64,000 nucleotides of DNA from Paenibacillus alvei DSM 29 (lineage in GTDB: Bacteria; Bacillota; Bacilli; Paenibacillales; Paenibacillaceae), in contig NZ_AMBZ01000003.1 in assembly GCF_000293805.1 (NCBI RefSeq), positions 620,001 through 684,000 on the forward strand, read 5' to 3'. A program made the translations under genes and the position numbers. This document shows, one piece after another, positions 1-64,000 of this stretch (position 1 is its first letter; the number at the start of each line of letters is the position of its first letter). The notes below the pieces were generated by a model. The model saw only the letters and a program-made list of their open reading frames with translations, searched no databases and was not told where the DNA came from.

Positions 1-1
1 G

Positions 2-238
2 CAATTTGCGCGCATGAATCTGGATAGCTTTCCAGCACACGGAAACTTCATAATGGTTGATGTAGGATTTTCAGCAATTGAAGTCTTTAACGCACTCCTG
101 CGTCGCGGCATTATAACCCGCGCAGGCCATAGCAAATATCCGCAGCATATCCGAATTACGATTGGCAGCCAAGAAGAAAATGAGGCAATGGTTCAAGCCT
201 TGGAAGAAGCCTTGGAAGAGGTTAAGGTGACGAAATGA
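2..238 (+). CDS. hisC: Histidinol-phosphate aminotransferase, C-terminal part (5' end outside window)
   Basis: The reading frame is open from the window edge and ends at a TGA that overlaps the tyrA start. The visible 78 or so residues contain the small-domain tail of class I/II aminotransferases of the HisC type: a 'NF..VDVG' stretch followed by 'RRGIITRAGHSKYPQHIRITIGS', where the arginine of 'HIRITIG' is the usual substrate-carboxylate contact. HisC transaminates imidazole-acetol phosphate in histidine synthesis and in Bacillales also serves tyrosine/phenylalanine transamination, which fits the tight coupling with tyrA. PLP lysine and N-terminus lie outside the window, so only the family is certain. 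Confidence 0.88.
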   Translation, partial: QFARMNLDSFPAHGNFIMVDVGFSAIEVFNALLRRGIITRAGHSKYPQHIRITIGSQEENEAMVQALEEALEEVKVTK

Positions 239-1329
239 GAACTAAGATTACAATTATAGGCGTAGGGCTCATAGGCGGCTCTCTCGCCTTATGCTTTAAG
301 AACAGGCCGGGTATACATGTCGTTGGTTATTCCCCAAGTCAATCATCAGCAGAGAAGTATATAGAGCGCGGCGTCGTAGATGAAGCGACGACCTCCTTGC
401 GTGATGCGGTTGAGGATGCGGATTACATCTTCGTATGTGTTCCAGTGGGAATGCTGGAATCAATGCTGAATGATTTGCAGAATTTGCCGCTCAAGCCGGG
501 CTGCATCGTAACTGATGTAGGAAGCACGAAGTCATCGGTAGCGCGTTGCGCACGTGGACTGCAATGGGAGGACGTACACTTTATTGGTGGTCATCCAATG
601 GCCGGCTCGGAGCGCTCGGGTGTTGAAGCAGCTACTACACTGCTGTTCGAAAATGCTTTTTATGTACTAACACCTGATGAATCGGCTAATGAAGAAGCTT
701 ATAGCAGGCTTGTATCCTTGCTCCGATATACGAAGGCGCATATCATTCGGATGAATCCGGAAGAGCACGATGAGGTAGTTGGCGCAATCAGTCATTTGCC
801 GCATGTGGTCGCAGTAGCCTTGGTGAATCAGGTACGCTCCTATAATGAGAATAATGAGCTGTATGAGCTGCTCGCTGCCGGTGGATTCCGGGACATTACC
901 CGTATTGCATCCAGTGATCCTGTCATATGGAGAGACATTCTTATTAACAATAGGGATGTCGTTCTTCGTTTACTTTTAGACTGGAAAGCGTCTACGGAGC
1001 AATTTATCGATATATTGCAGCGACAGGACGGTGAAGGGATAATCCAGCAGTTTGCTGAGGCTGGCGACTTCCGGAGCCGCATGCCGGAACGCCGCAAAGG
1101 CGTTATCCAATCGCTCTACGAACTATACGTCAATGTACCCGATCATCCTGGTATTATCGGCAGTATTGCAACAGAGCTTGGTAATCATCACATTAACTTG
1201 AGCAATGTTCAAATAATTGAAAGCCGCGAGGACGTGCCGGGCGTACTCCGATTGTCATTCCGTCAGCAGGGGGACTGGGATCGAGCGAAGGAACTGCTAA
1301 GCTCCAAAGGGTACGAAGTATTCATATAA
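235..1329 (+). CDS. tyrA: Prephenate dehydrogenase with ACT domain
   Basis: Converts prephenate to 4-hydroxyphenylpyruvate with NAD+ in tyrosine synthesis. The 364-residue protein opens with a Rossmann fold (G9-V-G11-L-I-G14), has the conserved 'GGHPMAGSE.SG' active-site block around residues 120-130, an all-alpha dimerisation domain, and a C-terminal ACT domain from about residue 297 ('VNVPDHPGIIGSIATELG'), normally the site of tyrosine feedback. The ATG overlaps the hisC stop (ATGA), so the two are translationally coupled. In Bacillus the next gene is usually aroE/aroA, but here the gene is followed by a terminator-like repeat and a foreign-looking island. Confidence 0.95.
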   Translation: MRTKITIIGVGLIGGSLALCFKNRPGIHVVGYSPSQSSAEKYIERGVVDEATTSLRDAVEDADYIFVCVPVGMLESMLNDLQNLPLKPGCIVTDVGSTKSSVARCARGLQWEDVHFIGGHPMAGSERSGVEAATTLLFENAFYVLTPDESANEEAYSRLVSLLRYTKAHIIRMNPEEHDEVVGAISHLPHVVAVALVNQVRSYNENNELYELLAAGGFRDITRIASSDPVIWRDILINNRDVVLRLLLDWKASTEQFIDILQRQDGEGIIQQFAEAGDFRSRMPERRKGVIQSLYELYVNVPDHPGIIGSIATELGNHHINLSNVQIIESREDVPGVLRLSFRQQGDWDRAKELLSSKGYEVFI

Positions 1330-1372
1330 CGGAAAAATTTGTGAATTGAAGAAAATTTTTAACGAAAACCTA

Positions 1373-1402
1373 TTGACGACGTGAAAACGTATACATTATA
1401 AT
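1373..1402 (+). promoter_or_regulatory. Sigma-A type promoter just upstream of the left repeat
   Basis: TTGACG at 1373-1378, an 18-bp spacer and TATAAT at 1397-1402. The predicted start near 1409 lies only about 50 bp before a terminator hairpin, so the primary product would be an RNA of roughly 80 nt unless the terminator is read through. In a site without the island this promoter would point towards the ECF sigma gene now at 7125. Confidence 0.6.
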
Positions 1403-1420
1403 AGCAGTACAGTATGGTTT

Positions 1421-1487
1421 CTCTCCACTCCTATCCAATAAAATTGCACAAGTTGTGCAGCCACTCCAATCGGGGTGGTCTTTTTTT
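1421..1487 (+). repeat. Left copy of the island-flanking direct repeat (candidate attL)
   Basis: Copy of a sequence also found at 6814-6877. A 31-bp core (1443-1473) is identical in both, and the 20 bp to its left match except for one substitution. The core holds an odd palindrome with 7-bp arms (TGCACAA-G-TTGTGCA) followed by a second hairpin, CCACTCC-AATC-GGGGTGG, and seven T. The repeat therefore doubles as a rho-independent terminator behind tyrA. Direct repeats in a terminator at a gene 3' end are a common arrangement for site-specific integration. Confidence 0.75.
1461..1487 (+). terminator. Rho-independent terminator after tyrA
   Basis: CCACTCC stem, AATC loop, GGGGTGG (one G-T pair) and then a T-rich tract ending in seven T. 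Part of the left repeat. Confidence 0.75.
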
Positions 1488-1490
1488 GTC

Positions 1491-1643
1491 TTAATAAAAG
1501 TATATGGCACAAAAATGCTTCTTTTTTCCTTTGGCTTTAATTTCTAAAGATTCACCCCACCGAAATTGAATTTCTGCGGTTTCTCCAAAAACTTTTTTTG
1601 TAATAATCAAATTAGCAATTTTAAGCTTATCATCCTTCTTCAT
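1491..1643 (-). pseudogene. Small remnant ORF at the left end of the island
   Basis: On the minus strand an ATG at 1643 opens 50 codons ending at TAA (1491-1493). The product is lysine-rich with an 'EIQFRWGESLEIKAKGKKKHF' like tail. The same frame continues upstream through coding-looking sequence ('MDKEGNITRRIAK') but is cut by one TGA near 1672, so the present ORF may be the 3' half of a decayed gene. I do not recognise the family. No good ribosome binding site precedes the ATG. It lies downstream of the repressor gene on the same strand. Confidence 0.35.
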
Positions 1644-1813
1644 ATTGAGAGGGATTTTGTTTTCAATGACTCATTTCGCTATCCTTCTAGTGATATTTCC
1701 TTCTTTATCCATTGCATACATTGTCCGTATATAAATTCCGTTTTCACCCTCTTTTTAACTACCAACTAAGATATCCCCCTTTCTAGGCACGGCGAAAGCC
1801 ATGCCATAGTGAT

Positions 1814-2548
1814 TTACAAGGTGCGTCGCACTTCAACAACTTTACCTAAAACTTTAACTTGGCTAGAAGCGACCAGAATTGGTTGCATTGCAGCGTTTGA
1901 CGGCATCAGCATACATATGTCGTTTTGGAACTTAACACGCCTGAGAGTAGCGTTCTGTTCTTCTATAGCGACGATCGCAATGTCATTAGACGTAACTTCT
2001 TCTTGGATAAGACACACCGCGACGTCACCTATTGTGATGTGATCACCAATCATACTCTCTTCCGATACATGTAGAGCAAATGCCCTTCTACCTTGTGTAA
2101 TGGATCGATCTATATAAATAGTTCTGTCCGATTTGCCAGCTTCAACGACCTTACTGTATGTGATCGAATCTAATACAGGAACAGAAATGAACTTTTCATC
2201 CTTATCGGTTACATATGGTACTTTAGTGCCTTTAACCTGCGTGTATTCGGTTTTTAGGGACTTGAGTTTTTCAAGCCTTAAAAGCTTTCCTTTGACTTCT
2301 TCTGGTGCGCGTTCAATGATAGCAGCGAACAGAAGTTTTTCGACATCTCCGCCCGTTATCTCAGCGAGCGCTCTATTTAGTTCGTCCGTGGCCGGGTTAG
2401 GTGTCTTCCCGTTTTGGAGCTGGCTAATATAGCTCTTACTAACGTTATAGTTGTAGTCCTTTAATTTTTCTGCAATCACATTCAACCTCAGCCCGGAGTC
2501 TGCAATATACTTTCGCAGCAATTCATGGTAATTCATTTTTTCTTCCAT
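1814..2548 (-). CDS. CI/LexA-like repressor: XRE helix-turn-helix plus S24 peptidase-like domain
   Basis: 244 residues. Residues about 8-65 form a Cro/CI-type helix-turn-helix ('VIAEKLKDYNYNVSKSYISQLQNGKT'), and residues about 120-240 resemble the S24/LexA self-cleaving domain. The nucleophile is present (S165-M166 in 'HVSEESMIGD') and an Ala-Gly pair (A137-G138) sits where the autocleavage bond normally lies. At the position of the general-base lysine of LexA ('VTVKRL') this protein reads 'ATLRRV', i.e. arginine near residue 203, so self-cleavage may be lost. Expected role: maintenance repressor of the island, acting at the divergent promoter region 2549-2703. A GAGG element is spaced 6 nt from the first ATG, and a second ATG 12 nt downstream is possible. 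Confidence 0.85.
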   Translation of the reverse strand: MEEKMNYHELLRKYIADSGLRLNVIAEKLKDYNYNVSKSYISQLQNGKTPNPATDELNRALAEITGGDVEKLLFAAIIERAPEEVKGKLLRLEKLKSLKTEYTQVKGTKVPYVTDKDEKFISVPVLDSITYSKVVEAGKSDRTIYIDRSITQGRRAFALHVSEESMIGDHITIGDVAVCLIQEEVTSNDIAIVAIEEQNATLRRVKFQNDICMLMPSNAAMQPILVASSQVKVLGKVVEVRRTL

Positions 2549-2574
2549 CTCCTTCCTCTAATTGGGATAAACTC

Positions 2575-2603
2575 ATAATACATATGTTGCACTAAATAGT
2601 CAA
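2575..2603 (-). promoter_or_regulatory. Promoter of the repressor gene
   Basis: Read on the minus strand: TTGACT (2603-2598), 17-bp spacer, TATTAT (2580-2575). It lies 27 bp from the repressor start, and the -35 box lies inside operator-like repeats. Confidence 0.65.
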
Positions 2604-2690
2604 CAGTTCTTTGTTGTTAACTATTGACCAAAACAAAATAATGTTCTAGTATTTAGTTAACAATAGTTACACTAAAAAGTAAACAAAAGA
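2586..2690. promoter_or_regulatory. Candidate operator region between divergent repressor and Cro-like genes
   Basis: The intergenic region holds several related short elements: ACTAAATAGTCAAC near 2590, TTGTTAACTATTGAC around 2614-2628, AGTTAACAATAGTTAC around 2657-2672 and CTAAAAAGTAAAC just after it. GTTAACTAT and its complement recur and overlap both promoters. This is the layout expected for a lambda-like switch. Operator assignment is inference. Confidence 0.5.
2624..2652 (+). promoter_or_regulatory. Promoter of the Cro-like gene
   Basis: TTGACC at 2624-2629, a 17-bp spacer and TAGTAT at 2647-2652, about 50 bp upstream of the ATG at 2704 and interleaved with the operator-like repeats. 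Confidence 0.65.
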
Positions 2691-2703
2691 GGCGAAGTGA
2701 ACT

Positions 2704-2997
2704 ATGAGGTACTCGAACATTCTTTCAAATGCGGTTAATGCAAGTGGACTTTCTTATCAGCAAGTGGCTGATAAATGTAAACTTCAGGGTAAGCGAATCA
2801 CTAGATTCTATATCAGCAAATTGTGTACCGGATATAAACCGCCAGCTAGTGATGAAGTCAATCGAACACTTGCAAAAGTGTTGTCGCCATATTGTGAAGA
2901 TTTAACATATGAGAAGCTTGCAGTGGCTAAATACAAGGAGATAATCCCCGTAGATGTGATGAAAGCACTGCGACAGGAACTTAAGGAGGCCATATGA
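2704..2997 (+). CDS. Cro-like XRE-family DNA-binding protein
   Basis: 97 residues with a helix-turn-helix in the first 55 ('LSYQQVADKCKLQGKRITRFYISKLCTG'), the same general layout as the N-terminus of the divergent repressor. Its position head to head with the CI-like gene suggests the Cro/antirepressor side of a switch or the first gene of the island's early operon. GAGG 12-15 nt upstream is a weak ribosome binding site. The stop codon overlaps the start of the next small ORF (ATGA), so the two are coupled. No enzymatic domain. Confidence 0.78.
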   Translation: MRYSNILSNAVNASGLSYQQVADKCKLQGKRITRFYISKLCTGYKPPASDEVNRTLAKVLSPYCEDLTYEKLAVAKYKEIIPVDVMKALRQELKEAI

Positions 2998-3146
2998 GAA
3001 GTATTCAGGAAATTGAAAGAGATATGCTGAGTATTAATGTCACTCCCGAAACTATTGATTTTGAAATTGCGAAGCTTAAAGAAGAACTTGCACTTATCAA
3101 TTTCTTACCTGGAGGAACTGATAATGGACAGGCGGGAGTCTTATGA
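2994..3146 (+). CDS. Small hypothetical protein coupled to the Cro-like gene
   Basis: 50 codons starting at an ATG that overlaps the previous stop and is preceded by AAGGAGG at ideal distance. The predicted peptide is acidic and helical ('FEIAKLKEELALINFLPGG') with no membrane segment. Strong ribosome binding site plus coupling make translation likely, but the family is not recognised. Small proteins of this kind are usual in phage early operons. Confidence 0.55.
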   Translation: MRSIQEIERDMLSINVTPETIDFEIAKLKEELALINFLPGGTDNGQAGVL

Positions 3147-3389
3147 ATATCAGTTCTTGCGTTATTAGCAAAAGCAATGAAGCAATAGCATAAATCAAAG
3201 GATCAAGAAAACATCACTATATCAGCTTAAGGAGACAGAACTGAGGTCAAAAACAGCGATAGACTCGAACTAGCACTGTATTCTCAATTACTTGAAAATA
3301 CTAGATTCTAATGGATGGTCAATCTATGCGGGGCTGTAAGCATCGGTATAACGAGTATGCGAAAAATTTAAGGTAGGGAGAATCATACC

Positions 3390-3569
3390 ATGGATACAAA
3401 TGAAGTCATTGACCATTGCCCAGTGTGCGATAAAGAAATCTTCTTCGGGCAGGTTGTATGGAAGGTTGGAGCAGACCTGTGCTGTTCAGTTGAACACATG
3501 CTTAAGCGTGCAAAGGTAGTCATCGTAAATTCAGGTCAAGAAGGGGGGGCCTCCCATGCCCATACCTGA
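3390..3569 (+). CDS. Small cysteine-rich protein, possible zinc-ribbon
   Basis: 59 codons. The N-terminal half has Cys-x-x-Cys ('HCPVCDKEIFFG') and a Cys-Cys pair followed by 'SVEHMLKRAK', a pattern that could bind one zinc ion. AGGTAGGGAG about 12 nt upstream is a possible ribosome binding site. Overlaps the next small ORF by 14 nt. The function is unknown; comparable short zinc-binding ORFs occur in phage early regions. Confidence 0.5.
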   Translation: MDTNEVIDHCPVCDKEIFFGQVVWKVGADLCCSVEHMLKRAKVVIVNSGQEGGASHAHT

Positions 3570-3699
3570 TAAACTCCTAGATCATCTAGCAGATCGTTAC
3601 GTTCGTGAATGTATTGATCCTTCACGGTATCCATTTGAACGATGGGCTTCAGCAGAAATAGAACGGATGGGGCTAAGCAATTTTTCAACTAGGATTTAA
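3556..3699 (+). CDS. Small hypothetical protein
   Basis: 47 codons overlapping the end of the cysteine-rich ORF. A GGGGGGG run lies a few bases upstream of the ATG. The peptide is charged, with 'LADRYVRECIDPSRYPFERWASAEIERMG', and looks like a real folded or helical protein rather than random translation. Family not recognised. Confidence 0.42.
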   Translation: MPIPDKLLDHLADRYVRECIDPSRYPFERWASAEIERMGLSNFSTRI

Positions 3700-3762
3700 G
3701 TTGTTTTGAATCATATCTGGCGCAGGCAAAGACTAGCAAGCGTTAGCAGTTGGGAGGGAATC

Positions 3763-4248
3763 ATGAAAGCAATAACAATCACCCAACCATGGGCGACTTT
3801 GATCGCCCTTGGAGAGAAGAAATTCGAGACGCGCAGTTGGGCAACAAAGCACCGCGGTGAAATAGCTATTCATGCAGGTAAAAAGATTGACAAGAAAGCA
3901 TGTGCGTCAGACCCAATCCGATCAACACTGTCAGAACACGGGTATACGGTTGATAATTTGCCGACAGGTGCGGTAGTGGCGATGTGTCAGTTGGAGGATT
4001 GTTGGGAGGTTATAGGAGAAATTAATTTTCCGGTAGAAGGAACCGCTATTCTTAACGATTCGACGGGTACTAAGATATATGGAATTACGCCTGACAACAA
4101 TGAACTTTACTTTGGCGATTATTCCAAAGGGCGCTTTGCTTGGGAGATCGATGTAGTGAAGTGGATGGTAAACCCTATCCCAGCCAAAGGCCAGCAAGGT
4201 TTATGGAACTGGGATTATGAGGGGCAGGGAGGCAAAGAAAGTGAATAG
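3763..4248 (+). CDS. ASCH-domain protein
   Basis: 161 residues from the ATG at 3763, which has GGGAGGG 5-6 nt upstream; longer in-frame starts lack a ribosome binding site. The N-terminus has the ASCH signature ('ITQPWATLIALGEKKFETRSW' and 'HRGEIAIHAGKK'). ASCH domains adopt a PUA-like beta-barrel and are thought to bind RNA or modified nucleotides; related proteins are frequent in phages and mobile elements. A tryptophan-rich C-terminus ('GLWNWDYEGQ') is typical of the phage subgroup. No enzyme activity can be inferred. Confidence 0.8.
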   Translation: MKAITITQPWATLIALGEKKFETRSWATKHRGEIAIHAGKKIDKKACASDPIRSTLSEHGYTVDNLPTGAVVAMCQLEDCWEVIGEINFPVEGTAILNDSTGTKIYGITPDNNELYFGDYSKGRFAWEIDVVKWMVNPIPAKGQQGLWNWDYEGQGGKESE

Positions 4249-4382
4249 TCATTACGATCTAAAACAAGTTTATTGAATTAATTTTTATATGTAAAGCTCT
4301 GGATTGCTGAACTGCACCCTAATTGTTAGAAGACTATCAATTTTAGGAGTTTTAACTTGATTTATGGGAAAAAGATTATTGC

Positions 4383-4411
4383 TTGATGTCTGTTTGCTAT
4401 CTACCTATAAT
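4383..4411 (+). promoter_or_regulatory. Promoter of the agr-like cassette
   Basis: TTGATG at 4383-4388, a 17-bp spacer and a perfect TATAAT at 4406-4411, about 30 bp before the GTG of the first cassette gene. I saw no clear LytTR-type direct repeats next to it. Confidence 0.65.
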
Positions 4412-4442
4412 TGGATTAGAGGATGATATAGGGGGAAAATGA

Positions 4443-5099
4443 GTGACAAGTGCGTTATATATTTTCATTGGTGCATTTGAAGCGTTTGCGTTATTAACAG
4501 CGACCTTGAAACTTTTCCGATTCAAGGTAAGTTTTTATCTAAAAGACTTCGTTGTGATGTCTATTGTACTATCGTTGTCATCTTACTTAATAAGGATTGT
4601 TTTTGAAGCGCCTTGGTTCGATATTCCGCTAACGATGTGTGCAATAATAGTGTTTATGAATTATGTTATTAAAGTACGGTTGCAATATGCTGTTATAATA
4701 ACTTTATCAGGTTATGCTTTTTATACTGCTGTTCAATCATTGTTATTTTTAGTATTAAATATTACGATTAATTTCGACAGTAGTATGTTGATGGAATCCT
4801 ACGGAGTGTATCTTTATTTACTTCAGATTGCAACCGCTGGAGGGACGATGCTCATTTCAAACTTTTTGAATGCCATCGGTCTTGGTTTTACTTTTATTAT
4901 ACATCCTCCGCATAGTGATATGACAAAATTTAGCAAAAAAGAAAATAAGGTTTTTTATGCGGCAATTGTGACTTTTCTAATACTGACAGCATCAGCGGTA
5001 TTTTTATTATCAGGATATGCATGGCTCGCCTACATAATCGTTTTACTAAACTTTTCGCTTCTATACTATTTGCTCCACCGTAGGAGCGAACAGGAATGA
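4443..5099 (+). CDS. Six-helix membrane protein resembling a kinase-less AgrC sensor domain
   Basis: 218 residues from a GTG preceded by AGGGGG at 8 nt; the nearby ATG at 4439 is in another frame and ends at once. There are six or so hydrophobic segments spread over residues 1-210, with the protein ending shortly after the last one ('LLYYLLHRRSEQE'). Size and topology resemble the N-terminal membrane sensor of AgrC-type histidine kinases, but the DHp and GHKL kinase domains are missing. The stop overlaps the agrB start (ATGA), so this is not a frameshifted kinase. A role as peptide receptor, immunity or export helper is inference from position. Confidence 0.6.
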   Translation: MTSALYIFIGAFEAFALLTATLKLFRFKVSFYLKDFVVMSIVLSLSSYLIRIVFEAPWFDIPLTMCAIIVFMNYVIKVRLQYAVIITLSGYAFYTAVQSLLFLVLNITINFDSSMLMESYGVYLYLLQIATAGGTMLISNFLNAIGLGFTFIIHPPHSDMTKFSKKENKVFYAAIVTFLILTASAVFLLSGYAWLAYIIVLLNFSLLYYLLHRRSEQE

Positions 5100-5647
5100 T
5101 AGAGAAGATTTCAAAATTTCTTACCGCATTTTTAAGACGTAATGGTAGTCACGTGAGCCATGAGGTGCTTACGTATGCATTCGCCAATATACTGAATATT
5201 TTTTTTGTAACGACTTCATCTATCACTATAGGTTTTATTTCTGGAAGACCCATCGATACTATTGTTTCTTTACTCGCTTTTGGTGTAATCAGGCATTTTT
5301 CAGGTGGATTGCATGCGAAGACGATGGATCTATGTTTCATCGTGTCAACCCTGATAATCGTTGTTCCACCGCATATCATGTTATCAACGAACGCAGTATT
5401 AGGTATATCAATATTAGGACTGATATGCTATATACTGTTTGCACCGAATGTCACCGAATACTTGAGCAGCACGAATGACCACAAACTTCGGAATAAGTTG
5501 ATTTCTGTTCTGATGGTCGGTGCAAACATATATATACAATCATCAACACTTGCGCTTGTTTACCTAGCACAAGCTTTGCTGATTATTCCACATTCTAGGA
5601 AAGGAGCTAAATATCATGAAAAAACAATTGGTAAAGATAACATCTAA
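5096..5647 (+). CDS. agrB: AgrB-type autoinducer-processing peptidase
   Basis: 183-residue membrane protein of the accessory gene regulator B family, which cuts the C-terminal tail of AgrD and helps cyclise the peptide. The catalytic histidine and cysteine are present with the canonical spacing of seven: 'R66-H-F-S-G-G-L-H73-A-K-T-M-D-L-C80', matching His77/Cys84 of the staphylococcal enzyme. Several hydrophobic segments follow. Start overlaps the preceding stop; the 3' end overlaps the autoinducer gene by 32 nt. So the processing enzyme looks intact although the substrate is unusual. Confidence 0.9.
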   Translation: MIEKISKFLTAFLRRNGSHVSHEVLTYAFANILNIFFVTTSSITIGFISGRPIDTIVSLLAFGVIRHFSGGLHAKTMDLCFIVSTLIIVVPPHIMLSTNAVLGISILGLICYILFAPNVTEYLSSTNDHKLRNKLISVLMVGANIYIQSSTLALVYLAQALLIIPHSRKGAKYHEKTIGKDNI

Positions 5648-5738
5648 TGTTCTTTCTGTTGCGGCAAATAGCTTTTCAAAGCAAGCAAAGATATTTGTTG
5701 GATCTCTGCCGGTGCCTAAAGAGTTGCGCAAGAAATAA
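5616..5738 (+). CDS. agrD: AgrD-like autoinducer propeptide without cysteine
   Basis: 40 residues, start ATG with AAAGGAG 6-7 nt upstream, beginning inside the end of agrB as agrD genes usually do. It has a basic amphipathic N-terminal leader ('MKKQLVKITSNVLSVAANSF') and a C-terminal 'PVPKELRKK' closely matching the conserved 'VPKEL' recognition tail of AgrD. Between them is S-F-S-K-Q-A-K-I-F-V-G-S: no cysteine occurs anywhere in the peptide, and alanine (A24) occupies the position that aligns with the thiolactone cysteine when the PKEL tails are superposed. A serine lactone (S19 or S21) or a linear peptide would be required. Confidence 0.8.
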   Translation: MKKQLVKITSNVLSVAANSFSKQAKIFVGSLPVPKELRKK

Positions 5739-5753
5739 TGATAAGGTGTCGAT

Positions 5754-6122
5754 ATGGAATTATTAGGAGTTAGAGTCGAGAATGGGAAACCAGTAGGGGA
5801 CTTCGATACATTCACTATTGACGACCTTTATTTTGCTGAGGCATTTCGACCGAAGGCCAATCATATTTTGCCGCTTTTTCACACGCGAAAGGGCACATTT
5901 ACGGTGCTTACAACTTTGGGTGAACATTATGAAGCGTTCTCAAAATATGAATGTATCAAGCTTTTGGACTCAAGCAGCTTTGCGAATGTAAACAACATTG
6001 AATATACGAGACCCGATGGCAGGGGGGCGATTGCGTATTTTAAAGATTACCCTATTCCATTATATGTATCTCGTGATAAGAAGAAATACATTCGACATTT
6101 AATGACAAAGAGCCTTTGGTGA
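5754..6122 (+). CDS. Stand-alone LytTR DNA-binding protein
   Basis: 122 residues that are one LytTR domain: 'FTIDDLYFAEAF', 'LFHTRKGTFTVLTTLGEHYEAF', 'SSSFANVNNIEYT' and 'PIPLYVSRDKKKYIRHLM' follow the order of the AgrA/LytR DNA-binding fold. There is no N-terminal receiver domain, so no phosphorylatable aspartate. AAGGTG 6 nt before the ATG. Expected to be the transcription factor of the agr-like cassette, but how it could sense peptide without a kinase and receiver is not evident. Followed at once by a strong terminator. Confidence 0.85.
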   Translation: MELLGVRVENGKPVGDFDTFTIDDLYFAEAFRPKANHILPLFHTRKGTFTVLTTLGEHYEAFSKYECIKLLDSSSFANVNNIEYTRPDGRGAIAYFKDYPIPLYVSRDKKKYIRHLMTKSLW

Positions 6123-6137
6123 AAAAGGCTCTTTTTT
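6107..6137 (+). terminator. Terminator of the agr-like operon
   Basis: Perfect 11-bp stem AAAGAGCCTTT (6107-6117) / AAAGGCTCTTT (6124-6134) followed by T residues; it starts within the last codons of the LytTR gene. Confidence 0.85.
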
Positions 6138-6169
6138 CATCTCTATTACCATGAAAATAATTAATAAGT

Positions 6170-6203
6170 AAAGGCCAGATTAACCTAGGTTAATCTGGCC
6201 TTT
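6170..6203. terminator. Perfect 34-bp palindrome, probable bidirectional terminator
   Basis: AAAGGCCAGATTAACC and its exact complement around a central TAGG/CCTA core, followed by TTTTTG. The second terminator-like element within 70 bp after the LytTR gene. A further 7-bp inverted repeat (TTGTCGA/TCGACAA) follows at 6204-6223. Confidence 0.65.
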
Positions 6204-6215
6204 TTGTCGACTGAA

Positions 6216-6249
6216 TTCGACAATAAGATATATGATCATATGCTATTAT
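6216..6249 (+). promoter_or_regulatory. Candidate promoter for the 6372 ORF
   Basis: TTCGAC (6216-6221) is 17 bp from TATGCT (6239-6244), and an extended -10 reading TG-C-TATTAT overlaps it at 6241-6249. Either would start an RNA about 115-125 nt before the ORF. Weak evidence. Confidence 0.4.
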
Positions 6250-6371
6250 TTTTACGAGGTTATACTGCTGCAATGGAACTGGGAATTATATCATGTTGCC
6301 TTACAGGGGTTCGATTCTATTTGCAGAATTCCTGAATACGGAAAATGTAATCATAAGGATGGTGTTCTCTA

Positions 6372-6803
6372 ATGCAAACAAATTCAGTCGATCAACTGCA
6401 AACAAAAATCATGGTTCTATATAATGAAGCATTTCTAATTGAGCCGATTCTAGCTGAAGCGATCATAGAGGTGTTTAATTTTGCTTGCCAAGTTAAATAT
6501 AACTCGAAGCTTCACGAAGAATGGATTGAAAATATGATTGAACAACGCACCTGGGAAGTCGTAGCGAATTGTGAGAAGTCTAACGAACAAGTCTATGAAG
6601 CGTTTGCTGGGGAATTACAAAAGCTCGAGGGAATAATTCCCAACGATCGTATTCTTGCTTTAGAGGATCTGTTTGTTCAAAAACTTTATGGTTTTAATGA
6701 TGCATATAAAACAGGTGTTGGAGACGGAATGATGGTTGAACAAATGCGCCGTAAACTAGCCTGTATACAACCAGTTCACGGGCATCTGTTCTATTTACAG
6801 TAA
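6372..6803 (+). CDS. Hypothetical protein at the right end of the island
   Basis: 143 residues, soluble, mostly alpha-helical, acidic. The C-terminal part 'FNDAYKTGVGDGMMVEQMRRKL' resembles the 'F..G...G..L' endings seen in small Firmicutes proteins of unknown function, but I cannot name a family. AAGGA lies 12 nt before the ATG. It sits just inside the right flanking repeat, where cargo genes of integrated elements often lie. Role in the agr-like system is unknown; it has its own putative promoter and two terminators separate it from that operon. Confidence 0.6.
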   Translation: MQTNSVDQLQTKIMVLYNEAFLIEPILAEAIIEVFNFACQVKYNSKLHEEWIENMIEQRTWEVVANCEKSNEQVYEAFAGELQKLEGIIPNDRILALEDLFVQKLYGFNDAYKTGVGDGMMVEQMRRKLACIQPVHGHLFYLQ

Positions 6804-6813
6804 CGGGACAGGA

Positions 6814-6877
6814 CTCTCCTCTCCTATCCAATAGATTGCACAAGTTGTGCAGCCACTCCAATCGGAGTGGTTTTTTT
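6814..6877 (+). repeat. Right copy of the island-flanking direct repeat (candidate attR)
   Basis: Matches the left copy at 1421-1487; the 31-bp core is at 6835-6865. In this copy the second hairpin is perfect (CCACTCC-AATC-GGAGTGG) and is followed by seven T. The promoter found next to the left copy is absent here. Confidence 0.75.
6853..6877 (+). terminator. Rho-independent terminator at the right end of the island
   Basis: 7-bp stem CCACTCC/GGAGTGG with AATC loop and seven T, part of the right repeat; it separates the island from the ECF sigma gene. Confidence 0.75.
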
Positions 6878-7124
6878 AAAAAATCCGAATCTTAAAAAAT
6901 TTTTAAGCAATTTTCGACTTTATTATGCTAAAATACGACTTGAAATGCTAAGGGGCGAGTGTCATGATATCAAGACACAGATCATACCCATAGTACGTAA
7001 TCATTAGGTTTATAAGTTTCTTTATAACAATTTTCTCCGATTCGCAACTTTTTTTCACATCGAGAGTATAACCATTCAGGTAGCGCATCGGGATGGATAT
7101 GGAAAGCAAGGAGGACTTGAATCC

Positions 7125-7706
7125 ATGACCGATTCCCAAATCATCCGCGAAATCAAGGACGGGAACACAGAAGTTTTTGCGGAATTGATGAATCGTTATC
7201 AACGTAAACTGTTATCATTTATTTATCATATGTTGAAAAATTCCCAGTTGGAGCTATTAGCAGAAGATTTATGTGCAGAGACATTTTACAAGGCATACCG
7301 AAGCCTGCATACATTCCGGGAATCAGATGCTTCCTTCTCAACTTGGCTGTATACGATAGCCCGCAACACCGTGTTAAGCGAGCTGCGTAAGCAGAGAAGC
7401 ATTCAAGTCTCGCTTGATGAGGAGCAAGGAATCATTCCGGAAGCGCCTAAGGAAGCGGCGCCTGAGTATGCATTGCTGCGGCATGAAAAGGTAGAATTGG
7501 TGCGTGAGGCAATAAGCAGGTTGCCTGACAAACAGCGCTCTGCTCTCATTCTTCGAGAATACGACCAACTGGACTATCAAGAAATCGCCCAGGTATTAGG
7601 GCAGACCGTAAGTTCGGTTAAATCGTTGTTGTTCCGGGCTCGAGCCAGTGTGAAGATACAGTTAGAACCATACATAAAGGAGCCCGGTCTTGAAGGGATG
7701 AACTAA
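7125..7706 (+). CDS. ECF-type RNA polymerase sigma factor
   Basis: 193 residues. Region 2 at about 20-90 ('FAELMNRYQRKLLSFIYHML', 'AEDLCAETFYKAYRSLHTFR', 'FSTWLYTIARNTVLSELRK') and region 4 at about 125-180 ('ISRLPDKQRSALILREYDQLDYQEIAQVLGQTVSSVKSLLFRARA'). It directs RNA polymerase to a small regulon and is normally held by the anti-sigma factor encoded 1 nt downstream. Start ATG has AAGGAGG about 10 nt upstream. The upstream 250 bp carry no convincing promoter; a sigma-A promoter that may have served it lies beyond the island at 1373. Subgroup (SigW/SigM/SigX-like) not determined. Confidence 0.92.
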   Translation: MTDSQIIREIKDGNTEVFAELMNRYQRKLLSFIYHMLKNSQLELLAEDLCAETFYKAYRSLHTFRESDASFSTWLYTIARNTVLSELRKQRSIQVSLDEEQGIIPEAPKEAAPEYALLRHEKVELVREAISRLPDKQRSALILREYDQLDYQEIAQVLGQTVSSVKSLLFRARASVKIQLEPYIKEPGLEGMN

Positions 7707-7707
7707 C

Positions 7708-8304
7708 ATGAAATGTGCGGAAGCGCTCGAATGGATATCGAACTATGTCGATATGCCTGTTGACGATCCGCAGCGTGAAGCTATCGATCATCATCTGAAA
7801 GGATGCGAAGCGTGCGCGGAACAGTTCGCAGTATGGTCTGCGAGCATGGATTGGGTGGAAGATGAAGCTGAGTTGGAGCTTGATGCGGAACGAACAAGCA
7901 GCTTAGCGGCGAGTCGTGTTATGGATCGCATATATGACGAGCAGCAATGGCTAATGCCTGTACATAGACGTTCTCATGCGTTATCCCTGCGCTCACGTCA
8001 AGTGATAGCGGGGATTATCGCTTTTTGTATGGCCATGTTCCTCTGTGCTCTCGTCTTTCTCCTTATCCGCAATGAGCAGTCAAATATCAATGCAGTTAGT
8101 GGGGTATTGCCGACTGCGCTGGCGGGCAGCGAGCATTCTGGATTAGATACGTTTACTATAGAATTGCCAGTGGCGAGTAATGTAGGAGAACCGGCCATTT
8201 TGCATGTTGTCCCGACAATTCCCCATTATTGGATTGCATTGTCGCTGTTCGGTGTAACTTTTGCATTGCTGCTATTGAACTGGTTGACACGAGTGCGTCA
8301 ATAA
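7708..8304 (+). CDS. Membrane anti-sigma factor with zinc-finger (zf-HC2) domain
   Basis: 198 residues. The N-terminus has the ZAS motif His29-x3-Cys33-x2-Cys36 ('HHLKGCEACAEQF'), which binds zinc and clamps the partner sigma factor in the cytoplasm. A transmembrane helix lies at about 92-116 and a second at about 172-192, leaving an external loop between. It starts one base after the sigma stop codon, the standard sigma/anti-sigma arrangement. The external signal it senses cannot be read from sequence. Confidence 0.88.
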   Translation: MKCAEALEWISNYVDMPVDDPQREAIDHHLKGCEACAEQFAVWSASMDWVEDEAELELDAERTSSLAASRVMDRIYDEQQWLMPVHRRSHALSLRSRQVIAGIIAFCMAMFLCALVFLLIRNEQSNINAVSGVLPTALAGSEHSGLDTFTIELPVASNVGEPAILHVVPTIPHYWIALSLFGVTFALLLLNWLTRVRQ

Positions 8305-8325
8305 CAGAGGGATGAAGGAGTTACA

Positions 8326-8934
8326 ATGAATCAGCATATAGGATTAGTGCGCCATGGGTTAACAGATTGGAACGCTCAAGGGAAGATACAAGGACAAACG
8401 GATATACCATTGAATGAGACAGGACGGAAGCAGGCGGCATTGCTTGCAGAGCGCCTTGTACGAGAACGTGCCCCATTTGAATATGTAATATCCAGTGGCT
8501 TGCAGCGAGCAGAAGAAACGGCGTCGATTTTGGCAGATGCCCTTCACATTCCAATGTTGTCACCAGAAGCTGGGCTTCGTGAACGAGCCTATGGTCTTGT
8601 AGAAGGAACAACGCCAGAGGAGCGAGAACAGCGCTGGGGTGCAGAATGGCGGCAACTGGATCTAGGACAGGAAAAAGATAAAGAACTTCAACAGCGCGCA
8701 GTTCATGCGCTAGAGCACGTTGCAAATCAGCACAAGGGAGCTAATCTGTTAGTGGTCTCTCATGGGGGCTGGCTGGCACAATTGTTCATTGCTTTATTCG
8801 GCAGTTCGGGACAAGGGCATATCGGAAATTTGTCCTACTCGGTATTAGAAAAGCGGTCGGAAGGCTGGCACCCATTGCTTTATAATTGTATGGAGCATAT
8901 TTGCCACCTTGATCTGCCGGCGAGGCCGCGATAG
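8326..8934 (+). CDS. Histidine phosphatase family protein (phosphoglycerate mutase-like)
   Basis: 202 residues with the catalytic 'LVRHGLTDWNAQGKIQGQTDIPLNETGRKQA' (phospho-histidine in RHG), 'SSGLQRAEETA' and the second histidine in 'LLVVSHGGWLAQL'. The family includes cofactor-dependent mutases, CobC-like and broad phosphatases; the substrate here is unknown. GAAGGAG 6 nt before the ATG. Possibly transcribed with the sigma/anti-sigma pair (21-nt gap) and followed by a terminator. Confidence 0.88.
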   Translation: MNQHIGLVRHGLTDWNAQGKIQGQTDIPLNETGRKQAALLAERLVRERAPFEYVISSGLQRAEETASILADALHIPMLSPEAGLRERAYGLVEGTTPEEREQRWGAEWRQLDLGQEKDKELQQRAVHALEHVANQHKGANLLVVSHGGWLAQLFIALFGSSGQGHIGNLSYSVLEKRSEGWHPLLYNCMEHICHLDLPARPR

Positions 8935-8951
8935 CGTCACATCATCGAAAC

Positions 8952-8994
8952 AGCAGTTCGTTTTCACGTAATGTGGAAGCGAACTGCTTTTTTG
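8952..8994 (+). terminator. Terminator after the phosphatase gene
   Basis: Stem AGCAGTTCG...CGAACTGCT extended by TTTTCAC/GTGGAAG with G-T pairs, followed by six T. Confidence 0.8.
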
Positions 8995-9176
8995 TGTTTG
9001 AAAAGGAGTCAACCTTATAGGATTTATTGTTGCTGGACGGTGATTATACCAATTTCAATCGACAAGCTGATCGATGTTTTCTGCGTGAATGTGAATAAAT
9101 ATGATAAAAATTCCAATAATGAGTAATGGACATCGAGGATTCGGCACATTACGTCTGACGGAAACGGAGGTCATGC

Positions 9177-10339
9177 ATGAATTTAGCGGATATGCTCAGT
9201 TACGCGGATATTAATCAGCTAACTCGAATTGCTCAGCGTTATGGGTGCGTCTGCAATGAACATTCCAAGCACGAGCTTATTCAATCTATTCTGTCTGCGT
9301 TGGGCAGGAGGGATGTGTTCGAACAGCATGTCAGCGAAATGACGCTAGAAGAGCTAAGATTCCTTAACTCGATTTTGTTTGACAGGCGCGCTTCATTTAG
9401 CTTAGAGGAATTGATTGCTCGAGTTCAGCAGACAAGGTTCGATTTGGATTCTGATGGAGGAGAAAAGCAGGCACATAATGCAGCTCCAATGCCCCATCCG
9501 CGAGAAACGATTTCAAAATTTAAACACAGTGGATGGCTGTTCAATGGATGCTCGCATCAAACGAAATATTTGTTTCAGGTGCCGAGCGATTTGAAGCTGA
9601 GATTGATTGATGTACTTCGTCAGTCGTTCACGATGCACTTGACAGAAACAGATACGCCTACATCCTATCGCGACGAAGATGGACGGATGGCGGAGGATGT
9701 GCTTCACCTTCTGAAATTCATCGAGAATGGGAATGTGATGCTGAATGCAGAAGGTGTAATGTACAAAAAAACACAGCAGCAGCTTCTCGATTACTTTGCT
9801 GTACAGGAAGCCCCAATTGCCCGAGGTGAATGGCGATTTGGATACGGGAGAAGGTTCCATGACTATCCGAACCGCATGTCGCTCCTTTATGATTACGCAT
9901 TCTATCAAGGATGGCTGGAGGAGGGTGATGGGCGGTTAAGTTGTACGCCTAAGGGCTTGGAACGAGTGGCAAGCGGAGGGGTGGAGTCTTCTGCTTCGTT
10001 GTACCGGTTTTGGTTAAAGCTGTATAAAAACGCGATTCCGAATTTGCTGTCCATTGTGCACTGGATTCAGCTTTGCACCAAGCAATGGACAACGCTTGAT
10101 TCGTTGGAGCGGGCGCTACTTCCGTTTGTACGTCCTTTTTCTTCGATACGCCACAATCTGTATTTCGGCAGCGAATTATAATGATGCTCGTCCATTTAGG
10201 TGTCATTCGATTCGGCGAAGATGAGCAATATGGGTCAGTCATACAGACGACTCGCAGAGGGCAGCTTATTATTGATAGTGTGTACGTTGCTCATGAGGAC
10301 AAAATTCAGTTAGAAGTTGACAAGCGGCATTCTCATTGA
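9177..10339 (+). CDS. Conserved hypothetical protein, interrupted by one frameshift
   Basis: The first frame runs 334 codons to TAA at 10179. The frame that continues ('QRIIMMLVHLGVIRFGEDEQYGSVIQTTRRGQLII', to TGA at 10337) starts within the same codons, and joining the two needs one extra base, most simply at the T5 run 10136-10140. The joined product is about 387 residues. N-terminal helical region with possible winged-helix parts ('MLSYADINQLTRIAQRYGC'), and a C-terminal winged-helix-like segment ending in 'LT..G..LL' style seen in helicase-associated proteins. Function unknown. ATG preceded by GGAGG. Confidence 0.6.
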
Positions 10340-10423
10340 TACGATTGGGCCAAAAATTTCCTTAGCTAGGCATATAAAAGGCTTGAGCTGTGTGGAAATG
10401 GTCAATCGGGAGGATGCTATCGA

Positions 10424-10929
10424 ATGTACATACCTTATCAAGGCATATTGCCAGTTGTTGATGCTTCCGTATATGTGGCGGAAGGAGCCAAGCTGATTGG
10501 AGACGTGACGATTGACGCTGAATCAAGCGTTTGGTTCAATGCAGTCCTTCGTGGCGATATGGCCCCAATACGCATTGGCAAGCGGGCGAATATTCAGGAT
10601 GGCGTTATTGGGCATGTCAACGCCAATCAACCGCTTCTCGTAGAAGATGATGTCTCTGTAGGCCACGGTGCAATTATACATGGCTGCCGAATAGGCTACG
10701 GTACATTGATTGGTATGGGGGCGATTGTACTGAACGGTGCCGACATTGGTGAATATGCTTTAGTAGGAGCAGGTTCAGTCGTAACAGAAAATAAAAAATA
10801 CCGGCCTATACTCTTTCTCTAGGTTCACCCGCAAAAGTCATACGCGAACTGACAGATGAAGATGTAGAGCGAATGAAACGGACAACTCAGAACTATGTGG
10901 TGAAAGGAAAGGAATATAGGATCTCTTAA
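10424..10929 (+). CDS. Gamma-carbonic anhydrase family protein, frameshifted near its end
   Basis: Left-handed beta-helix of hexapeptide repeats with the zinc histidines of the family ('GVIGHVN', 'VGHGAIIHGC'). The frame stops early at 10820 with a non-homologous tail, while 'PAYTLSLGSPAKVIRELTDEDVERM' to TAA at 10927 continues in the next frame. One extra A in the A6 run 10793-10798 joins them into 168 residues, the family's usual length. Probable trimeric hexapeptide protein related to YtoA/YrdA types; carbonic anhydrase activity is not proven for these. No canonical ribosome binding site other than GGGAGG upstream. Confidence 0.8.
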
Positions 10930-10953
10930 TCGTGTTGGTTGGAGGTGTATCCT

Positions 10954-11133
10954 ATGGATAAAATGAAAGTATCGTATGAGGCGATGTTAAGCTTAACAGC
11001 GGAAATGATATGGGACAACGCCATACGGAAATACCGTACGGAAAAGATATACGAAGAAATCGATAAAGCACTCGCTACAGGGGATGAAACATCGTTCCGA
11101 ACCTTGACGGACGAACTGAAAACATTGCAGTAA
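10954..11133 (+). CDS. IDEAL-domain small protein
   Basis: 59 residues from the ATG at 10954 (TTGGAGG 9 nt upstream). The C-terminus 'IYEEIDKALATGDETSFRTLTDELKTL' fits the IDEAL domain found in small Bacillales proteins such as YpiB, named after its I-D-x-A-L motif. The preceding helix-rich part is typical. YpiB also lies next to ypiF in Bacillus, which agrees with the neighbour here. Function is unclear. Confidence 0.78.
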   Translation: MDKMKVSYEAMLSLTAEMIWDNAIRKYRTEKIYEEIDKALATGDETSFRTLTDELKTLQ

Positions 11134-11178
11134 CAGCTTATGTAAATGTCCAACAGGATACCTTATGCACATTTATGG

Positions 11179-11213
11179 AATGAAGAGCGCAGCATTGCGG
11201 TTCTTCATTTTTT
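11179..11213 (+). terminator. Terminator after the IDEAL-domain gene
   Basis: AATGAAGAGCGCA...TGCGGTTCTTCATT hairpin with a GCAT loop and a T6 tail. Confidence 0.75.
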
Positions 11214-11267
11214 GTTTATTTCAGTATAATGGTAAGGAATGACTAGGTAAATGATGGGGGAATCGTC

Positions 11268-11714
11268 ATGAAATTTAGTGAATTAACGGAAGAGCAATGG
11301 GAAGAATGGGGGCCATATTTGGACACTTGTATTTTACCGGTCACAGGATTGAACGGCAGTGAATCTCCAATTGAGGCTGGCAATCGACTCGAGAAACTGC
11401 GTGACTGGCTCGATGGGATCGAAATTCCTTTCCGAGGCAGAACAGTAACCTACCCTGCCTATCACTTTGTGTCTGAAAAGCTTGCTGATGATGAGTTGAA
11501 CCTGTTGAATGGATTATGTTCGAGGTTGCGGAAGCAAGGTTTCGCATACATTGTCGTCGTCTCGGCACAGCTTCCTATTACAGGGGATAAGCTGCCGGAA
11601 GCGGATCTGGTCATTACACCGGCTGAAATGATGGCAGAGGATGCTGGAAATGCCTGCGCTGCGATGAAGGCACTTGTGCAAAATATGTGGACCACCACCC
11701 AAACTTCAGGATAA
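11268..11714 (+). CDS. ypiF: DUF2487 family protein (YpiF-like)
   Basis: 148 residues, ATG with GGGGGAAT a few bases upstream. Conserved start 'MKFSELTEEQWEEWGPYLDTCILPV.GL.G.E.P', an RGR(T/V)TYPAYH block and a C-terminal 'DLVITPAEM' are typical of YpiF/DUF2487, whose gene sits immediately before qcrA throughout Bacillales. Function is not known. A TATAAT at 11225-11230 may be its -10 box, with no clear -35. The symbol rests on synteny and sequence pattern. Confidence 0.75.
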   Translation: MKFSELTEEQWEEWGPYLDTCILPVTGLNGSESPIEAGNRLEKLRDWLDGIEIPFRGRTVTYPAYHFVSEKLADDELNLLNGLCSRLRKQGFAYIVVVSAQLPITGDKLPEADLVITPAEMMAEDAGNACAAMKALVQNMWTTTQTSG

Positions 11715-11781
11715 ATGTGACAATATTCAAACATTTCACCCAAGAAAAAAGGTTCATTCTGGTAATTATATTGGTAAATTC

Positions 11782-11810
11782 TTGACGCTTTCATAGTGCT
11801 GGGATATTAT
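11782..11810 (+). promoter_or_regulatory. Promoter of the qcrABC operon
   Basis: TTGACG (11782-11787), exactly 17 bp, TATTAT (11805-11810), about 75 bp upstream of qcrA. Confidence 0.72.
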
Positions 11811-11888
11811 AGTGATGTCCTAGTTTGAATGTGATTATCGTCATAGCAAGCTCTCAGAACGGTTGTGTAAAGGGGGGTTAGACAGTAT

Positions 11889-12425
11889 ATGAGTAAACTG
11901 CAGAATAACGAGCATCCACCTAAAAAGCCGCGAAAAGAAATGTCCCGTCGACAATTTCTTACATACACGCTGGGTGGGGCAAGTGCTTTCATGTTCGTTG
12001 GTCCTACTCTGCCGATGGTTCGGTTTGCAGTTGATCCACTGCTTCAGAAGAAGTCAGAAGGAGAGTACATTAAGGTTGCTGAAGTGAGCAAGATTACAGA
12101 ATCGCCGACTGAATTTACTTTTGAAATCAAGCAGGTCGATGGCTGGTATGAGAGTACTCCAACGCTCACAGCATGGATAAGCAAGGATAAGGAAGGCAAT
12201 ATATTTGCGTTGTCTCCAATATGCAAGCACTTAGGATGTACAGTTGACTGGAATAAGAATCCGGCTTTCAAGGATCAGTATTTTTGCCCGTGCCATGGCG
12301 CGCACTATACAAAAGAAGGCAAGCAGCTAGCCGTTGCTCGTGCACCGCTCGATGAGTACAAAGTGCAGGTTAAGGATGGCTTTGTATACTTGGGCGATAT
12401 CATAGCGAACCAACACGTGCAATAA
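11889..12425 (+). CDS. qcrA: Menaquinol:cytochrome c reductase, Rieske iron-sulfur subunit
   Basis: 178 residues. A twin-arginine-like anchor 'SRRQFLTYTLGG' (residues 19-30) precedes one membrane segment. The Rieske 2Fe-2S ligands are C112 and H114 ('ICKHLGC') and C133 and H136 ('FCPCHGAHY'), with C117 and C135 as the disulfide pair. It takes electrons from menaquinol and passes them to the cytochrome c domain of QcrC on the outer face of the membrane. AGGGGGG lies upstream; first gene of qcrABC with a good promoter at 11782. Confidence 0.95.
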   Translation: MSKLQNNEHPPKKPRKEMSRRQFLTYTLGGASAFMFVGPTLPMVRFAVDPLLQKKSEGEYIKVAEVSKITESPTEFTFEIKQVDGWYESTPTLTAWISKDKEGNIFALSPICKHLGCTVDWNKNPAFKDQYFCPCHGAHYTKEGKQLAVARAPLDEYKVQVKDGFVYLGDIIANQHVQ

Positions 12426-12445
12426 CGAGGAGGCGTAAATAACAG

Positions 12446-13117
12446 ATGTTTAAAGGTGTTTATAACTGGATTGACGAACGTCTGGATATAACGCCGATGT
12501 GGCGCGATGTGGCGGATCATGAGGTGCCTGAGCACGTTAACCCTGCACACCATTTTTCTGCGTTCGTGTACTGTTTCGGTGGCTTGACGTTTTTTATTAC
12601 GGTCATTCAGATTCTGTCAGGTATGTTCCTGACCATGTATTATGTCCCTGATATTGTGAACGCATACTACAGTGTCGAATATTTGCAAACGAAGGTTGCC
12701 TTCGGTCAAATTGTTCGCGGTATGCACCACTGGGGAGCAAGCTTAGTTATCGTTATGATGTTATTACATACGCTCCGTGTGTTCTTCACAGGTTCCTATA
12801 AGGCACCGCGTGAAATGAACTGGGTAGTCGGCATGCTCATCTTCTTCGTCATGCTGGGACTTGGATTCACGGGTTATTTGCTTCCTTGGGATAACAAAGC
12901 TTACTTTGCTACCAAGGTCGGCATGGAAATCGCGGATACCGTTCCATATATCGGTCCGTACTTGAAGGAATTGCTGCAGGGCGGCACAGTCGTTGGAGCG
13001 CAGACACTGACTCGCTTTTTCGCGATCCACGTGTTCTTCCTGCCGGGCGCACTTCTTGCCTTGCTGGGAGCGCATTTCTTCATGATTAGACGCCAAGGCA
13101 TTTCGGGACCGCTATAA
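12446..13117 (+). CDS. qcrB: Menaquinol:cytochrome c reductase, cytochrome b6 subunit
   Basis: 223 residues, the short b6-type half of cytochrome b with four membrane helices. Paired haem histidines occur in 'VRGMHHWGASLVIVMMLLHTLRVFF' and 'FFAIHVFFLPGALLALLGAHFFM'; 'GLGFTGYLLPWDNKAYFATKVG' is the quinol-site loop. AGGAGG is 12 nt before the ATG. Works with QcrA and QcrC; the split of cytochrome b into b6 and subunit IV is the Firmicutes arrangement. Confidence 0.95.
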   Translation: MFKGVYNWIDERLDITPMWRDVADHEVPEHVNPAHHFSAFVYCFGGLTFFITVIQILSGMFLTMYYVPDIVNAYYSVEYLQTKVAFGQIVRGMHHWGASLVIVMMLLHTLRVFFTGSYKAPREMNWVVGMLIFFVMLGLGFTGYLLPWDNKAYFATKVGMEIADTVPYIGPYLKELLQGGTVVGAQTLTRFFAIHVFFLPGALLALLGAHFFMIRRQGISGPL

Positions 13118-13133
13118 GGGAGGAGGAAACGAG

Positions 13134-14009
13134 ATGGCACATGGAAATTCAAATGATGAAAAAGTCGTTTACGTTGGCGACTCGCGTGTAAAGAAGAGAA
13201 CAACACCAGTGAAGCAACCGGATTATTCCTCGTATCCGGGAAAATCCGAAGCCTTCATTCCGAACTTTTTGCTGAAGGAGTGGATGGTTGGTTGTGTGGC
13301 ACTGGTAGCCTTTCTGGTACTTACGATCTCAGAGGCTGCTCCGCTTGGATATCCAGCGAATCCGAATAACGCAGCGTTTGTTCCGATTCCAGACTGGTAT
13401 TTCTTGTTTCTTTATCAATTTTTGAAATATCCTTATGCGTCAGGCAGCTATGTTGTTATCGGTACAGTATTGATTCCAGGTTTGGCTTTTGGCGGGCTTC
13501 TGCTCGCTCCGTTCCTAGACACAGGGAAAGAGCGCAGATTCTATCGCCGTCCAATCGCTTCCTCGATGATGATCGTAACGCTGCTCGCTTGTGTATATTT
13601 AACAAGAGTAGCCTGGACTCATTATGAGCATGAAATGGCAGATAAAAATATGATTCCTGAGCATATCGAGCGTGAGGAGAAGGCACGAGAGGCTGCTCAG
13701 AAGGGCGAGGCTTCAAGCCAACCGAAGCCAAGCAAAGGCATTGCAATCGTTGAAAAAGACGATCCTGCTTTTGCGAACATGAAAAAGGTCGGCTGCTTAA
13801 GCTGTCACGCTGTTGATATGAAGGGAGCTGCTGGACCTGCGCTTGTCGGCATTGGCGATAAGCTCAGCAAGGATGAGATCCTATCGGTCATTAAGGACGG
13901 TAAGGGCGGAATGCCTTCAATGGTTGAGGCGGCTAAGAAGGAAGGCCTGAACGACCAAGATATCGAACATATTGCAGATTGGCTTTCCAAACAAAAAGCA
14001 GCACAATAA
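13134..14009 (+). CDS. qcrC: Menaquinol:cytochrome c reductase, fused subunit IV/cytochrome c
   Basis: 291 residues. Residues about 45-165 are subunit IV with three membrane helices and the quinol-oxidation motif P-D-W-Y at 86-89. After a charged linker (about 170-205) comes a cytochrome c domain with C221-L-S-C224-H225 and a methionine near 260 as probable sixth ligand. Such a b/c fusion is the hallmark of the Bacillus-type bc complex. GGAGGAGG upstream of the ATG. Followed by a strong terminator. Confidence 0.95.
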   Translation: MAHGNSNDEKVVYVGDSRVKKRTTPVKQPDYSSYPGKSEAFIPNFLLKEWMVGCVALVAFLVLTISEAAPLGYPANPNNAAFVPIPDWYFLFLYQFLKYPYASGSYVVIGTVLIPGLAFGGLLLAPFLDTGKERRFYRRPIASSMMIVTLLACVYLTRVAWTHYEHEMADKNMIPEHIEREEKAREAAQKGEASSQPKPSKGIAIVEKDDPAFANMKKVGCLSCHAVDMKGAAGPALVGIGDKLSKDEILSVIKDGKGGMPSMVEAAKKEGLNDQDIEHIADWLSKQKAAQ

Positions 14010-14028
14010 AATAGATTAATGTTAAAAT

Positions 14029-14062
14029 AGACCTGACTGTATCCGTGCAGTCAGGTCTTATT
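14029..14062 (+). terminator. Terminator of qcrABC
   Basis: Perfect 11-bp stem AGACCTGACTG (14029-14039)/CAGTCAGGTCT (14048-14058) followed by TATTCT. Confidence 0.8.
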
Positions 14063-14140
14063 CTCGTATCAGGCTGATTTTTACCATACTAGATTGAATT
14101 GACTCACACACTATTACTTATTATCGGAATAGGGGTAATT

Positions 14141-14800
14141 ATGAACTTGTTGTCATTGATGAGCACACGTTTTCTTTCGCAACGATGGGTATTATGGATG
14201 TTGTTTTGGAGCAATCTTGTAGGTACAATCTACGGTTACTATTGGTATAAAAAGCAGTTGATTTATACGTGGGAGCATCACCCTGCATGGCAAATTGTTT
14301 TCGTTCCTGATAGTCCAACGGCAAGTTTATTTTTTACGATCAGTATTGGATACCTATTGTTCAGACCGCGTCCGCGAACGGTTGTCGGGATAACCATAAA
14401 GCGGATCATTGAGGCGCTAGGTGTAGTTACTTCTATCAAATATGGAATATGGGCATGCGTCATGATTGTAGCTGGAGCTGCTCTGGGTTCTCCAATGGTA
14501 TGGCAGGATTGGATGTTGATTGGCTCTCATTTGGTAATGGCTGTTGAAGGACTCTTGTTTGTTCGATTGTTTGCCTTTGGAAGCGCAGCAGTGACAGTGG
14601 CAGCTTGCTGGACTTGGCTTAACGACACGGTTGATTATAGTGCGGGTGTCTATCCTTGGCTTCCGTATCCACTAATTGAGAAATTGGGTGCAGTATGTGT
14701 CTTTACATTCGCTTGGACCGGCATTAGTGTAGCAATGACATGGCTGGCAATGCGATATCGAGATCATCGCACAACAAAATCAGAGGAAACCATGTTCTAA
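14141..14800 (+). CDS. ypjA: DUF1405 membrane protein (YpjA-like)
   Basis: 219 residues with about six hydrophobic helices. Start chosen at ATG 14141 with AGGGGT upstream; a longer TTG start at 14099 has no ribosome binding site. 'SQRWVLWMLFWSNLVGTIYGYYWY' and 'VFVPDSPTASLFFTISIGYLL' are the family's conserved N-terminal blocks. The gene follows qcrC throughout Bacillales, as here. Its role is unknown, possibly in assembly or function of respiratory complexes given constant position. Confidence 0.82.
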   Translation: MNLLSLMSTRFLSQRWVLWMLFWSNLVGTIYGYYWYKKQLIYTWEHHPAWQIVFVPDSPTASLFFTISIGYLLFRPRPRTVVGITIKRIIEALGVVTSIKYGIWACVMIVAGAALGSPMVWQDWMLIGSHLVMAVEGLLFVRLFAFGSAAVTVAACWTWLNDTVDYSAGVYPWLPYPLIEKLGAVCVFTFAWTGISVAMTWLAMRYRDHRTTKSEETMF

Positions 14801-14811
14801 ATGTGGACATA

Positions 14812-14831
14812 CCCCCATACGATGATGGGGG
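14812..14831 (+). promoter_or_regulatory. Hairpin covering the ypjB ribosome binding site
   Basis: CCCCCAT (14812-14818) can pair with ATGGGGG (14825-14831), whose G run is the 5' half of the GGGGGAGGG ribosome binding site (14827-14835). Pairing would partly hide the site. Confidence 0.4.
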
Positions 14832-14841
14832 AGGGATGTAC

Positions 14842-15674
14842 ATGCGTGCGGTATTGATTTTTTAAGTATGATAAGCTTCTTATGGTTGACTGATCCAATG
14901 TCAGCCTTATCTCGTAATGAAGCTGGCACTGCCCCCACTGCAAGCGAGAACTGGAAGCAGCTTGACAGCTATGCGGAACAATTGTATCGGGCCAGTGTGG
15001 CGGGAGAGCTGGAGCAGGTGCAGAAAACAATATATGCGATGGGCAAGCTGTTCACGGAAACTACGTTCAATGGTGCAACGAGTGTGGAAGGAGTACGGGC
15101 GCTTAGTGATGCCATTGTGCAAGTCAAGCGAATATTGCCTTCTATACAATTGAAGCAAGAGGAACTGATGCGTGCAACGGCAAGACTGCGGCTTGCTGCG
15201 GATGCCTTGGCTCATCCTAAGCAAGCAATGTGGCTGCAATACGAGCAAGTGCTTAGAGACGATATGACACGGATGCTATCTACAAATCAGAATAAAGAAT
15301 GGATACCCTATGCCAATCGCTGGCTCGAGCATGTTGATCGTATCCGCCCTGCAGCTACGATTCAGCGAGATGTTCAAACGATTGAATTGATGGAATCATT
15401 AACTCAGTTCATTCGAGATACTGCAAAGGGGAAGCACAGTCCCAAAGAAGCAAACGAGGCACTGAATAAACATGGCGACACGGTGTTGAGCCAGTTGTTC
15501 GGAACGGAAAAGGCGAACCCGACACTAGGCCCGCCAACGTATACGCCATTGCCTTTTCAGTGGATTTTTATGCTGGCCTTCATTGTATGTATGATGCTGG
15601 CTTATGTAGGTTTTCAAAAATACCGCTACGAGCAGAACGCAATTCGTCCAGGAAGCTTCCGCAATAAAAGGTAG
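14842..15674 (+). CDS. ypjB: Sporulation protein YpjB, frameshifted in the signal peptide
   Basis: GGGGGAGGG followed by ATG (14842) opens 'MRAVLIF' and then stops at TAA; the main frame continues 'LSMISFLWLTDPMSALS...'. One extra T in T6 (14858-14863) joins them into a typical signal peptide and a 277-residue protein. The mature part is helical and ends in a membrane helix with a basic tail ('FQWIFMLAFIVCMMLAYVGFQKYRYEQ'). YpjB has a mild role in sporulation in Bacillus; its mechanism is unknown. Without correction translation would have to start at ATG 14868. Convergent with yitT. Confidence 0.8.
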
Positions 15675-15768
15675 CTAGATTGCAAAACAAGAAGTCTGAC
15701 AAATAAGAAGAATTTCGTGCATCAGAATTGGTGGCGAGTGGTGCAACTTTCTATATTTCCCCCAAAAT

Positions 15769-15823
15769 AATAAGACCTCGAAATAGGTCGGACGGGAGTC
15801 TGGCTTACTTCGAGGTCTTATTC
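15769..15823. terminator. Bidirectional terminator between ypjB and yitT
   Basis: AATAAGACCTCGAA arm near 15769 pairs with TTCGAGGTCTTATT ending at 15823, giving A-rich and T-rich flanks on both strands. It serves two convergent genes. Confidence 0.8.
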
Positions 15824-15840
15824 AGTTGGAAGCGGTTCGG

Positions 15841-16710
15841 TTATTCTTCCCGGAATCCTTCTCCAAGTACATCATGGACATCGTTCACAATGATAAATGC
15901 TCGCGGATCGATCACTTTGACGATCGTTTTGAAGCGTCGAATCTCTGTGCGGCTAACTACACAATAGACCATTTGCTTCTGAGTACGGGAATATGCTCCT
16001 ACAGCAGGGATAAGTGTGACCCCTCGTTCCATCTCCTTCGTAATGGCATCGGCAATCTCGCCAGAATAATCCGAGATGACGGTGAATGCTTTGGCAGCGT
16101 ATGCGCCTTCTTGTATAAAATCAATGACGCGCGAGGAAATGAATACAGCGACAAGCGTGTATAAAATCTTTTCCTTCGGTATGTAGAACAAAGCGGCCCC
16201 AATGATGAATATATCGAGAATAAGAATAAATTGCCCCATGCTTATGCCAAGCTTGCGGTTAGCAATGCGGGCAATAATATCGACGCCCCCGGTTGTGCCG
16301 CCAAAGCGAAATACGATACCGAGACCTATTCCTACGGTGACACCTGCATACAATGTGGCTAAAATGAAATCATGCGAAGTTTGAAAGGGTTGGATCCAGT
16401 GCATGGAAACAGCTCGCTCGAACAGCCAGAGGAATAACGTAAGATTGAGAACTCCGTAAATACTAAGTGCCAACTGCTTAATGCCGAGGGCTCTCCAACC
16501 GATGATGAATAGAGGGATGTTCAGAGCCAGCGTTGAGATTGCTGGGTGGATGCCAGCAGCGTAATTCAGTAGAACGGTTATTCCTGTAACGCCGCCTTCC
16601 ATTAATTGATTGGGGAGAATGAAGTAAATTAAACCAAATGCAAAAATCGCTGTCCCAACCGTAATCGGAAGAAACGTATTCCAAATGCGTTGAACAAAGG
16701 TCGATTTCAC
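15841..16710 (-). CDS. YitT family membrane protein
   Basis: 289 residues on the minus strand from a GTG with AAAGGAG about 11 nt upstream. The N-terminal 200 residues have five or six membrane helices with 'ATLYAGVTVGIGLGIVFRFGGTTGGVDIIARI', the conserved DUF161 block. The C-terminal 80 residues are the soluble DUF2179 domain ('AKAFTVISDYSGEIADAITKEMERGVTLIPAVGAYS'). Corresponds in position to ypjC of Bacillus. Transport or ligand-binding function is assumed but not established. Confidence 0.88.
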   Translation of the reverse strand: MKSTFVQRIWNTFLPITVGTAIFAFGLIYFILPNQLMEGGVTGITVLLNYAAGIHPAISTLALNIPLFIIGWRALGIKQLALSIYGVLNLTLFLWLFERAVSMHWIQPFQTSHDFILATLYAGVTVGIGLGIVFRFGGTTGGVDIIARIANRKLGISMGQFILILDIFIIGAALFYIPKEKILYTLVAVFISSRVIDFIQEGAYAAKAFTVISDYSGEIADAITKEMERGVTLIPAVGAYSRTQKQMVYCVVSRTEIRRFKTIVKVIDPRAFIIVNDVHDVLGEGFREE

Positions 16711-16911
16711 GAGGATTCAGGCTCCTTTAGGCAGAATGTCTCTTTTTCGTTCCTAAGTATATCGGATTAAGAGGAAGATAAAAAGCATTTGTTTTCCAGA
16801 CGGTGATACGATAACATAGTAGCAGAAAGTAAGGAAATTCGACACCCGCTTATAGGGAAACGGATTACATCCATTTCAATTAACTTTTGCTTGAATAAAG
16901 AAGGGGATCGT

Positions 16912-17289
16912 ATGAAAAATTCAGAAATGAAGTCTTTCCTCACCTCACTGCGCAGTAAGCCATTGGCACAAATGCAGCAGGAAGTCGATGACTACATATC
17001 ACAGTTCAAGGAAGGCTATTTCAGTCCGCTTGCGATGCTGGCCCGATTATCCGAGGAAGTAGGGGAATTGGCTCGTGAGATTAATCATCGCTTCGGTGAG
17101 AAGCCGAAAAAGGCTTCTGAAGAAGACAACTCCATTGAGATGGAGCTTGGAGATATATTGTTCATTTTATTATGTTTCTCGAACTCGCTAGGAATTGATT
17201 TGACGAAGGCGCATGATGCCTGCATGCATAAGTTCAATACCCGAGATGCAAACCGATGGACACGAATCGAGGATGAAACGTCGAATTAG
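16912..17289 (+). CDS. MazG-like nucleotide pyrophosphohydrolase (YpjD type)
   Basis: 125 residues from the ATG at 16912 (AAGGGGAT upstream). The MazG metal-binding pattern is intact: 'LARLSEEVGELAREINH' (ExxE) and 'IEMELGDILFILLCFSN' (ExxD). Enzymes of this family hydrolyse non-canonical nucleoside triphosphates to monophosphate and pyrophosphate. Same position as ypjD upstream of dapB in Bacillus. Substrate preference cannot be read from sequence. Confidence 0.88.
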   Translation: MKNSEMKSFLTSLRSKPLAQMQQEVDDYISQFKEGYFSPLAMLARLSEEVGELAREINHRFGEKPKKASEEDNSIEMELGDILFILLCFSNSLGIDLTKAHDACMHKFNTRDANRWTRIEDETSN

Positions 17290-17340
17290 TAAACACAGAA
17301 GCAATTTATATCGTTATAGAAGCAGTTGGGGGGAAATACA

Positions 17341-18144
17341 ATGGAACGAATTCGCGTAGCCGTATCTGGCGCGGGAGGACGTATGGGAAGAGAAGTTGTG
17401 AAAATGGTGCTGCAGGACGAGTCCTTAGAGCTGGTTGCGGCGATTGCTCCCTCAGCGGGTGCTGTTGACGCAGGCATCTTAGTAGGAATGCCTGCCTGCG
17501 GGGTGACAACTACTGCAGATGTGGAGGAGACGCTGCAAAAGGTAGAAGCAGATGTCATGGTCGATTTCTCTATTCCCCAAGTTGTCATGAAGAATGCTCT
17601 GCTTGCGATTGAGCATGGGGTTCGTCCTGTGATTGGTGCGACAGGCTTTCAGTCGGAAGAAATTGAACAGTTGATGCAATTGTGCGAGGAGAAGAGGCTA
17701 GGCGGGCTGATTGCTCCGAATTTCTCCATTGGTGCGATTCTAATGATGAGATTTGCACAGCAAGCAGCAAAATACTTCCCGGATCTTGAGATTATTGAGT
17801 ACCATGGGGATCAGAAGTTGGATGCTCCTTCGGGTACGGCTGTTAAGACAGCGGAGCTCATCTCGCAAGTTCGGGCAGAGCATCGTCAAGGCAATCCGAA
17901 TGAAGAAGAGCAGATCGAAGGATCTCGGGGCGGGTACTATAATGGATTCCGGATACACAGTGTTCGCTTGCCAGGCGTTTTCGCCCAACAAGAGGTCATT
18001 TTCGGCGCGTATGGACAATCACTCAAAATCCGCCATGACTCTTATGAGCGTGCAGGGTATATGCCAGGTGTGAATATGGCGGTCAAGAGAGTAATGAATC
18101 TTGAACAATTGATTTATGGCTTTGAGCATCTGCTTGAAGGCTAA
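17341..18144 (+). CDS. dapB: 4-hydroxy-tetrahydrodipicolinate reductase
   Basis: 267 residues; start at ATG 17341 with GGGGG upstream, the next in-frame start being too far back. NAD(P)H-binding 'SGAGGRMGREVV' at residues 9-20; catalytic/substrate block 'EYHGDQKLDAPSGTAVKTA'; 'VDFSIPQV' and 'APNFSIGAILMM' also match. Makes tetrahydrodipicolinate for lysine, peptidoglycan (meso-DAP) and spore dipicolinate. Lies between ypjD and mgsA as in Bacillus. Confidence 0.95.
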   Translation: MERIRVAVSGAGGRMGREVVKMVLQDESLELVAAIAPSAGAVDAGILVGMPACGVTTTADVEETLQKVEADVMVDFSIPQVVMKNALLAIEHGVRPVIGATGFQSEEIEQLMQLCEEKRLGGLIAPNFSIGAILMMRFAQQAAKYFPDLEIIEYHGDQKLDAPSGTAVKTAELISQVRAEHRQGNPNEEEQIEGSRGGYYNGFRIHSVRLPGVFAQQEVIFGAYGQSLKIRHDSYERAGYMPGVNMAVKRVMNLEQLIYGFEHLLEG

Positions 18145-18238
18145 TCAATTTTTATAGGTTATATATGATTAGTTCCGAAGCATTTCCTACAAGGGGCTTT
18201 GGAGTAAATGTGCAGGGACACAAAACGGAGGGATAGAC

Positions 18239-18661
18239 ATGCTAAACATCGCATTTATTGCACATGATCGCAAAAAAGATGAAATCGTAAACTTTGTTAT
18301 CGCTTATGAAAAAGTGTTCCAGGGACATCGACTGTACTCAACAGGCACGACAGGCCTTCGAATCATGGAGCAAACAGACCTGGATATTCACCGCTTCCAA
18401 TCAGGCCCATTAGGGGGCGATCAACAGATCGGTGCGCTTGTAGCTCAAAATGAAATGGACTTCATTATTTTCCTGCGCGATCCGCTCATGGCACAGCCGC
18501 ACGAGCCGGACATTATCGCACTTCTCCGTCTTTGTGATGTACAGGGGATACCGGTAGCAACAAATATTGCGACAGCGGAAATTCTCGTTAAGGCACTTGA
18601 GCGTGGCGATTTCGCTTGGCGTGAATTGGCACATAAATATAAGCCGGGAATGGAAGAATGA
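18239..18661 (+). CDS. mgsA: Methylglyoxal synthase
   Basis: 140 residues. '[16 protein letters not shown]', '[12 protein letters not shown]', '[15 protein letters not shown]' and '[17 protein letters not shown]' cover the phosphate-binding and catalytic residues (Asp in 'GPLGGDQQ'). Converts dihydroxyacetone phosphate to methylglyoxal when phosphate is limiting. Its neighbours make bacillithiol, the thiol used to detoxify methylglyoxal. Overlaps bshB1 by 4 nt. Confidence 0.95.
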
Positions 18662-19359
18662 TGAATACTCTCGACATTCTTGCATTCGGAGCACATCCCG
18701 ACGATGTTGAAATTGGAATGGCAGGAACAATTGCCAAGCATACGAAGGCAGGGTACCGCGTCGGCATTTGTGATTTGACTGAAGCGGAAATGTCATCGAA
18801 TGGTACGGTAGAGCTGCGCAGGGAAGAAGCAGAGAATGCGGGGCGTATTTTGCAGCTTGCTGCACGCGATAACTTGCGGCTTCCTGATCGCGGCTTGCAA
18901 ATGTGCAAGGAGCATATTGACGCGGTGGTAGCAGCTATCCGCAAATATCGACCCCGTATTGTTTTCATGCCATACTGGGAAGATCGTCATCCGGATCATA
19001 TAGCATGCAGCCGCATCGTGCAGGAAGCAGTCTTCAATGCAAAGCTGCGGCGCTATATGCCTGAGCTGCCTGCTCATACCGTGGAACAAGTTTATTTTTA
19101 CTTTATTAACGATGTTGCTGGTTCTCAAGTTCTGGTGAATGTGTCCGATGTATATGATCAGAAGCGGGAATCGCTTCAGGCTTATCGGTCACAGTTTATG
19201 AAGCCGGATCGTGACAATGACTTCGTTGCGACTCCATTAAATCAAAATTATGTGGAGCGGGTTGCAGCGAGGGATTCGCTGCTTGGTCAGACTCGCGGAT
19301 ATGAATATGCGGAAGGCTTTGTGCTCAAAGGCCCTTTTGCAGTGTCTCTCTTCTTGTAA
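18658..19359 (+). CDS. bshB1: Bacillithiol biosynthesis deacetylase BshB1
   Basis: 233 residues, LmbE/PIG-L fold with the zinc motif '[12 protein letters not shown]' near the N-terminus and '[18 protein letters not shown]' later. Removes the acetyl group from N-acetylglucosaminyl-malate in bacillithiol synthesis. ATG overlaps the mgsA stop; a second ATG is the next codon. bshA follows after 39 nt. Chemical role from family and synteny. Confidence 0.93.
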
Positions 19360-19398
19360 GAAATCCGTGTGTATGAATGGCGAAAAGGGGGAACGGCT

Positions 19399-20559
19399 AT
19401 GAACGAAGGTCTTAAGATCGGCATTACGTGTTATCCGTCGCTTGGCGGCTCTGGTGTTGTTGCGACGGAGCTTGGCAAACTGTTGGCTGAGCGGGGACAT
19501 CAAGTACATTTTATTACACACAATATTCCGTTTCGCTTAGGTGCAAGCTTTCAGAAGAATATCCATTATCACGAGGTCGATGTTAACGATTATTATGTAT
19601 TTCGTTATCCTCCTTACGATTTATCTCTGGCAAGCAAGATGGCACAAGTGGCGAACATGCAGCAGCTTGATTTGCTGCACGTTCATTATGCGGTTCCGCA
19701 TGCGGTGTGCGCTTATTTAGCCAAGCAAATGGCTCATCCTGACTTAAAGGTAGTTACTACCCTGCACGGAACCGATATAACAGTATTGGCTCAGGACGAA
19801 TCACTCAAAGATATGATTCGCTTTGCAATAAATCAGAGTGATGCGGTGACGGCGGTATCGAATGATTTGATTCAGGAAACAAGAGATCTGCTTGATATTA
19901 CGCGGCCGATCGACCTTACGTATAACTTCGTAGATAAGCGCATTTATTACCCGCGGGAAGTGACACAGTTCCGTGCAGATTTCGCTTATCCAAACGAGAA
20001 GATTCTCATGCATATTTCAAACTTCCGTCCTGTTAAGCGGGTAAGCGACGTAGTCGATATATTTAATCTGGTTCAGGAACAGGTTCCATCACGCCTGGTG
20101 TTCGTGGGCGAAGGGCCTGATATGCCGAAGGTTCAATGCCGCATTCGGGAACTGGGCTTGGAAGATCGCGTACATTTTCTCGGCAAGCAGGATGAGATAG
20201 CACAGGTGATTTCACTGGCTGATGTGCTCCTGCTTCCGTCGGAGAAGGAGAGCTTTGGATTGGTGGCGCTGGAAGCGATGGCTTGCGGCGTTCCTACAAT
20301 TGGTTCGGAAGCAGGAGGGATTCCAGAGCTGGTTACCCATGGCGACACGGGCTTTCTTGCTCCGATTGGTGACACAGCTGCGATGGCTAATTATGCAATT
20401 CGCTTGTTGTCTGATCCGCAATTGGCGCAGCGGATGCACGAGGCTTGTTTGCACCGGGCCCGCCATGTGTTCTGCAATGATCTGATTACATGGCAATATG
20501 AACAAATTTATTATCGTGTGCTAGGGAAGGATGCAATGGTTCCGAAGCCGGTATGCTGA
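19399..20559 (+). CDS. bshA: N-acetyl-alpha-D-glucosaminyl L-malate synthase
   Basis: 386 residues, GT-B glycosyltransferase family 4. Start at ATG 19399 with AAAGGGGGA upstream. 'CYPSLGGSGVVATELGKLLAERGHQVHFIT' is the acceptor-side N-terminus; 'SNFRPVKRVSDVVDIF', 'FVGEGPDMPKVQ' and 'PSEKESFGLVALEAMACGVPTIGS' form the UDP-sugar site (E-x7-E motif). First step of bacillithiol synthesis, joining GlcNAc to malate. Confidence 0.95.
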   Translation: MNEGLKIGITCYPSLGGSGVVATELGKLLAERGHQVHFITHNIPFRLGASFQKNIHYHEVDVNDYYVFRYPPYDLSLASKMAQVANMQQLDLLHVHYAVPHAVCAYLAKQMAHPDLKVVTTLHGTDITVLAQDESLKDMIRFAINQSDAVTAVSNDLIQETRDLLDITRPIDLTYNFVDKRIYYPREVTQFRADFAYPNEKILMHISNFRPVKRVSDVVDIFNLVQEQVPSRLVFVGEGPDMPKVQCRIRELGLEDRVHFLGKQDEIAQVISLADVLLLPSEKESFGLVALEAMACGVPTIGSEAGGIPELVTHGDTGFLAPIGDTAAMANYAIRLLSDPQLAQRMHEACLHRARHVFCNDLITWQYEQIYYRVLGKDAMVPKPVC

Positions 20560-20665
20560 GAGTTGCAGTTGTTTATCATACCGCCCTGGAATGCACGATT
20601 CGAATGCGCGCAATGGCTATTTCCGTTGCGCGCTCTTGTATGTTAGTGATGTAAGGAGGGTGGCG

Positions 20666-22000
20666 ATGAGTGGCGGAGACCGAAATGTTGATAGCTTGGA
20701 AAATAAAACGCTATTCGAAGAAGCGGCACTGGTCATGCACTGCCTCCTGAATGCGGGATTCAGTGCCTATATGGTAGGGGGCTGTGTCCGCGATCCGCTA
20801 ATCGGACGACCGGTATATGATGTGGACATCGCGACTTCTGCCCGGCCTGAGCAGGTCGTGGCATTGTTCCAAAAGGTCATTCCAACGGGGCTGCAGCATG
20901 GAACGGTAACGGTAGTGATGCCCCAACATACGTATGAGGTGACAACCTTCCGCAAGGAGACGGCGTACGAAGGCCATCGCCGCCCGGAGGAAGTCGAATT
21001 TATTGATGATTTGATCGAAGACTTAAGAAGACGGGATTTCACGATCAATGCGATGGCGAAGGATGTGCATGGGCACATTCATGATCCATTTGGCGGGCAA
21101 GCTGATTTGAAGCAGCTCGTGATTCGATGTGTAGGCATAGCAGAGGAGCGCTTTCTTGAGGACGCGCTGCGCATGATGCGGGGGGTGCGCTTTGCGTCAT
21201 TGCTAGGCGGCGTATTTGCCAAGTCTACCTGGAAAGCGCTGTGTGCCAACAGGAAGACGCTGTCGTTCGTAGCGATGGAACGCGTGCGGGACGAGCTGTG
21301 GAAGCTGACGGCAGGCCCGAATCCGGCTCGCGGATGGGCCCTGCTCGTTCGCAGTGGTCTCCTGGCGCATGCAAAGGAGCCGCTGGGAGCGCTGGCGTCG
21401 ACCGAGGCAGCCTTGTGGCAGCCGCTGCTGTGTGCGCTTGGCAGTGTGGATACGGCTGAGAAGCGCATAGCGCTGCTGCTGCTTGGGCATGAGGTCGACG
21501 AAGCGGAGGCGCAGCGCATCTTGCAGGCGCTGCGCTGCTCGGGCGCGCAGCAGGACGCCATACTGGCCGTCCTGCGCGCGGATGCCCGGCTCGCGGCTGG
21601 CGGCACAGCCGCCTTGGCCGCGGCCGGGACACATGGCGGCGCAGCCAGCGCGTGGCGCCGCCCCTTCGCAGAGACCCTGTTCGCCGTCGGCGAGCAAGGT
21701 CTCTGCGATGCACTCGCCTGCCGCCGCGCCCTACTGGGCGTTGGGGCGGCAGGCGAGCATACGGCTGCAATGCAGCCGTTCCTCCAGCATGGCGAGGCTT
21801 GGCTGGAGGACATTTCTGTCCGCGGCTTGCGCGATATTGCCCTGACGGGCGGAGATGTGCTGCAAGCCACGAAACGGACGGCAGGACCATGGCTGCGCCA
21901 ATGCTTGGAGAGCGTATGGCTTTCCGTTGCATTAGGGGAACTTGTCAATCAACAAGAGGTTCTGCTTGACTACGTAAGGAAAGCGTGGAACGAACAATGA
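20666..22000 (+). CDS. cca: CCA tRNA nucleotidyltransferase
   Basis: 444 residues from ATG 20666 (AAGGAGG 9 nt upstream); a longer in-frame start at 20531 overlaps bshA. Class II nucleotidyltransferase: 'MVGGCVRDPLIGRPVYDVDIATSARPEQV' carries the G-G and D-x-D catalytic motif, followed by 'RRRDFTINAMAKD' and the nucleotide-selecting 'EDALRMMRGVRFAS'. It adds or repairs CCA ends of tRNAs. The C-terminal third is unusually alanine-rich and its DNA (about 21300-21830) clearly GC-richer than the neighbourhood. Stop overlaps the birA start. Confidence 0.93.
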   Translation: MSGGDRNVDSLENKTLFEEAALVMHCLLNAGFSAYMVGGCVRDPLIGRPVYDVDIATSARPEQVVALFQKVIPTGLQHGTVTVVMPQHTYEVTTFRKETAYEGHRRPEEVEFIDDLIEDLRRRDFTINAMAKDVHGHIHDPFGGQADLKQLVIRCVGIAEERFLEDALRMMRGVRFASLLGGVFAKSTWKALCANRKTLSFVAMERVRDELWKLTAGPNPARGWALLVRSGLLAHAKEPLGALASTEAALWQPLLCALGSVDTAEKRIALLLLGHEVDEAEAQRILQALRCSGAQQDAILAVLRADARLAAGGTAALAAAGTHGGAASAWRRPFAETLFAVGEQGLCDALACRRALLGVGAAGEHTAAMQPFLQHGEAWLEDISVRGLRDIALTGGDVLQATKRTAGPWLRQCLESVWLSVALGELVNQQEVLLDYVRKAWNEQ

Positions 22001-22969
22001 GTGACCAATTGCTTGCATGGTTCAAAGAACATCCTGATGAATTTATATCTGGCGAAGAAATTAGCCGTAGACTTGATATATCTCGAACTGCCGTATGGAA
22101 GCAAATTAATCGGCTTCGCTCGAAAGGCTATGAGTTCGAGGCTGTTCCGAAGCTGGGCTATCGGCTCGTTCAGATGCCAACTCGGCTTGATGAAGTGTCG
22201 CTGCTTGCAAAGCTGAAAACGAGCAAATTAGGTCATCAGCTTCGCATCATTGCCCGGACAGAATCAACACAGAATGAGGCGGCTGCGTGGGCACAGCATG
22301 GGGGCAGAGGATGGCGCTGTCATCATTGCGGAAGAACAAACAATGGGACGAGGACGCCACGGGAAAAGCTGGCACTCCCCCGCAGGCAAGGGGATATGGA
22401 TGAGTTTGATCCTTCGCCCGCAAATTCCACTGCAATTCACACCGCATCTAACACTGCTTGCCGCAGTCGCTCTCTGTCGTGCAATGAAGCGAGTGACAGA
22501 GATTGAGTTGGGCATTAAGTGGCCCAATGATATTTTGCATGACAATAAAAAAGTTTGTGGTATCCTGACGGAATCCTCTGCAGAAGATGAGCGGCTCGTT
22601 CACGTCATTGCGGGATTTGGGATAAGTGTAAACTTAGATGCGCATGACTACCCGGATGAATTGAAGGCGATTGCGACATCTCTGAAGATCGCCTCAGGAA
22701 AGGAAATCGATCGCGCATCGCTGATTGCCGAGTGCTTATTTCAGTTGGAACAGTTGTATAAGCTGTATGTCGAGCAAGGATTTGCACCGATCAGAGCACT
22801 GTGGGAGGCGCAAAGCATAACAATCGGACGCAGTGTGACGGTAGGAACCCCGAATGGACCTGTCTCTGGGGTTGCACAGGGACTGGATGAAACGGGAGCG
22901 CTAATCCTGCTAGGTGAAGACGGCTGCTATCGTAAAATTTTTTCCGGAGATATTCATTTTACTGGATGA
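21997..22969 (+). CDS. birA: Biotin operon repressor / biotin-protein ligase, frameshifted
   Basis: N-terminal winged helix ('FISGEEISRRLDISRTAVWKQINRLRSKGYEFEAVPKLGYRL') and central ligase ('EQTMGRGRHGKSWHSPAGKGIWMSL', 'KWPNDI') lie in two frames. The first frame degenerates after 'AWAQHGG'; the second begins 'MGAEDGAVII'. Removing one G from the G5 run 22300-22304 gives 'AQHGAEDGAVIIAEEQ' and a 323-residue protein, the family's usual size. BirA biotinylates carboxylases and represses biotin genes. ATG overlaps the cca stop; a GTG at 21985 is an alternative start. The only broken gene in the window with an apparent extra base. Confidence 0.88.
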
Positions 22970-22985
22970 AAGACAGGATGATTTC

Positions 22986-22994
22986 TGGTATACT
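22986..22994 (+). promoter_or_regulatory. Extended -10 promoter of the pan leader RNA
   Basis: TG-G-TATACT at 22986-22994 with no recognisable -35; start expected near 23001, at the first stem of the structured leader. Confidence 0.5.
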
Positions 22995-22996
22995 TA

Positions 22997-23183
22997 GTGT
23001 CGGCCTGGCGGTATCTTTCACAGAACCGCACCGGCCGTACACACAAGGACATAAGTGCATATCCTTGACGAACGTGTAGCACGTTTCTGCTCTGAGCCGA
23101 AGGGACCGAGACAGAAGGACGTCCGCTTGCGACCTCTTTTTTTCTTATGGACCCTTTTAGTGGAAACGCTAAAAGGTTTTTTT
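22997..23183 (+). ncRNA. Structured leader RNA upstream of panBCD (candidate pan motif)
   Basis: The 325 bp between birA and panB hold consecutive hairpins: GTGTCGGCC pairing with GGCCGTACAC around an inner GCGGT/ACCGC stem (about 22997-23042); AAGGA/TCCTT (23046-23067); AACGTG-TAG-CACGTT (about 23071-23085); a TCTG..CAGA stem (about 23086-23117); then a T-rich stretch at 23137-23143 and a strong terminator at 23152-23183. Structure followed by termination before a biosynthetic operon suggests an attenuator. The 'pan' RNA motif is known from leaders of pantothenate genes and is the best candidate, but I cannot confirm the class; an independent small RNA is also possible. Confidence 0.5.
23152..23183 (+). 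terminator. Terminator within the panB leader
   Basis: CCTTTTAG (23153-23160), loop TGGAAACG, CTAAAAGG (23169-23176) and seven T. It lies 110 nt before panB, so it would end transcription unless antagonised. Confidence 0.85.
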
Positions 23184-23294
23184 GTTTTGCACACACTAAG
23201 AAAAAACGTATAGCAGAATCTTCATGAATGAAAGTGATTGAGGATTCGAGCTAGACAACGTGAAAAGAGACGTTAAAGGAGATGAAAACAAAGA

Positions 23295-24164
23295 ATGAAC
23301 AAGCCAAAGCAGCCACTGAGTATTGTAAAAATGAAAACGATGAAGCAAAAAAGGGAACCGATCGCGATGGTGACCGCCTATGACTATCCGACTGCCCGAC
23401 TGGCAGAAGAAGCGGGCGTCGACATCATTCTCGTTGGAGATTCCTTGGGCAATGTCGTGCTAGGCTATGACTCTACATTGCCTGTCACGATTGATGATAT
23501 GGTATATCATTCCCGCGCAGTACGCCGGGGAGCGCCCAATACATTTGTCGTTACGGATATGCCGTTCATGACTTATCACAGCTCGGTAACGGATACGCTG
23601 AATGGAGTTCGCCGCATTATGCAGGAAGGCCATGCAACAGCCGTGAAGATGGAGGGCGGCGCTGAGATTGCTCCTATGGTAGAGGCATGTGTGAAGGCTG
23701 GCGTACCTGTACTGGGTCATATCGGTCTTACTCCGCAATCTGTGCATCAAATTGGGGGTTATCGTATTCAAGGCAAGACTATGGATGATGCGCAGAGATT
23801 GTTGGACGACGCGTTAGCCCTACAGCAGGCAGGAGCATTTGGAGTCGTACTGGAGCTTGTGACGGATGAAGTTGCAGCTTATATCTCGGAACGTCTCGAC
23901 ATTCCGACAATCGGAATTGGTGCTGGAGCCAAATGTGACGGACAAGTGCTCGTATTCCATGATATCGTGCGTTATGATGCTGACTACCGTCCAAAACGTT
24001 TTGTAAAAACATATGCGGACATCGGTACGACCATCCGAGAGGCGTTCTCTTCTTATGTAGAAGAGGTGAAGCAGCGCGCATTCCCTGCTCAGGAGCACGT
24101 TTTTGCCGCAGATGACGAATTAACAGGGCAGCTATACGGGAGCGGGAAGGTGCAGACACCATGA
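23295..24164 (+). CDS. panB: 3-methyl-2-oxobutanoate hydroxymethyltransferase
   Basis: 289 residues; AAGGAG ~12 nt upstream of the ATG. 'MVTAYDYPTARLAEEAGVDIILVGDSLGNVVLGYDSTLPVT' contains the metal-binding aspartates; 'AVKMEGG', 'GHIGLTPQSV' and 'IPTIGIGAGAKCDGQVLV' are the other family blocks. Transfers a one-carbon unit to ketoisovalerate, making ketopantoate for coenzyme A. First gene of panBCD. Confidence 0.95.
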   Translation: MNKPKQPLSIVKMKTMKQKREPIAMVTAYDYPTARLAEEAGVDIILVGDSLGNVVLGYDSTLPVTIDDMVYHSRAVRRGAPNTFVVTDMPFMTYHSSVTDTLNGVRRIMQEGHATAVKMEGGAEIAPMVEACVKAGVPVLGHIGLTPQSVHQIGGYRIQGKTMDDAQRLLDDALALQQAGAFGVVLELVTDEVAAYISERLDIPTIGIGAGAKCDGQVLVFHDIVRYDADYRPKRFVKTYADIGTTIREAFSSYVEEVKQRAFPAQEHVFAADDELTGQLYGSGKVQTP

Positions 24165-25051
24165 TCACAGTTCATTCCATACAAGAGCTTAGAGACGCTC
24201 TGCGTCGCGCCAAGCTTGAACATAGACGTCCGGACGGAGATCCGGCCATAGGCTTCGTTCCAACAATGGGATATTTACATGATGGACATGCAAGCTTGTT
24301 AAGCCAAGCTCGCAATCAGTCCGATGTTGTAGTGCTTAGTATTTTTGTCAATCCGATTCAATTCGGTCCAAATGAGGACTATGAGAAATATCCTCGCGAC
24401 GAAGAAAGGGATCTTGCGGTTGCCAAGCAGCATGGTGTAGATATTGTATTTATGCCAACGCCTGACATGATGTATCCAACACCTACCAAGACGAAAGTGC
24501 ATGTTGATGATATTACGGGTCCGCTCTGTGGAGCAACGCGTCCCGGACATTTCGACGGCGTTACAACTGTTGTGACCAAACTGTTCAATCTTGTTCAGCC
24601 CAATAAAGCCTTCTTCGGGATGAAGGATGCACAGCAAGTAGCGGTAATTCAGCGCATGGTGGCGGATTTGAATTTCCCAGTTGAAATTGTTCCTTGCCCG
24701 ATTGTGCGTGAGGAAGACGGATTAGCAATGAGCTCGCGCAATGTGTACTTGTCAGAGGCAGAACGGTCACAAGCACTCGTGCTGTCACGTTCTCTTCGTC
24801 AGGTTGACAGTTGGCTGCAGAATAACCCAAAGCTGACTGCGCCAGAGCTTCAGCAGAAAATGAGGGAAATGATTGCAGAACAGCCGCTCGCAAGTATTGA
24901 TTACGTGGAAATATTAAGCTTCCCGCAGCTTGAATCGGTATCCCCGGACATGCCGCTGGAGCAACGTGATGGCAATATTCTAATTGCACTGGCCGTTAAA
25001 TTTGGACGGACAAGATTGATTGATAATCGCATGTTAACTCATGGAGAGTAG
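24161..25051 (+). CDS. panC: Pantothenate synthetase
   Basis: 296 residues. Nucleotidyl-transfer HxGH motif in 'VPTMGYLHDGHASLL', substrate loop 'FVNPIQFGPNEDYEKYPR', 'GMKDAQQVAVIQRM' and 'SSRNVYLS'. Condenses pantoate with beta-alanine using ATP. Start ATG overlaps the panB stop by 4 nt, showing coupling; panD follows after 12 nt. Confidence 0.95.
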   Translation: MITVHSIQELRDALRRAKLEHRRPDGDPAIGFVPTMGYLHDGHASLLSQARNQSDVVVLSIFVNPIQFGPNEDYEKYPRDEERDLAVAKQHGVDIVFMPTPDMMYPTPTKTKVHVDDITGPLCGATRPGHFDGVTTVVTKLFNLVQPNKAFFGMKDAQQVAVIQRMVADLNFPVEIVPCPIVREEDGLAMSSRNVYLSEAERSQALVLSRSLRQVDSWLQNNPKLTAPELQQKMREMIAEQPLASIDYVEILSFPQLESVSPDMPLEQRDGNILIALAVKFGRTRLIDNRMLTHGE

Positions 25052-25063
25052 GGGGGCTATCGC

Positions 25064-25450
25064 ATGATTCGCGAGATGATGAAATCGAAAATTCACCGTG
25101 CGACAGTAACGGAAGCGAATTTGAACTATGTTGGGAGCATTACGATAGATGAACACTTAATGGAATTGGCTGATATTTGGCCGAATGAAAAAGTTCAGAT
25201 CGTAAACAATTATAATGGAGCACGCTTAGAGACTTATGTGATTCCAGGACCTAAGCATTCAGGCGTTATTTGCTTAAATGGCGCAGCAGCTCGACTTGTA
25301 CAGCCTGGGGACAATGTTATTATTATTTCTTACGCATCCATGACAAATGAAGAAGCGCGTCAATACAAGCCTAATATTGTGTTTGTAGACGGAGGCAACA
25401 AGCCTGTTGAAGTGATGAACCTGACTGAGGAGCATTCGACGATTCGCTAA
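25064..25450 (+). CDS. panD: Aspartate 1-decarboxylase
   Basis: 128 residues. A pyruvoyl enzyme: the self-cleavage Gly24-Ser25 is present in '[16 protein letters not shown]', with '[15 protein letters not shown]', '[12 protein letters not shown]' and the '[10 protein letters not shown]' block. Supplies beta-alanine for PanC. AGGGGGG lies upstream of the ATG. Last gene of the pantothenate operon. Confidence 0.95.
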
Positions 25451-25649
25451 GCTTCAAACGCATAGCTTACGTTGGCTGGATTACCTGTGGCTTTTTAGAG
25501 GACGTAATTGTTTGCTTCGCTTCGTTTGACAACGGAAGCCAGTACACGGGAATCGTTGGGGCACCGAATGAAAATTAGCTCTGAGACAAACAATGAACCT
25601 GAGCCGGTAAGACAACGATACGCAACACTCGTGAAGGTGGGATGGAATC

Positions 25650-26306
25650 GTGCTGCAACATGTATTCGAGACCATGAATGAACTGTTGGATGAAGTGATT
25701 GCCAAATACCCGCATGCTAAGGGAAAGCAAAAGCAAGAGCTCGAGCATCAAGTGTCGCTGCTTCGCTCCATGAGTGATCATATTGTAGAGGAGTGGCTGC
25801 GCTTTGAGGAGCGCTTGTCCCTGCTGAGACCAAAGGCAGGCAAGGGTAGCACCGTACCCTCACAGCCATGCCCAGTAAAGGATAGTAAAATAACCTTACC
25901 GGATTATGGGGATCCGTACCAACGGGGCCAAGGGTATTACTTGCTTATGATGTATAAGGAAGCGGTTCCGTTCTTGGAGCAGGCCGCAAAGCTTCACCCG
26001 GAAAGTATCGAAGTGCGCGCTTATCTGGCGATGTCACACCTGCATTTAGGAAATTGTCAGGAAGCAGGTCATCATTTTCAGCTTATTATTCCTTTAACTG
26101 ACAACAACAGCATGAAGGCGATAGCGTGCAATGCGCTAGGCTGTATTCATGCGAAGCAGCATCAATTTGCGCAAGCCAAGGCATGGTTCCAAAAAGCGCA
26201 TGAACTGGATCCAACATTACCTGAACCCATTATGAATTTGAAGGTATGCCAGTCGAAAAGCGGGCAATTGGAATTAGGCGGCGAGCACATGATGCATATC
26301 CAATAA
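25650..26306 (+). CDS. TPR-repeat protein
   Basis: 218 residues from a GTG with AAGGTGGG upstream. The N-terminal third is a helical, charged region ('ELLDEVIAKYPHAKGKQKQELEHQVSLLRSM'). From about residue 100 there are two to three tetratricopeptide repeats ('YLLMMYKEAVPFLEQAAKLHPESIEVRAYLAMSHLHLGNCQEAGHHF', 'ALGCIHAKQHQFAQAKAWFQKAHELDPTLPEPIMNL'). TPRs mediate protein-protein contacts; partner unknown. In other Paenibacillus-type genomes TPR genes are common at this place before dinG, so a housekeeping role is likely. Confidence 0.75.
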   Translation: MLQHVFETMNELLDEVIAKYPHAKGKQKQELEHQVSLLRSMSDHIVEEWLRFEERLSLLRPKAGKGSTVPSQPCPVKDSKITLPDYGDPYQRGQGYYLLMMYKEAVPFLEQAAKLHPESIEVRAYLAMSHLHLGNCQEAGHHFQLIIPLTDNNSMKAIACNALGCIHAKQHQFAQAKAWFQKAHELDPTLPEPIMNLKVCQSKSGQLELGGEHMMHIQ

Positions 26307-26337
26307 CATGCATGTGAAATCAATTGTCATGACATCG

Positions 26338-26383
26338 GAGGGGAACATTTGTGTGGGAAAAAATACGCACAGATGTTTCCCTC
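26338..26383. promoter_or_regulatory. Long imperfect hairpin upstream of dinG
   Basis: GAGGGGAACATTTGTGTG can pair with CGCACAGATGTTTCCCTC over about 18 bp around a GGAAAAAATA loop. No T tract follows, so it may be a processing or stability element, or a weak terminator of the TPR gene. Confidence 0.5.
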
Positions 26384-26389
26384 TAGTCA

Positions 26390-26418
26390 TTTCCAAACGA
26401 CCGAACATCTGTTATGCT
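26390..26418 (+). promoter_or_regulatory. dinG promoter overlapped by a LexA-like box
   Basis: TTTCCA, 17 bp, TATGCT (26413-26418). CGAACATCTGTTAT at 26402-26415 matches the Gram-positive LexA consensus CGAAC-N4-GTTCG in 8 of 10 fixed positions and covers the -10 region. dinG is a damage-inducible gene in other bacteria, which supports the reading. Confidence 0.5.
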
Positions 26419-26452
26419 AAGAACAGAAATTGTGAGAGGAAAGGCTATTGAG

Positions 26453-29323
26453 ATGAGATTTGCTGTTTTGGATTTTGAAACGACCGGCAATCAGCCGAAC
26501 GATGAAATAATTCAAATCGGTCTGGTCATTCTTGGCCATGATTTGAAGATAGAACGCGAATATCATACGCTTGTTCGACCAACTGTCCCAATACCGGAAT
26601 TTATATCGCAGCTTACAGGCATTACCGAGGAAGATGTGAAGGACGCTCCCGATATTGATGATGCAATGACTGGGCTTGTTCCTTTGTTAGGGGATGTTGT
26701 ATTGGTTGGCCACAATGTGGCCTTTGATTATCAATTCCTGTGCCGGGCGTTGGAGCAGACGGGGTATTTGCCATTCACAGGTCGTATTTTAGATACGATT
26801 GAACTTTTGCGTATTTTGTTCCCTTCACTGCCTTCCTTTCAGCTTGGTTCTGTGTCGCATGAAATGGGTGTTGTTCATGACCGACCGCATCAAGCAGACA
26901 GTGATGCAAGAGCAACAGCAGATATATTTATACGCTGTCTAGAAGCGATTGACCAGTTGCCACTGTTAACGCTGCAGCGTGTAGTCGATGTATTCGGAGA
27001 TCATGAGGAGCGTGACTTGAAGTGGCTGCTGGCTGAGAAGCTTCAGGAGCGCGAGGTGTCCGATTGGACGGAAGAAGAAGGGTACCATCCGTTTCGGCAG
27101 TTGACATTGAAGCAGGCGGATTGGACAGAGACGGAACCGCCGCGTGACTCGTCAGCAGTGAATCCGCTTAAGGGGGTCACTTTCGCCCAATTCCTTGACC
27201 AGGTGAAGACGAATCTAGCCAACCGCTTGGATAGTTATGAACCTCGCGAGTCGCAGGAACAGATGTTCAATGAAGTCATGGAATGTTTCGAGCAAGAACA
27301 TCACCTGCTTATCGAAGCGGGTACAGGAACCGGAAAATCATTAGGATACTTGCTGCCAGCCATATATCAGAGTGTTTCTCAAGAAAGCAAAGTAATTGTT
27401 AGTACACACACAATCAATTTACAAGAACAGCTCAGACAACGTGATTTGCCGCTTTTGGAGAAGATTGTTCCGGTTCCGTTTAAGGCATCGGTATTAAAAG
27501 GCCGCAGTCACTATTTGTGTTTGAGAAAATTTGAACATAAAATAGGTAATAGGGAGTATGTACATGCTCGCGATGATAGTCTGACAGCTGCCCAAATGCT
27601 GGTGTGGCTCAGTGAGACCGAACATGGAGATGATGAAGAGCTGCACTTCGTTCATAAAGGTGCTGACTTCTGGGATACCGTTGCCAGTGATAGTGATTCT
27701 TGCTTGAATCGCGCATGTCCTTGGTTCCGTCGGTGCTTCTACCATCGGGCGAAGAATGATGCGAATATATCAGACATTATCATCACGAACCACTCGTTAT
27801 TATTTACGGATGTCATTGCAGAGCATCGTTTGCTTCCTGCCTACGAGCAGCTTGTTGTAGACGAAGCACACCACTTTGAAGAGACGGCCGGCAAACACCT
27901 AGGCATTCACTTGCAATATTTTTCACTCATTCATCCGTTGACCCAATTGTTCAAGGATAGTAAAAACGGGGCGCTTGTGCTGCTGCAGCAGCGCCTTCGC
28001 TTGTCAGGCAATGAAAAGGCGCTTGTCTGGGCAGAAGGAATTGATAAGATGCTGACACAGCTCGTCGATGTCAAGGATCAGTGGGATCGCTTGCATGAGC
28101 AACTTTATCAGATGCTGCCTTCCATGAATGAAGCCGGTCAAGCGGAGGGCGGCCAAGCTGTGCTTAGGCTGCCGTCAGGTAATCGTCCTGAAGCCTGGAG
28201 CTCTATTGCGGAACTGGAAGGCGATATTCATACCCGCTTAAGCGACATTGTCCGTTCGGGGGAGAAGCTCGTTAACGAATGGAAGGATTACGATGATGAC
28301 GAGGTTCAAGGCGTTACGGCAGACGTGACAGGTCTGTTCAAGGACATTGGGCAACTTCGTGATGAATTCCGGGAGTTTATGCAGGGCAAGGATGCGGATA
28401 CGGTATATTGGATGGAAGGAAATCTCCAATATAAGCATAAATCGATGCAAATGTATGCCGTCCCTGTTGATGTGAGTGAGGCACTGAAGCGTTATTTCTT
28501 TGAGCCGAAGAAGAGTGTCATTCTGACATCAGCAACATTGTCTGTCGATAAATCGTTCCAGTTCGTGGCCGAACAATTGGGCTTGAAGGATGCAGAACGG
28601 GATGGGCGCTTGAACACCGTGATCCTTCCGTCACCATTTAACTACCGTGAACAAGCGCTTGTAGTCATTCCGCGTGACTTTCCGAGCGTAAAGGGGGCGT
28701 CAGACGCTAAGTTTAATATGACGCTGATGCAGTCACTGGCCGATGTAGCTAAGGTGACAGAGGGACGAATGCTTGTATTATTCACATCGTATCGCATGCT
28801 GCGGGATGTATATGAGCCGCTAAAGGAAGCGCTAAGCCTCCATGGCATTCAAGTGCTGGGACAAGGAATTGACAGCGGCAATCGAAGCAAGCTGACACGA
28901 AGGTTCCGAGAACAGCCGAACTCGGTGCTTCTTGGGACAAGCAGCTTTTGGGAAGGAGTAGATATTCCGGGAGATGCGCTGACCTGTCTGGCGATTGTAC
29001 GACTTCCTTTCCAGCCGCCGAATCACCCGTTAGTGGAAGCAAAATGCGATCGCTTGAAGCGGATGAATCAAAATCCGTTCCGCAAATATTCTGTACCGCA
29101 GGCTGTTATCCGGTTCAAGCAGGGATTCGGTCGTCTCGTGCGCACAACGCAGGACAAAGGGATTGTGATCATTTATGACACCCGGGTTATTGAGACAAGC
29201 TATGGCAAACACTTTCTTTACTCGCTGCCTGGTCCAAAAATGGAGCATATGGCAACAGAACAACTTGTACCACGTATAGATACGTGGCTAGACCATAATC
29301 AAAGAGGTATTGGAGAGCGATGA
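26453..29323 (+). CDS. dinG: DinG-type helicase/exonuclease
   Basis: 956 residues; start at ATG 26453 (GAGGAAAGG upstream) so that 'MRFAVLDFETTG' begins the DEDD exonuclease domain (about 1-170). The superfamily 2 helicase follows: Walker A 'EAGTGTGKSLGYLLPA', DEAH box 'DEAHHFEE', motif VI near 'FGRLVRTTQDKG'. Between motifs Ia and II there are four cysteines: 'YLCLRK' and 'SCLNRACPWFRRCFYH'. The last three are spaced 5 and 6 residues apart, the spacing known for the 4Fe-4S cluster of E. coli DinG. Fusion of exonuclease and helicase is typical of Firmicutes. Role: DNA repair. Confidence 0.93.
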   Translation: MRFAVLDFETTGNQPNDEIIQIGLVILGHDLKIEREYHTLVRPTVPIPEFISQLTGITEEDVKDAPDIDDAMTGLVPLLGDVVLVGHNVAFDYQFLCRALEQTGYLPFTGRILDTIELLRILFPSLPSFQLGSVSHEMGVVHDRPHQADSDARATADIFIRCLEAIDQLPLLTLQRVVDVFGDHEERDLKWLLAEKLQEREVSDWTEEEGYHPFRQLTLKQADWTETEPPRDSSAVNPLKGVTFAQFLDQVKTNLANRLDSYEPRESQEQMFNEVMECFEQEHHLLIEAGTGTGKSLGYLLPAIYQSVSQESKVIVSTHTINLQEQLRQRDLPLLEKIVPVPFKASVLKGRSHYLCLRKFEHKIGNREYVHARDDSLTAAQMLVWLSETEHGDDEELHFVHKGADFWDTVASDSDSCLNRACPWFRRCFYHRAKNDANISDIIITNHSLLFTDVIAEHRLLPAYEQLVVDEAHHFEETAGKHLGIHLQYFSLIHPLTQLFKDSKNGALVLLQQRLRLSGNEKALVWAEGIDKMLTQLVDVKDQWDRLHEQLYQMLPSMNEAGQAEGGQAVLRLPSGNRPEAWSSIAELEGDIHTRLSDIVRSGEKLVNEWKDYDDDEVQGVTADVTGLFKDIGQLRDEFREFMQGKDADTVYWMEGNLQYKHKSMQMYAVPVDVSEALKRYFFEPKKSVILTSATLSVDKSFQFVAEQLGLKDAERDGRLNTVILPSPFNYREQALVVIPRDFPSVKGASDAKFNMTLMQSLADVAKVTEGRMLVLFTSYRMLRDVYEPLKEALSLHGIQVLGQGIDSGNRSKLTRRFREQPNSVLLGTSSFWEGVDIPGDALTCLAIVRLPFQPPNHPLVEAKCDRLKRMNQNPFRKYSVPQAVIRFKQGFGRLVRTTQDKGIVIIYDTRVIETSYGKHFLYSLPGPKMEHMATEQLVPRIDTWLDHNQRGIGER

Positions 29324-29339
29324 GAGGAGCTTTTTTAGG

Positions 29340-29987
29340 ATGAAAGCACTAAAAATATCAGAAGCTGTCGTTCGGCGCTTACCCGTATATTTACGTCACC
29401 TATTAGAATTGAAGCAGCGTGAAGTGCTCACAGTTTCATCTCAAGATTTGGGACAGAAGCTGAACTTGAATCCTGCCCAAATTCGAAAGGACTTGGCATA
29501 CTTCGGCGACTTCGGCCGCAAGGGTATCGGGTATGATGTATCGTATCTTATTCAACAAATTCGGCATATTTTAAAACTCGATCAGGTAATACCTGTTGGA
29601 CTTGTCGGCGCAGGTAAATTAGGGCACGCCCTTTGCAACTACACCGTATACTTGAAAGATAATATGAAAATTGTTGCTGTGTTCGATGCTCAGGAGTCCA
29701 AAATTAACACTGAGATTAACAATTTGAAAGTTCAGCCCATGTCTGATCTCATTCCTACGGTTCGTGAAAAGCAAATTCGCATCGGAATCATTACGGTGCC
29801 GGCTACGGAAGCACAGCATGTTGCGGATCAATTTGTAGAGGCCGGGGTAGAAGCCATTTTGAATTTCGCGCCTGTCATCTTGAGAGTGCCGCCGAATATT
29901 CGGGTTCATACAGCCGACTTCACGACGGACTTGTTCAGTTTGGCGTATTATTTATCTGATAATGGAAAGGAAGTACCTGCCGAATGA
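29340..29987 (+). CDS. rex: Redox-sensing transcriptional repressor Rex
   Basis: 215 residues from ATG 29340 (AGGAGC ~10 nt upstream). N-terminal winged helix ('EVLTVSSQDLGQKLNLNPAQIRKDLAYFGDFGRKGIGYDV') and a C-terminal Rossmann domain that binds NADH/NAD+ ('VGLVGAGKLGHALCNY'). Rex releases its target genes when NADH is high. No Rex site (TTGTGAAN4TTCACAA) was noticed in its own upstream region. Its stop overlaps the next gene's ATG. Confidence 0.94.
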   Translation: MKALKISEAVVRRLPVYLRHLLELKQREVLTVSSQDLGQKLNLNPAQIRKDLAYFGDFGRKGIGYDVSYLIQQIRHILKLDQVIPVGLVGAGKLGHALCNYTVYLKDNMKIVAVFDAQESKINTEINNLKVQPMSDLIPTVREKQIRIGIITVPATEAQHVADQFVEAGVEAILNFAPVILRVPPNIRVHTADFTTDLFSLAYYLSDNGKEVPAE

Positions 29988-31294
29988 CACATCGAATCAT
30001 TATTAAAAACGGCATATTTGCCGACTTGTCTCCAACTGCGAAACAATCCTCCTTCCATGGATTCATGGTCGTGGAAAATGATCGCATCGTTCATCTGGGA
30101 GCTGATTTGCCTGAGCAATACACAACTGAAGGTGCAGAAATCATTGATGGCAAGGGATTGTTCTTTATTCCAGGACTTGTGAATACACATGGACATGCTG
30201 CGATGTCTTTGCTGCGCGGATATGGTGATGACCTTGCGCTTCAAACGTGGCTGCAGGAGAAAATGTGGCCGATGGAAGGTAAGTTTACGGCTACGGATGT
30301 GTACTGGGGAACGGCGTTGTCGGTTGTTGAAATGTTGAAGGGCGGTACGACAACATTTGTTGATATGTATGATTACATGGATGAAGTGGCAAAGGTAAGT
30401 GAGCAATCTGGAATCCGTGCATCACTCATGCGCGGAGCGATTGGCTTGTGTCCGGAGGATGTACAGCGGGAGAAGTTGAATGAAGCGATCCAGTTCGCGA
30501 AGGATTGGAACGGGAAGGCAAATGGCCGCATTCGTACACTGTTGGCGCCACATGCGCCGTATACTTGCCCACCATCCTTTATCGAGAGCTTTGTTCAGGC
30601 TGCGCATGATTTAGATTTGCCGCTTCATACTCATATGTCAGAAACGAAAGCTGAAGTAGAGCAAAATGTGAAGGATTATGGAATGCGTCCGGTAGCGCAT
30701 CTCGAGAAGCTTGGCTTCTTCTCACGTCCTTCCTTCGTCGCTCATGGTGTTCATCTGACAGATGAGGAAATAGAAACGCTTGCGAAATATAATGTGGCGG
30801 TGTCTCACAATCCAGGTAGCAACTTGAAGCTGGCGAGCGGCGTTGCTCGCGTAACTGAGCTGCTTCGTGCAGGTGTTGTAGTATCACTTGGTACCGACGG
30901 ACCGGCAAGCAACAATAACCTTGATATGTTTGAAGAAATTCGACTCGCCGCCCTGATCCATAAAGGCGTGTCCGGTGATCCGACTGCTATTCCTGCAGCA
31001 GAGGCACTGCGCATGGGAACAATCTATGGTGCGAAGACAATTCGTGTTGACGATATTGGCGCGCTTGAAGTGGGAATGAAGGCTGACTTTGTTGCAGTTG
31101 ATATTGATCAGCCTCACTTTATGCCTCATACGGATTTGGTATCCCATGTTGTATACTCGGCATCTGCCAAGGATGTCAAGCATGTATGGGTTGATGGAAA
31201 GCAGGTTGTGAAGAATGGCGAATGCCTGACGATGGATGAGGAACGAATCCTTCATGAGGCGCAGCAATGCTTTGAGAGCTTGCTTGCAAGATAG
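29984..31294 (+). CDS. mtaD: 5-methylthioadenosine/S-adenosylhomocysteine deaminase family amidohydrolase
   Basis: 436 residues; ATGA overlap with rex. Amidohydrolase metal ligands: HxH in 'PGLVNTHGHAAMS', the later histidines in 'LPLHTHMSETKAEVE' and 'FVAHGVHLTDEE', and the aspartate in 'SLGTDGPASNNNLDMFEE'. 'LAPHAPYTC' and 'RGYGDDLALQTWLQEKMWPME' are specific to the MtaD/TrzN-like group. Deaminates methylthioadenosine or S-adenosylhomocysteine. A possible link to the methionine salvage genes 8 kb away; exact substrate uncertain. Confidence 0.85.
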   Translation: MTHRIIIKNGIFADLSPTAKQSSFHGFMVVENDRIVHLGADLPEQYTTEGAEIIDGKGLFFIPGLVNTHGHAAMSLLRGYGDDLALQTWLQEKMWPMEGKFTATDVYWGTALSVVEMLKGGTTTFVDMYDYMDEVAKVSEQSGIRASLMRGAIGLCPEDVQREKLNEAIQFAKDWNGKANGRIRTLLAPHAPYTCPPSFIESFVQAAHDLDLPLHTHMSETKAEVEQNVKDYGMRPVAHLEKLGFFSRPSFVAHGVHLTDEEIETLAKYNVAVSHNPGSNLKLASGVARVTELLRAGVVVSLGTDGPASNNNLDMFEEIRLAALIHKGVSGDPTAIPAAEALRMGTIYGAKTIRVDDIGALEVGMKADFVAVDIDQPHFMPHTDLVSHVVYSASAKDVKHVWVDGKQVVKNGECLTMDEERILHEAQQCFESLLAR

Positions 31295-31309
31295 GCAGGA
31301 GGAGAGTTC

Positions 31310-31834
31310 ATGCAGAGAAGACGCGTACGCCGGAGATCGCATTGGAAATGGCTGATACCGGTACTCGTTCTCTTGTTTCTAGTCGGATTGTTCTTCGCCT
31401 CTTATCAGTATGTGCAATATATTAATAAGGATGAGCGAGTAAAAGAAGCGGAAATTGTGAAACGGGCGAATGAGGCTGTTAAGCTTGCAAGTGTGACTGA
31501 AGTGGAGAAGGGGGTTTGGGATCAAGTTGTATATACGGTTCGGGGAACTGACGAGCAAGGTCAGGAACATATGATTTGGGTGCTCCCGGATAAGGTAAAC
31601 CCAATGACTTCTGCAGAAGTAACCTCAAAGGAAACGATTGAGGGGAGAATTGAAGCGCAGTACCCGGATGCAGATGTGATCCGAATTACTCCTGCTTATA
31701 AGGATGATCAATATTTATGGCAGGCTTTAGTCAAACGAAAAGATGACCAAGGCGTTGTCCATTATTTCTATCATTTTTATACATTTGCTAACGGTTCGCC
31801 TACAGGTGATATTTATACGCTGCCTAATAAATAG
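31310..31834 (+). CDS. DUF5590/TseB-like membrane-anchored protein (YpmB type)
   Basis: 174 residues with a basic N-terminus, one membrane helix (about 13-33) and an extracytoplasmic part. The pattern 'EAVKLASVTEVEKGVWDQVVYTVRGTDEQGQEHMIWV' resembles YpmB/TseB proteins, which bear two cystatin-like/PepSY-like folds and influence peptidoglycan synthesis. In Bacillus ypmB sits between dinG and asnS, as here. AGGAGG upstream of the ATG. Followed by a long terminator hairpin. Confidence 0.78.
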   Translation: MQRRRVRRRSHWKWLIPVLVLLFLVGLFFASYQYVQYINKDERVKEAEIVKRANEAVKLASVTEVEKGVWDQVVYTVRGTDEQGQEHMIWVLPDKVNPMTSAEVTSKETIEGRIEAQYPDADVIRITPAYKDDQYLWQALVKRKDDQGVVHYFYHFYTFANGSPTGDIYTLPNK

Positions 31835-31855
31835 CATATTCGACGAATGATCTTG

Positions 31856-31924
31856 AAGCGCTGCTGCTTCGTTTGTGCGTACATGAACACATGTACATCA
31901 GACGGAGGATGCAGCGCTTTTTTA
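31856..31924 (+). terminator. Terminator after the TseB-like gene
   Basis: AAGCGCTGC near 31856 pairs with GCAGCGCTT before TTTTTT; a second perfect stem GTACATG-AACA-CATGTAC lies inside the loop. Confidence 0.75.
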
Positions 31925-32060
31925 TTCCTGGAACAAGTTCGATGGCAATCATGGTACACTTTACATTCAGAGATAGTGCAGCATGTATGATATACTCATG
32001 ATATATCAAAGAGAGAACATTAGGGGTATATAATATAGATTAGCAACAGGAGGTTTCAGC

Positions 32061-32623
32061 ATGGCGAAAAAATACGTATTGTTCCTACCTTGCTCATTAT
32101 GTTGATTACAGCTGTTGCTTTGTTCGGTGGTTGGGCATTTTATGAACGCAGCTTCGTAAAGCAGCCTGTAGAGCGAGTGCTCAAGCAGCATGCTGAAATT
32201 ACGCAGTATGATGTAAAGTGGGATCCCGATACATTGCAAGTAAAGCTGAAGACCAAGAACGGAACAAATATTAGCAGCTTGGTTGAACAAGTATCGGATG
32301 AATTGCAGCAAAATTCGAGCGGTAAGAAGATTCAACTCGAATATTGGAATGAGCAAAGCACGCCGAATATCGATCAATTATGGTCACGGGCCATGTTCGA
32401 TGTAGCTGAGGCGATGGTTCATCAGAAGTATAGTGACATTCCCGTACGATTGAAGGAGCTTCAACAGCAGCACCCAGGCATTCAGATTCAAACCGAAATG
32501 GATGCTCGTTATGTCTATATTCAACTCAAGGATGGGCAAGGAAGCAAGACAATTTTGCTTCCATTGCAAGCATCGCCTGTGGGGGTGTGGCCTAATGAAA
32601 AAGCAACGGCAATCCGTTCGTAG
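32061..32623 (+). CDS. Membrane-anchored hypothetical protein, frameshifted near its start
   Basis: AGGAGG and ATG (32061) open 'MAKKYVLFLPCSLC' and stop; the main frame holds 'IRIVPTLLIMLITAVALFGGWAFYERSF...'. One extra A in A6 (32067-32072) joins them to a 187-residue protein with an N-terminal membrane anchor. The outer part contains 'YDVKWDPDTLQVKLK', 'GKKIQLEYWNEQSTPNIDQLWSRAMFDVAEAMV'. Family not recognised. Its end overlaps the FtsH-like gene by 29 nt, suggesting that the two work together at the membrane. Confidence 0.7.
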
Positions 32624-34115
32624 TTGGGAATTGGCATTGGGGATTGTAATCCCAGCCATACTATTTATTAGCTATCTTGGTGTGAATATTTGGCCGATCG
32701 TAGCAGCCGCCGTCGCGATTACTGTTCTTCTGTTCTTTGTGAATCGGAGAGGGCAAGCAGGTATGACACGTTCATCCGGACGTGCAAAAGCAGGCCAAAG
32801 TCATATTAGTGCGATGAGTTTTGAGAAAATAGGCGGGCAGGACAGAGCAAAAAATGAATTAATTGAGGCGCTTGATTTCTTAGTACGACCTGATGATATT
32901 CGGAAGTTTGGGATTCGTCCGTTGAAGGGAATATTGTTGACAGGCCCTCCAGGAACGGGGAAAACATTGATGGCCAAGGCTTCTGCTCATTATGCAGATG
33001 CCGTGTTCATTGGCGTATCAGGCAGTGAGTTCGTCGAAATGTATGTCGGCGTAGGGGCTGGCCGTGTACGTGAACTGTTCAAGGAAGCAAGACAGCGCGC
33101 AGAGAAAGAGAAAAAGCAGAATGCAGTCATTTTCATTGATGAGATTGACGTCATTGGTGGTAAGCGTGAAGGCGGGCAGCAAAAAGAATACGATCAAACG
33201 CTAAATCAGCTGTTGACGGAAATGGATGGCTTATATACTGATGAAGAGCCACGCATTCTTGTGATGGCAGCAACGAACCGCAAGGAGATGCTGGACAGTG
33301 CACTGCTGCGACCTGGACGCTTTGACCGCCATATTCAAGTCGATATGCCGGATAAGAAAGGGCGCAAGCATATTTTGGAGCTGCACGCCGCTAACAAGCC
33401 GCTTGCGGAAGAGGTCAGTCTGGATCGAATCGCAGAGGAAACCTTTGGCTTCTCAGGCGCTCAATTAGAAAGCGTGCTTAATGAGGCTGCCATTTATGCG
33501 ATGCGTCAACGGCAAGAATCCATTACGATGGAACATCTTTCCCTGGCGATTGATAAGGCGTTGCTAGGAGAGAAAAGCGACCGAGAGACAAATGAAGAGG
33601 AACGTCGTCGCGTGGCTATTCATGAGCTAGGCCATGCAATCACGGCAGAGCTTGTCCGACCGGAAAGCGTTTCACAGGTAGCTCTCAGCCCGCGCGGTCA
33701 AGCATTAGGGTACGTTCGACATCAGCCTCAAGGGGATCGTTACTTATATACGAAGCCGTTCCTTGAGGAGCAGATTATGATAGCGCTAGGCGGCTCGGTA
33801 GCAGAGGAGCTGTTCTACGGCAATCGCAGTACAGGCTCTCAGGGAGACTTCGATCAAGCACTCAATATCGTGGAGACGATGGTGAATGCTGGTTTAACTA
33901 ATCTAGGCATCGTTCGATTGAAGCATCTCTCGCCAGATGTCTTGACAAATGAAACGCAGGCGATTATGGTAGATTTGACCTATCGAACGCGTGAATTGTT
34001 GGAGAAGCACCGGGATGCTTTTGAGCGATGTTTGCAACACCTTTTGGAAGAGGAATTAGTAAACGGAGATACGTTCCGGTGTCTATTATGTGACAAGAAA
34101 CAATTACCAGCGTGA
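32595..34115 (+). CDS. Short FtsH-like membrane AAA+ metalloprotease
   Basis: 506 residues from ATG 32595 (GGGGGTGTGG upstream). Two close membrane helices at about 11-50 with almost no loop between, where FtsH normally has a ~70-residue outer domain. AAA+ module: Walker A 117-124 'GPPGTGKT', Walker B 'AVIFIDEID', 'ATNRKEMLDSALLRPGRFDRH'. M41 peptidase: zinc site 'HELGH' and third ligand in 'GSQGDFDQAL'. All catalytic residues are present, so it should be an active ATP-dependent protease, but it is a paralogue rather than the main FtsH, which lies elsewhere next to hpt in Bacillales. Confidence 0.85.
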   Translation: MKKQRQSVRSWELALGIVIPAILFISYLGVNIWPIVAAAVAITVLLFFVNRRGQAGMTRSSGRAKAGQSHISAMSFEKIGGQDRAKNELIEALDFLVRPDDIRKFGIRPLKGILLTGPPGTGKTLMAKASAHYADAVFIGVSGSEFVEMYVGVGAGRVRELFKEARQRAEKEKKQNAVIFIDEIDVIGGKREGGQQKEYDQTLNQLLTEMDGLYTDEEPRILVMAATNRKEMLDSALLRPGRFDRHIQVDMPDKKGRKHILELHAANKPLAEEVSLDRIAEETFGFSGAQLESVLNEAAIYAMRQRQESITMEHLSLAIDKALLGEKSDRETNEEERRRVAIHELGHAITAELVRPESVSQVALSPRGQALGYVRHQPQGDRYLYTKPFLEEQIMIALGGSVAEELFYGNRSTGSQGDFDQALNIVETMVNAGLTNLGIVRLKHLSPDVLTNETQAIMVDLTYRTRELLEKHRDAFERCLQHLLEEELVNGDTFRCLLCDKKQLPA

Positions 34116-34131
34116 ATTCACGCTGGTTTTT
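34106..34131 (+). terminator. Terminator after the FtsH-like gene
   Basis: Perfect 22-bp palindrome ACCAGCGTGAA/TTCACGCTGGT (34106-34127) followed by TTTTCTTTTTT; overlaps the last codons of the gene. Confidence 0.8.
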
Positions 34132-34180
34132 CTTTTTTGTTTCCATATTCATGATAAGATAAGGTGAGGTACCTATGCAC

Positions 34181-34194
34181 TGATAACGAAACCA
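34181..34194 (+). promoter_or_regulatory. Possible CcpA (cre) site upstream of hbd-ackA
   Basis: TGATAACGAAACCA fits the TG-N2-A-N-CG-N4-CA skeleton of cre sites. ackA is a classical CcpA-activated gene in Bacillus. Two degenerate positions disagree, so this is tentative. Confidence 0.3.
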
Positions 34195-34246
34195 TCATCT
34201 CGGGTACACTATGCAGAGCATAGCAACAGGAAAGGTGGAAGAAACC

Positions 34247-35119
34247 ATGTTTTTCAAAAAGATCGGCGTCATCGGCGGCGGTACAATGGGCCAAGGCATT
34301 GCAGAAATGCTTGCTGTCAAAGGCTTGGACGTGCTGTTGGTGGAGCAATCGCCGGAGAAGCTGGACCACGCGTATGAAATGATTGAAACAAGCCTGGACA
34401 AGCAGCTTGAGAAATGGGCTATCACACAGGCGGAAAAAAAGTTAATTCTTTCGCGCATACATAAGGTGACGCATCTGGCGGAGCTGAGTGCATGCGATAT
34501 GGTAATTGAGACTATATCTGAAGATCTGGAAGCGAAGAAATTGGTCTTTGCTGAACTGGATCGCGTATGCCCAAGCAACATTATTTTGGCAAGCAACACA
34601 TCGACACTGTCCCTGACAGAAATGGCAAGCTCAACGAAGTATCCTGAGCGTGTTATTGGCATGCACTTTATTCATCCCGTTTCGAAGGTTGACCTTGTCG
34701 AAATTATCCGCGGGTTAAAAACCTCTGACGAAACATTCAATGAAACGAAGCGCTTCGTCGAAGAGGTTGTACAGAAAAAAGGAATCATGGTATTCGAGTC
34801 TCCGGGCTTCGTGACGTCTCGTTTGATCTGTCTTTTGATTAACGAGGCTTTGCACGTTCTGCAAGAGGGCGTAGCGTCTGCCGAAGATATCGACAATGCA
34901 ATGAGAATCGGATATAATTTCCAATACGGGCCTCTTGAGATGGCAGACCGCTTTGGCTTGGATTCGATACTGGCTGCTATGGAACGCATGTTCCGCGAGT
35001 TCGGCGATATCAAATACCGTCCGTCCGTATTGTTGAAAAAGATGGTGCGCGCTGGCCACCTCGGCGTGAAATCGGGCGTCGGATTTTTCAAGTATGATAA
35101 GGATGGGGATAGACTATGA
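34247..35119 (+). CDS. hbd: 3-hydroxybutyryl-CoA dehydrogenase
   Basis: 290 residues from ATG 34247 with GGAAAGGTGG upstream. NAD-binding 'IGVIGGGTMGQGIAEML' at the N-terminus; 'VIETISEDLEAKKLVFAELD', 'ASNTSTLSLTEMA', catalytic His in 'IGMHFIHPV' and the C-terminal 'GYNFQYGPLEMADRFGLD..L'. Oxidises or reduces 3-hydroxyacyl-CoA/acetoacetyl-CoA. Its stop overlaps ackA by 4 nt, so the two are coupled. It may serve butyrate/PHB or fatty acid metabolism; chain-length preference unknown. Confidence 0.9.
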   Translation: MFFKKIGVIGGGTMGQGIAEMLAVKGLDVLLVEQSPEKLDHAYEMIETSLDKQLEKWAITQAEKKLILSRIHKVTHLAELSACDMVIETISEDLEAKKLVFAELDRVCPSNIILASNTSTLSLTEMASSTKYPERVIGMHFIHPVSKVDLVEIIRGLKTSDETFNETKRFVEEVVQKKGIMVFESPGFVTSRLICLLINEALHVLQEGVASAEDIDNAMRIGYNFQYGPLEMADRFGLDSILAAMERMFREFGDIKYRPSVLLKKMVRAGHLGVKSGVGFFKYDKDGDRL

Positions 35120-36321
35120 AAATACTCGTAATCAATGCAGGCAGCTCCTCACTCAAATATCAGCTATATGATATGAAGGACGAATCGGTACTGGCAGCAG
35201 GCCGCGTGGAACGTATCGGGATGGATTCCTCCATTCTTATTCACGAACCGCATCACACTGACGAAATTACAGAAGTAAGCGAAATTCTTGACCATACGAT
35301 TGCGATTCGTAAAGTATTGGACAAGCTTACAGATGCAAAGGTTGGCGTAGTTAAAACGATCAGCGAGATTGAGGCTGTTGGACACCGTGTCGTTCACGGC
35401 GGTGAATCATTCAGCAATTCCGTATTGGTTGACTCAGAAGTCAAAGCGGAAATCCGTCGTCTGTTCGATCTGGCTCCGCTGCATAACCCTGCTCACATGA
35501 TGGGCATTAAAGCAGTTGAAACGAACTTGCCGGACGTACCGCAAGCGGTTGTATTCGATACTGCTTTCCATCAAACGATGCCTCAGAAGGCATACATGTA
35601 CGCGATACCGAAGGTGCTATACAAGAAGCACAAAGTTCGTCGCTATGGCTTCCATGGTACATCCCATAACTATGTCAGCCAACGTGCGGCTGAAGTTGTT
35701 GGACGTCCGATCGAAGACTTGAAAATCATCACATGCCATATTGGTAACGGCGGCAGCTTGACAGCGGTTGAGGGCGGAAAATCGATCGACACATCGATGG
35801 GTATGACTCCGCTGGAAGGCTTGATGATGGGTACACGCAGTGGTGACTTGGATCCGGCTGTTGTGCCTTTCACAATGATGAAAGAAGATTTGACAGTCAA
35901 TGAAGTCAACTCCATGTTGAATAAGCACAGTGGATTGCTCGCAATCTCAGGCTTGTCCAGTGACATGCGTGAAATTACAGATGCAATGGCTGAGGGCGAA
36001 CCAAATGCAACATTGGCATTCGATATGTACGTATATCGCTTGCGTAAATACATCGGTGCATATGCAGCAGCGATGGACGGCGTTGATGTAATCGTATTTA
36101 CGGCGGGTGTTGGTGAAAACTCTATCGTAATTCGTGAAGCAACATGCGAGAAGTTGACGTTCTTGGGCGTTGAAATTGATCCAGAGCTGAACAAAATCCG
36201 TTCGAAAGAACCGCGTCTGATTTCCACTCCAAATTCGAAAGTAAAAGTTCTTGTCGTTCCAACGAACGAAGAGCTTATGATTGCGCGGGATACATTCCGC
36301 CTTGTGCAAGAATCGAAATAA
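35116..36321 (+). CDS. ackA: Acetate kinase
   Basis: 401 residues. 'VINAGSSSLKYQLYD' (phosphate-binding), 'VVFDTAFHQTMP', 'YGFHGTSHNYVSQRAA', 'HIGNGGSLTAV', 'TRSGDLDPA' and 'FTAGVGENS' are the ASKHA-fold motifs. Interconverts acetyl phosphate and ADP with acetate and ATP in overflow metabolism. Start overlaps the hbd stop. asnS follows after 22 nt. Confidence 0.95.
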   Translation: MKILVINAGSSSLKYQLYDMKDESVLAAGRVERIGMDSSILIHEPHHTDEITEVSEILDHTIAIRKVLDKLTDAKVGVVKTISEIEAVGHRVVHGGESFSNSVLVDSEVKAEIRRLFDLAPLHNPAHMMGIKAVETNLPDVPQAVVFDTAFHQTMPQKAYMYAIPKVLYKKHKVRRYGFHGTSHNYVSQRAAEVVGRPIEDLKIITCHIGNGGSLTAVEGGKSIDTSMGMTPLEGLMMGTRSGDLDPAVVPFTMMKEDLTVNEVNSMLNKHSGLLAISGLSSDMREITDAMAEGEPNATLAFDMYVYRLRKYIGAYAAAMDGVDVIVFTAGVGENSIVIREATCEKLTFLGVEIDPELNKIRSKEPRLISTPNSKVKVLVVPTNEELMIARDTFRLVQESK

Positions 36322-36343
36322 TGCGTAAGGGAGAGAGCGATCG

Positions 36344-37639
36344 ATGACGACGACTTGTGTCATCCGCGAAGTTAGCCGCCATGTAGGCGAAGAAATCCGT
36401 ATGGGCTGCTGGCTGCACAACAAACGTTCCAGCGGCAAGATTCAATTCTTGCAGTTGCGTGACGGTACTGGATTTATCCAGGGTGTTGTAGTGAAAAGTG
36501 AAGTGCCGGAGGAAGTCTGGGAAGCGGCAAAAAGCTTAACACAAGAAAGCTCTATGTATGTTACGGGGACTGTTCGCGAGGAACCACGTTCCAAATCCGG
36601 ATATGAGATGACTGTAACGAATGTGGAAATCATTCAAATTACAGAAAATTATCCGATTACACCGAAGGAACATGGTGTTGATTTCTTGATGGATCATCGT
36701 CATTTGTGGCTCCGTGCACCGAAGCAGCATGCCATTTTGACAATCCGCGGGGAAATCATTCGTGCGGTTCAGCAATTCTTCGATGAGAAGGGCTTTACAC
36801 TGGTGGATCCACCAATTCTTACGCCTTCCTCTTGCGAAGGAACAACAGAATTGTTCCATACGAAATACTTCGAAGAAGATGCGTTCCTGACGCAAAGTGG
36901 CCAGCTATACATGGAAGCAGCCGCAATGGCGCTTGGTAAGGTTTACTCATTCGGACCAACATTCCGTGCTGAGAAATCGAAGACACGCCGCCACTTGATC
37001 GAGTTCTGGATGATCGAGCCGGAAATGGCGTTTGTTGACCATGAAGAGAACCTGAAGGTGCAGGAGCAATTCGTTTCGCACATCGTACAATCTGTGCTGA
37101 AGAATTGCCGTGCAGAGCTGGAAACACTCGGCCGCGATACGTCTAAGCTGGAGAAATGTGTAGCGCCATTCCCGCGCATTACGTATGATGAAGCAATCGC
37201 ATTTTTACAAGAGCAAGGGTATGATATTCCTTGGGGTGAAGATTTCGGTGCGCCGCATGAAACGGCAATCGCTGAGAAGTACGAAACTCCTGTGTTTATC
37301 ACGCACTACCCAACGAACATCAAGGCATTCTACATGAAGCCGGATCCAAATCGTCCAGAAGTCGTTCTGTGTGCGGATATGATCGCTCCAGAAGGCTATG
37401 GAGAAATTATCGGCGGATCTCAGCGTATTGACGATCCTGCCCTGATGGAAGAACGCTTCAAGGAACATGAATTGTCTCCTGAGGCTTACCAGTGGTATAT
37501 GGATTTGCGTAAATACGGTACTGTTCCTCACTCTGGATTTGGTCTCGGTCTGGAACGTACTGTAGCTTGGATTTGCGGATTGGAACATGTTCGTGAGACA
37601 ATTCCATTCCCACGCCTGTTATATCGTTTATATCCATAA
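36344..37639 (+). CDS. asnS: Asparaginyl-tRNA synthetase
   Basis: 431 residues, class IIb synthetase. OB-fold anticodon-binding domain at about 15-110 ('[32 protein letters not shown]'), motif 2 '[27 protein letters not shown]' and motif 3 '[13 protein letters not shown]'. The catalytic region lacks the AspRS insertion, fitting AsnRS. AGGGAGAG upstream of the ATG. A terminator follows. In Bacillus asnS precedes dnaD, as here. Confidence 0.94.
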
Positions 37640-37672
37640 GCTTCATGTAGCTCAGATCAGTAAGTGATGAAG

Positions 37673-37711
37673 ATCGTCCTGTATCGCAAAAGCGGTATGG
37701 GGCGATTTTTT
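37673..37711 (+). terminator. Terminator of asnS
   Basis: ATCGTCCTGTATCGC (37673-37687), AAAA loop, GCGGTATGGGGCGAT (37692-37706) with a few G-T pairs, then T6. Confidence 0.8.
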
Positions 37712-37742
37712 CAATAGCGATAAAGCCCTAATTTCTAAAATT

Positions 37743-37756
37743 TGAAAACGTTGCCA
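37743..37756 (+). promoter_or_regulatory. cre-like sequence upstream of dnaD
   Basis: TGAAAACGTTGCCA matches the CcpA cre consensus TGWAANCGNTNWCA at all but one degenerate position. Finding it upstream of a replication gene is unexpected, and it may be a chance match. Confidence 0.35.
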
Positions 37757-37827
37757 ATTTAGTGCTTATCAAATAGCTGATCATATGAGACAATAGAGGG
37801 GTAGTGAAGCGGAGAGGGGATTAATGT

Positions 37828-38508
37828 ATGAGTGGAGACGCTTTTCGCACCTTTGCCAAAGGGATGGCGCTTGGCATGCAATCAGGCAGTATTAGTGTGC
37901 CGTACCACCTGCTGCGCTGCTATCGGCAGCTGAAGCTGAATGATACGGAAGCAATGCTGCTTATTCATCTTATAGGCTTCAAGCAGCAGGAAATGAAGGA
38001 CTTTCCGACAATAGAGGAGCTGCAGGAACGTATGGGAACAGCTCCTGAGCTAGTCATCAAGTCGCTGCAGAGACTGCTGAAGGATGGCTTTATCAGCATA
38101 GACGAAGAAGTCGACCCGGCAACGCAAGTGCAGTATGAGCGATATAATTTAACTGGATTATGGGAGAAGATGGCCGTATTCGTAACGGAAGAGATTCGAG
38201 CTGAACGTCAGCGGTTAAGACAATCTTCTGCATTAACGGACTCGGATCAACCGAATCTGTTCAATATATTTGAGAAGGAATTCGGCCGTCCGCTTTCACC
38301 AATGGAATGTGAGACAATTGCCGGATGGATAGATCAGGATCATTATCCAGAGGAATTAATTCTCTTAGCACTGAAGGAAGCGGTATTTGCAGGTAAGGTG
38401 CATTTCCGCTACGTGGATCGCATATTGCTGGAATGGAGCCGTAACCGAGTTCGCTCAATTGAAGATGCCAAGGCTTATACTCAGAAGTTCCGTTCTAGCG
38501 GAAGATGA
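37828..38508 (+). CDS. dnaD: DNA replication initiation/restart protein DnaD
   Basis: 226 residues. N-terminal winged-helix domain (about 20-105: 'SISVPYHLLRCYRQLKLNDTEAMLLIHLIGF', 'FPTIEELQERMGTAPELVIKSLQRLLKDGFISI') and C-terminal DnaB2 domain (about 140-215: 'IFEKEFGRPLSPMECETIAGWIDQDHYPEELILLALKEAVFAGKVHFRYVDRILLEW'). Helps load the replicative helicase in Firmicutes. GGAGAGGGG upstream of the ATG. In Bacillus nth follows directly; here 20 kb of other genes lie between. Confidence 0.93.
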   Translation: MSGDAFRTFAKGMALGMQSGSISVPYHLLRCYRQLKLNDTEAMLLIHLIGFKQQEMKDFPTIEELQERMGTAPELVIKSLQRLLKDGFISIDEEVDPATQVQYERYNLTGLWEKMAVFVTEEIRAERQRLRQSSALTDSDQPNLFNIFEKEFGRPLSPMECETIAGWIDQDHYPEELILLALKEAVFAGKVHFRYVDRILLEWSRNRVRSIEDAKAYTQKFRSSGR

Positions 38509-38552
38509 GTGACGAGTTCTCGAATTGCATGGGAAAATAATGCCCGACACTA

Positions 38553-38583
38553 AAGCCCTCTGTCTAAAGTGACTGAGGGCCTT
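38553..38583. terminator. Bidirectional terminator between dnaD and mtnB
   Basis: GCCCTC and GAGGGC arms around an 14-nt loop between two convergent genes, with AAAG/CTTA flanks. The T tracts are short. Confidence 0.5.
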
Positions 38584-38612
38584 ATCTGTTTTATGGAATA
38601 ATAGGCTAGCAT

Positions 38613-39257
38613 TTATTGATGAAGTGCTTGTTTGCGGTATACATATTCGAACAAGAATTCGAATGCCTCCAGATGTCGCTTGGCCTCGAAGGCATTAGCG
38701 CCCCATGCGTATATGCCGTGCTTTCGTAGAAGAATACCCGGAATAAGTGGATCAAGTGACTCTGTAATACATGGTACGATACGTGGGATGTCTGCGTAGT
38801 TCGGTACGACAGGGATGTTGATTATCGCGTCTTCCTCCCAAATGTTAAACGCTTTAATTAATTCTACGCCTTCTACCGGCACAGTGCCGCGATCTCCATA
38901 TAGATCAGATACGATGGTATTAAATACGGTATGAACGTGGAAGATAGCACCACAGCCTGTGAGCCGGTAAATTTCACAATGAATTAATGTCTCAGCACTG
39001 GGTTTCAGCTTCGTTGCTTCGGTTGCTCGGCCATTCTCATTCACGAATAGAAAATCTTCAGGAGTATGAACCGACTTATCCTTGCCGCTGGCCGTAATCG
39101 CGAATTGGAATTGTTCATTCTGAATATCGCCGACACGAATGGAGAGATTGCCGCTCGTGCCTGGGAACCAGTGGCGGCTTGCAAACTGCTCTTTGATTGT
39201 GCGCAGCTCAGCAAGTGCTTGCTGCTTTTGCTCTACTGTGAGCATATTCGTGTTCAT
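38613..39257 (-). CDS. mtnB: Methylthioribulose-1-phosphate dehydratase
   Basis: 214 residues from the ATG at 39257; a TTG at 39284 with AGGAG upstream is an alternative. Class II aldolase fold: 'FPGTSGNLSIRVGD', zinc ligands in 'IFHVHTVFNT' and a later histidine in 'LLRKHGIYAWG', plus the catalytic 'PSAETLIHCEIYR'. Step 2 of the later part of methionine salvage, upstream of MtnW. Last gene of the pro-mtn cluster, 29-56 nt after mtnX. Confidence 0.9.
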   Translation of the reverse strand: MNTNMLTVEQKQQALAELRTIKEQFASRHWFPGTSGNLSIRVGDIQNEQFQFAITASGKDKSVHTPEDFLFVNENGRATEATKLKPSAETLIHCEIYRLTGCGAIFHVHTVFNTIVSDLYGDRGTVPVEGVELIKAFNIWEEDAIINIPVVPNYADIPRIVPCITESLDPLIPGILLRKHGIYAWGANAFEAKRHLEAFEFLFEYVYRKQALHQ

Positions 39258-39313
39258 TCTATGAACTGGCTCCCTTCTTTTCAACCACTCCTAGCTTATT
39301 AGTGTGGATGATT

Positions 39314-39985
39314 TTAGATATGTGTATTGGAATGGGTCAAATGCTCCATAATATCATAAAAGGTGTGGAATGGTGCATAAGGAAGCTGTAGCTCATCGCA
39401 TCGCACGATTAATTGCGCCCTTGCATATACAAATTCAGCCATCTTGGCTGCTGCAAAGTCGGTAACACTATCGCCAATCACGATACGTTCATACTCTTCT
39501 TCCGGGAAGCGACGGACAATGGTCGTTTTGCACATCCCGCAATCATTCGTACAAGGCGGCTGGCAGTAATATGGCCATGTGATGCGAATGCTATCGCCAG
39601 TGAAGTCGCTGCCATTACAATATATATGGTCAGAGGGAATTTGATACGGCTTGAGCAGCGGATATACAAAGAAATCAATTCCTCCGCTTGTCACGTACAA
39701 TTCAATCTCTTCCGTCTGGCAAAATTGAACGAATTGCTCAAAGCCAGGGCGGATGCAGGCTTGCGATATGGCATATTGAACGACTTCGTTTCGCAGTGAA
39801 GTAGGGAGCATGGCGAACATTTCACCGACTCCTTGCCGAATTGACTTTCGTTCCTGTATGACATCATGCACGATCTCTTCCCAACCAGGCGGGTTGAAAT
39901 GCCGAATAACTGAAACAATGTTATCATTTTCTGTTATTGTTCCGTCGAAATCGCAAAAAATGACACGACGCTTCTGCACACTCAT
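39314..39985 (-). CDS. mtnX: 2-hydroxy-3-keto-5-methylthiopentenyl-1-phosphate phosphatase
   Basis: 223 residues, HAD superfamily with the nucleophile motif 'FCDFDGTITENDN'. 'YVTSGGIDFFVYPLLKPY' and 'IVIGDSVTDFAAAKMA' are HAD motifs II and IV. The MtnX-specific cysteine cluster is present ('YYCQPPCTNDCGMCK'). Acts on the product of MtnW. ATG overlaps the mtnW stop by 4 nt. Confidence 0.92.
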   Translation of the reverse strand: MSVQKRRVIFCDFDGTITENDNIVSVIRHFNPPGWEEIVHDVIQERKSIRQGVGEMFAMLPTSLRNEVVQYAISQACIRPGFEQFVQFCQTEEIELYVTSGGIDFFVYPLLKPYQIPSDHIYCNGSDFTGDSIRITWPYYCQPPCTNDCGMCKTTIVRRFPEEEYERIVIGDSVTDFAAAKMAEFVYARAQLIVRCDELQLPYAPFHTFYDIMEHLTHSNTHI

Positions 39986-41210
39986 TTCTTAACACCCCAT
40001 AATCCAATTGCGGCAGCTAATGGCTCGGATACAACTGCTCTTTGCTCCAACGTATCGCCTTTCATCACGGCATCAATGGCATCTACAAATGCTTGACCGC
40101 CAGACGCTGTTCCCAATGGATGTCCGTGTATTCCTCCTCCCGCATTGACAACTACTTCCGTTCCGAAATCCTGAATAATAAGCGGGACAAGACCTGGGTG
40201 TATGCCTGCGGAAGGCACCGGGAAGGATCTTTTATGTATGGATTCTAATGATTCTGCTGTGCTAGTTAACGCTTGGCGGATACCTTGTGTCTCTTCCTTT
40301 GGCATTGTAACTGATCCGTACGGGGAAGGGAAGAGGACTAGATCGGCACCAGCCAATCGCATTAGCTTGCCAAGTAGGAGCGGAGCAGCAATCCCATGCT
40401 CCTTTGCAGGATAGTAAGCGCCGGCAAGTGCAGGGTGAGCTGCAATTGGAACTGTAATATCTGGATCTTGACTCAATCCATGCAGGACATCATATCCGTA
40501 GCTTAATACATTGAACAGCAGCGCATTTGCACCGGCCTCTATTGCACGAAGCGCTTGTTCACGAAGCGAGAACGTAGGCCCTGTCAAGTTTACGGCGTAT
40601 AACAATTTTTTGCCTGTAATTTGCTCAGCAGCAGCAGCTGCTTCCATACAAGCACGAACACGCTGTTCGATCGGGGTCAACGGATTTTCAAACAAAATTT
40701 CGTCATCCTTAATCAGATCAACTCCACCCAATGCCTGTTGGTAAAATTGTTCCTTCAATCCTGACAGGTCATGTCCGATAAGCGATTTGAAAATACTCAT
40801 CAATAATGGACGGTTATAAACCTGCAACTGATCACGGATTCCGTCAATTCCATACTTAGGTCCTGAAAATGCTGTTCTGAAAGAGTCCGAAAAATCGAGA
40901 TCCATTAGCTTGATTTTGCCATCCATAGACAGCTTGCCGAATGCAGTAACGAGTAATGCGGGGAGATCAGGGCTAAAATTAATGTCTGGGTATGCGATGG
41001 AGATATCCGCATATCGTTCCCCTGCAACGTCTGATGGATGCTCCTCAATCGTGATAACCTTGCCGAGATGATTTGACATCTCGGCCTTTCTCGCCTCAGG
41101 GAGCTCGGTCCAGCTCCCTACCGTCAAGCCAACGGCAATTCCTTCGGCTTTTTCTTAAAATCTGCCCGATCATCGAACAGCCGATAGGTGGCGATGCAGT
41201 GATCTTTCAT
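39982..41210 (-). CDS. mtnW: 2,3-diketo-5-methylthiopentyl-1-phosphate enolase (RuBisCO-like), frameshifted
   Basis: The ATG at 41210 overlaps the proC stop and opens 'MKDHCIATYRLFDDRADFKKK', which runs into a stop; the rest ('GLTVGSWTELPEARKAEM...') is in the next frame. One extra base in the five-base run 41149-41153 (A5 on the coding strand) joins them to 409 residues, the usual MtnW size. RuBisCO-like fold with the carbamylated-lysine motif 'GGVDLIKDDE' and 'AVNLTGPTFSL', but without RuBisCO's full active site. Enolises the MtnB product in methionine salvage. Confidence 0.9.
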
Positions 41211-42088
41211 TCGATTTCCCTCCCAATTTGGTGTTCCATCTCCTGCGAGCGCTCTGCAGCGCGGTGAACCGCAGATATAATGGTCTTGCTCATATAATGA
41301 CTGTTCATGACATCAAGTGCTGCCTGTGTCGTGCCGCCAGGAGATGTTACTTTACGGCGCAGTTCAGCAGGTTCTTCCTGCGTTCGTCGTACCATTTCGG
41401 CTGCTCCAAGCACGGTCTGCACCGTTAAATCATGCGCAATCTCTTGGGTGAGCCCGCCCTCAACGCCAGCCTGCATCATGGCTTCCATGACGTAATATAA
41501 ATAGGCTGGGCCGCTCCCAGACAATCCAGTTACAATATTCATATGCTGCTCTTCGACTTCAACTGCGATGCCAATCGCTTCGAATATTATCATCGCGATA
41601 GCTCGCTGAGTATCGTCCACAGATTGGGAGCAGCAAATTGCTGTTGCTCCGAGTCCAATCGTACTAGATGTATTCGGCATTGTGCGCACGGCGGCGATAG
41701 GACCTAGAATACGCTGGATAGCATGTAAAGAAAGACCAGCAATGACTGAAATAATGAGTGTGCCAGGACGGAGCAGGGGCTTCAACTCATGAAGTGCGGC
41801 TGCAGCATCCTTAGGCTTCATGCATAGTACGATAACATCAGCTTCATGAAGCAGCTCCTGCTTGCCTTTGGATGTAAGCTCGATCGTAACGCCATACTTC
41901 CGCTTCAATTCTTGCAGTCGCTCGTTATTGCTGCGATTTATCATTGAAAATTGCTCTGGTTCCGTTAATTGCTTGGCAAGTACTCCTCTTACGATTGCTT
42001 CAGCAATGGAGCCTGCACCGAAAATACAAATGCGAAGAGAACGGAATGTGTCCTTCTCTTGTGTAATTGTTTCATTCATGATGTCCAT
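41207..42088 (-). CDS. proC: Pyrroline-5-carboxylate reductase
   Basis: 293 residues from the ATG at 42088 (GGGAGAGG upstream; ATG 42079 also possible). Rossmann start 'ICIFGAGSIAEAIVRGVL', 'VRTMPNTSSTIGLGATAIC' and the C-terminal 'LSGSGPAYLYYVMEAMMQAGVEGGL' and 'KVTSPGGTTQAALDVM' blocks. Last step of proline synthesis. Lies 53 nt after proA, and its stop overlaps mtnW, tying proline and methionine-salvage genes together. Confidence 0.93.
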   Translation of the reverse strand: MDIMNETITQEKDTFRSLRICIFGAGSIAEAIVRGVLAKQLTEPEQFSMINRSNNERLQELKRKYGVTIELTSKGKQELLHEADVIVLCMKPKDAAAALHELKPLLRPGTLIISVIAGLSLHAIQRILGPIAAVRTMPNTSSTIGLGATAICCSQSVDDTQRAIAMIIFEAIGIAVEVEEQHMNIVTGLSGSGPAYLYYVMEAMMQAGVEGGLTQEIAHDLTVQTVLGAAEMVRRTQEEPAELRRKVTSPGGTTQAALDVMNSHYMSKTIISAVHRAAERSQEMEHQIGREIE

Positions 42089-42141
42089 TCCTCTCCCTTC
42101 TTTTCCAACACGTTGCTTGTAGAATATGCTGTTGCAGGACA

Positions 42142-43389
42142 TTACTCGCGGATTTGACCTTTACCATAAATCCGATATTTGGTTGACGTTAGAGCAGGCA
42201 GTCCCATAGGTCCTCTTGCGTGCAGCTTCTGTGTACTAATGCCAATTTCGGCACCAAATCCAAATTCGAAGCCATCTGTGAAACGTGTCGAGGCATTATG
42301 GTATACTGCAGCAGCGTCAACTTCGTTCAAGAAACGATTGGCGCGCTCTTTGTTCTCTGTTATGATGCACTCGGAATGCTTCGTTCCATATCGAGCGATA
42401 TGATCAAGAGCTTCATCCAAGGAATTCACCACTCGAATATTTAGTACATAATCGTTATATTCCGTTGCGTAATCCTGCTCGGTTGCTTTCTTCGCCCAAG
42501 GGGCGTAGGCAGTCGTTCGTTCACATCCGCGCAGCACAACACGGTGGGTATCGAACCCTTCCAGAAGTCCTGTCAAATGGCGCTCAGCAAATTGTTCATG
42601 AACAAGCAGAGTCTCCATGGAATTGCATACAGAAGGACGTTGAATTTTCGCATTATATGAAATCGATTCTGCCATATCAGGATCTGCGGTTTCATCCAGA
42701 TAGGTATGACAGATGCCGGCGCCTGTTTCGATGACGGGGACAGTTGCGTTTTGAACGACGTTTTGAATGAGCGATGCTCCGCCGCGTGGTATGACGACAT
42801 CAAGCAAGCCATTTAGCTTCAGCATCTCATCAACAGATGCGCGATCAGCATCTTCAATGAGCTGCAGGGCATCAACAGGAACGGAGGTTAATTTCAATGC
42901 TTCGTGCAGCACGGCTACAATCCGTTTATTCGATTCTAGTGCAGAAGAACCACCGCGCAGCACAACGGCATTTCCTGTCTTGAGGCATAATCCAGCCGCA
43001 TCCACTGTAACATTTGGACGCGCCTCGTAAATCATGCCGATAACTCCTAGGGGAACGCGAATTTTTTCAATATGTAGACCATTAGGGCGGTCAATTGTTT
43101 CTAGTACATCACCAACAGGGTCAGTCAATTTAACGATTTGGCGCAAGCCCTCAGCCATGTCTTCGATCCGTGTTACATTTAATGCTAGACGGTCGAGCAG
43201 GGATGCGGATGTACCGAGCTGCCTGCCTTTTGCCAAATCTTTGGCATTTGCTTCTATTATGGAATCTGCGTGCTGCTCGAGCAGATCCGCCATTCTTAAC
43301 AGAGCCTCATTTTTTTGGTCGGTCGTCAGCCGATTCATCACGGCTGCTGCTTCTTTTGCGATTGTAGCTTTTGAACGTACTTCACTCAT
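42142..43389 (-). CDS. proA: Gamma-glutamyl phosphate reductase
   Basis: 415 residues, aldehyde dehydrogenase superfamily. 'KIRVPLGVIGMIYEARPNVTVDAAGLCLKTGNAVVLRGGSSA' is the family's cofactor region and 'RPSVCNSMETLLVHE' carries the catalytic cysteine. AAGGAGG 9 nt before the ATG, 15 nt after the proB stop. Second step of proline synthesis. Confidence 0.95.
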   Translation of the reverse strand: MSEVRSKATIAKEAAAVMNRLTTDQKNEALLRMADLLEQHADSIIEANAKDLAKGRQLGTSASLLDRLALNVTRIEDMAEGLRQIVKLTDPVGDVLETIDRPNGLHIEKIRVPLGVIGMIYEARPNVTVDAAGLCLKTGNAVVLRGGSSALESNKRIVAVLHEALKLTSVPVDALQLIEDADRASVDEMLKLNGLLDVVIPRGGASLIQNVVQNATVPVIETGAGICHTYLDETADPDMAESISYNAKIQRPSVCNSMETLLVHEQFAERHLTGLLEGFDTHRVVLRGCERTTAYAPWAKKATEQDYATEYNDYVLNIRVVNSLDEALDHIARYGTKHSECIITENKERANRFLNEVDAAAVYHNASTRFTDGFEFGFGAEIGISTQKLHARGPMGLPALTSTKYRIYGKGQIRE

Positions 43390-43404
43390 CGTAGTAGCCT
43401 CCTT

Positions 43405-44517
43405 CTATGATCGTAGTGTGACCCATTCATCGCGATGTATCACTTCAATGCGCGGTACCCCAATGCGCTTCAGAACTTCTTCCGTTGACCAGCCAGCTGC
43501 AATCTTTAACTGATCAGTCTCGTAATTGACAATGCCTCTGCCTATAACACGACCGTCTAAGCCAGCTACCTCAACAACATCGCCCGGGTGGAAATCGCCT
43601 TCCACGTTACGTATGCCGGCAGGCAGAAGACTCGATCCGCGAGAGAGCAATGCTTGCTCGGCACCTTCATCAACAATAATCTGACCATGCGGAGTAGAAT
43701 GGAAGCCAAGCCATTGCTTTTTCATAGGCAGTGCATGCAGATGAGTGTCGAAATAGGTGCCCTTGCCCTTGCCATCAACAGCAAGCAGAAGATCACCTGG
43801 CTCATTCACTCTGCCGACAAAAGCGGGAACTCCGCCACGCATGGCGATCCGTGCTGCATCAAGCTTCGATCGCATTCCGCCCGTACCTACTGAAGAACCA
43901 GTTCCACCAGCATATGCGTAGATTTCTTCGTTGATTTCCTCTACTCGGTCGAACCGTTTCGCATTCGGATTAGAGCGGGGATCTGCTGTATACAAGCCAT
44001 CCGTATCGGTAATGATGACGAGGCGGTCTGCATGAATGAGATTCGCAACAAGTGCAGACAAGGTATCGTTATCACCGAACTTAAGCTCCTCGACAGAAAC
44101 TGTATCATTCTCATTAATGATTGGAATGACCCGCTGCTTGAGCAGCTCTTCCATTGTCATCTGTGCATTGTGACCGCGCTTGCGGTTTGCAAAGTCCGGG
44201 CGGGTCAGCAGCAACTGAGCCGAAGGAATCCCGAATTTCTGAAATTGCTCTTGATAAGCTTGCATGAGCAGCGCTTGACCAACTGCGGCAGCAGCCTGCT
44301 TCTCATGCAGAAGCTTAGGGCGTGACGCATAGCCTATATGTCGAAATCCTGCTGCAACTGCACCTGAAGTGACGAGGACGACATGTGCACCACGTTCAAT
44401 TAGAGAGACGAGCTCACGTACGTAATACTCAATATGTTCTCGGTTCAGGCCGCCGTGTTCTGATGTAAGCGAGCTGCTTCCAATTTTCACTACAATTCGT
44501 TGATATTGTTCCATCAT
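43405..44517 (-). CDS. proB: Glutamate 5-kinase
   Basis: 370 residues from the ATG at 44517 (AGGAAGTGA upstream; the next codon is also ATG). Amino acid kinase fold: 'IVVKIGSSSLTSEHGGL', 'VLVTSGAVAAGF', 'PIINENDTVSVEELKFGDNDTLSALVA', 'GTGGMRSKLDAARIAM'. C-terminal PUA domain at about 280-360 ('GQIIVDEGAEQALLSRGSSLLPAGI'). First, normally proline-inhibited, step of proline synthesis. Sits behind a proline-type T-box. Confidence 0.95.
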   Translation of the reverse strand: MMEQYQRIVVKIGSSSLTSEHGGLNREHIEYYVRELVSLIERGAHVVLVTSGAVAAGFRHIGYASRPKLLHEKQAAAAVGQALLMQAYQEQFQKFGIPSAQLLLTRPDFANRKRGHNAQMTMEELLKQRVIPIINENDTVSVEELKFGDNDTLSALVANLIHADRLVIITDTDGLYTADPRSNPNAKRFDRVEEINEEIYAYAGGTGSSVGTGGMRSKLDAARIAMRGGVPAFVGRVNEPGDLLLAVDGKGKGTYFDTHLHALPMKKQWLGFHSTPHGQIIVDEGAEQALLSRGSSLLPAGIRNVEGDFHPGDVVEVAGLDGRVIGRGIVNYETDQLKIAAGWSTEEVLKRIGVPRIEVIHRDEWVTLRS

Positions 44518-44659
44518 TAGTTCACTTCCTGATTTATTGACTCTCATGAATATATGGTAACGTACAACTCATGATTGCCGGTGCCAGAATGAAAATCGAA
44601 TGATGTTGATACGACCAAGGGAAGTCCGATGAAGGATAGAAGGAAGCGGTTATTGGTAT

Positions 44660-45002
44660 AAAAAAAGACCCCCGTCCTCTAAAGGACGAAAGTCACACTT
44701 CCGCGGTACCACCTTCATTGAGGGTTCCTAGAGCATATACCTGAACTGCTGTCGTGCACAGATCCGCTATACGTCAGAAACCATCCTGCTTGATCGCCTA
44801 TAACGGAGGCATCCGTTCAGCTTCACGTCAAGACGCTTATGCTGACCGCTCAAGGATAGGTTCTGTAACGGCTCTGCGGCGGATGCTTGCAGCCTATGGC
44901 ATTCCGCTCTCTGAACGCGACCTTCATTACGTACTGGTCCTGTCATCACGATAAGGTATTCATACTCTGGCACCCGCTGCTCGATTAAAGCAATGAGTGT
45001 AT
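44660..45002 (-). promoter_or_regulatory. T-box leader with proline (CCU) specifier
   Basis: On the minus strand the hallmark AAGGTGGTACCGCGG (44715-44701) is followed by the terminator CGTCCTTTAGAGGACG and T7 (44688-44660). Upstream, stem I features include CAGAGAG, a GCAAGC loop and the specifier loop 'GAA-CCT-A' with CCT at 44860-44858, a proline codon. Uncharged tRNA-Pro would favour the antiterminator and turn on proB and the genes behind it. The specifier assignment fits the downstream pathway. Confidence 0.9.
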
Positions 45003-45009
45003 TACGAAT

Positions 45010-45038
45010 AGAATACCATGTGATTCCAACGGAGTAAA
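45010..45038 (-). promoter_or_regulatory. Promoter of the T-box/proBAC-mtn transcript
   Basis: On the minus strand TTTACT (45038-45033), 17 bp, TATTCT (45015-45010), directly in front of the T-box leader. Confidence 0.65.
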
Positions 45039-45160
45039 GAAGGCGCCTATCGTATAAAGGCAGGTGACAGAAGATTCCTTTAAATAGAAGGTACGAAAGA
45101 TACTTAACCGGCCATCGCGGCATAATTGCTTACCTATAAGAGAAGGACAAAAGGACAGAC

Positions 45161-46354
45161 CTAAAACAGAGAAAGTCTTCCAATTCGTTCGGCAGCTTCG
45201 CATAAACGCTCCTCAGTCGCAAGTAGACCTACTCTGACATAGCCTTCTCCATGCTGACCAAATCCGATGCCAGGTGCGGTAACAACATTCGCGTGCTCAA
45301 GCAGAAAATCAGCGAATTCAGCTGAAGTGTATGACTTCGGCACAGGGAGCCATGCAAAGAATGAGCCAGCGGATGGAACAGCCTCCCAGCCGATGCGATG
45401 CAGTTCTTTAAAGAACACATTTCTTCGCTTCTCATAGATCGCGCATAACGCTCTAACCGACTGCTGTGATTGCGTTAATGCCGCAGCGGCAGCTGCTTGG
45501 ACCGCCCCGAAGAGACTGACATACATGTGATCCTGCATAAGGTTGATCAGTCGGATTAGCTCCTTATTGCCTACTGCAAATGCAACGCGCCAGCCAGCCA
45601 TGTTGTACGTTTTCGACATGGTATAGAATTCGACTCCCACGTCCTTTGCACCAGGTGTCTGAAGAAAGCTTACCGGCCGTTTACCGTCAAATCCGATTGC
45701 TCCATAAGCGAAATCACTGGCTACAACGATGTTATGCTGGGCTGCAAACTGTACGGTCTCCTTGTAGAAAGTATGGCTTGCTACAGCGGACGTTGGATTG
45801 TTCGGATAGTTGAGGAACATCAGCTTGGCACGTTCTAGTTGCTGCTTTGTGATTCGTCCGTAATCCGGCAGAAATTGATTCGTTTCAAGCAATGGCATCA
45901 TGACCATTTCAGCACCGGCAAGGGCCGCACCTGACCAATAATCCGGGTAACCGGGATCCGGAACGAGGCAGACATCTCCTGAGTTCAGCAGAATTTGACT
46001 AATTTCCACTAGTCCGGTTTTGCCGCCGAACAATACGGCTACCTCAGTGTCGGGATCCAGAACCACATCGTAATCTTCTTTGTACCGCTGGGCTATTGCT
46101 TCTTTTAAGTAACGATGCCCGCTGAAAGGAGGATATTTGTGATTGATTGGATCAGCGGCCGCTTCTTGCAGAGCAGTTACAATATGAGGAGCAGTGGGCA
46201 AATCCGGATTCCCTTGTCCTAGATTAATTACATCATGACCGGCAGCGATACGGGCGTTCGTTCGCTCTACAAGCTGGGCAAAGAATTGCTTAGGAAGCCG
46301 ATCCATGCGTTCTGCCGGCCTAATTGAGATCGAACGGTACGATTCATCTAACAT
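45161..46354 (-). CDS. mtnE: PLP-dependent aminotransferase, methionine-salvage type
   Basis: 397 residues, class I aminotransferase. 'HDVINLGQGNPDLPTAPHIV', 'PDPGYPDYWSGA', 'LMFLNYPNNPTSAVAS', the PLP lysine in 'FYTMSKTYNMAGWRVAF', and 'VTAPGIGFGQHGEGYVRVGLL'. The 'DRLPKQFFAQLVERTNARIAAGHDVINLGQGNPD' start is characteristic of MtnE/YkrV, which transaminates ketomethylthiobutyrate to methionine. Position among mtnWXB and mtnU supports the role, but a general amino-acid aminotransferase is possible. No SAM riboswitch is seen upstream. Confidence 0.82.
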   Translation of the reverse strand: MLDESYRSISIRPAERMDRLPKQFFAQLVERTNARIAAGHDVINLGQGNPDLPTAPHIVTALQEAAADPINHKYPPFSGHRYLKEAIAQRYKEDYDVVLDPDTEVAVLFGGKTGLVEISQILLNSGDVCLVPDPGYPDYWSGAALAGAEMVMMPLLETNQFLPDYGRITKQQLERAKLMFLNYPNNPTSAVASHTFYKETVQFAAQHNIVVASDFAYGAIGFDGKRPVSFLQTPGAKDVGVEFYTMSKTYNMAGWRVAFAVGNKELIRLINLMQDHMYVSLFGAVQAAAAAALTQSQQSVRALCAIYEKRRNVFFKELHRIGWEAVPSAGSFFAWLPVPKSYTSAEFADFLLEHANVVTAPGIGFGQHGEGYVRVGLLATEERLCEAAERIGRLSLF

Positions 46355-46490
46355 TTCTCATCCACTCCAGCAACCTGATTCGTTATCGGTTATCAAAATA
46401 ATAACGATAATTTAGCATGTTTCCACTGAAGTGTATACCTTTTTTTCATCGATTTCCGTGACTTACATGCGGTTTTTCTTTAAATACAAC

Positions 46491-46994
46491 TTATCCGCTC
46501 GATTTTTCAGCCTTTCCTGTCGGTTCTGTAGTTAGCAACTGCTGTATAAATGGCTTAACATCGATGTTGATTCGCAATAAATAAGGCTTGCGTTCTTTGG
46601 AGAACACGAGAAGTAATGGCTCTTTCTCTGGACAATAGATAAGAAATACATCTTTCACTTGCACGGTCTCTCTAGGGAGGACGACATCAGCCGGGGATGT
46701 TAAAGGGATTCGCACAATATACCCGCATTGATGTCCAATTGTAAGCTGTGGGGATGGGCCAGTTATGGACTTGATCCATTGCGCTGCAGTTGCTTGAAAT
46801 TCCTTATTGTTCGGGAACGTCTTGACAATTCGCTGAGCCTTAATATCGAACAATTGGATAGGGGAACTTGCTGTTGAGTCACTGCCTTCATTTGGTGCCC
46901 ATGCAAATATAATAGGCTTATTCAACATACTCGTACTGCAAACAAGGAAGATAGAGACTGTTAGGGCCCACTTGACCATACGTGGAATACGCAT
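46491..46994 (-). CDS. Secreted or membrane-anchored hypothetical protein
   Basis: About 167 residues from the ATG at 46994 (AAAGG 10 nt upstream); an ATG at 47006 is possible. N-terminal basic residues and a hydrophobic stretch ('MVKWALTVSIFLVCSTSML') make a signal peptide or anchor. The outer part has 'IQLFDIKAQRIVKTFPNNKEFQATAAQWIKSITGPSPQLTIG', then 'GYIVRIPL' and 'LPRETVQVKDVFLIYCPEKEPLLLVF'. I do not recognise the family with certainty. Similar small exported proteins occur in Bacillales; role unknown. Confidence 0.6.
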   Translation of the reverse strand: MRIPRMVKWALTVSIFLVCSTSMLNKPIIFAWAPNEGSDSTASSPIQLFDIKAQRIVKTFPNNKEFQATAAQWIKSITGPSPQLTIGHQCGYIVRIPLTSPADVVLPRETVQVKDVFLIYCPEKEPLLLVFSKERKPYLLRINIDVKPFIQQLLTTEPTGKAEKSSG

Positions 46995-47173
46995 TATACA
47001 TTTCATCCTTTCAAGACTGTGCTGGAGTTATTGTTCGTGTATATTCTTTCATTTCCGCTTACTTCCTTACATTGCCCATCTTGACTCCATTCCATGAAAA
47101 GGTATGATGAATGGTAGAAAGTGCTACGAAAATGAAAGTGTATTCGAAATGCCGATATGGAGGAGGGAATGCA

Positions 47174-48031
47174 ATGAAAGAATTGTGGAATGTGTGTGCG
47201 ATACAAATGGATGTAGCAATCGGCGAGCCGGACAAAAATATGGAGAGCGTGCTTCATCTGATCGGCAAGGCAATGGATAGAGAAAATAAACCCGATGTGA
47301 TTGTGCTTCCGGAAATGTGGAATACGGGCTATGCACTTGAACGTATTCAGGATATATCAGACGTAAATGGACAACAGACGCAGCAGATGCTTACCATGCT
47401 TGCTGCGCGTTATGGAGTAAATATTGTCGGCGGCTCAGTATCTGTGCGTGAAGGGAATCAGATTTATAATCGCGTATATGTGGCAAGTCGAAACGGTGAT
47501 ATTGTCAGTACCTATGACAAAGTTCATCTGTTTCAGTTGATGGATGAACATATTTATCTGTCTGCAGGGAATGGACTGGGGACGTTCATGCTGGACGGTG
47601 TGAAGTGCGGTGTAATCATCTGCTACGATCTTCGGTTCCCAGAGTGGTCCCGTACAATGGCGCTTCAAGGTACGGAGGTTCTTTTTGTCCCGGCAGAATG
47701 GCCGCATCCGCGTCTCCATCATTGGAATACGCTATTGATGGCAAGAGCGATCGAAAATCAGATGTATGTAGTAGCCTGCAATCGGGTAGGCACAAGCAAG
47801 GGAGTTAACGGACAAGAAACTACTTTCTTCGGTCATTCCGCAATTATTGATCCGTGGGGAGAGACGATCGCTGCTGCTGGGGAAAAGGAAGCATTGGTTC
47901 AAGCACCAATTGCTTTACCACTTGTAACAGAGGTACGTAGTAGAATTCCTGTGTTCGCGGATCGAAGAGAATCGCTATATCAATCTGCTTTCGCAACTTA
48001 TGGAAATACTTTCAAATCCGATCATCTATGA
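47174..48031 (+). CDS. mtnU: Carbon-nitrogen hydrolase, MtnU-like
   Basis: 285 residues; start at ATG 47174 with GGAGGAGGG upstream. Nitrilase superfamily with the Glu-Lys-Cys triad: E in 'VIVLPEMWNTGY', K in 'STYDKVHLF', C in 'GVIICYDLRFPEWSR'. Closest pattern is YkrU/MtnU (omega-amidase type), thought to hydrolyse the ketoglutaramate-type product formed by the glutamine-using MtnE aminotransferase. The mtnE gene lies 0.8 kb away on the opposite strand. Substrate inferred. Confidence 0.82.
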   Translation: MKELWNVCAIQMDVAIGEPDKNMESVLHLIGKAMDRENKPDVIVLPEMWNTGYALERIQDISDVNGQQTQQMLTMLAARYGVNIVGGSVSVREGNQIYNRVYVASRNGDIVSTYDKVHLFQLMDEHIYLSAGNGLGTFMLDGVKCGVIICYDLRFPEWSRTMALQGTEVLFVPAEWPHPRLHHWNTLLMARAIENQMYVVACNRVGTSKGVNGQETTFFGHSAIIDPWGETIAAAGEKEALVQAPIALPLVTEVRSRIPVFADRRESLYQSAFATYGNTFKSDHL

Positions 48032-49961
48032 TGTCAAGAAAAGAGAGGCATAAGCGAAACGAGAAGATGCTCGCACGACGCAGGGTTATCCTTTTTCTTA
48101 TCCCCTTGTGTGCGGTCTGCTTGACTCTTCTAATCTGGTCGGGATATGGGGCTAATACAGTAAAGTTACTGCTTGGGAAGGCTCCTCAAGTACAACTGAA
48201 TTCAATTTCCCCTAAGGAAAGTCGTGAATCAATCGAGCAGAAGGTAGGGCAGGAGGGGGCAGAGGACGGCATTCAGGTGGAGCAGTGGCTGCAAAAGCTT
48301 ACGTTGGATGAAAAAATTGGTCAAATGCTGCTGCTTGATCTATCTGCGCTTGCTGCAGAGCGACCCTCGACTCCTGTATCCCAACTTGTGACGCAATTGG
48401 CACCAGGGGGGGTTATCTTATTCAAAGACGACATCAAGAGCGTGGAGCAAACGATTACGAATAACTTGCAAATGCTTCGCTCCTCGCAACTTCCTCTATG
48501 GATTGGAGTGGATCAGGAGGGTGGTGCAGTGAATCGCATACCATTCGTCAGCGATTGGAATGGCAATATGGCAATTGCTGCGACCGGGGATCCCCGATTC
48601 GCTTCTGAAACTGCGTTTGAAATGGGGAAGATGCTACGCCTTCTTTTTTCAACCTTAACTTCGCTCCAGTCGCTGACGTGAATGATGATCCATTCAATCC
48701 AGTTATTGGACTGCGTTCCTTCGGTTCTGAGCCTGATCAGGTATCCGCGTTTGTTCGCTCCTATGTCGAGGGGGCACATAAGAGTGGATTGCCTGCAATT
48801 GTAAAACACTTTCCTGGTCATGGTTCTACACGCACAGACTCACATGTCGGCTTGCCGAAGCTTCCCTATACATTGAAGCGGTTTGAGCAAGTGGAGTGGC
48901 TTCCCTTCAAAGCTGCAATAGAAAAAGGGGTGGACATGATCATGTCGGCCCACATTCAAGTTCCTCAAATAGAACCGAAGACAGCAACCTCACGAAAAGA
49001 TGGTTCAGCGATCATGCTGCCTGCAACCTTATCTTCCCGCGTGCTTTCAGAGATACTGCGCAATCAATTGAAGTTTCGGGGTGTGATCATAACAGATGCA
49101 CTCAATATGAAGGCGATAGCGGATAACTTTGGCTCAGAAGAAGCAGCTGTGATGTCGATTCAGGCAGGGGCAGATATTCTGCTTATGCCTCCTAAGCCCT
49201 ATGAGGCCGTTGCTGCTATTCGCAAGGCGGTTACAAAGGGGACTCTTAGTAAGGAACGGATTGATGACAGTGTTCGCCGCATCTTGCAATTGAAGCTTGC
49301 TTATAAGATTATGGACGCTAAGCGAGCTTCGCGAATGAATGTGGATCAAGCGATTGAAAAGGCAAAGCTGTATATTGCGTCCAATCAAGCGGATAAACTG
49401 ATGGATCGCATTGCAGAGCATGCAATTACAGGCTGGGGGGCACAAATGCCAAGCGAGCAGCCGCATGAGTTAATTACCTCAACGATGAATAAGGTGCTGC
49501 TAGTAGGTCATGATGATCGCAGTCTGGAACTTATGCAGCAGGCGCTGCAAGCAGAATTGTTGAAGCCAGGTGAATCAGCGTACAACGGGGCATCTTCACC
49601 GGCAACCAGGAATGCGATTGCGCAACGAACATATTCCGTAACTTGTGAAATAGGTAAGCTGAAAGATAAGAACTTAGCTGCTCAAATTCGCTCCGCAGAT
49701 GCTGTGATTATTGTGACGAACGATATATACCGACAGCCGCGAAGCGTCGAGGCAATTACGGGCCTCCTTGCTCAACTAGAACAGCAAAAAAAGCCTGTTG
49801 CAGTAATTGCAGCGGGTCTCCCTTATGATGTTCAAGTGTTGAGGAACGCTCCTGTCGGCTACGCCACTTATGGTCTAACAGAACGAAATGTGCGGATGGC
49901 CGCCCGTATCCTGCTTGGACGCGCCTCTGCCTTCGGTCAGTTGCCGGTAACGGATAAGTGA
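48028..49961 (+). CDS. nagZ: Glycoside hydrolase family 3 beta-N-acetylhexosaminidase, frameshifted
   Basis: Membrane anchor at about 19-40, then 'LTLDEKIGQMLLLDLSA' and 'LWIGVDQEGGAVNRIPF'. The first frame stops after 'EMGKMLRLLF', and the next frame carries 'NLNFAPVADVNDDPFNPVIGLRSFG'. One extra T in T6 (48644-48649) restores a 644-residue protein. The NagZ catalytic loop 'VKHFPGHGSTRTDSHVGLP' and nucleophile region 'GVIITDALNMKAI' are intact. It removes GlcNAc from muropeptides in peptidoglycan recycling. ATG overlaps the mtnU stop. A C-terminal domain of about 190 residues follows the catalytic domain as in Bacillus NagZ. Confidence 0.88.
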
Positions 49962-50061
49962 TAGATTAACGGACAGCCAGCATTTATCCGTATGGCCTAG
50001 TCCGGATTGCGAGAACATAACGAACGCATTGCACGACAGGATTCAGTTCGCCACCATAGTA

Positions 50062-51005
50062 CTACATGGATTCCCCGGCACGAGCGCGTGAGCCGAAGCG
50101 GGCAGTAATCGTCTCCTCTAAGGTTTGCATAAAGGCTTCTGCCGCATGCGACATATAGCGGCCTTCTCGATAAGCGATGACGAGTGTGCGGGAGGGCCTG
50201 CCTGTCAACGGGATATATGCCGGAACGAACTCACTTCGTGGAGCAGTTGCGATAAATGACGGCACTAAAGCGACACCCATCCCAGCAGCTACAAGGGATT
50301 GTACGGTCTCAATATTTGTGCTTTCGAACACAACATTTGGTGTAAAACCGGCGTCTTGGCAGAGCCGAACGGTAATTTGTCTAAATCCTTGACCGCGCTT
50401 CAATAAAATAAAGGGCTCATCAAGCAGATCGGATAGAGAAACAGGAGTTGCTTTGGAGCCCCCACTTTGCTGGACAGCAAGACGGTGCTGCGGAGGTACA
50501 GCGAGCAAAATCTCCTCCTCAACTACAGGCCGATAAGTGAGAGAATCGTCAGTCAGTGGCAAAGATAACAGGCACAGATCATTTTTGCCTTGTGCAGTCA
50601 TTCGCTCAAGGTTGGAAGTTGAAGTGTCTTCAACAAGTACTAAATCAATGGCCGGGTAGCGCTGATGGAATTGCGGAAGCACGTGAGGGAGAATATGAGA
50701 GCCGGTTATCGGCATCGTCCCGATGACAACCTTTCCTTTTTCGTTTGGCTTATATCGGCCATTTCGTTTTTGAGTTGTTCCATTGCATCGAGCATTTTCT
50801 GCGCGCGGTCAACAAATACCTCTCCAGCATGGGTTAGTTCCACTGAATTGGTCGTGCGTTGAAACAAAAGGACGCCGATTTCCTTCTCCAGTTTCGACAG
50901 TTGCTGGCTTAACGACGGCTGTGCAATATGCAGCTTCTCCGCAGCCCGCGAGAAGTTCCGCTCTTGTGCAATTTGTACAGCATAGAGCAGCTGTCTAAAT
51001 TCCAT
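50062..51005 (-). CDS. LysR-family transcriptional regulator, frameshifted
   Basis: N-terminal winged helix 'MEFRQLLYAVQIAQERNFSRAAEKLHIAQPSLSQQLSKLEKEIGVLLFQR' and effector domain are in two frames. The first runs out after 'MADISQTKK'; the second carries 'VVIGTMPITGSHILPHVLPQFHQRYPAIDL'. One extra base in the T5 run 50737-50741 (A5 on the coding strand) gives 314 residues, the family norm. Divergent from leuCD, which it probably controls; CynR/GltC/CysL-like effector domain but ligand unknown. Confidence 0.87.
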
Positions 51006-51152
51006 GTCCGTTCATCCTCCTTATTGAACTGTTATAGGTTAAACCTATTATATTTATAGATATTATATCTTGGATCAATGAATAAGGAAATGCTATATTT
51101 GGTGGCAAGAGAAATAGAGAGAGAAGCGTAAAATCGCGGAGAGGTGAAGGAA

Positions 51153-52577
51153 ATGACGACAAAGAAGACCATGTACGAAAAGATTTGGGATCGGCACGTC
51201 ATTGTTCAAGAGGAAGGCAAACCGAGCATTTTGTACATTGATTTGCATTTGGTGCACGAGGTAACATCCCCCCAGGCCTTTGAGGGATTGCGTATGAGCG
51301 GCCGCAAGGTAAGACGTCCGGATCTTACTTTTGCAACGATGGATCATAATGTACCAACGAAGGATCGCTTCAATATAGCAGATCCAATCTCGAAGCAGCA
51401 AATTGATACCCTATCACAGAACTGTGCAGATTTCGATGTCACTCTGTTCGACCTGAACAGCATTGACCAAGGTGTCGTGCACGTTATGGGACCTGAGCTT
51501 GGTCTCACTCATCCTGGAAAAACAATTGTATGCGGAGACAGCCATACATCTACACATGGTGCATTCGGTGCTCTTGCATTCGGTATCGGCACAAGTGAGG
51601 TTGAGCATGTGCTTGCAACTCAATGCTTGCAGCAAGCGAAGTCGAAGACGATGGAAGTACGCTTCGTTGGCAAACGTAAGCCAGGCGTTACTGCGAAGGA
51701 CATGATCTTGAGCTTCATTGCACAAAATGGGACTGATTTTGCAACAGGCTATGTGATTGAATATACAGGTGAAGCAATTCGGGAATTAACGATGGAAGAA
51801 AGAATGACAGTGTGCAACATGTCCATTGAAGCGGGTGCCCGTGCCGGACTTATCGCTCCAGACGATACAACCTTCCAATACTTGCGCGATCGTCAATATG
51901 TACCGAAAGGTGAGGCTTTCGAAGCCGCGATTGCAGAGTGGAAGGGCTATGTAACGGATGAAGGGGCTTCTTATGATCTTGTCGTTGAAGTGGATATGGA
52001 TCAGCTAATCCCACAAGTGACATGGGGAACTAGCCCAGGTATGGGTACCGATATTACGTCGAATGTGCCAAACCCTGTTGATTTTGCAACTGAAAATGAA
52101 CGCAAAGCTGCTGAGAAAGCGCTTGAGTATATGGATTTAAAACCTGGAACGCCAATGACTGATATTGCGGTCGATTACGTGTTTATCGGCTCCTGTACGA
52201 ATGGGCGCATTGAAGATTTGCGTGCAGCTGCAGAGGTAGCTAGAGGCTACAAGGTAAAAGAGAAGGTCACGGCCATCGTCGTTCCAGGATCTGGTCGAGT
52301 TAAGCTTCAAGCGGAAAAGGAAGGATTGGATCAAATATTCGTGGATGCAGGCTTCGAATGGCGCGATGCCGGATGCAGCATGTGCCTCGCAATGAACCCG
52401 GATGTGCTTCAGCCAGGACAGCGCTGTGCATCGACTTCCAACCGCAACTTTGAAGGGCGTCAGGGGCGCGGTGGCCGTACACATCTGGTATCGCCAGCAA
52501 TGGCGGCAGCTGCGGCAATCAAGGGGCACTTTGTTGATGTGCGCAATTGGGAAATTAAAGCGGAAGTATTGAACTAA
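51153..52577 (+). CDS. leuC: 3-isopropylmalate dehydratase, large subunit
   Basis: 474 residues from ATG 51153 (GAGGTGAAGGA upstream). Aconitase family; 4Fe-4S ligands are the cysteine in '[16 protein letters not shown]' and the pair in '[12 protein letters not shown]'. '[31 protein letters not shown]' is the other signature. Isomerises 2- and 3-isopropylmalate in leucine synthesis with LeuD. leuA and leuB are not in the window. No T-box was found upstream; the LysR gene is divergent. Confidence 0.96.
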
Positions 52578-52591
52578 GGGAGGAACGAACG

Positions 52592-53203
52592 ATGCAACCA
52601 TTTACATCCATGAATGGTCTTGTTGCCCCAGTCGATCGGGTCAACGTAGATACAGATGCTATCATTCCGAAGCAATTTTTGAAGCGTATTGAACGGAGCG
52701 GATTCGGACAGTTCTTGTTCTATGAATGGAGATTTGATGAGGACGGCAACGTTATCCCTTCGTTCACGTTGAATCAGCCACAATATGATGGAGCTTCCGT
52801 CCTGCTGTCCCGCGCGAATTTTGGCTGCGGCTCATCTCGTGAGCATGCGCCATGGGCGATTCTCGATTATGGCTTCCGTTGTGTCATCGCTCCATCCTTC
52901 GCAGATATATTTTACAATAACTGCTTCAAGAATGGCATCTTACCTATTAAGCTGTCGGAAGAGCAGGTTGATGAGCTGTTTCGCCGTGCTGCAGAGAAGG
53001 CAGGGTATCGGTTAGAAGTGAATTTAGAAGAGAAGACAATTACAGATGCTTATGGCTTGAGCTACGCCTTCGATTTGGATGAGCATCGCCGTCAATTTTT
53101 GCTGCAAGGTCTCGATGATATCGGACTGACACTGAAGCATGAAGATGCAATTACGGCATACGAAGCTGCAAACGCAGCCCGTGTTGCTTACCCAATGGTA
53201 TAA
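52592..53203 (+). CDS. leuD: 3-isopropylmalate dehydratase, small subunit
   Basis: 203 residues, swivel domain with '[16 protein letters not shown]', '[42 protein letters not shown]'. Completes the LeuC active site. AGGGAGG 9-10 nt before the ATG, 14 nt after leuC. A strong terminator follows. Confidence 0.95.
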
Positions 53204-53227
53204 TTGAACGGCAAGATAGCAGTGTAT

Positions 53228-53267
53228 AAAATCCCTGGATCGCTGTAGCGAACCGGGGATTTTTTTA
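53228..53267 (+). terminator. Terminator of leuCD
   Basis: AAATCCCTGGATCGC / GCGAACCGGGGATTT hairpin with TGTA loop and T7. Confidence 0.8.
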
Positions 53268-53765
53268 GCGATCAAGGTCGCTGGCTTTCGTGTGGCAAGT
53301 TGTGTAAAGCGCATGTCGGATCAAAAGGTTGCTACATACATGAATAATTTGCTCGATGAGTGCTTTTAAAGAGCCGATTCCTTCCGAGGAGATGCTGGAA
53401 CAAATACCTGGAATGTAAGATGAACTGCGGAGACCCCTGTTTTCATTATTTCTGCAGTAAAGAAGTAGCATGTGTTCAGTAGACCCATTTTCTATTTGCA
53501 CTTTTTGTATGATCAGGCACGAAATAGTGAACCGTCTATTTTTGGTTGTTACGTATCCTGTCAATATTTATGTTCAAATGTGCAACTTTTGTCTTGCCAT
53601 GGGGGAGTAGGTGTTTTACATTTAATACGAGGGATATTTTAGCAGATTATTTTTAGCCAAAAAATGTAGAAAACACGCAACTTTTGTACTTTTTATACGT
53701 CTAATAATACGTCCGTTCTTAATAGACAAATAGAATAGTGCGGAACATGACGAAAGGATGTAGAG
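53268..53765. other. 500-bp intergenic region between leuD and the amidase gene
   Basis: No convincing gene. The minus-strand frame at 53265-53564 lacks an ATG and a ribosome binding site. The 11-mer GCAACTTTTGT occurs twice, at 53582-53592 and 53677-53687; the second copy is part of an ECF-type promoter. Confidence 0.55.
53679..53703 (+). promoter_or_regulatory. Candidate ECF sigma promoter of the amidase gene
   Basis: AAC (53679-53681), exactly 16 bp, CGTCTA (53698-53703), the skeleton of SigM/SigW-class promoters (AAC-N16-CGTC). It lies about 60 bp before the start codon of a cell-wall amidase, a usual kind of ECF target. Confidence 0.55.
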
Positions 53766-55253
53766 GTGAAGATGCAGAAAAAACAAAAATTTGCGGTTGG
53801 ATTGCTATTGATGCTGTTATGTTTAGTGTTTCCTTCGATGGGACAAGCTGCGCCTGATACAAGCTTGTACTTAAATGGGAATTCTTTGGCCTTGCCAGAG
53901 AACATTTCAATGCTGAACAATTCGGTCATGGTCCCGATTCGCGTCGTTTCCGAGGAGTTGGGTTATAAGGTTGATTGGAATCAGAAGGCGAAGACGGTAG
54001 CTATAAATGATAATAGCAGAAGCTTGAATCTCACCGTCAATCAGAAGACGGCGACAGTTGATAACAAAGATGTTACACTCGTTGCACCTCCGATTATTAA
54101 GAGCGATATTGCGCTTGTCCCACTTCGTTTTATCGGCGAAAATATGGGACTGAAGGTAGACTGGGATAATTCTACCAAATCGGTGTATATGTTTACATCC
54201 GAAGAGGTGGTGACGCCTCCAACTACCAATCCGGGCAATGACTCGTCATCAGACAATGGCACGGGAGGCTCTGGCGAAGAGCAAGTGAAGCCAGACAGCA
54301 ATCATGCAGTTGTTACGGATTTCTCATTTGACATTAACCAATTACATATCGCATTAGATCATAATGTAAGACCGAGCATTACGACAATGGATAGCCCTGA
54401 CCGGGTTGTTATTGACTTGCCGAATGCAGTGTTTTCGGATCAATTTTATGAGAAATACAGTTTCAAACAGGATGGGCAAGGGGAATATGTAGTATCAGAT
54501 TACCCAGATGTTCAGCGAATTCGCTTTGCAATGTTCAGTGACAAACCGAACACCGTGCGTTTCGTAATCGATGCAAGCTATCCATTGAATGGCAACGTCA
54601 CACTGAATGATCAAGGTCTGACAACAATCGCGCTGTCGCAAGCCGACGGGAATAATGGCAACAACAATGGCGGTACAACGAAACCGCCAGTTACACCAAA
54701 TAAGCCGAATGGTACGTATACCGTTGTCATTGATGCCGGTCATGGAGGCAAGGATTCCGGTGCGATCAGCTTGACCAAGAAGACGGAAAAGGACTTTACT
54801 TTGGCACTTGCCTTGAAAGTCGGAGAGTTACTTCGTAAAGAAGAAAAGATCAATCTTGTTATGACGCGCGAAGACGATTCATTCCCTGAATTATCGGATC
54901 GTTCATCGCTTGCGAACAAAATTGGTGCGGATATATTCGTATCGATACATGGAAACAGTGCGAAAAATAGCCCTTCTGTAACAGGTACGGAGACGTTCTA
55001 TTATCACAAGAGCAGCGAAGCACTTGCCAAGACGTTGCATAAAAATTTATTGAATGGAACGCAATTTAAGGATCGGGGTATCAAATTTGGAGATCTCCAT
55101 GTCGTTCGAGAAACGAAGATGCCGTCGGCTCTGCTCGAAATAGGCTTTTTAACGAGTACGAATGACGAACCTCAGATGTTCGATGAGCAGTTCCAATGGC
55201 GCGTTGCAGAGAACATTGTCAAAGGAATTAAAGAATATTTGGGCGTATCCTGA
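53766..55253 (+). CDS. Secreted N-acetylmuramoyl-L-alanine amidase with copper amine oxidase-like and AMIN domains
   Basis: 495 residues from a GTG with AAAGGA 7 nt upstream (ATG 53772 also possible). Signal peptide ending near 'GQAAPD'. Residues about 32-145 hold a copper-amine-oxidase N-terminal-like domain ('NSVMVPIRVVSEELGYKVDWNQKAKTVAI', 'ALVPLRFIGENMGLKVDWDNSTKSVYMF'). After a Ser/Gly/Asn linker comes an AMIN domain (about 175-300), an Asn/Gly-rich linker and the Amidase_3 domain ('TVVIDAGHGGKDSGAIS', 'IFVSIHGNSAKN', 'ALLEIGFLTSTNDE'), with zinc histidines and glutamate in place. Cuts the peptide from MurNAc in peptidoglycan. Confidence 0.92.
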   Translation: MKMQKKQKFAVGLLLMLLCLVFPSMGQAAPDTSLYLNGNSLALPENISMLNNSVMVPIRVVSEELGYKVDWNQKAKTVAINDNSRSLNLTVNQKTATVDNKDVTLVAPPIIKSDIALVPLRFIGENMGLKVDWDNSTKSVYMFTSEEVVTPPTTNPGNDSSSDNGTGGSGEEQVKPDSNHAVVTDFSFDINQLHIALDHNVRPSITTMDSPDRVVIDLPNAVFSDQFYEKYSFKQDGQGEYVVSDYPDVQRIRFAMFSDKPNTVRFVIDASYPLNGNVTLNDQGLTTIALSQADGNNGNNNGGTTKPPVTPNKPNGTYTVVIDAGHGGKDSGAISLTKKTEKDFTLALALKVGELLRKEEKINLVMTREDDSFPELSDRSSLANKIGADIFVSIHGNSAKNSPSVTGTETFYYHKSSEALAKTLHKNLLNGTQFKDRGIKFGDLHVVRETKMPSALLEIGFLTSTNDEPQMFDEQFQWRVAENIVKGIKEYLGVS

Positions 55254-55317
55254 TTCCTGATAATGCAACCTTTTGCAGACTGTAGCGTTATGAACGATGT
55301 AAAGGAGGTCATGATTG

Positions 55318-55917
55318 ATGAAGACACGCAAATGGTGGGCGCTGGCAGCAGTAGTACTATCCATTACAATTATAAGTGCATGTGGCGCAAAGCCAACGAC
55401 GAATGGAGCTCAGCCAGATCAACCAACAGCAGAACAACCGACGACAGAAAAGCCGTCCGGGGAGACGACACAACCTGAGCAGCCAATAACAGACAACAAC
55501 ACCAATGGAGAATCCAAAGCTGACAAAAAGGAGCAAACGCTCGATGTCTACGTTTCGGATGACCAATTGATGGAGCTGAAAAGCTACAAAAAGAAGATTC
55601 AGTTTGCAAATGATAATGAAAAATATCAGGCTGCGTTAGAAGCATTACAATCGTCTGATAATGACAAGGACATTCCATTATGGAAAAGCATCGACTTTAA
55701 ATCCGTAAAAATGGAGAATGGTACGCTTGTCATTGATATTCATATTACGGAAGAGGGCCATCTTGGCGCTGGAGGCGAACAGTTCGCGTTAGAGTCTCTC
55801 ACGAAGACGATGTTCCAATTCGATGAAGTAAAGGCAATTGATATTCTGGTAGACGGAAAATCAGATGAAAGCTTGATGGGACATGTAACCTTGGATCATC
55901 CAATTAAGCGTCCTTAA
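55318..55917 (+). CDS. GerMN-domain lipoprotein
   Basis: 199 residues from ATG 55318 with AAAGGAGG 9 nt upstream. Lipoprotein signal with cysteine in 'TIISACGAKP', followed by a Thr/Pro/Gln-rich linker (about 25-65) and a GerMN domain ('QTLDVYVSDDQLMELKSYKKKIQF', 'NGTLVIDIHITEEGHLGAGGEQFALESLTKTMFQFDEVKAIDILVDGK'). The domain is found in GerM of spores and in cell-wall-associated lipoproteins. Follows the amidase by 64 nt, so a joint envelope role is plausible. Confidence 0.86.
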   Translation: MKTRKWWALAAVVLSITIISACGAKPTTNGAQPDQPTAEQPTTEKPSGETTQPEQPITDNNTNGESKADKKEQTLDVYVSDDQLMELKSYKKKIQFANDNEKYQAALEALQSSDNDKDIPLWKSIDFKSVKMENGTLVIDIHITEEGHLGAGGEQFALESLTKTMFQFDEVKAIDILVDGKSDESLMGHVTLDHPIKRP

Positions 55918-55965
55918 AAAGAACGAAACGTGTTAGAAAAACAAAATAATACCAGTAATTATTCG

Positions 55966-55995
55966 AGAACAGGGGCAGGAATTGCCCCTGTTCTT
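55966..55995 (+). terminator. Hairpin after the GerMN gene
   Basis: AGAACAGGGGCA (55966-55977) pairs perfectly with TGCCCCTGTTCT (55983-55994) around a 5-nt loop. The T tract is poor, so termination is likely but not certain. Confidence 0.55.
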
Positions 55996-56044
55996 GTCGA
56001 AAAAGAACATCTTACGAGGAAATTTATGTGGAAGGGGATGCACC

Positions 56045-58813
56045 ATGCAATCAAATAAAAAACCACGTGTGCGCAAAGCACGTGCCTTAACAAGTGCGTT
56101 ATTGGCCGTATCCATGATGCTGACAACTATGCAATTTGCTATGGCAGCGGAGTCGAATTCGGCTACGAAGACGAATCAAGTAACATCAACCTCGAATACA
56201 AGTCCGATATTCAGCGATGTTAAGCTTGGTTATTGGGCAGAAAAACATATACATAAGCTTGCTGCATTGGGTGTTCTTAAGGGGGATAACGGGAAGTTCC
56301 GTCCCGGAGATGCTGTAACACAACAAGAAGCGATCGCAATGGCTATTCGCTACATGGGGCTGGAGGGTGAACTTAATTCTACAGATTCCGTAGCCCTTCC
56401 TGCTGATTTTAAAGTAGGCACTTATTTCAAGCCATATATCGTTCTTGCACTTCAAAAAGGGCTTTTGGACAAAAATGAACTTGCAAATCCAGATAAGAAG
56501 CAAGCATGGGGCGATAAGAAGGCAACTCGTGAATGGGTAACGAAAATATTGGTTCGTGCAGTCGGCAAGCAAGCGGATGCGGAACGTGCGATGAGCAAAA
56601 AAACAACGTTTGCTGACAATAGTAAAATTAGTGCTACTGCATTGGGTTATGTCAACACAGCAGTTGATCTTGAATTGACAACTGGATTGACTGGCAATCG
56701 TTTTGATCCTCAAGGCAATGTAACCCGTGCGCAGCTCGCAACGTTTTTCAGCCGCGGAGAAAAAGTGTACAAGGTGAAGCATGCTTCCGAGGCACTCGGT
56801 TATGTAATGAGCATGAATGATCAAGAGATGCGTCTCTACACGGAGGATGGCAAATCAGTATCCTACCGCTGCGACAGCAAAACGATGTACTATAAAACAG
56901 ACAGCGAGCAGGCGATCAAGGCTTCCGAGATCGGGTTATATATGAAAATCCGAGTTGTTGTACAATCGGGGAATGCGACTTATATTGAATTGATTGACGC
57001 AGAGCCGAAGGTGGAGACGTCTACCGTTAAGCTGAGATACGTTGCGCCTTCAGAGAAGAAGCTGTACTTTACGAGAGATGGCTCTGATGCATTGTCTGAT
57101 ATTGTGTATGACAGCAGCGCGACAGTATTCAAAGATGCCAGCGGCAACACGATCGAGCCTTCCAAGCTGGTTACGGACAGTGAGCTTGTTATCAAGCGGG
57201 AGACATTTACGAATGAACGCAAAATCATTGAGGTGCAGATTAAATCGGGACCAATCAATAAGTCTGCTAAAGGGACAATCACTTCGGTAGATGCTAAAAA
57301 CCGTTCGGTTACGATCAAATCCGAGAGTGGAGAAAGCGAAACATACACGGTTGCAGAGGGCGCTTACGTACGGTATAAGGATCAATTGTTGTCCGGGCTT
57401 AGCAGTCTCAAGGAAAATGATAAAGTCAATTATACGGTGAAGAATAGCGTCATCACTGAAATCGAATTGATGAACGCTCAACAATTGACCATCACGGGAA
57501 CCTTGTATGAAAAAGGTACGTCGAAAACCAGCATTACGATCCGAAAAGAAGACAATAGGTTGGAAGCGAAATTGCTTGCGCGTGAAGTAACGATTGATAT
57601 TGATGGCATGAAAAATCCTTCCTTCGATGATATCGTAGCTGGTGAATACGGGGATCGTGTAGAATTAACGCTAAACAGCGATGATCTCGTTACGAACATT
57701 AAGGTCATGAACCGGAAGGCCGAAATGTTAATTGGAGCTACGGTTGTAGATTACGATAGAGGGAACAATTTGTTGATGGTGATGGACGAGCGCAAAGAGC
57801 CGCATGCTTTCAAGTTGACAAATGAAACGCGTTTTGAGAACAACGGAGTTAAGGTTGCAGTTGATGATATCGCGAGTCAATTAAAAGATGGCAAGCGTAA
57901 GGTTAACATTCAATATACAGCCAAAAATGCGCTCCTTGTGCAGTTTGTCAACAAGTTTGAAGGGACGTTTGTCTTTGCTAGCTCAACCGCTAAGACGGTG
58001 ACGATGAAGCTTGCCAATGGGCAGACGGTTACGCTGCCGTATAAGAGCAACACACTTAGTGTTGAAAAATATGGAAAAAGCGGCGTTTCATTGAATGATG
58101 TGAATAATGGTGATACAATTGTAGCTTACTTCACTGATGATCAGTCTTCAGTAACATCACTTGCCGTTCGTCAAACCCTGCAGTTTGAGGTTGCGTCTCG
58201 TGATGCAGCGAAGTATCGCATGCGCTTGCGCTCCAACGGTTCAACAATCGAGGAATTCTATGTAGGCAGTGCAACGATTTATGATTTGAACAACAACAAG
58301 ATCAAGATTGCAGACTTGAAGGATAATGACTATGTCAATGTTGTATTGGACGGACGCTCTATCGTGGAGGTGCGTCAAGTTCAAGTTACATACGGTCGAG
58401 TAGAGTCTGTAGATACGAACAACGGTTCGATTCGTGTGCGCGACAATAGCGGTTCTTTGTCTGTCCACCAAGTAGGCAAGAACGCGCAAATTCAGGTTGA
58501 TAATTCCTCGACATCGAATTTGAGCGCGTTGAAAGAAGGAGACCGTGTAGAGGTGCGCAAGGACACAAGCGATCTTGCAGTTGTGAAGCTGATCAGCGGC
58601 GTGAAGCGCAGCTTCTGGCGTTATAATTCCAGTACGAGTGAATTGTACGTCAAACGCACCATGGCAGAAAATAATTATATATTCAATGTTCATCCGAATG
58701 CATTTATTCATTCGAAGGGCGAGAAAATCAGCCTGTCTTCCATTAAAGAAGATACCGATATTATGTTGTATATGATTAAGGATCAGGTTGTTGAAATCGA
58801 GAAAGTGTCTTAA
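56045..58813 (+). CDS. S-layer homology (SLH) domain surface protein
   Basis: 922 residues from ATG 56045 (GAAGGGG upstream). Signal peptide 'RALTSALLAVSMMLTTMQFAMAAE'. Three SLH-like modules between about 50 and 250 ('FSDVKLGYWAEKHIHKLAALGVLKGDNGKFRPGDAVTQQEAI', 'YFKPYIVLALQKGLL', 'FADNSKISATALGYVNTAVDLELTTGLTGNRFDPQGNVTRAQLATFF'), binding pyruvylated cell-wall polymer. The remaining 670 residues are repeated beta-rich units with 'GTITSVDAKNRSVTIKSESGE', 'ATVVDYDRGNNLLMVMDE', 'GRVESVDTNNGSIRVRDNSG', i.e. multiple OB/KOW-like repeats of about 80-90 residues. A surface scaffold; ligand unknown. Confidence 0.88.
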   Translation: MQSNKKPRVRKARALTSALLAVSMMLTTMQFAMAAESNSATKTNQVTSTSNTSPIFSDVKLGYWAEKHIHKLAALGVLKGDNGKFRPGDAVTQQEAIAMAIRYMGLEGELNSTDSVALPADFKVGTYFKPYIVLALQKGLLDKNELANPDKKQAWGDKKATREWVTKILVRAVGKQADAERAMSKKTTFADNSKISATALGYVNTAVDLELTTGLTGNRFDPQGNVTRAQLATFFSRGEKVYKVKHASEALGYVMSMNDQEMRLYTEDGKSVSYRCDSKTMYYKTDSEQAIKASEIGLYMKIRVVVQSGNATYIELIDAEPKVETSTVKLRYVAPSEKKLYFTRDGSDALSDIVYDSSATVFKDASGNTIEPSKLVTDSELVIKRETFTNERKIIEVQIKSGPINKSAKGTITSVDAKNRSVTIKSESGESETYTVAEGAYVRYKDQLLSGLSSLKENDKVNYTVKNSVITEIELMNAQQLTITGTLYEKGTSKTSITIRKEDNRLEAKLLAREVTIDIDGMKNPSFDDIVAGEYGDRVELTLNSDDLVTNIKVMNRKAEMLIGATVVDYDRGNNLLMVMDERKEPHAFKLTNETRFENNGVKVAVDDIASQLKDGKRKVNIQYTAKNALLVQFVNKFEGTFVFASSTAKTVTMKLANGQTVTLPYKSNTLSVEKYGKSGVSLNDVNNGDTIVAYFTDDQSSVTSLAVRQTLQFEVASRDAAKYRMRLRSNGSTIEEFYVGSATIYDLNNNKIKIADLKDNDYVNVVLDGRSIVEVRQVQVTYGRVESVDTNNGSIRVRDNSGSLSVHQVGKNAQIQVDNSSTSNLSALKEGDRVEVRKDTSDLAVVKLISGVKRSFWRYNSSTSELYVKRTMAENNYIFNVHPNAFIHSKGEKISLSSIKEDTDIMLYMIKDQVVEIEKVS

Positions 58814-58835
58814 ACTACGATTAGGTTCACTACGA

Positions 58836-58867
58836 GCCGTCTCACCTTTGCGGGTGAGGCGGTTTTT
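58836..58867 (+). terminator. Terminator of the SLH gene
   Basis: GCCGTCTCACC / GGGTGAGGCGG hairpin with TTTGC loop and T5. Confidence 0.78.
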
Positions 58868-58914
58868 AGGTGAACCGTCAAGAAGAATGGATAGAAAGGT
58901 GAGGTGACTCCTAG

Positions 58915-59610
58915 ATGGCAACAAGTGTCCGCGTCCGTCATATTCTCGATACGATTGCTCAGATGTACCCTGATGCGCATTGCGAGTTGACTCACTCCAA
59001 TCCGTTCGAATTGACAATTGCAGTCCTGTTGTCAGCCCAATGTACAGACGAGACGGTGAATAAGGTAACGGCCACGCTGTTCCAAAAGTATAAATCACCG
59101 GAGGATTATTTAGCTGTTCCACTCGAAGAGCTGGAATCGGATATTCGTCGAATTGGTTTGTTCCGCAACAAGGCGAAAAATATTCAGAAGCTATGCCAAA
59201 TTCTCATTGATAAATACAGTGGTGAAGTACCTCGGGAGCACGCTCAATTGACAGAGCTTCCGGGTGTCGGCAGAAAGACGGCCAATGTGGTCGTTTCCAA
59301 CGCCTTCGGTGTGCCTGCAATGGCAGTGGACACACATGTCGAGCGCGTCTCCAAGCGCTTGCGACTAGCTAACGAAGACGATAGTGTGTTGGAAGTGGAG
59401 AAGAAGCTGATGCGAAAAATTCCTCGTGAAGAATGGACAATCACGCATCACCGGTTAATCTTTTTTGGACGTTATCATTGCAAAGCGCAATCCCCCCAAT
59501 GTGACATTTGTCCGCTGCTAGATAGTTGTCGAGAGGGTAAAATACGTATGAAAGCGACCAAACCTAGAAAGACTGGAAAATATAAGAACGTGGATGGGAG
59601 TCGGTCGTGA
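58915..59610 (+). CDS. nth: Endonuclease III
   Basis: 231 residues. Helix-hairpin-helix 'LTELPGVGRKTANVVVSNAF' with the catalytic lysine, aspartate in 'MAVDTHVERVSKRL', and the 4Fe-4S cluster C-x6-C-x2-C-x5-C in 'CKAQSPQCDICPLLDSC'. Removes oxidised pyrimidines and nicks abasic sites. AAAGGTGAGG upstream of the ATG. In Bacillus nth follows dnaD directly; here about 20 kb separate them. A lysine/arginine-rich tail of 20 residues is slightly long. Confidence 0.94.
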   Translation: MATSVRVRHILDTIAQMYPDAHCELTHSNPFELTIAVLLSAQCTDETVNKVTATLFQKYKSPEDYLAVPLEELESDIRRIGLFRNKAKNIQKLCQILIDKYSGEVPREHAQLTELPGVGRKTANVVVSNAFGVPAMAVDTHVERVSKRLRLANEDDSVLEVEKKLMRKIPREEWTITHHRLIFFGRYHCKAQSPQCDICPLLDSCREGKIRMKATKPRKTGKYKNVDGSRS

Positions 59611-59882
59611 TGAAATGTATTTCGGTATACACGAATGATTTTGAACAATTTTCTAATATTTATGAAAAAATTATGCAAACACCTCTTCAAGAGGATGAAG
59701 AACGTGAAATTGACGGTGTTACGGTATATGCAGCTGGACAAGTCCCTGATCAGTATGTCGAACGTATGCGCCAAAAACGTGATGTTGTCGTTATGCGTGT
59801 GAAGGATGCAGGAATTACAATCCTGCAGCGCGGAGAACAATTCGAAATCATTCTCCCTGAACAGCAAAATATGGTACACTAG
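59610..59882 (+). CDS. Small conserved hypothetical protein
   Basis: 90 residues from an ATG whose A is the last base of the nth stop codon (TGATG), with GGGAG 8 nt upstream; a GTG one codon earlier is possible. Pattern 'MKCISVYTNDFEQFSNIYEKIMQTPLQEDEEREIDGVTVYAAGQVPDQYVERM' and 'VVVMRVKDAGITILQRGEQFEIILP' suggests a soluble alpha/beta fold. Translational coupling to nth is clear. I cannot name the family. Confidence 0.72.
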   Translation: MKCISVYTNDFEQFSNIYEKIMQTPLQEDEEREIDGVTVYAAGQVPDQYVERMRQKRDVVVMRVKDAGITILQRGEQFEIILPEQQNMVH

Positions 59883-59929
59883 AAACCGAGTAGAAGGCAA
59901 AAAGAGGAAGCCGATTACTCGGTTTTTTC
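59883..59929 (+). terminator. Terminator after the nth operon
   Basis: AAACCGAGTA (59883-59892) pairs with TACTCGGTTT (59916-59925) over a 23-nt loop, followed by TTTT. Confidence 0.7.
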
Positions 59930-59988
59930 TATGCCTAGGCATAATATTAGGCGTTCTGTTAGTTATCGATGCGACGAGGGAGACGTGA

Positions 59989-62900
59989 ATGGAGAAGATG
60001 AATGCGAGGTTGCACACCAATTCGGCCATTGCGGAGAAAGACAGCGGGGAACTCGGAAAATGGCTGAAGCATACAGCGGAACAGATGCAGCATAGGGGAG
60101 ATGTGCAGCACGCCGAGAAGATGCTGGAACTTGCGAAGAAATGGCAAGAATCGATCGTGATGGTTACGTTCTGCGGCCATTTTTCAGCAGGAAAATCAAG
60201 TGTGATTAATGCATTGTGCGGCAAGCAGCTGCTGCCATCCAGCCCAATTCCAACGAGTGCAAATGTAGTTACGCTCCGTTATGGCGAGCGCCATGCACGG
60301 GTGCTTCGGCGGTTAGGGGATGGATCAGTACAGGAGGAGCCTGTCCAATTTGAGCAATTGGATGAGATATGCCGCGATGGTATAGGCATAGAGCGTGTTG
60401 TGCTCTTTGATGAAATTGAGTGGATGGAGCAAGGAGTCGCTCTGCTGGATACTCCAGGGGTCGATTCAACAGATGCTGCTCATCGGGCGGCTACTGAGGA
60501 AGCCATGCATCTGGCTGATATTGTGTTCTATGTAACGGATTATAATCATGTGCAGTCAGAGACGAATTTTGCGTTTGCAAAGGAAGTTGCAGATGCGGGC
60601 AAGCCGCTTATTTGGATCGTCAATCAGATTGATAAACATCGTGAGCAGGAGCTGACCTTCGAATCCTATCAACAGGATGTGAAAAGTGCACTGGATGCGT
60701 GGCAGCTTAAGCCTGAGGGTGTGTTTTACATATCTGTTAAGCAGCCTGAACATCCGCTTAATGAATGGAATGCGCTTGAAGCTTATGTGCGCCAAGCTGC
60801 TATGGAACGGTTGCCGCTCGTTCGTTATGGCATTATGCGTGCGGCATGCGAGATGATTGCAGCGCATGCCAAGTTATTGAAGGAGCCTTATGTAAGCAAG
60901 CGTGAGCAATTCATTGAACGTATAGGTGACGAGGCTGCCTTGATGACATGGAAGGAGCAAGTGCGCCAAGCGGAACAACGAGTTGCGGAGCTTACAGCAC
61001 GACAAGAGGAAGTAAATGATCTGTTTCAGAAGCAGCTACAGCAGCTGCTTGCCAATGCAAATGTGACGCCTGCAGCTATGCGTGATCAGGCACAGCAATA
61101 TTTAGAGTCACGAAAGCCAGGCTTCAAGGTTGGCTTCTTATTCTCTGGGGTGAAGACGGAAACGGAACGTAATCAACGTCTGAATGCTCTTACATCCATA
61201 TGGAAGGATGGATTGCGGGCGAATGTAGAAGTTCATCTAATCCAATTGATTCGTGCACTTGCTGAGGAGGTTGGGGCGGACGGTCAAGAAGCATCTTCTG
61301 CTATGGAGAGCGCATTGCCTGATTTGGGCAAAAGCTGGCTGGCAGCTTCGGTATCAGAAGGGGCAAGCGGCTCGCCAGAGTATACGTTGAATTATTGCCG
61401 CTCGCTTGCTGATGAAGCTCGAACCTTACTGCGCAGAGCTGCTCTGACCGTTGCAGAGCCTTTGTTGAAGATCAAGCTCCAGCGATATCGAGATGATTTT
61501 TTGCAAGCAGAGAGAGAGTTAGCAGAGATGAAGTCGCTTCATCTTGATTACACAGAATTGGAGAGCAGCTTGCAGGCAATTGATCAAATGGAAGCGGAGT
61601 TGGCTCGTCAGATCGAATTGTGGCTGCCAGCCGATAAGCAGCAGCATGGATGGAACGGTCTGCTTCCAGATGTTCTTAGCGTGAAGCAGCAAGCGTGCAG
61701 CAAGCAGAAAATAAAAGGCGGCCACTCGGTATCGCAGTCGATGAACAATGCAGAATGCAATTCTAATGCTGTCAATAGGCTTGGCAGTTCTGCTCAAGCG
61801 GTGAAACGCTCTGATAAACAGGCAATCGTTGAGTCGTGGCTGGAGCTGTCTGATGATGATGGTAACAGAACAAGTGAGGAGCAGGGTGAATATGCCCAAG
61901 CCTATGCAAGTAGATATGGATCAGCACAAGGGCTTTATGAGCATGATACAACGGTATCCGGAAGCTCTCAGCAGCCAATTGAAAATTCGGAAGCACCTAG
62001 ACAAGTCCGTCGTAGGCTGACAGATACGGCTGGAAAGCTCGAACAAGCAGCAGGCGTTCTTGAACAGCTGGATTCGATGCGTATGCTTGCGTCAGAGATG
62101 CGCGACAAGGCCAAACGGCTAGTTGAGAACCGCTTCACAGTAGCGCTATTCGGGGCCTTCAGCGCCGGGAAATCATCATTCGCGAATGCCCTTATCGGAC
62201 AGAACGCTCTCCCGGTATCGCCCAACCCGACGACAGCTGCGATTAATACAATCGCTGCTGCAACAGACGCGCACCCGCATGGCACGGCGCGCGTAACGAT
62301 GAAGCGCGAAGCGAAGCTGCTGGATGACCTTCGCTACGCGCTGGAAACCTTGGGCGAGCCGAGTGCTTCCACCATGGAGATGGAGGAAGCGCTGCATGCG
62401 CTCGCCCGGATTCGCCCGGAGACGATTCATCCTTCCGGGCGCCCTTACTACCGCTTCATCCAGGCTGTGAAGCGGGGAATCGATAAGGCTCGAGGCCTAT
62501 TGGGCCAGGAGCTTATGGTCGATGAAGCAGAATATCGCTTATTCGTAAGCGATGAATCTCGTTCAGCCTTTGTTGAACGTATTGATCTATTTATTGACAG
62601 CGAGCTCACGAGACAAGGCTTCGTCTTCGTAGATACACCAGGTGCAGACTCAATTAATGCAAGGCATACAGGTGTTGCATTTGAGTATATGAAACAAGCC
62701 GATATCATTTTGTTTGTGACGTACTATAACCACGCTTTTTCACAAGCAGATCGGCAATTTCTTACCCAACTTGGCCGTGTCAAGGATGCCTTCGAGCTGG
62801 ATAAAATGTTCTTCGTTGTCAACGCATCGGATCTAGCCGCTTCTCCAGAAGAGCTTTCAAGCGTGCTTGATTATGTAGAGGATAGACTGCGTGAGTTCGG

Positions 62901-63926
62901 CGTACGTAATCCCCGTCTATTTCCGATATCCAGCTTGCAGGCCTTGGAAGGCAAACAGCAGGCACAATCCGAGAAGATTGAAAGTCAGGGATAGAAGCGT
63001 TCGAGCAGTCGTTCCTGCAGTTCGCAGGCAATGAACTAAGTCAACTCAGCATCCATTCTGCCCAAATCAGCTTGGAGAGGGCAGCTAAGCAGTTGAAGGC
63101 CATGTGGGACGCCTCTCACGCTGATGCTGCAGAGCGCGAGCGGGAATTGCTCCGCTATCAGAACTTGGTTGAACAAGCCCACAGCAGCTGTTCGGAGTGG
63201 CTAAAGCGTGATGAGACAAGTGCATTCCGCCAAGAAGCAGATGAATTGCTTTATCATGTGAGCCAGCGGCTGCAGTTCCGCTTTGGCGATATGTTCTCAC
63301 ATGCGTTCAACCCGGCTTCGCTGCGCAGAGATGATCGTAATATCGACAGTTCTTTGCAGCGCTGTTATGTAGAATGGAGCCGCATATTTACCAAGGAGCT
63401 TGCGAATGAATTGTATGCAACTTCTCTGCGAATGGAGCAAAGCGCAAAGAAACTTGTAACGAGCTATCGTAATCGCCTCCAGCAGACAATCACGGAGCAG
63501 TTGCCTGGATACTCGCCGACAGAAGAAGCTATGACTGCTTGGCCAACCCCTGAGGTATCCGGTGAGATTAACTTGCCGAATGTTACAGCACGCTGGATTC
63601 GAGGCTATTTCCGTAATAGCAAGGCATTCTTTGAAGGCAATGGCCGCAGTGAGCTTAGGCAGGCATTAGAGCTTCAGACGATGCAGGCTGTCAAGCAGGC
63701 GACAGAGGAGCATCGGGAGCGATTCATCAAGCATATGCTCACGCATTATCACCAAGTTGTCCAAAAGTCCTACACGGAACTTTCTGAAGCGTTGGATCGA
63801 TATATGGAAAGATTAAGCAGCGCTTTACAGGCAGATGTCGATGAAGGTCTGCTTCAAGCGGTGATGAGCGCCATGGAAGAGGTAATATCTGCCGATAAAG
63901 TATCAAACGAAAGAGATGAATTTTAG
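59989..63926 (+). CDS. Double-headed bacterial dynamin (DynA-like), frameshifted
   Basis: Two consecutive dynamin-type GTPases. First: P-loop 'GHFSAGKSSVINAL', 'PTSANVVTL', 'DTPGVDSTDAAH', 'NQIDKH'. Second, about 700 residues later: 'GAFSAGKSSFANALIGQNALPVSPNPTTAAI', 'DTPGADSINARH', 'NASDLA'. Each is followed by long helical stalk regions. The first frame ends after 'QSEKIESQG', and the continuation 'GIEAFEQSFLQFAGNELSQL...' is in the next frame; one extra A in 62981-62983 gives 'EKSGIEAFEQSF' and about 1312 residues, near the size of Bacillus DynA. DynA fuses and protects membranes, e.g. against pores and phage. Followed by a hairpin at 63962. Confidence 0.88.
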
Positions 63927-63961
63927 CAAAATTGATATCAAAACCGTATCAATCCCTTACA

Positions 63962-63998
63962 AACGCTTACCGGACATATGTTTGGTAAGCGTTCTTTA
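63962..63998 (+). terminator. Terminator after the dynamin gene
   Basis: AACGCTTACC (63962-63971) pairs with GGTAAGCGTT (63984-63993), followed by CTTTATT. Confidence 0.72.
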
Positions 63999-64000
63999 TT

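Follow-up and report, generated by a model that had tools for sequence, protein, structure and literature searches.

Arbitrium is a phage-borne system of peptide counting in which a linear peptide acts on a cytoplasmic receptor. LytTR Regulatory Systems (LRS) consist minimally of two genes, the regulator coming first, and carry 9-bp direct repeats, 11–13 bp apart, on the 5' side of the operon promoter; the regulator-first rule has exceptions in Bacteroides (PMC6193735). In these systems the membrane protein acts as an inhibitor of the regulator. A repressing protein made up of LytTR only, BlpS, has also been described (PMC8545106). Hargreaves et al. (2014) reported AgrB, a putative AgrD and membrane proteins lacking HATPase_c in the phages Davies, Emery and Abouo, and phage phiCDHM1 has an AgrC of 453 amino acids (PMC3901668). 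An AgrB gene stands in the list of abbreviated gene names of a paper on Brevibacillus phages (PMC4909266), and the available text of a 2025 review mentions phage agr homologues and LytTR proteins and names neither Paenibacillus nor Brevibacillus (PMC11945551). A term search of the available LRS text found no mention of AgrB, AgrD or Paenibacillus (PMC6193735), and among the open-licence PMC matches listed no title or abstract opening presents a LytTR-containing cassette or an AgrD of the Lys type described below.

The window analyzed here, the whole 64,000-nucleotide stretch of Paenibacillus alvei DSM 29 DNA, contains a cassette of four genes encoding a membrane protein (M), an AgrB-type peptidase, a short peptide precursor, and a LytTR protein (R). 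The reading we favor, with somewhat better than even confidence, is mobile agr-derived peptide signaling without phosphotransfer, in which M would control R directly. The open reading frames agree with the four-gene set given in a preliminary description of this DNA, which had also noted genes that overlap or nearly touch; overlaps are seen between M and AgrB and between AgrB and the peptide gene. All four proteins match PHROG families (15604, 10353, 36013, and 15081, respectively). The shared promoter and terminator claimed for the set are likewise present as a promoter-like site and a hairpin (Table 1), the numbers of such matches lying within the shuffled range, and the TTGATG and TATAAT hexamers recur at equal spacing upstream of M in two related cassettes of the same genome (L072 and L078).

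Table 1. Positions in the window of the cassette, its framing signals, and the island that carries it.
Feature	Position	Strand	Basis
Island of ~5.4 kb carrying the cassette	1421-6877	.	Repeat at both ends, empty sites in relatives
Left copy of 65-bp direct repeat, terminator-like, with TTGCACAAGTTGTGCA	1421-1485	+	92% identical to 6814-6877
S24-type repressor gene of the island	1814-2548	-	ORF, family matches
HTH gene of the island	2704-2997		ORF, family matches
ASCH-domain gene of the island	3763-4248		ORF, family matches
Promoter-like TTGATG-17-TATAAT, 5' of M	4383-4411	+	Consensus match
M, AgrC-type sensor without kinase, 218 aa	4443-5099	+	ORF, phrog_15604 E 3e-32
AgrB-type membrane peptidase, 183 aa, His73/Cys80	5096-5647	+	Pfam AgrB E 5e-18, alignment
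Signal-peptide precursor, 40 aa, Lys-type	5616-5738	+	phrog_36013 E 1e-4
R, single LytTR DNA-binding domain, no receiver, 122 aa	5754-6122	+	Pfam, PHROG, model
Terminator-like hairpin at end of R	6107-6134	+	Sequence match
Element A, GTAAAGGCCAGATTAACCTAG, candidate operator of R	6168-6188	+	Inside palindrome 6170-6203
Tandem GTCGAC-N4-TTCGACA and TATTAT (27 bases after TCGACA), candidate promoter with Spo0A-box-like sites	6206-6249	+	
Small protein, unassigned family function, 3' of downstream element	6372-6803	+	Relatives behind cassette in L007, L180, L190
Right copy of 65-bp direct repeat	6814-6877	+	92% identical to 1421-1485

Profile searches of the cassette proteins gave a strong match for AgrB, a weak LytTR match for R, and no kinase in M. 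M has no weighty Pfam match, and neither Pfam nor NCBIfam finds a kinase domain in it. Hydropathy and charge predict about seven transmembrane segments with the N terminus outside, and a conserved loop, GF(S/T)FI(I)xPPH, is predicted to lie on the positive, cytoplasmic side. In three genomes (G066, G073, and G080) the M profile aligns with the N-terminal half of open frames 456–477 amino acids long, and in both fused relatives tested (L130 and L125, each close to AgrB) Pfam places HATPase_c and GHKL in the C-terminal half, with M of the window ending at about the position where the kinase starts. Because these relatives have M fused to a histidine kinase, M is, by homology, the sensor half of an AgrC-type receptor without its kinase, as the preliminary description held. 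A PDB sequence search with M returned no related chain at E values up to 1. Extension of M to reach a kinase was rejected, as the frame closes at its own stop, and the long M frames at L059 (311 aa) and L077 (425 aa) were set aside as extensions to upstream start codons, that of L077 looking low-complexity.

The AgrB catalytic pair, said earlier to be intact, is so in the alignment as well as in the Pfam match (Table 1): all 10 rows compared, the window's among them, have His73 and Cys80. For R, the Pfam LytTR match has an E value of 0.0027 and 18.3 bits, below the 22.6-bit cut-off, as is the 19.1-bit match of the R protein of phage Emery; relatives of R at L053, L057, L106, and L132 score above it. 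Two LytTR matches each are found by Pfam in the R proteins of L053 and L057, the latter being a double LytTR protein, and those of L106 and L132 combine LytTR with GGDEF and EAL, indicating output swaps. The AlphaFold model of R has a pLDDT of 92.6, and the 13 PDB matches at E values up to 0.001 are all LytTR structures (AgrA, ComE, and a Bacillus cereus LytTR domain). Model and matches together indicate that R is a LytTR fold without a receiver, which bears out what had been said of this protein.

Of 98 genomes from the genus, family, or order of the source genome (itself included), 65 carry the M family (phrog_15604), compared with none of 14 control genomes; a profile from eight M proteins, with at most eight candidates scored per genome, matches 27 of 348 genomes of the class, in 8 of 135 genera. 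For comparison of loci, 100 regions were chosen by hand among the M matches listed, strong and weaker, with some tandem matches merged, and their genes were typed, together with those of four phages and the window, by profiles built for the study; since the regions were chosen for holding M, all locus counts are conditional on it. This neighborhood search found the order M (<300 aa)-AgrB-R in 63 of 92 AgrB loci, from 37 genomes and 4 phages; in 60 of the 63, the M and AgrB genes overlap or are at most 5 nt apart. M is present with no R within 450 nt in 22 further loci, two have longer M frames, and five have no M directly 5' of AgrB, three of which (L124, L125, and L130) are kinase-fused systems. 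The 22 loci with M and AgrB but no R at that distance, and the regions holding M without AgrB, count against the favored reading. R is found in 12 of 14 named Paenibacillus loci, and M, AgrB, and R stand together in 12 of 12 IMG/VR loci (two nearly identical).

Relatives of M and AgrB are encoded by two public phages of P. larvae (Paisley and Harrison) and three of B. laterosporus (Abouo, Davies, and Emery), and the full four-gene order is present in Paisley, Abouo, Emery, and Davies, with a second M in Davies and Emery. The cassette adjoins a serine recombinase in Paisley, lies directly behind the integrase in Abouo and Davies, and is ~2 kb from a tyrosine recombinase in Emery. With its genes near integration functions in phages, and with PHROG 15604 filed as a moron, the cassette has the character of a phage accessory (moron) module. 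In the source genome there are six AgrB genes and, by profile, five sets of M, AgrB, and R (the window, L049, L053, L072, and L078); a single IMG genome has three prophage contigs (L179, L181, and L189) whose cassettes agree with L072, L049, and L053 in gene lengths.

Comparison of the window copy with L072 and L078 resulted in dN/dS values of 0.28 and 0.21 for AgrB, 0.22 and 0.16 for the peptide, 0.18 and 0.18 for R, and 0.31 for M (L072 only), indicating that the cassette is under purifying selection (0.16–0.31 overall). A degraded agr locus or chance leftovers could be suspected from the source genome, where M is in two frames in two of six copies (L078 and L091, the latter also without R). 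Since the order recurs in 63 loci, including phages of two host genera, and dN/dS is low, this explanation was rejected as very improbable, and the set appears complete rather than broken, as first described.

The core of the window peptide is K-I-F-V-G-S-L-P-V-P, without Cys. The precursor matches no Pfam or NCBIfam model, and because it also lacks Cys or Ser at the ring position, its sequence is not that of a canonical AgrD, which corrects the earlier label "AgrD-like peptide"; the preliminary description had not noted this unusual peptide class. K, G, and P are constant across 31 peptides picked by hand. Alignment anchored on the P of P-x-[EADSTKQN]-[LM] was obtained for 72 of the 92 AgrB loci, with 20 unanchored. 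Lys at −9 without Cys/Ser at −10 (Lys-type) and Cys/Ser at −10 without Lys at −9 (Cys/Ser-type) account for 32 peptides each, one has both residues, and seven have neither (Ser at −9 in six of them and Cys at −11 in the other); the exclusivity has a Fisher p of 1.6e-12, calculated over loci that are related. Among the 33 peptides with Lys at −9, another Lys is found at −12 in 14, at −11 in 5, at −10 in 2, and at −8 in none, and the L182 peptide, with three fewer residues between G and P, is off the −9 spacing. On an AgrB tree built by a quick method and weak at many branches, the peptide types need 3 changes versus 24.1 in shuffles, so enzyme and peptide type co-vary. The NCBI AgrD model TIGR04223 matches five of five Cys/Ser-type and none of five Lys-type peptides among chosen examples. 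Since Lys-type peptides also lie beside the M-kinase fusions of L125 and L130, the peptide type and the loss of the kinase are separate traits; these two fusions were counted against a kinase-free reading.

For a ring closing on position −6, Cys/Ser at −10 gives 4 + 4x3 = 16 atoms, and Lys at −9, through its side-chain amine, gives 7 + 3x3 = 16 atoms. The one-residue shift of Lys would therefore exactly offset its longer side chain and yield the same 16-atom ring; closure of Lys −9 on −5, which is Gly in the clade of the window, gives 19 ring atoms. A side-chain lactam from the constant Lys is a bold prediction for this peptide, and the product may instead be linear. Ser as the general ring residue of the clade was dropped because several precursors lack Ser there while the Lys is constant.

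Lys-type precursors have a high content of Lys and Arg, as would be expected of a secreted cationic weapon, cyclic or linear and bacteriocin-like, for which M would be the immunity protein and R the regulator of production. The tandem M arrays (six consecutive copies in L102) and the regions with M and no AgrB are compatible with such immunity genes, but M is homologous to a receptor that is kinase-fused in other genomes, and the known AgrB products are, to our knowledge, signals, which makes a bacteriocin a distinctly improbable product.

The absence of a kinase from the cassette raises the question whether one acts from nearby. Within ~4 kb on each side, an in-house kinase profile of six seeds, which distant kinases could escape, found no histidine kinase in 58 of the 63 regions. 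The five regions with a kinase (L099, L105, L107, L109, and L119) carry HATPase_c/GHKL proteins by Pfam, four of them with SPOB_a, and all five loci have Cys/Ser-type peptides; a kinase may therefore participate in the Cys/Ser-type group. None lies near the 24 complete cassettes with a typed Lys-type peptide. Receiver proteins, searched with a four-seed profile, occur in four of the 63 regions, those of L058, L061, and L121 being LuxR-type and the fourth at L103. The homologous loci thus do not all carry full AgrC and AgrA, and this copy is not one degraded exception among them. These data also bear on the possibility that M works together with a host kinase of the AgrC/GHKL type, either as its partner or as a decoy, and that R competes for the sites of full-length LytTR response regulators in the way BlpS does against BlpR. 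The source genome offers candidates, with 14 GHKL and 11 LytTR matches, one of each ~1 kb apart on contig C6; the GHKL kinases in five of 63 regions and the precedent of BlpS as a repressing LytTR-only protein (PMC8545106) also fit this pairing. Against it are the lack of any kinase near the 24 Lys-type cassettes and the finding of the four genes together in phages and in several genera, and we consider reliance on a host kinase unlikely.

A conserved element, which the preliminary description had not noted, lies 3' of R (Table 1). Element A follows R in 22 of 24 loci, three by its first half only, and [T/C]CGACA in 19 of 24, a set of 27 loci minus L051, L187, and L190 in which several are close relatives. 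GT(C/A)AAG...CTAG is kept behind R genes whose products are only 22–39% identical to that of the window; TTCGACA then follows in most loci, with two copies spaced at a 10-base period in 11 of 27; by a loose pattern picked post hoc, 12 of 27 have a −10-like hexamer 27 or 28 bases 3' of TCGACA. In the three Brevibacillus phages the first part of the element is kept, without TCGACA. By peptide type, TCGACA is present in 10 of 24 Lys-type loci against 1.4 in shuffles, in 6 of 13 untyped loci against 0.2, and in 1 of 24 Cys/Ser-type loci against 1.5, and a strict element-A pattern in 7 of 24 Lys-type loci (0.1 in shuffles) and in none of the 13 untyped or 24 Cys/Ser-type; five of the six untyped loci with TCGACA have a Lys-type motif, and in the sixth, L053, one is visible on inspection of the sequence. 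The element-A pattern has four perfect matches in the source genome, three of them at cassettes, with L072 and L053 missed, and seven matches at ≤1 mismatch versus four for a reversed control. That element A keeps with the cassettes in three of its four perfect matches also argues against the host-kinase alternative. From its sequence the element is a candidate operator or promoter, the role as operator of R having been proposed post hoc from the same loci. Read on the opposite strand, TTCGACA is the Spo0A box TGTCGAA (PMC3485338), and the element could be recognized by Spo0A instead. Because homology of the window cassette to L072 or L078 stops just behind it, the element may mark the module boundary; in several loci small genes of two families lie behind it. 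A bolder form of the favored reading would be phosphorylation-free quorum sensing of phages, in which an AgrB-made Lys(−9) macrolactam acts through a kinase-less receptor and the LytTR protein on a Spo0A-box-like promoter, linking phage density to host sporulation; we regard this as speculative and rather doubtful.

The cassette of the window had been placed on a small element, and this is supported by the flanking 65-bp repeats, the single copy in relatives, and the copies in phages. In L149 and L150 a single repeat copy joins a prephenate dehydrogenase gene to an ECF sigma gene, a junction that on sequence comparison is the empty site, and the 25-base repeat core, at ≤3 mismatches, has two sites in the whole 6.8-Mb genome, both at the island ends. 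The repeat contains a palindrome and a terminator-like end; integration into a tRNA gene was rejected, neither a tRNA nor any Rfam family being found at the repeats. Besides the genes in Table 1 the island holds further small genes, and neither an integrase nor structural phage genes were seen on it by open reading frames and family searches. It resembles the small remnant of a prophage, or else a satellite, and position alone suggests a role of the cassette in lysogeny.

In the mechanism we propose, AgrB would cut the Lys-type peptide from its precursor and export it, judging from the intact catalytic residues of AgrB and the conservation of the precursor. The exported peptide would bind M from outside, and M would then alter its hold on R. 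In the simplest form R would be kept at the membrane by the cytoplasmic GFSFIxPPH loop of M and then released, or the reverse. Free R would act on the conserved element 3' of its own gene and thereby control how strongly the small genes lying from the cassette to the end of the mobile element are expressed. As the six cassettes of the source genome encode six different cores (KIFVG, KVFLG, KIFAG, KTFIG, KTFFG, and KIVFG), each phage or island would register the abundance of its own type. If this is correct, agr-type signaling can be wired without a two-component relay, in a receptor-to-LytTR switch testable with four small genes, and Paenibacillus and Brevibacillus phages may have a further route of communication. 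From the Lys-type precursors a chemically new class of autoinducing peptide is predicted; since the AgrD model missed the six Lys-type peptides tested, surveys relying on it would undercount agr-like systems.

Among known systems, arbitrium shares phage-borne peptide counting with the cassette. With agr (AgrBDCA) the cassette shares the His/Cys pair of AgrB, a short precursor ending in P-x-E-L, a membrane sensor related to a GHKL-kinase receptor, and a LytTR output domain; unlike agr it has M without a kinase, R without a receiver, the gene order M-B-D-R, and a Lys-type precursor unmatched by the AgrD model. Of the four agr components, AgrB is thus recognized, and AgrD, a kinase-bearing AgrC, and a receiver-bearing AgrA are not. 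The preliminary description had likened the locus to membrane-sequestered LytTR Regulatory Systems, with which it shares a receiver-less LytTR protein encoded with a membrane protein and no kinase (PMC6193735), one of three testable features. The other two, the repeats and the gene order, differ: M comes first and R last in the window and the 63 loci, AgrB and a peptide are added, and LRS repeats do not exceed chance. Strict searches with two forms of the consensus, gaps of 9–15 allowed, found repeats in 0 of 101 upstream regions, although these forms miss some repeats in the tables of PMC6193735 and a degenerate site could escape them; a loose 8/9 self-match gave 8 regions versus 7.5 in shuffles, and 6/9 agreement of both copies with ACCACTTAT gave 9 versus 8.7, the best repeat pair in the window being 7/9. 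The likening to these systems is therefore not upheld. As to the agr-like genes of phages, for Davies, Emery, and Abouo the available text mentions no regulator gene (PMC3901668); the present analysis extends that account with the LytTR gene, the Lys-type class of peptide, the element 3' of R, and the distribution of the cassette among relatives.

In L053, another copy of the cassette in the same genome, a double LytTR protein (278 aa) is joined in frame with a precursor of the Lys type (Lys at position -9, no Cys or Ser at -10), so that cleavage of this fusion by AgrB could itself release a transcription factor. The counterpart in a prophage contig, L189, has lengths identical to those of the L053 fusion. 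Fusions of M, the AgrC-type sensor, to a kinase are encoded near AgrB in L124 (two consecutive genes), L125 (three), and L130 (one). Both L125 and L130 have Lys-type precursors, indicating that this peptide class is independent of kinase loss. M genes also occur in tandem, with many not adjoining AgrB, and these may constitute receptor arrays.

Coordinates of cassette-related features
Locus	Position	Feature
L053	2730-3566	precursor-LytTR fusion
L189	1872-2708	counterpart of L053 fusion
L102	11447-15820	six consecutive M genes
L092, L098 (genomes G069, G061)		tandem M genes
L106	1476-3296	LytTR protein, ~604 aa, behind M-AgrB
L132	8187-9995	LytTR protein, ~604 aa, behind M-AgrB
L140	5490-7304	LytTR protein, ~604 aa, behind M-AgrB

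A domain search with the ~604-aa proteins of L106 and L132 identified GGDEF and EAL domains in both, a composition that possibly links the quorum signal to cyclic-di-GMP.

Judged by its ECF sigma gene, L148 (genome G017) is the nearest relative; at the site matching that of the island it carries ~1 kb of different DNA.

Upstream of M in Cys/Ser-type loci (Cys or Ser at -10), TGTCGA is present in 9 of 39 regions, including L080, L119, and L136, compared with 2.0 expected from shuffles; this motif is the core of the Spo0A box.
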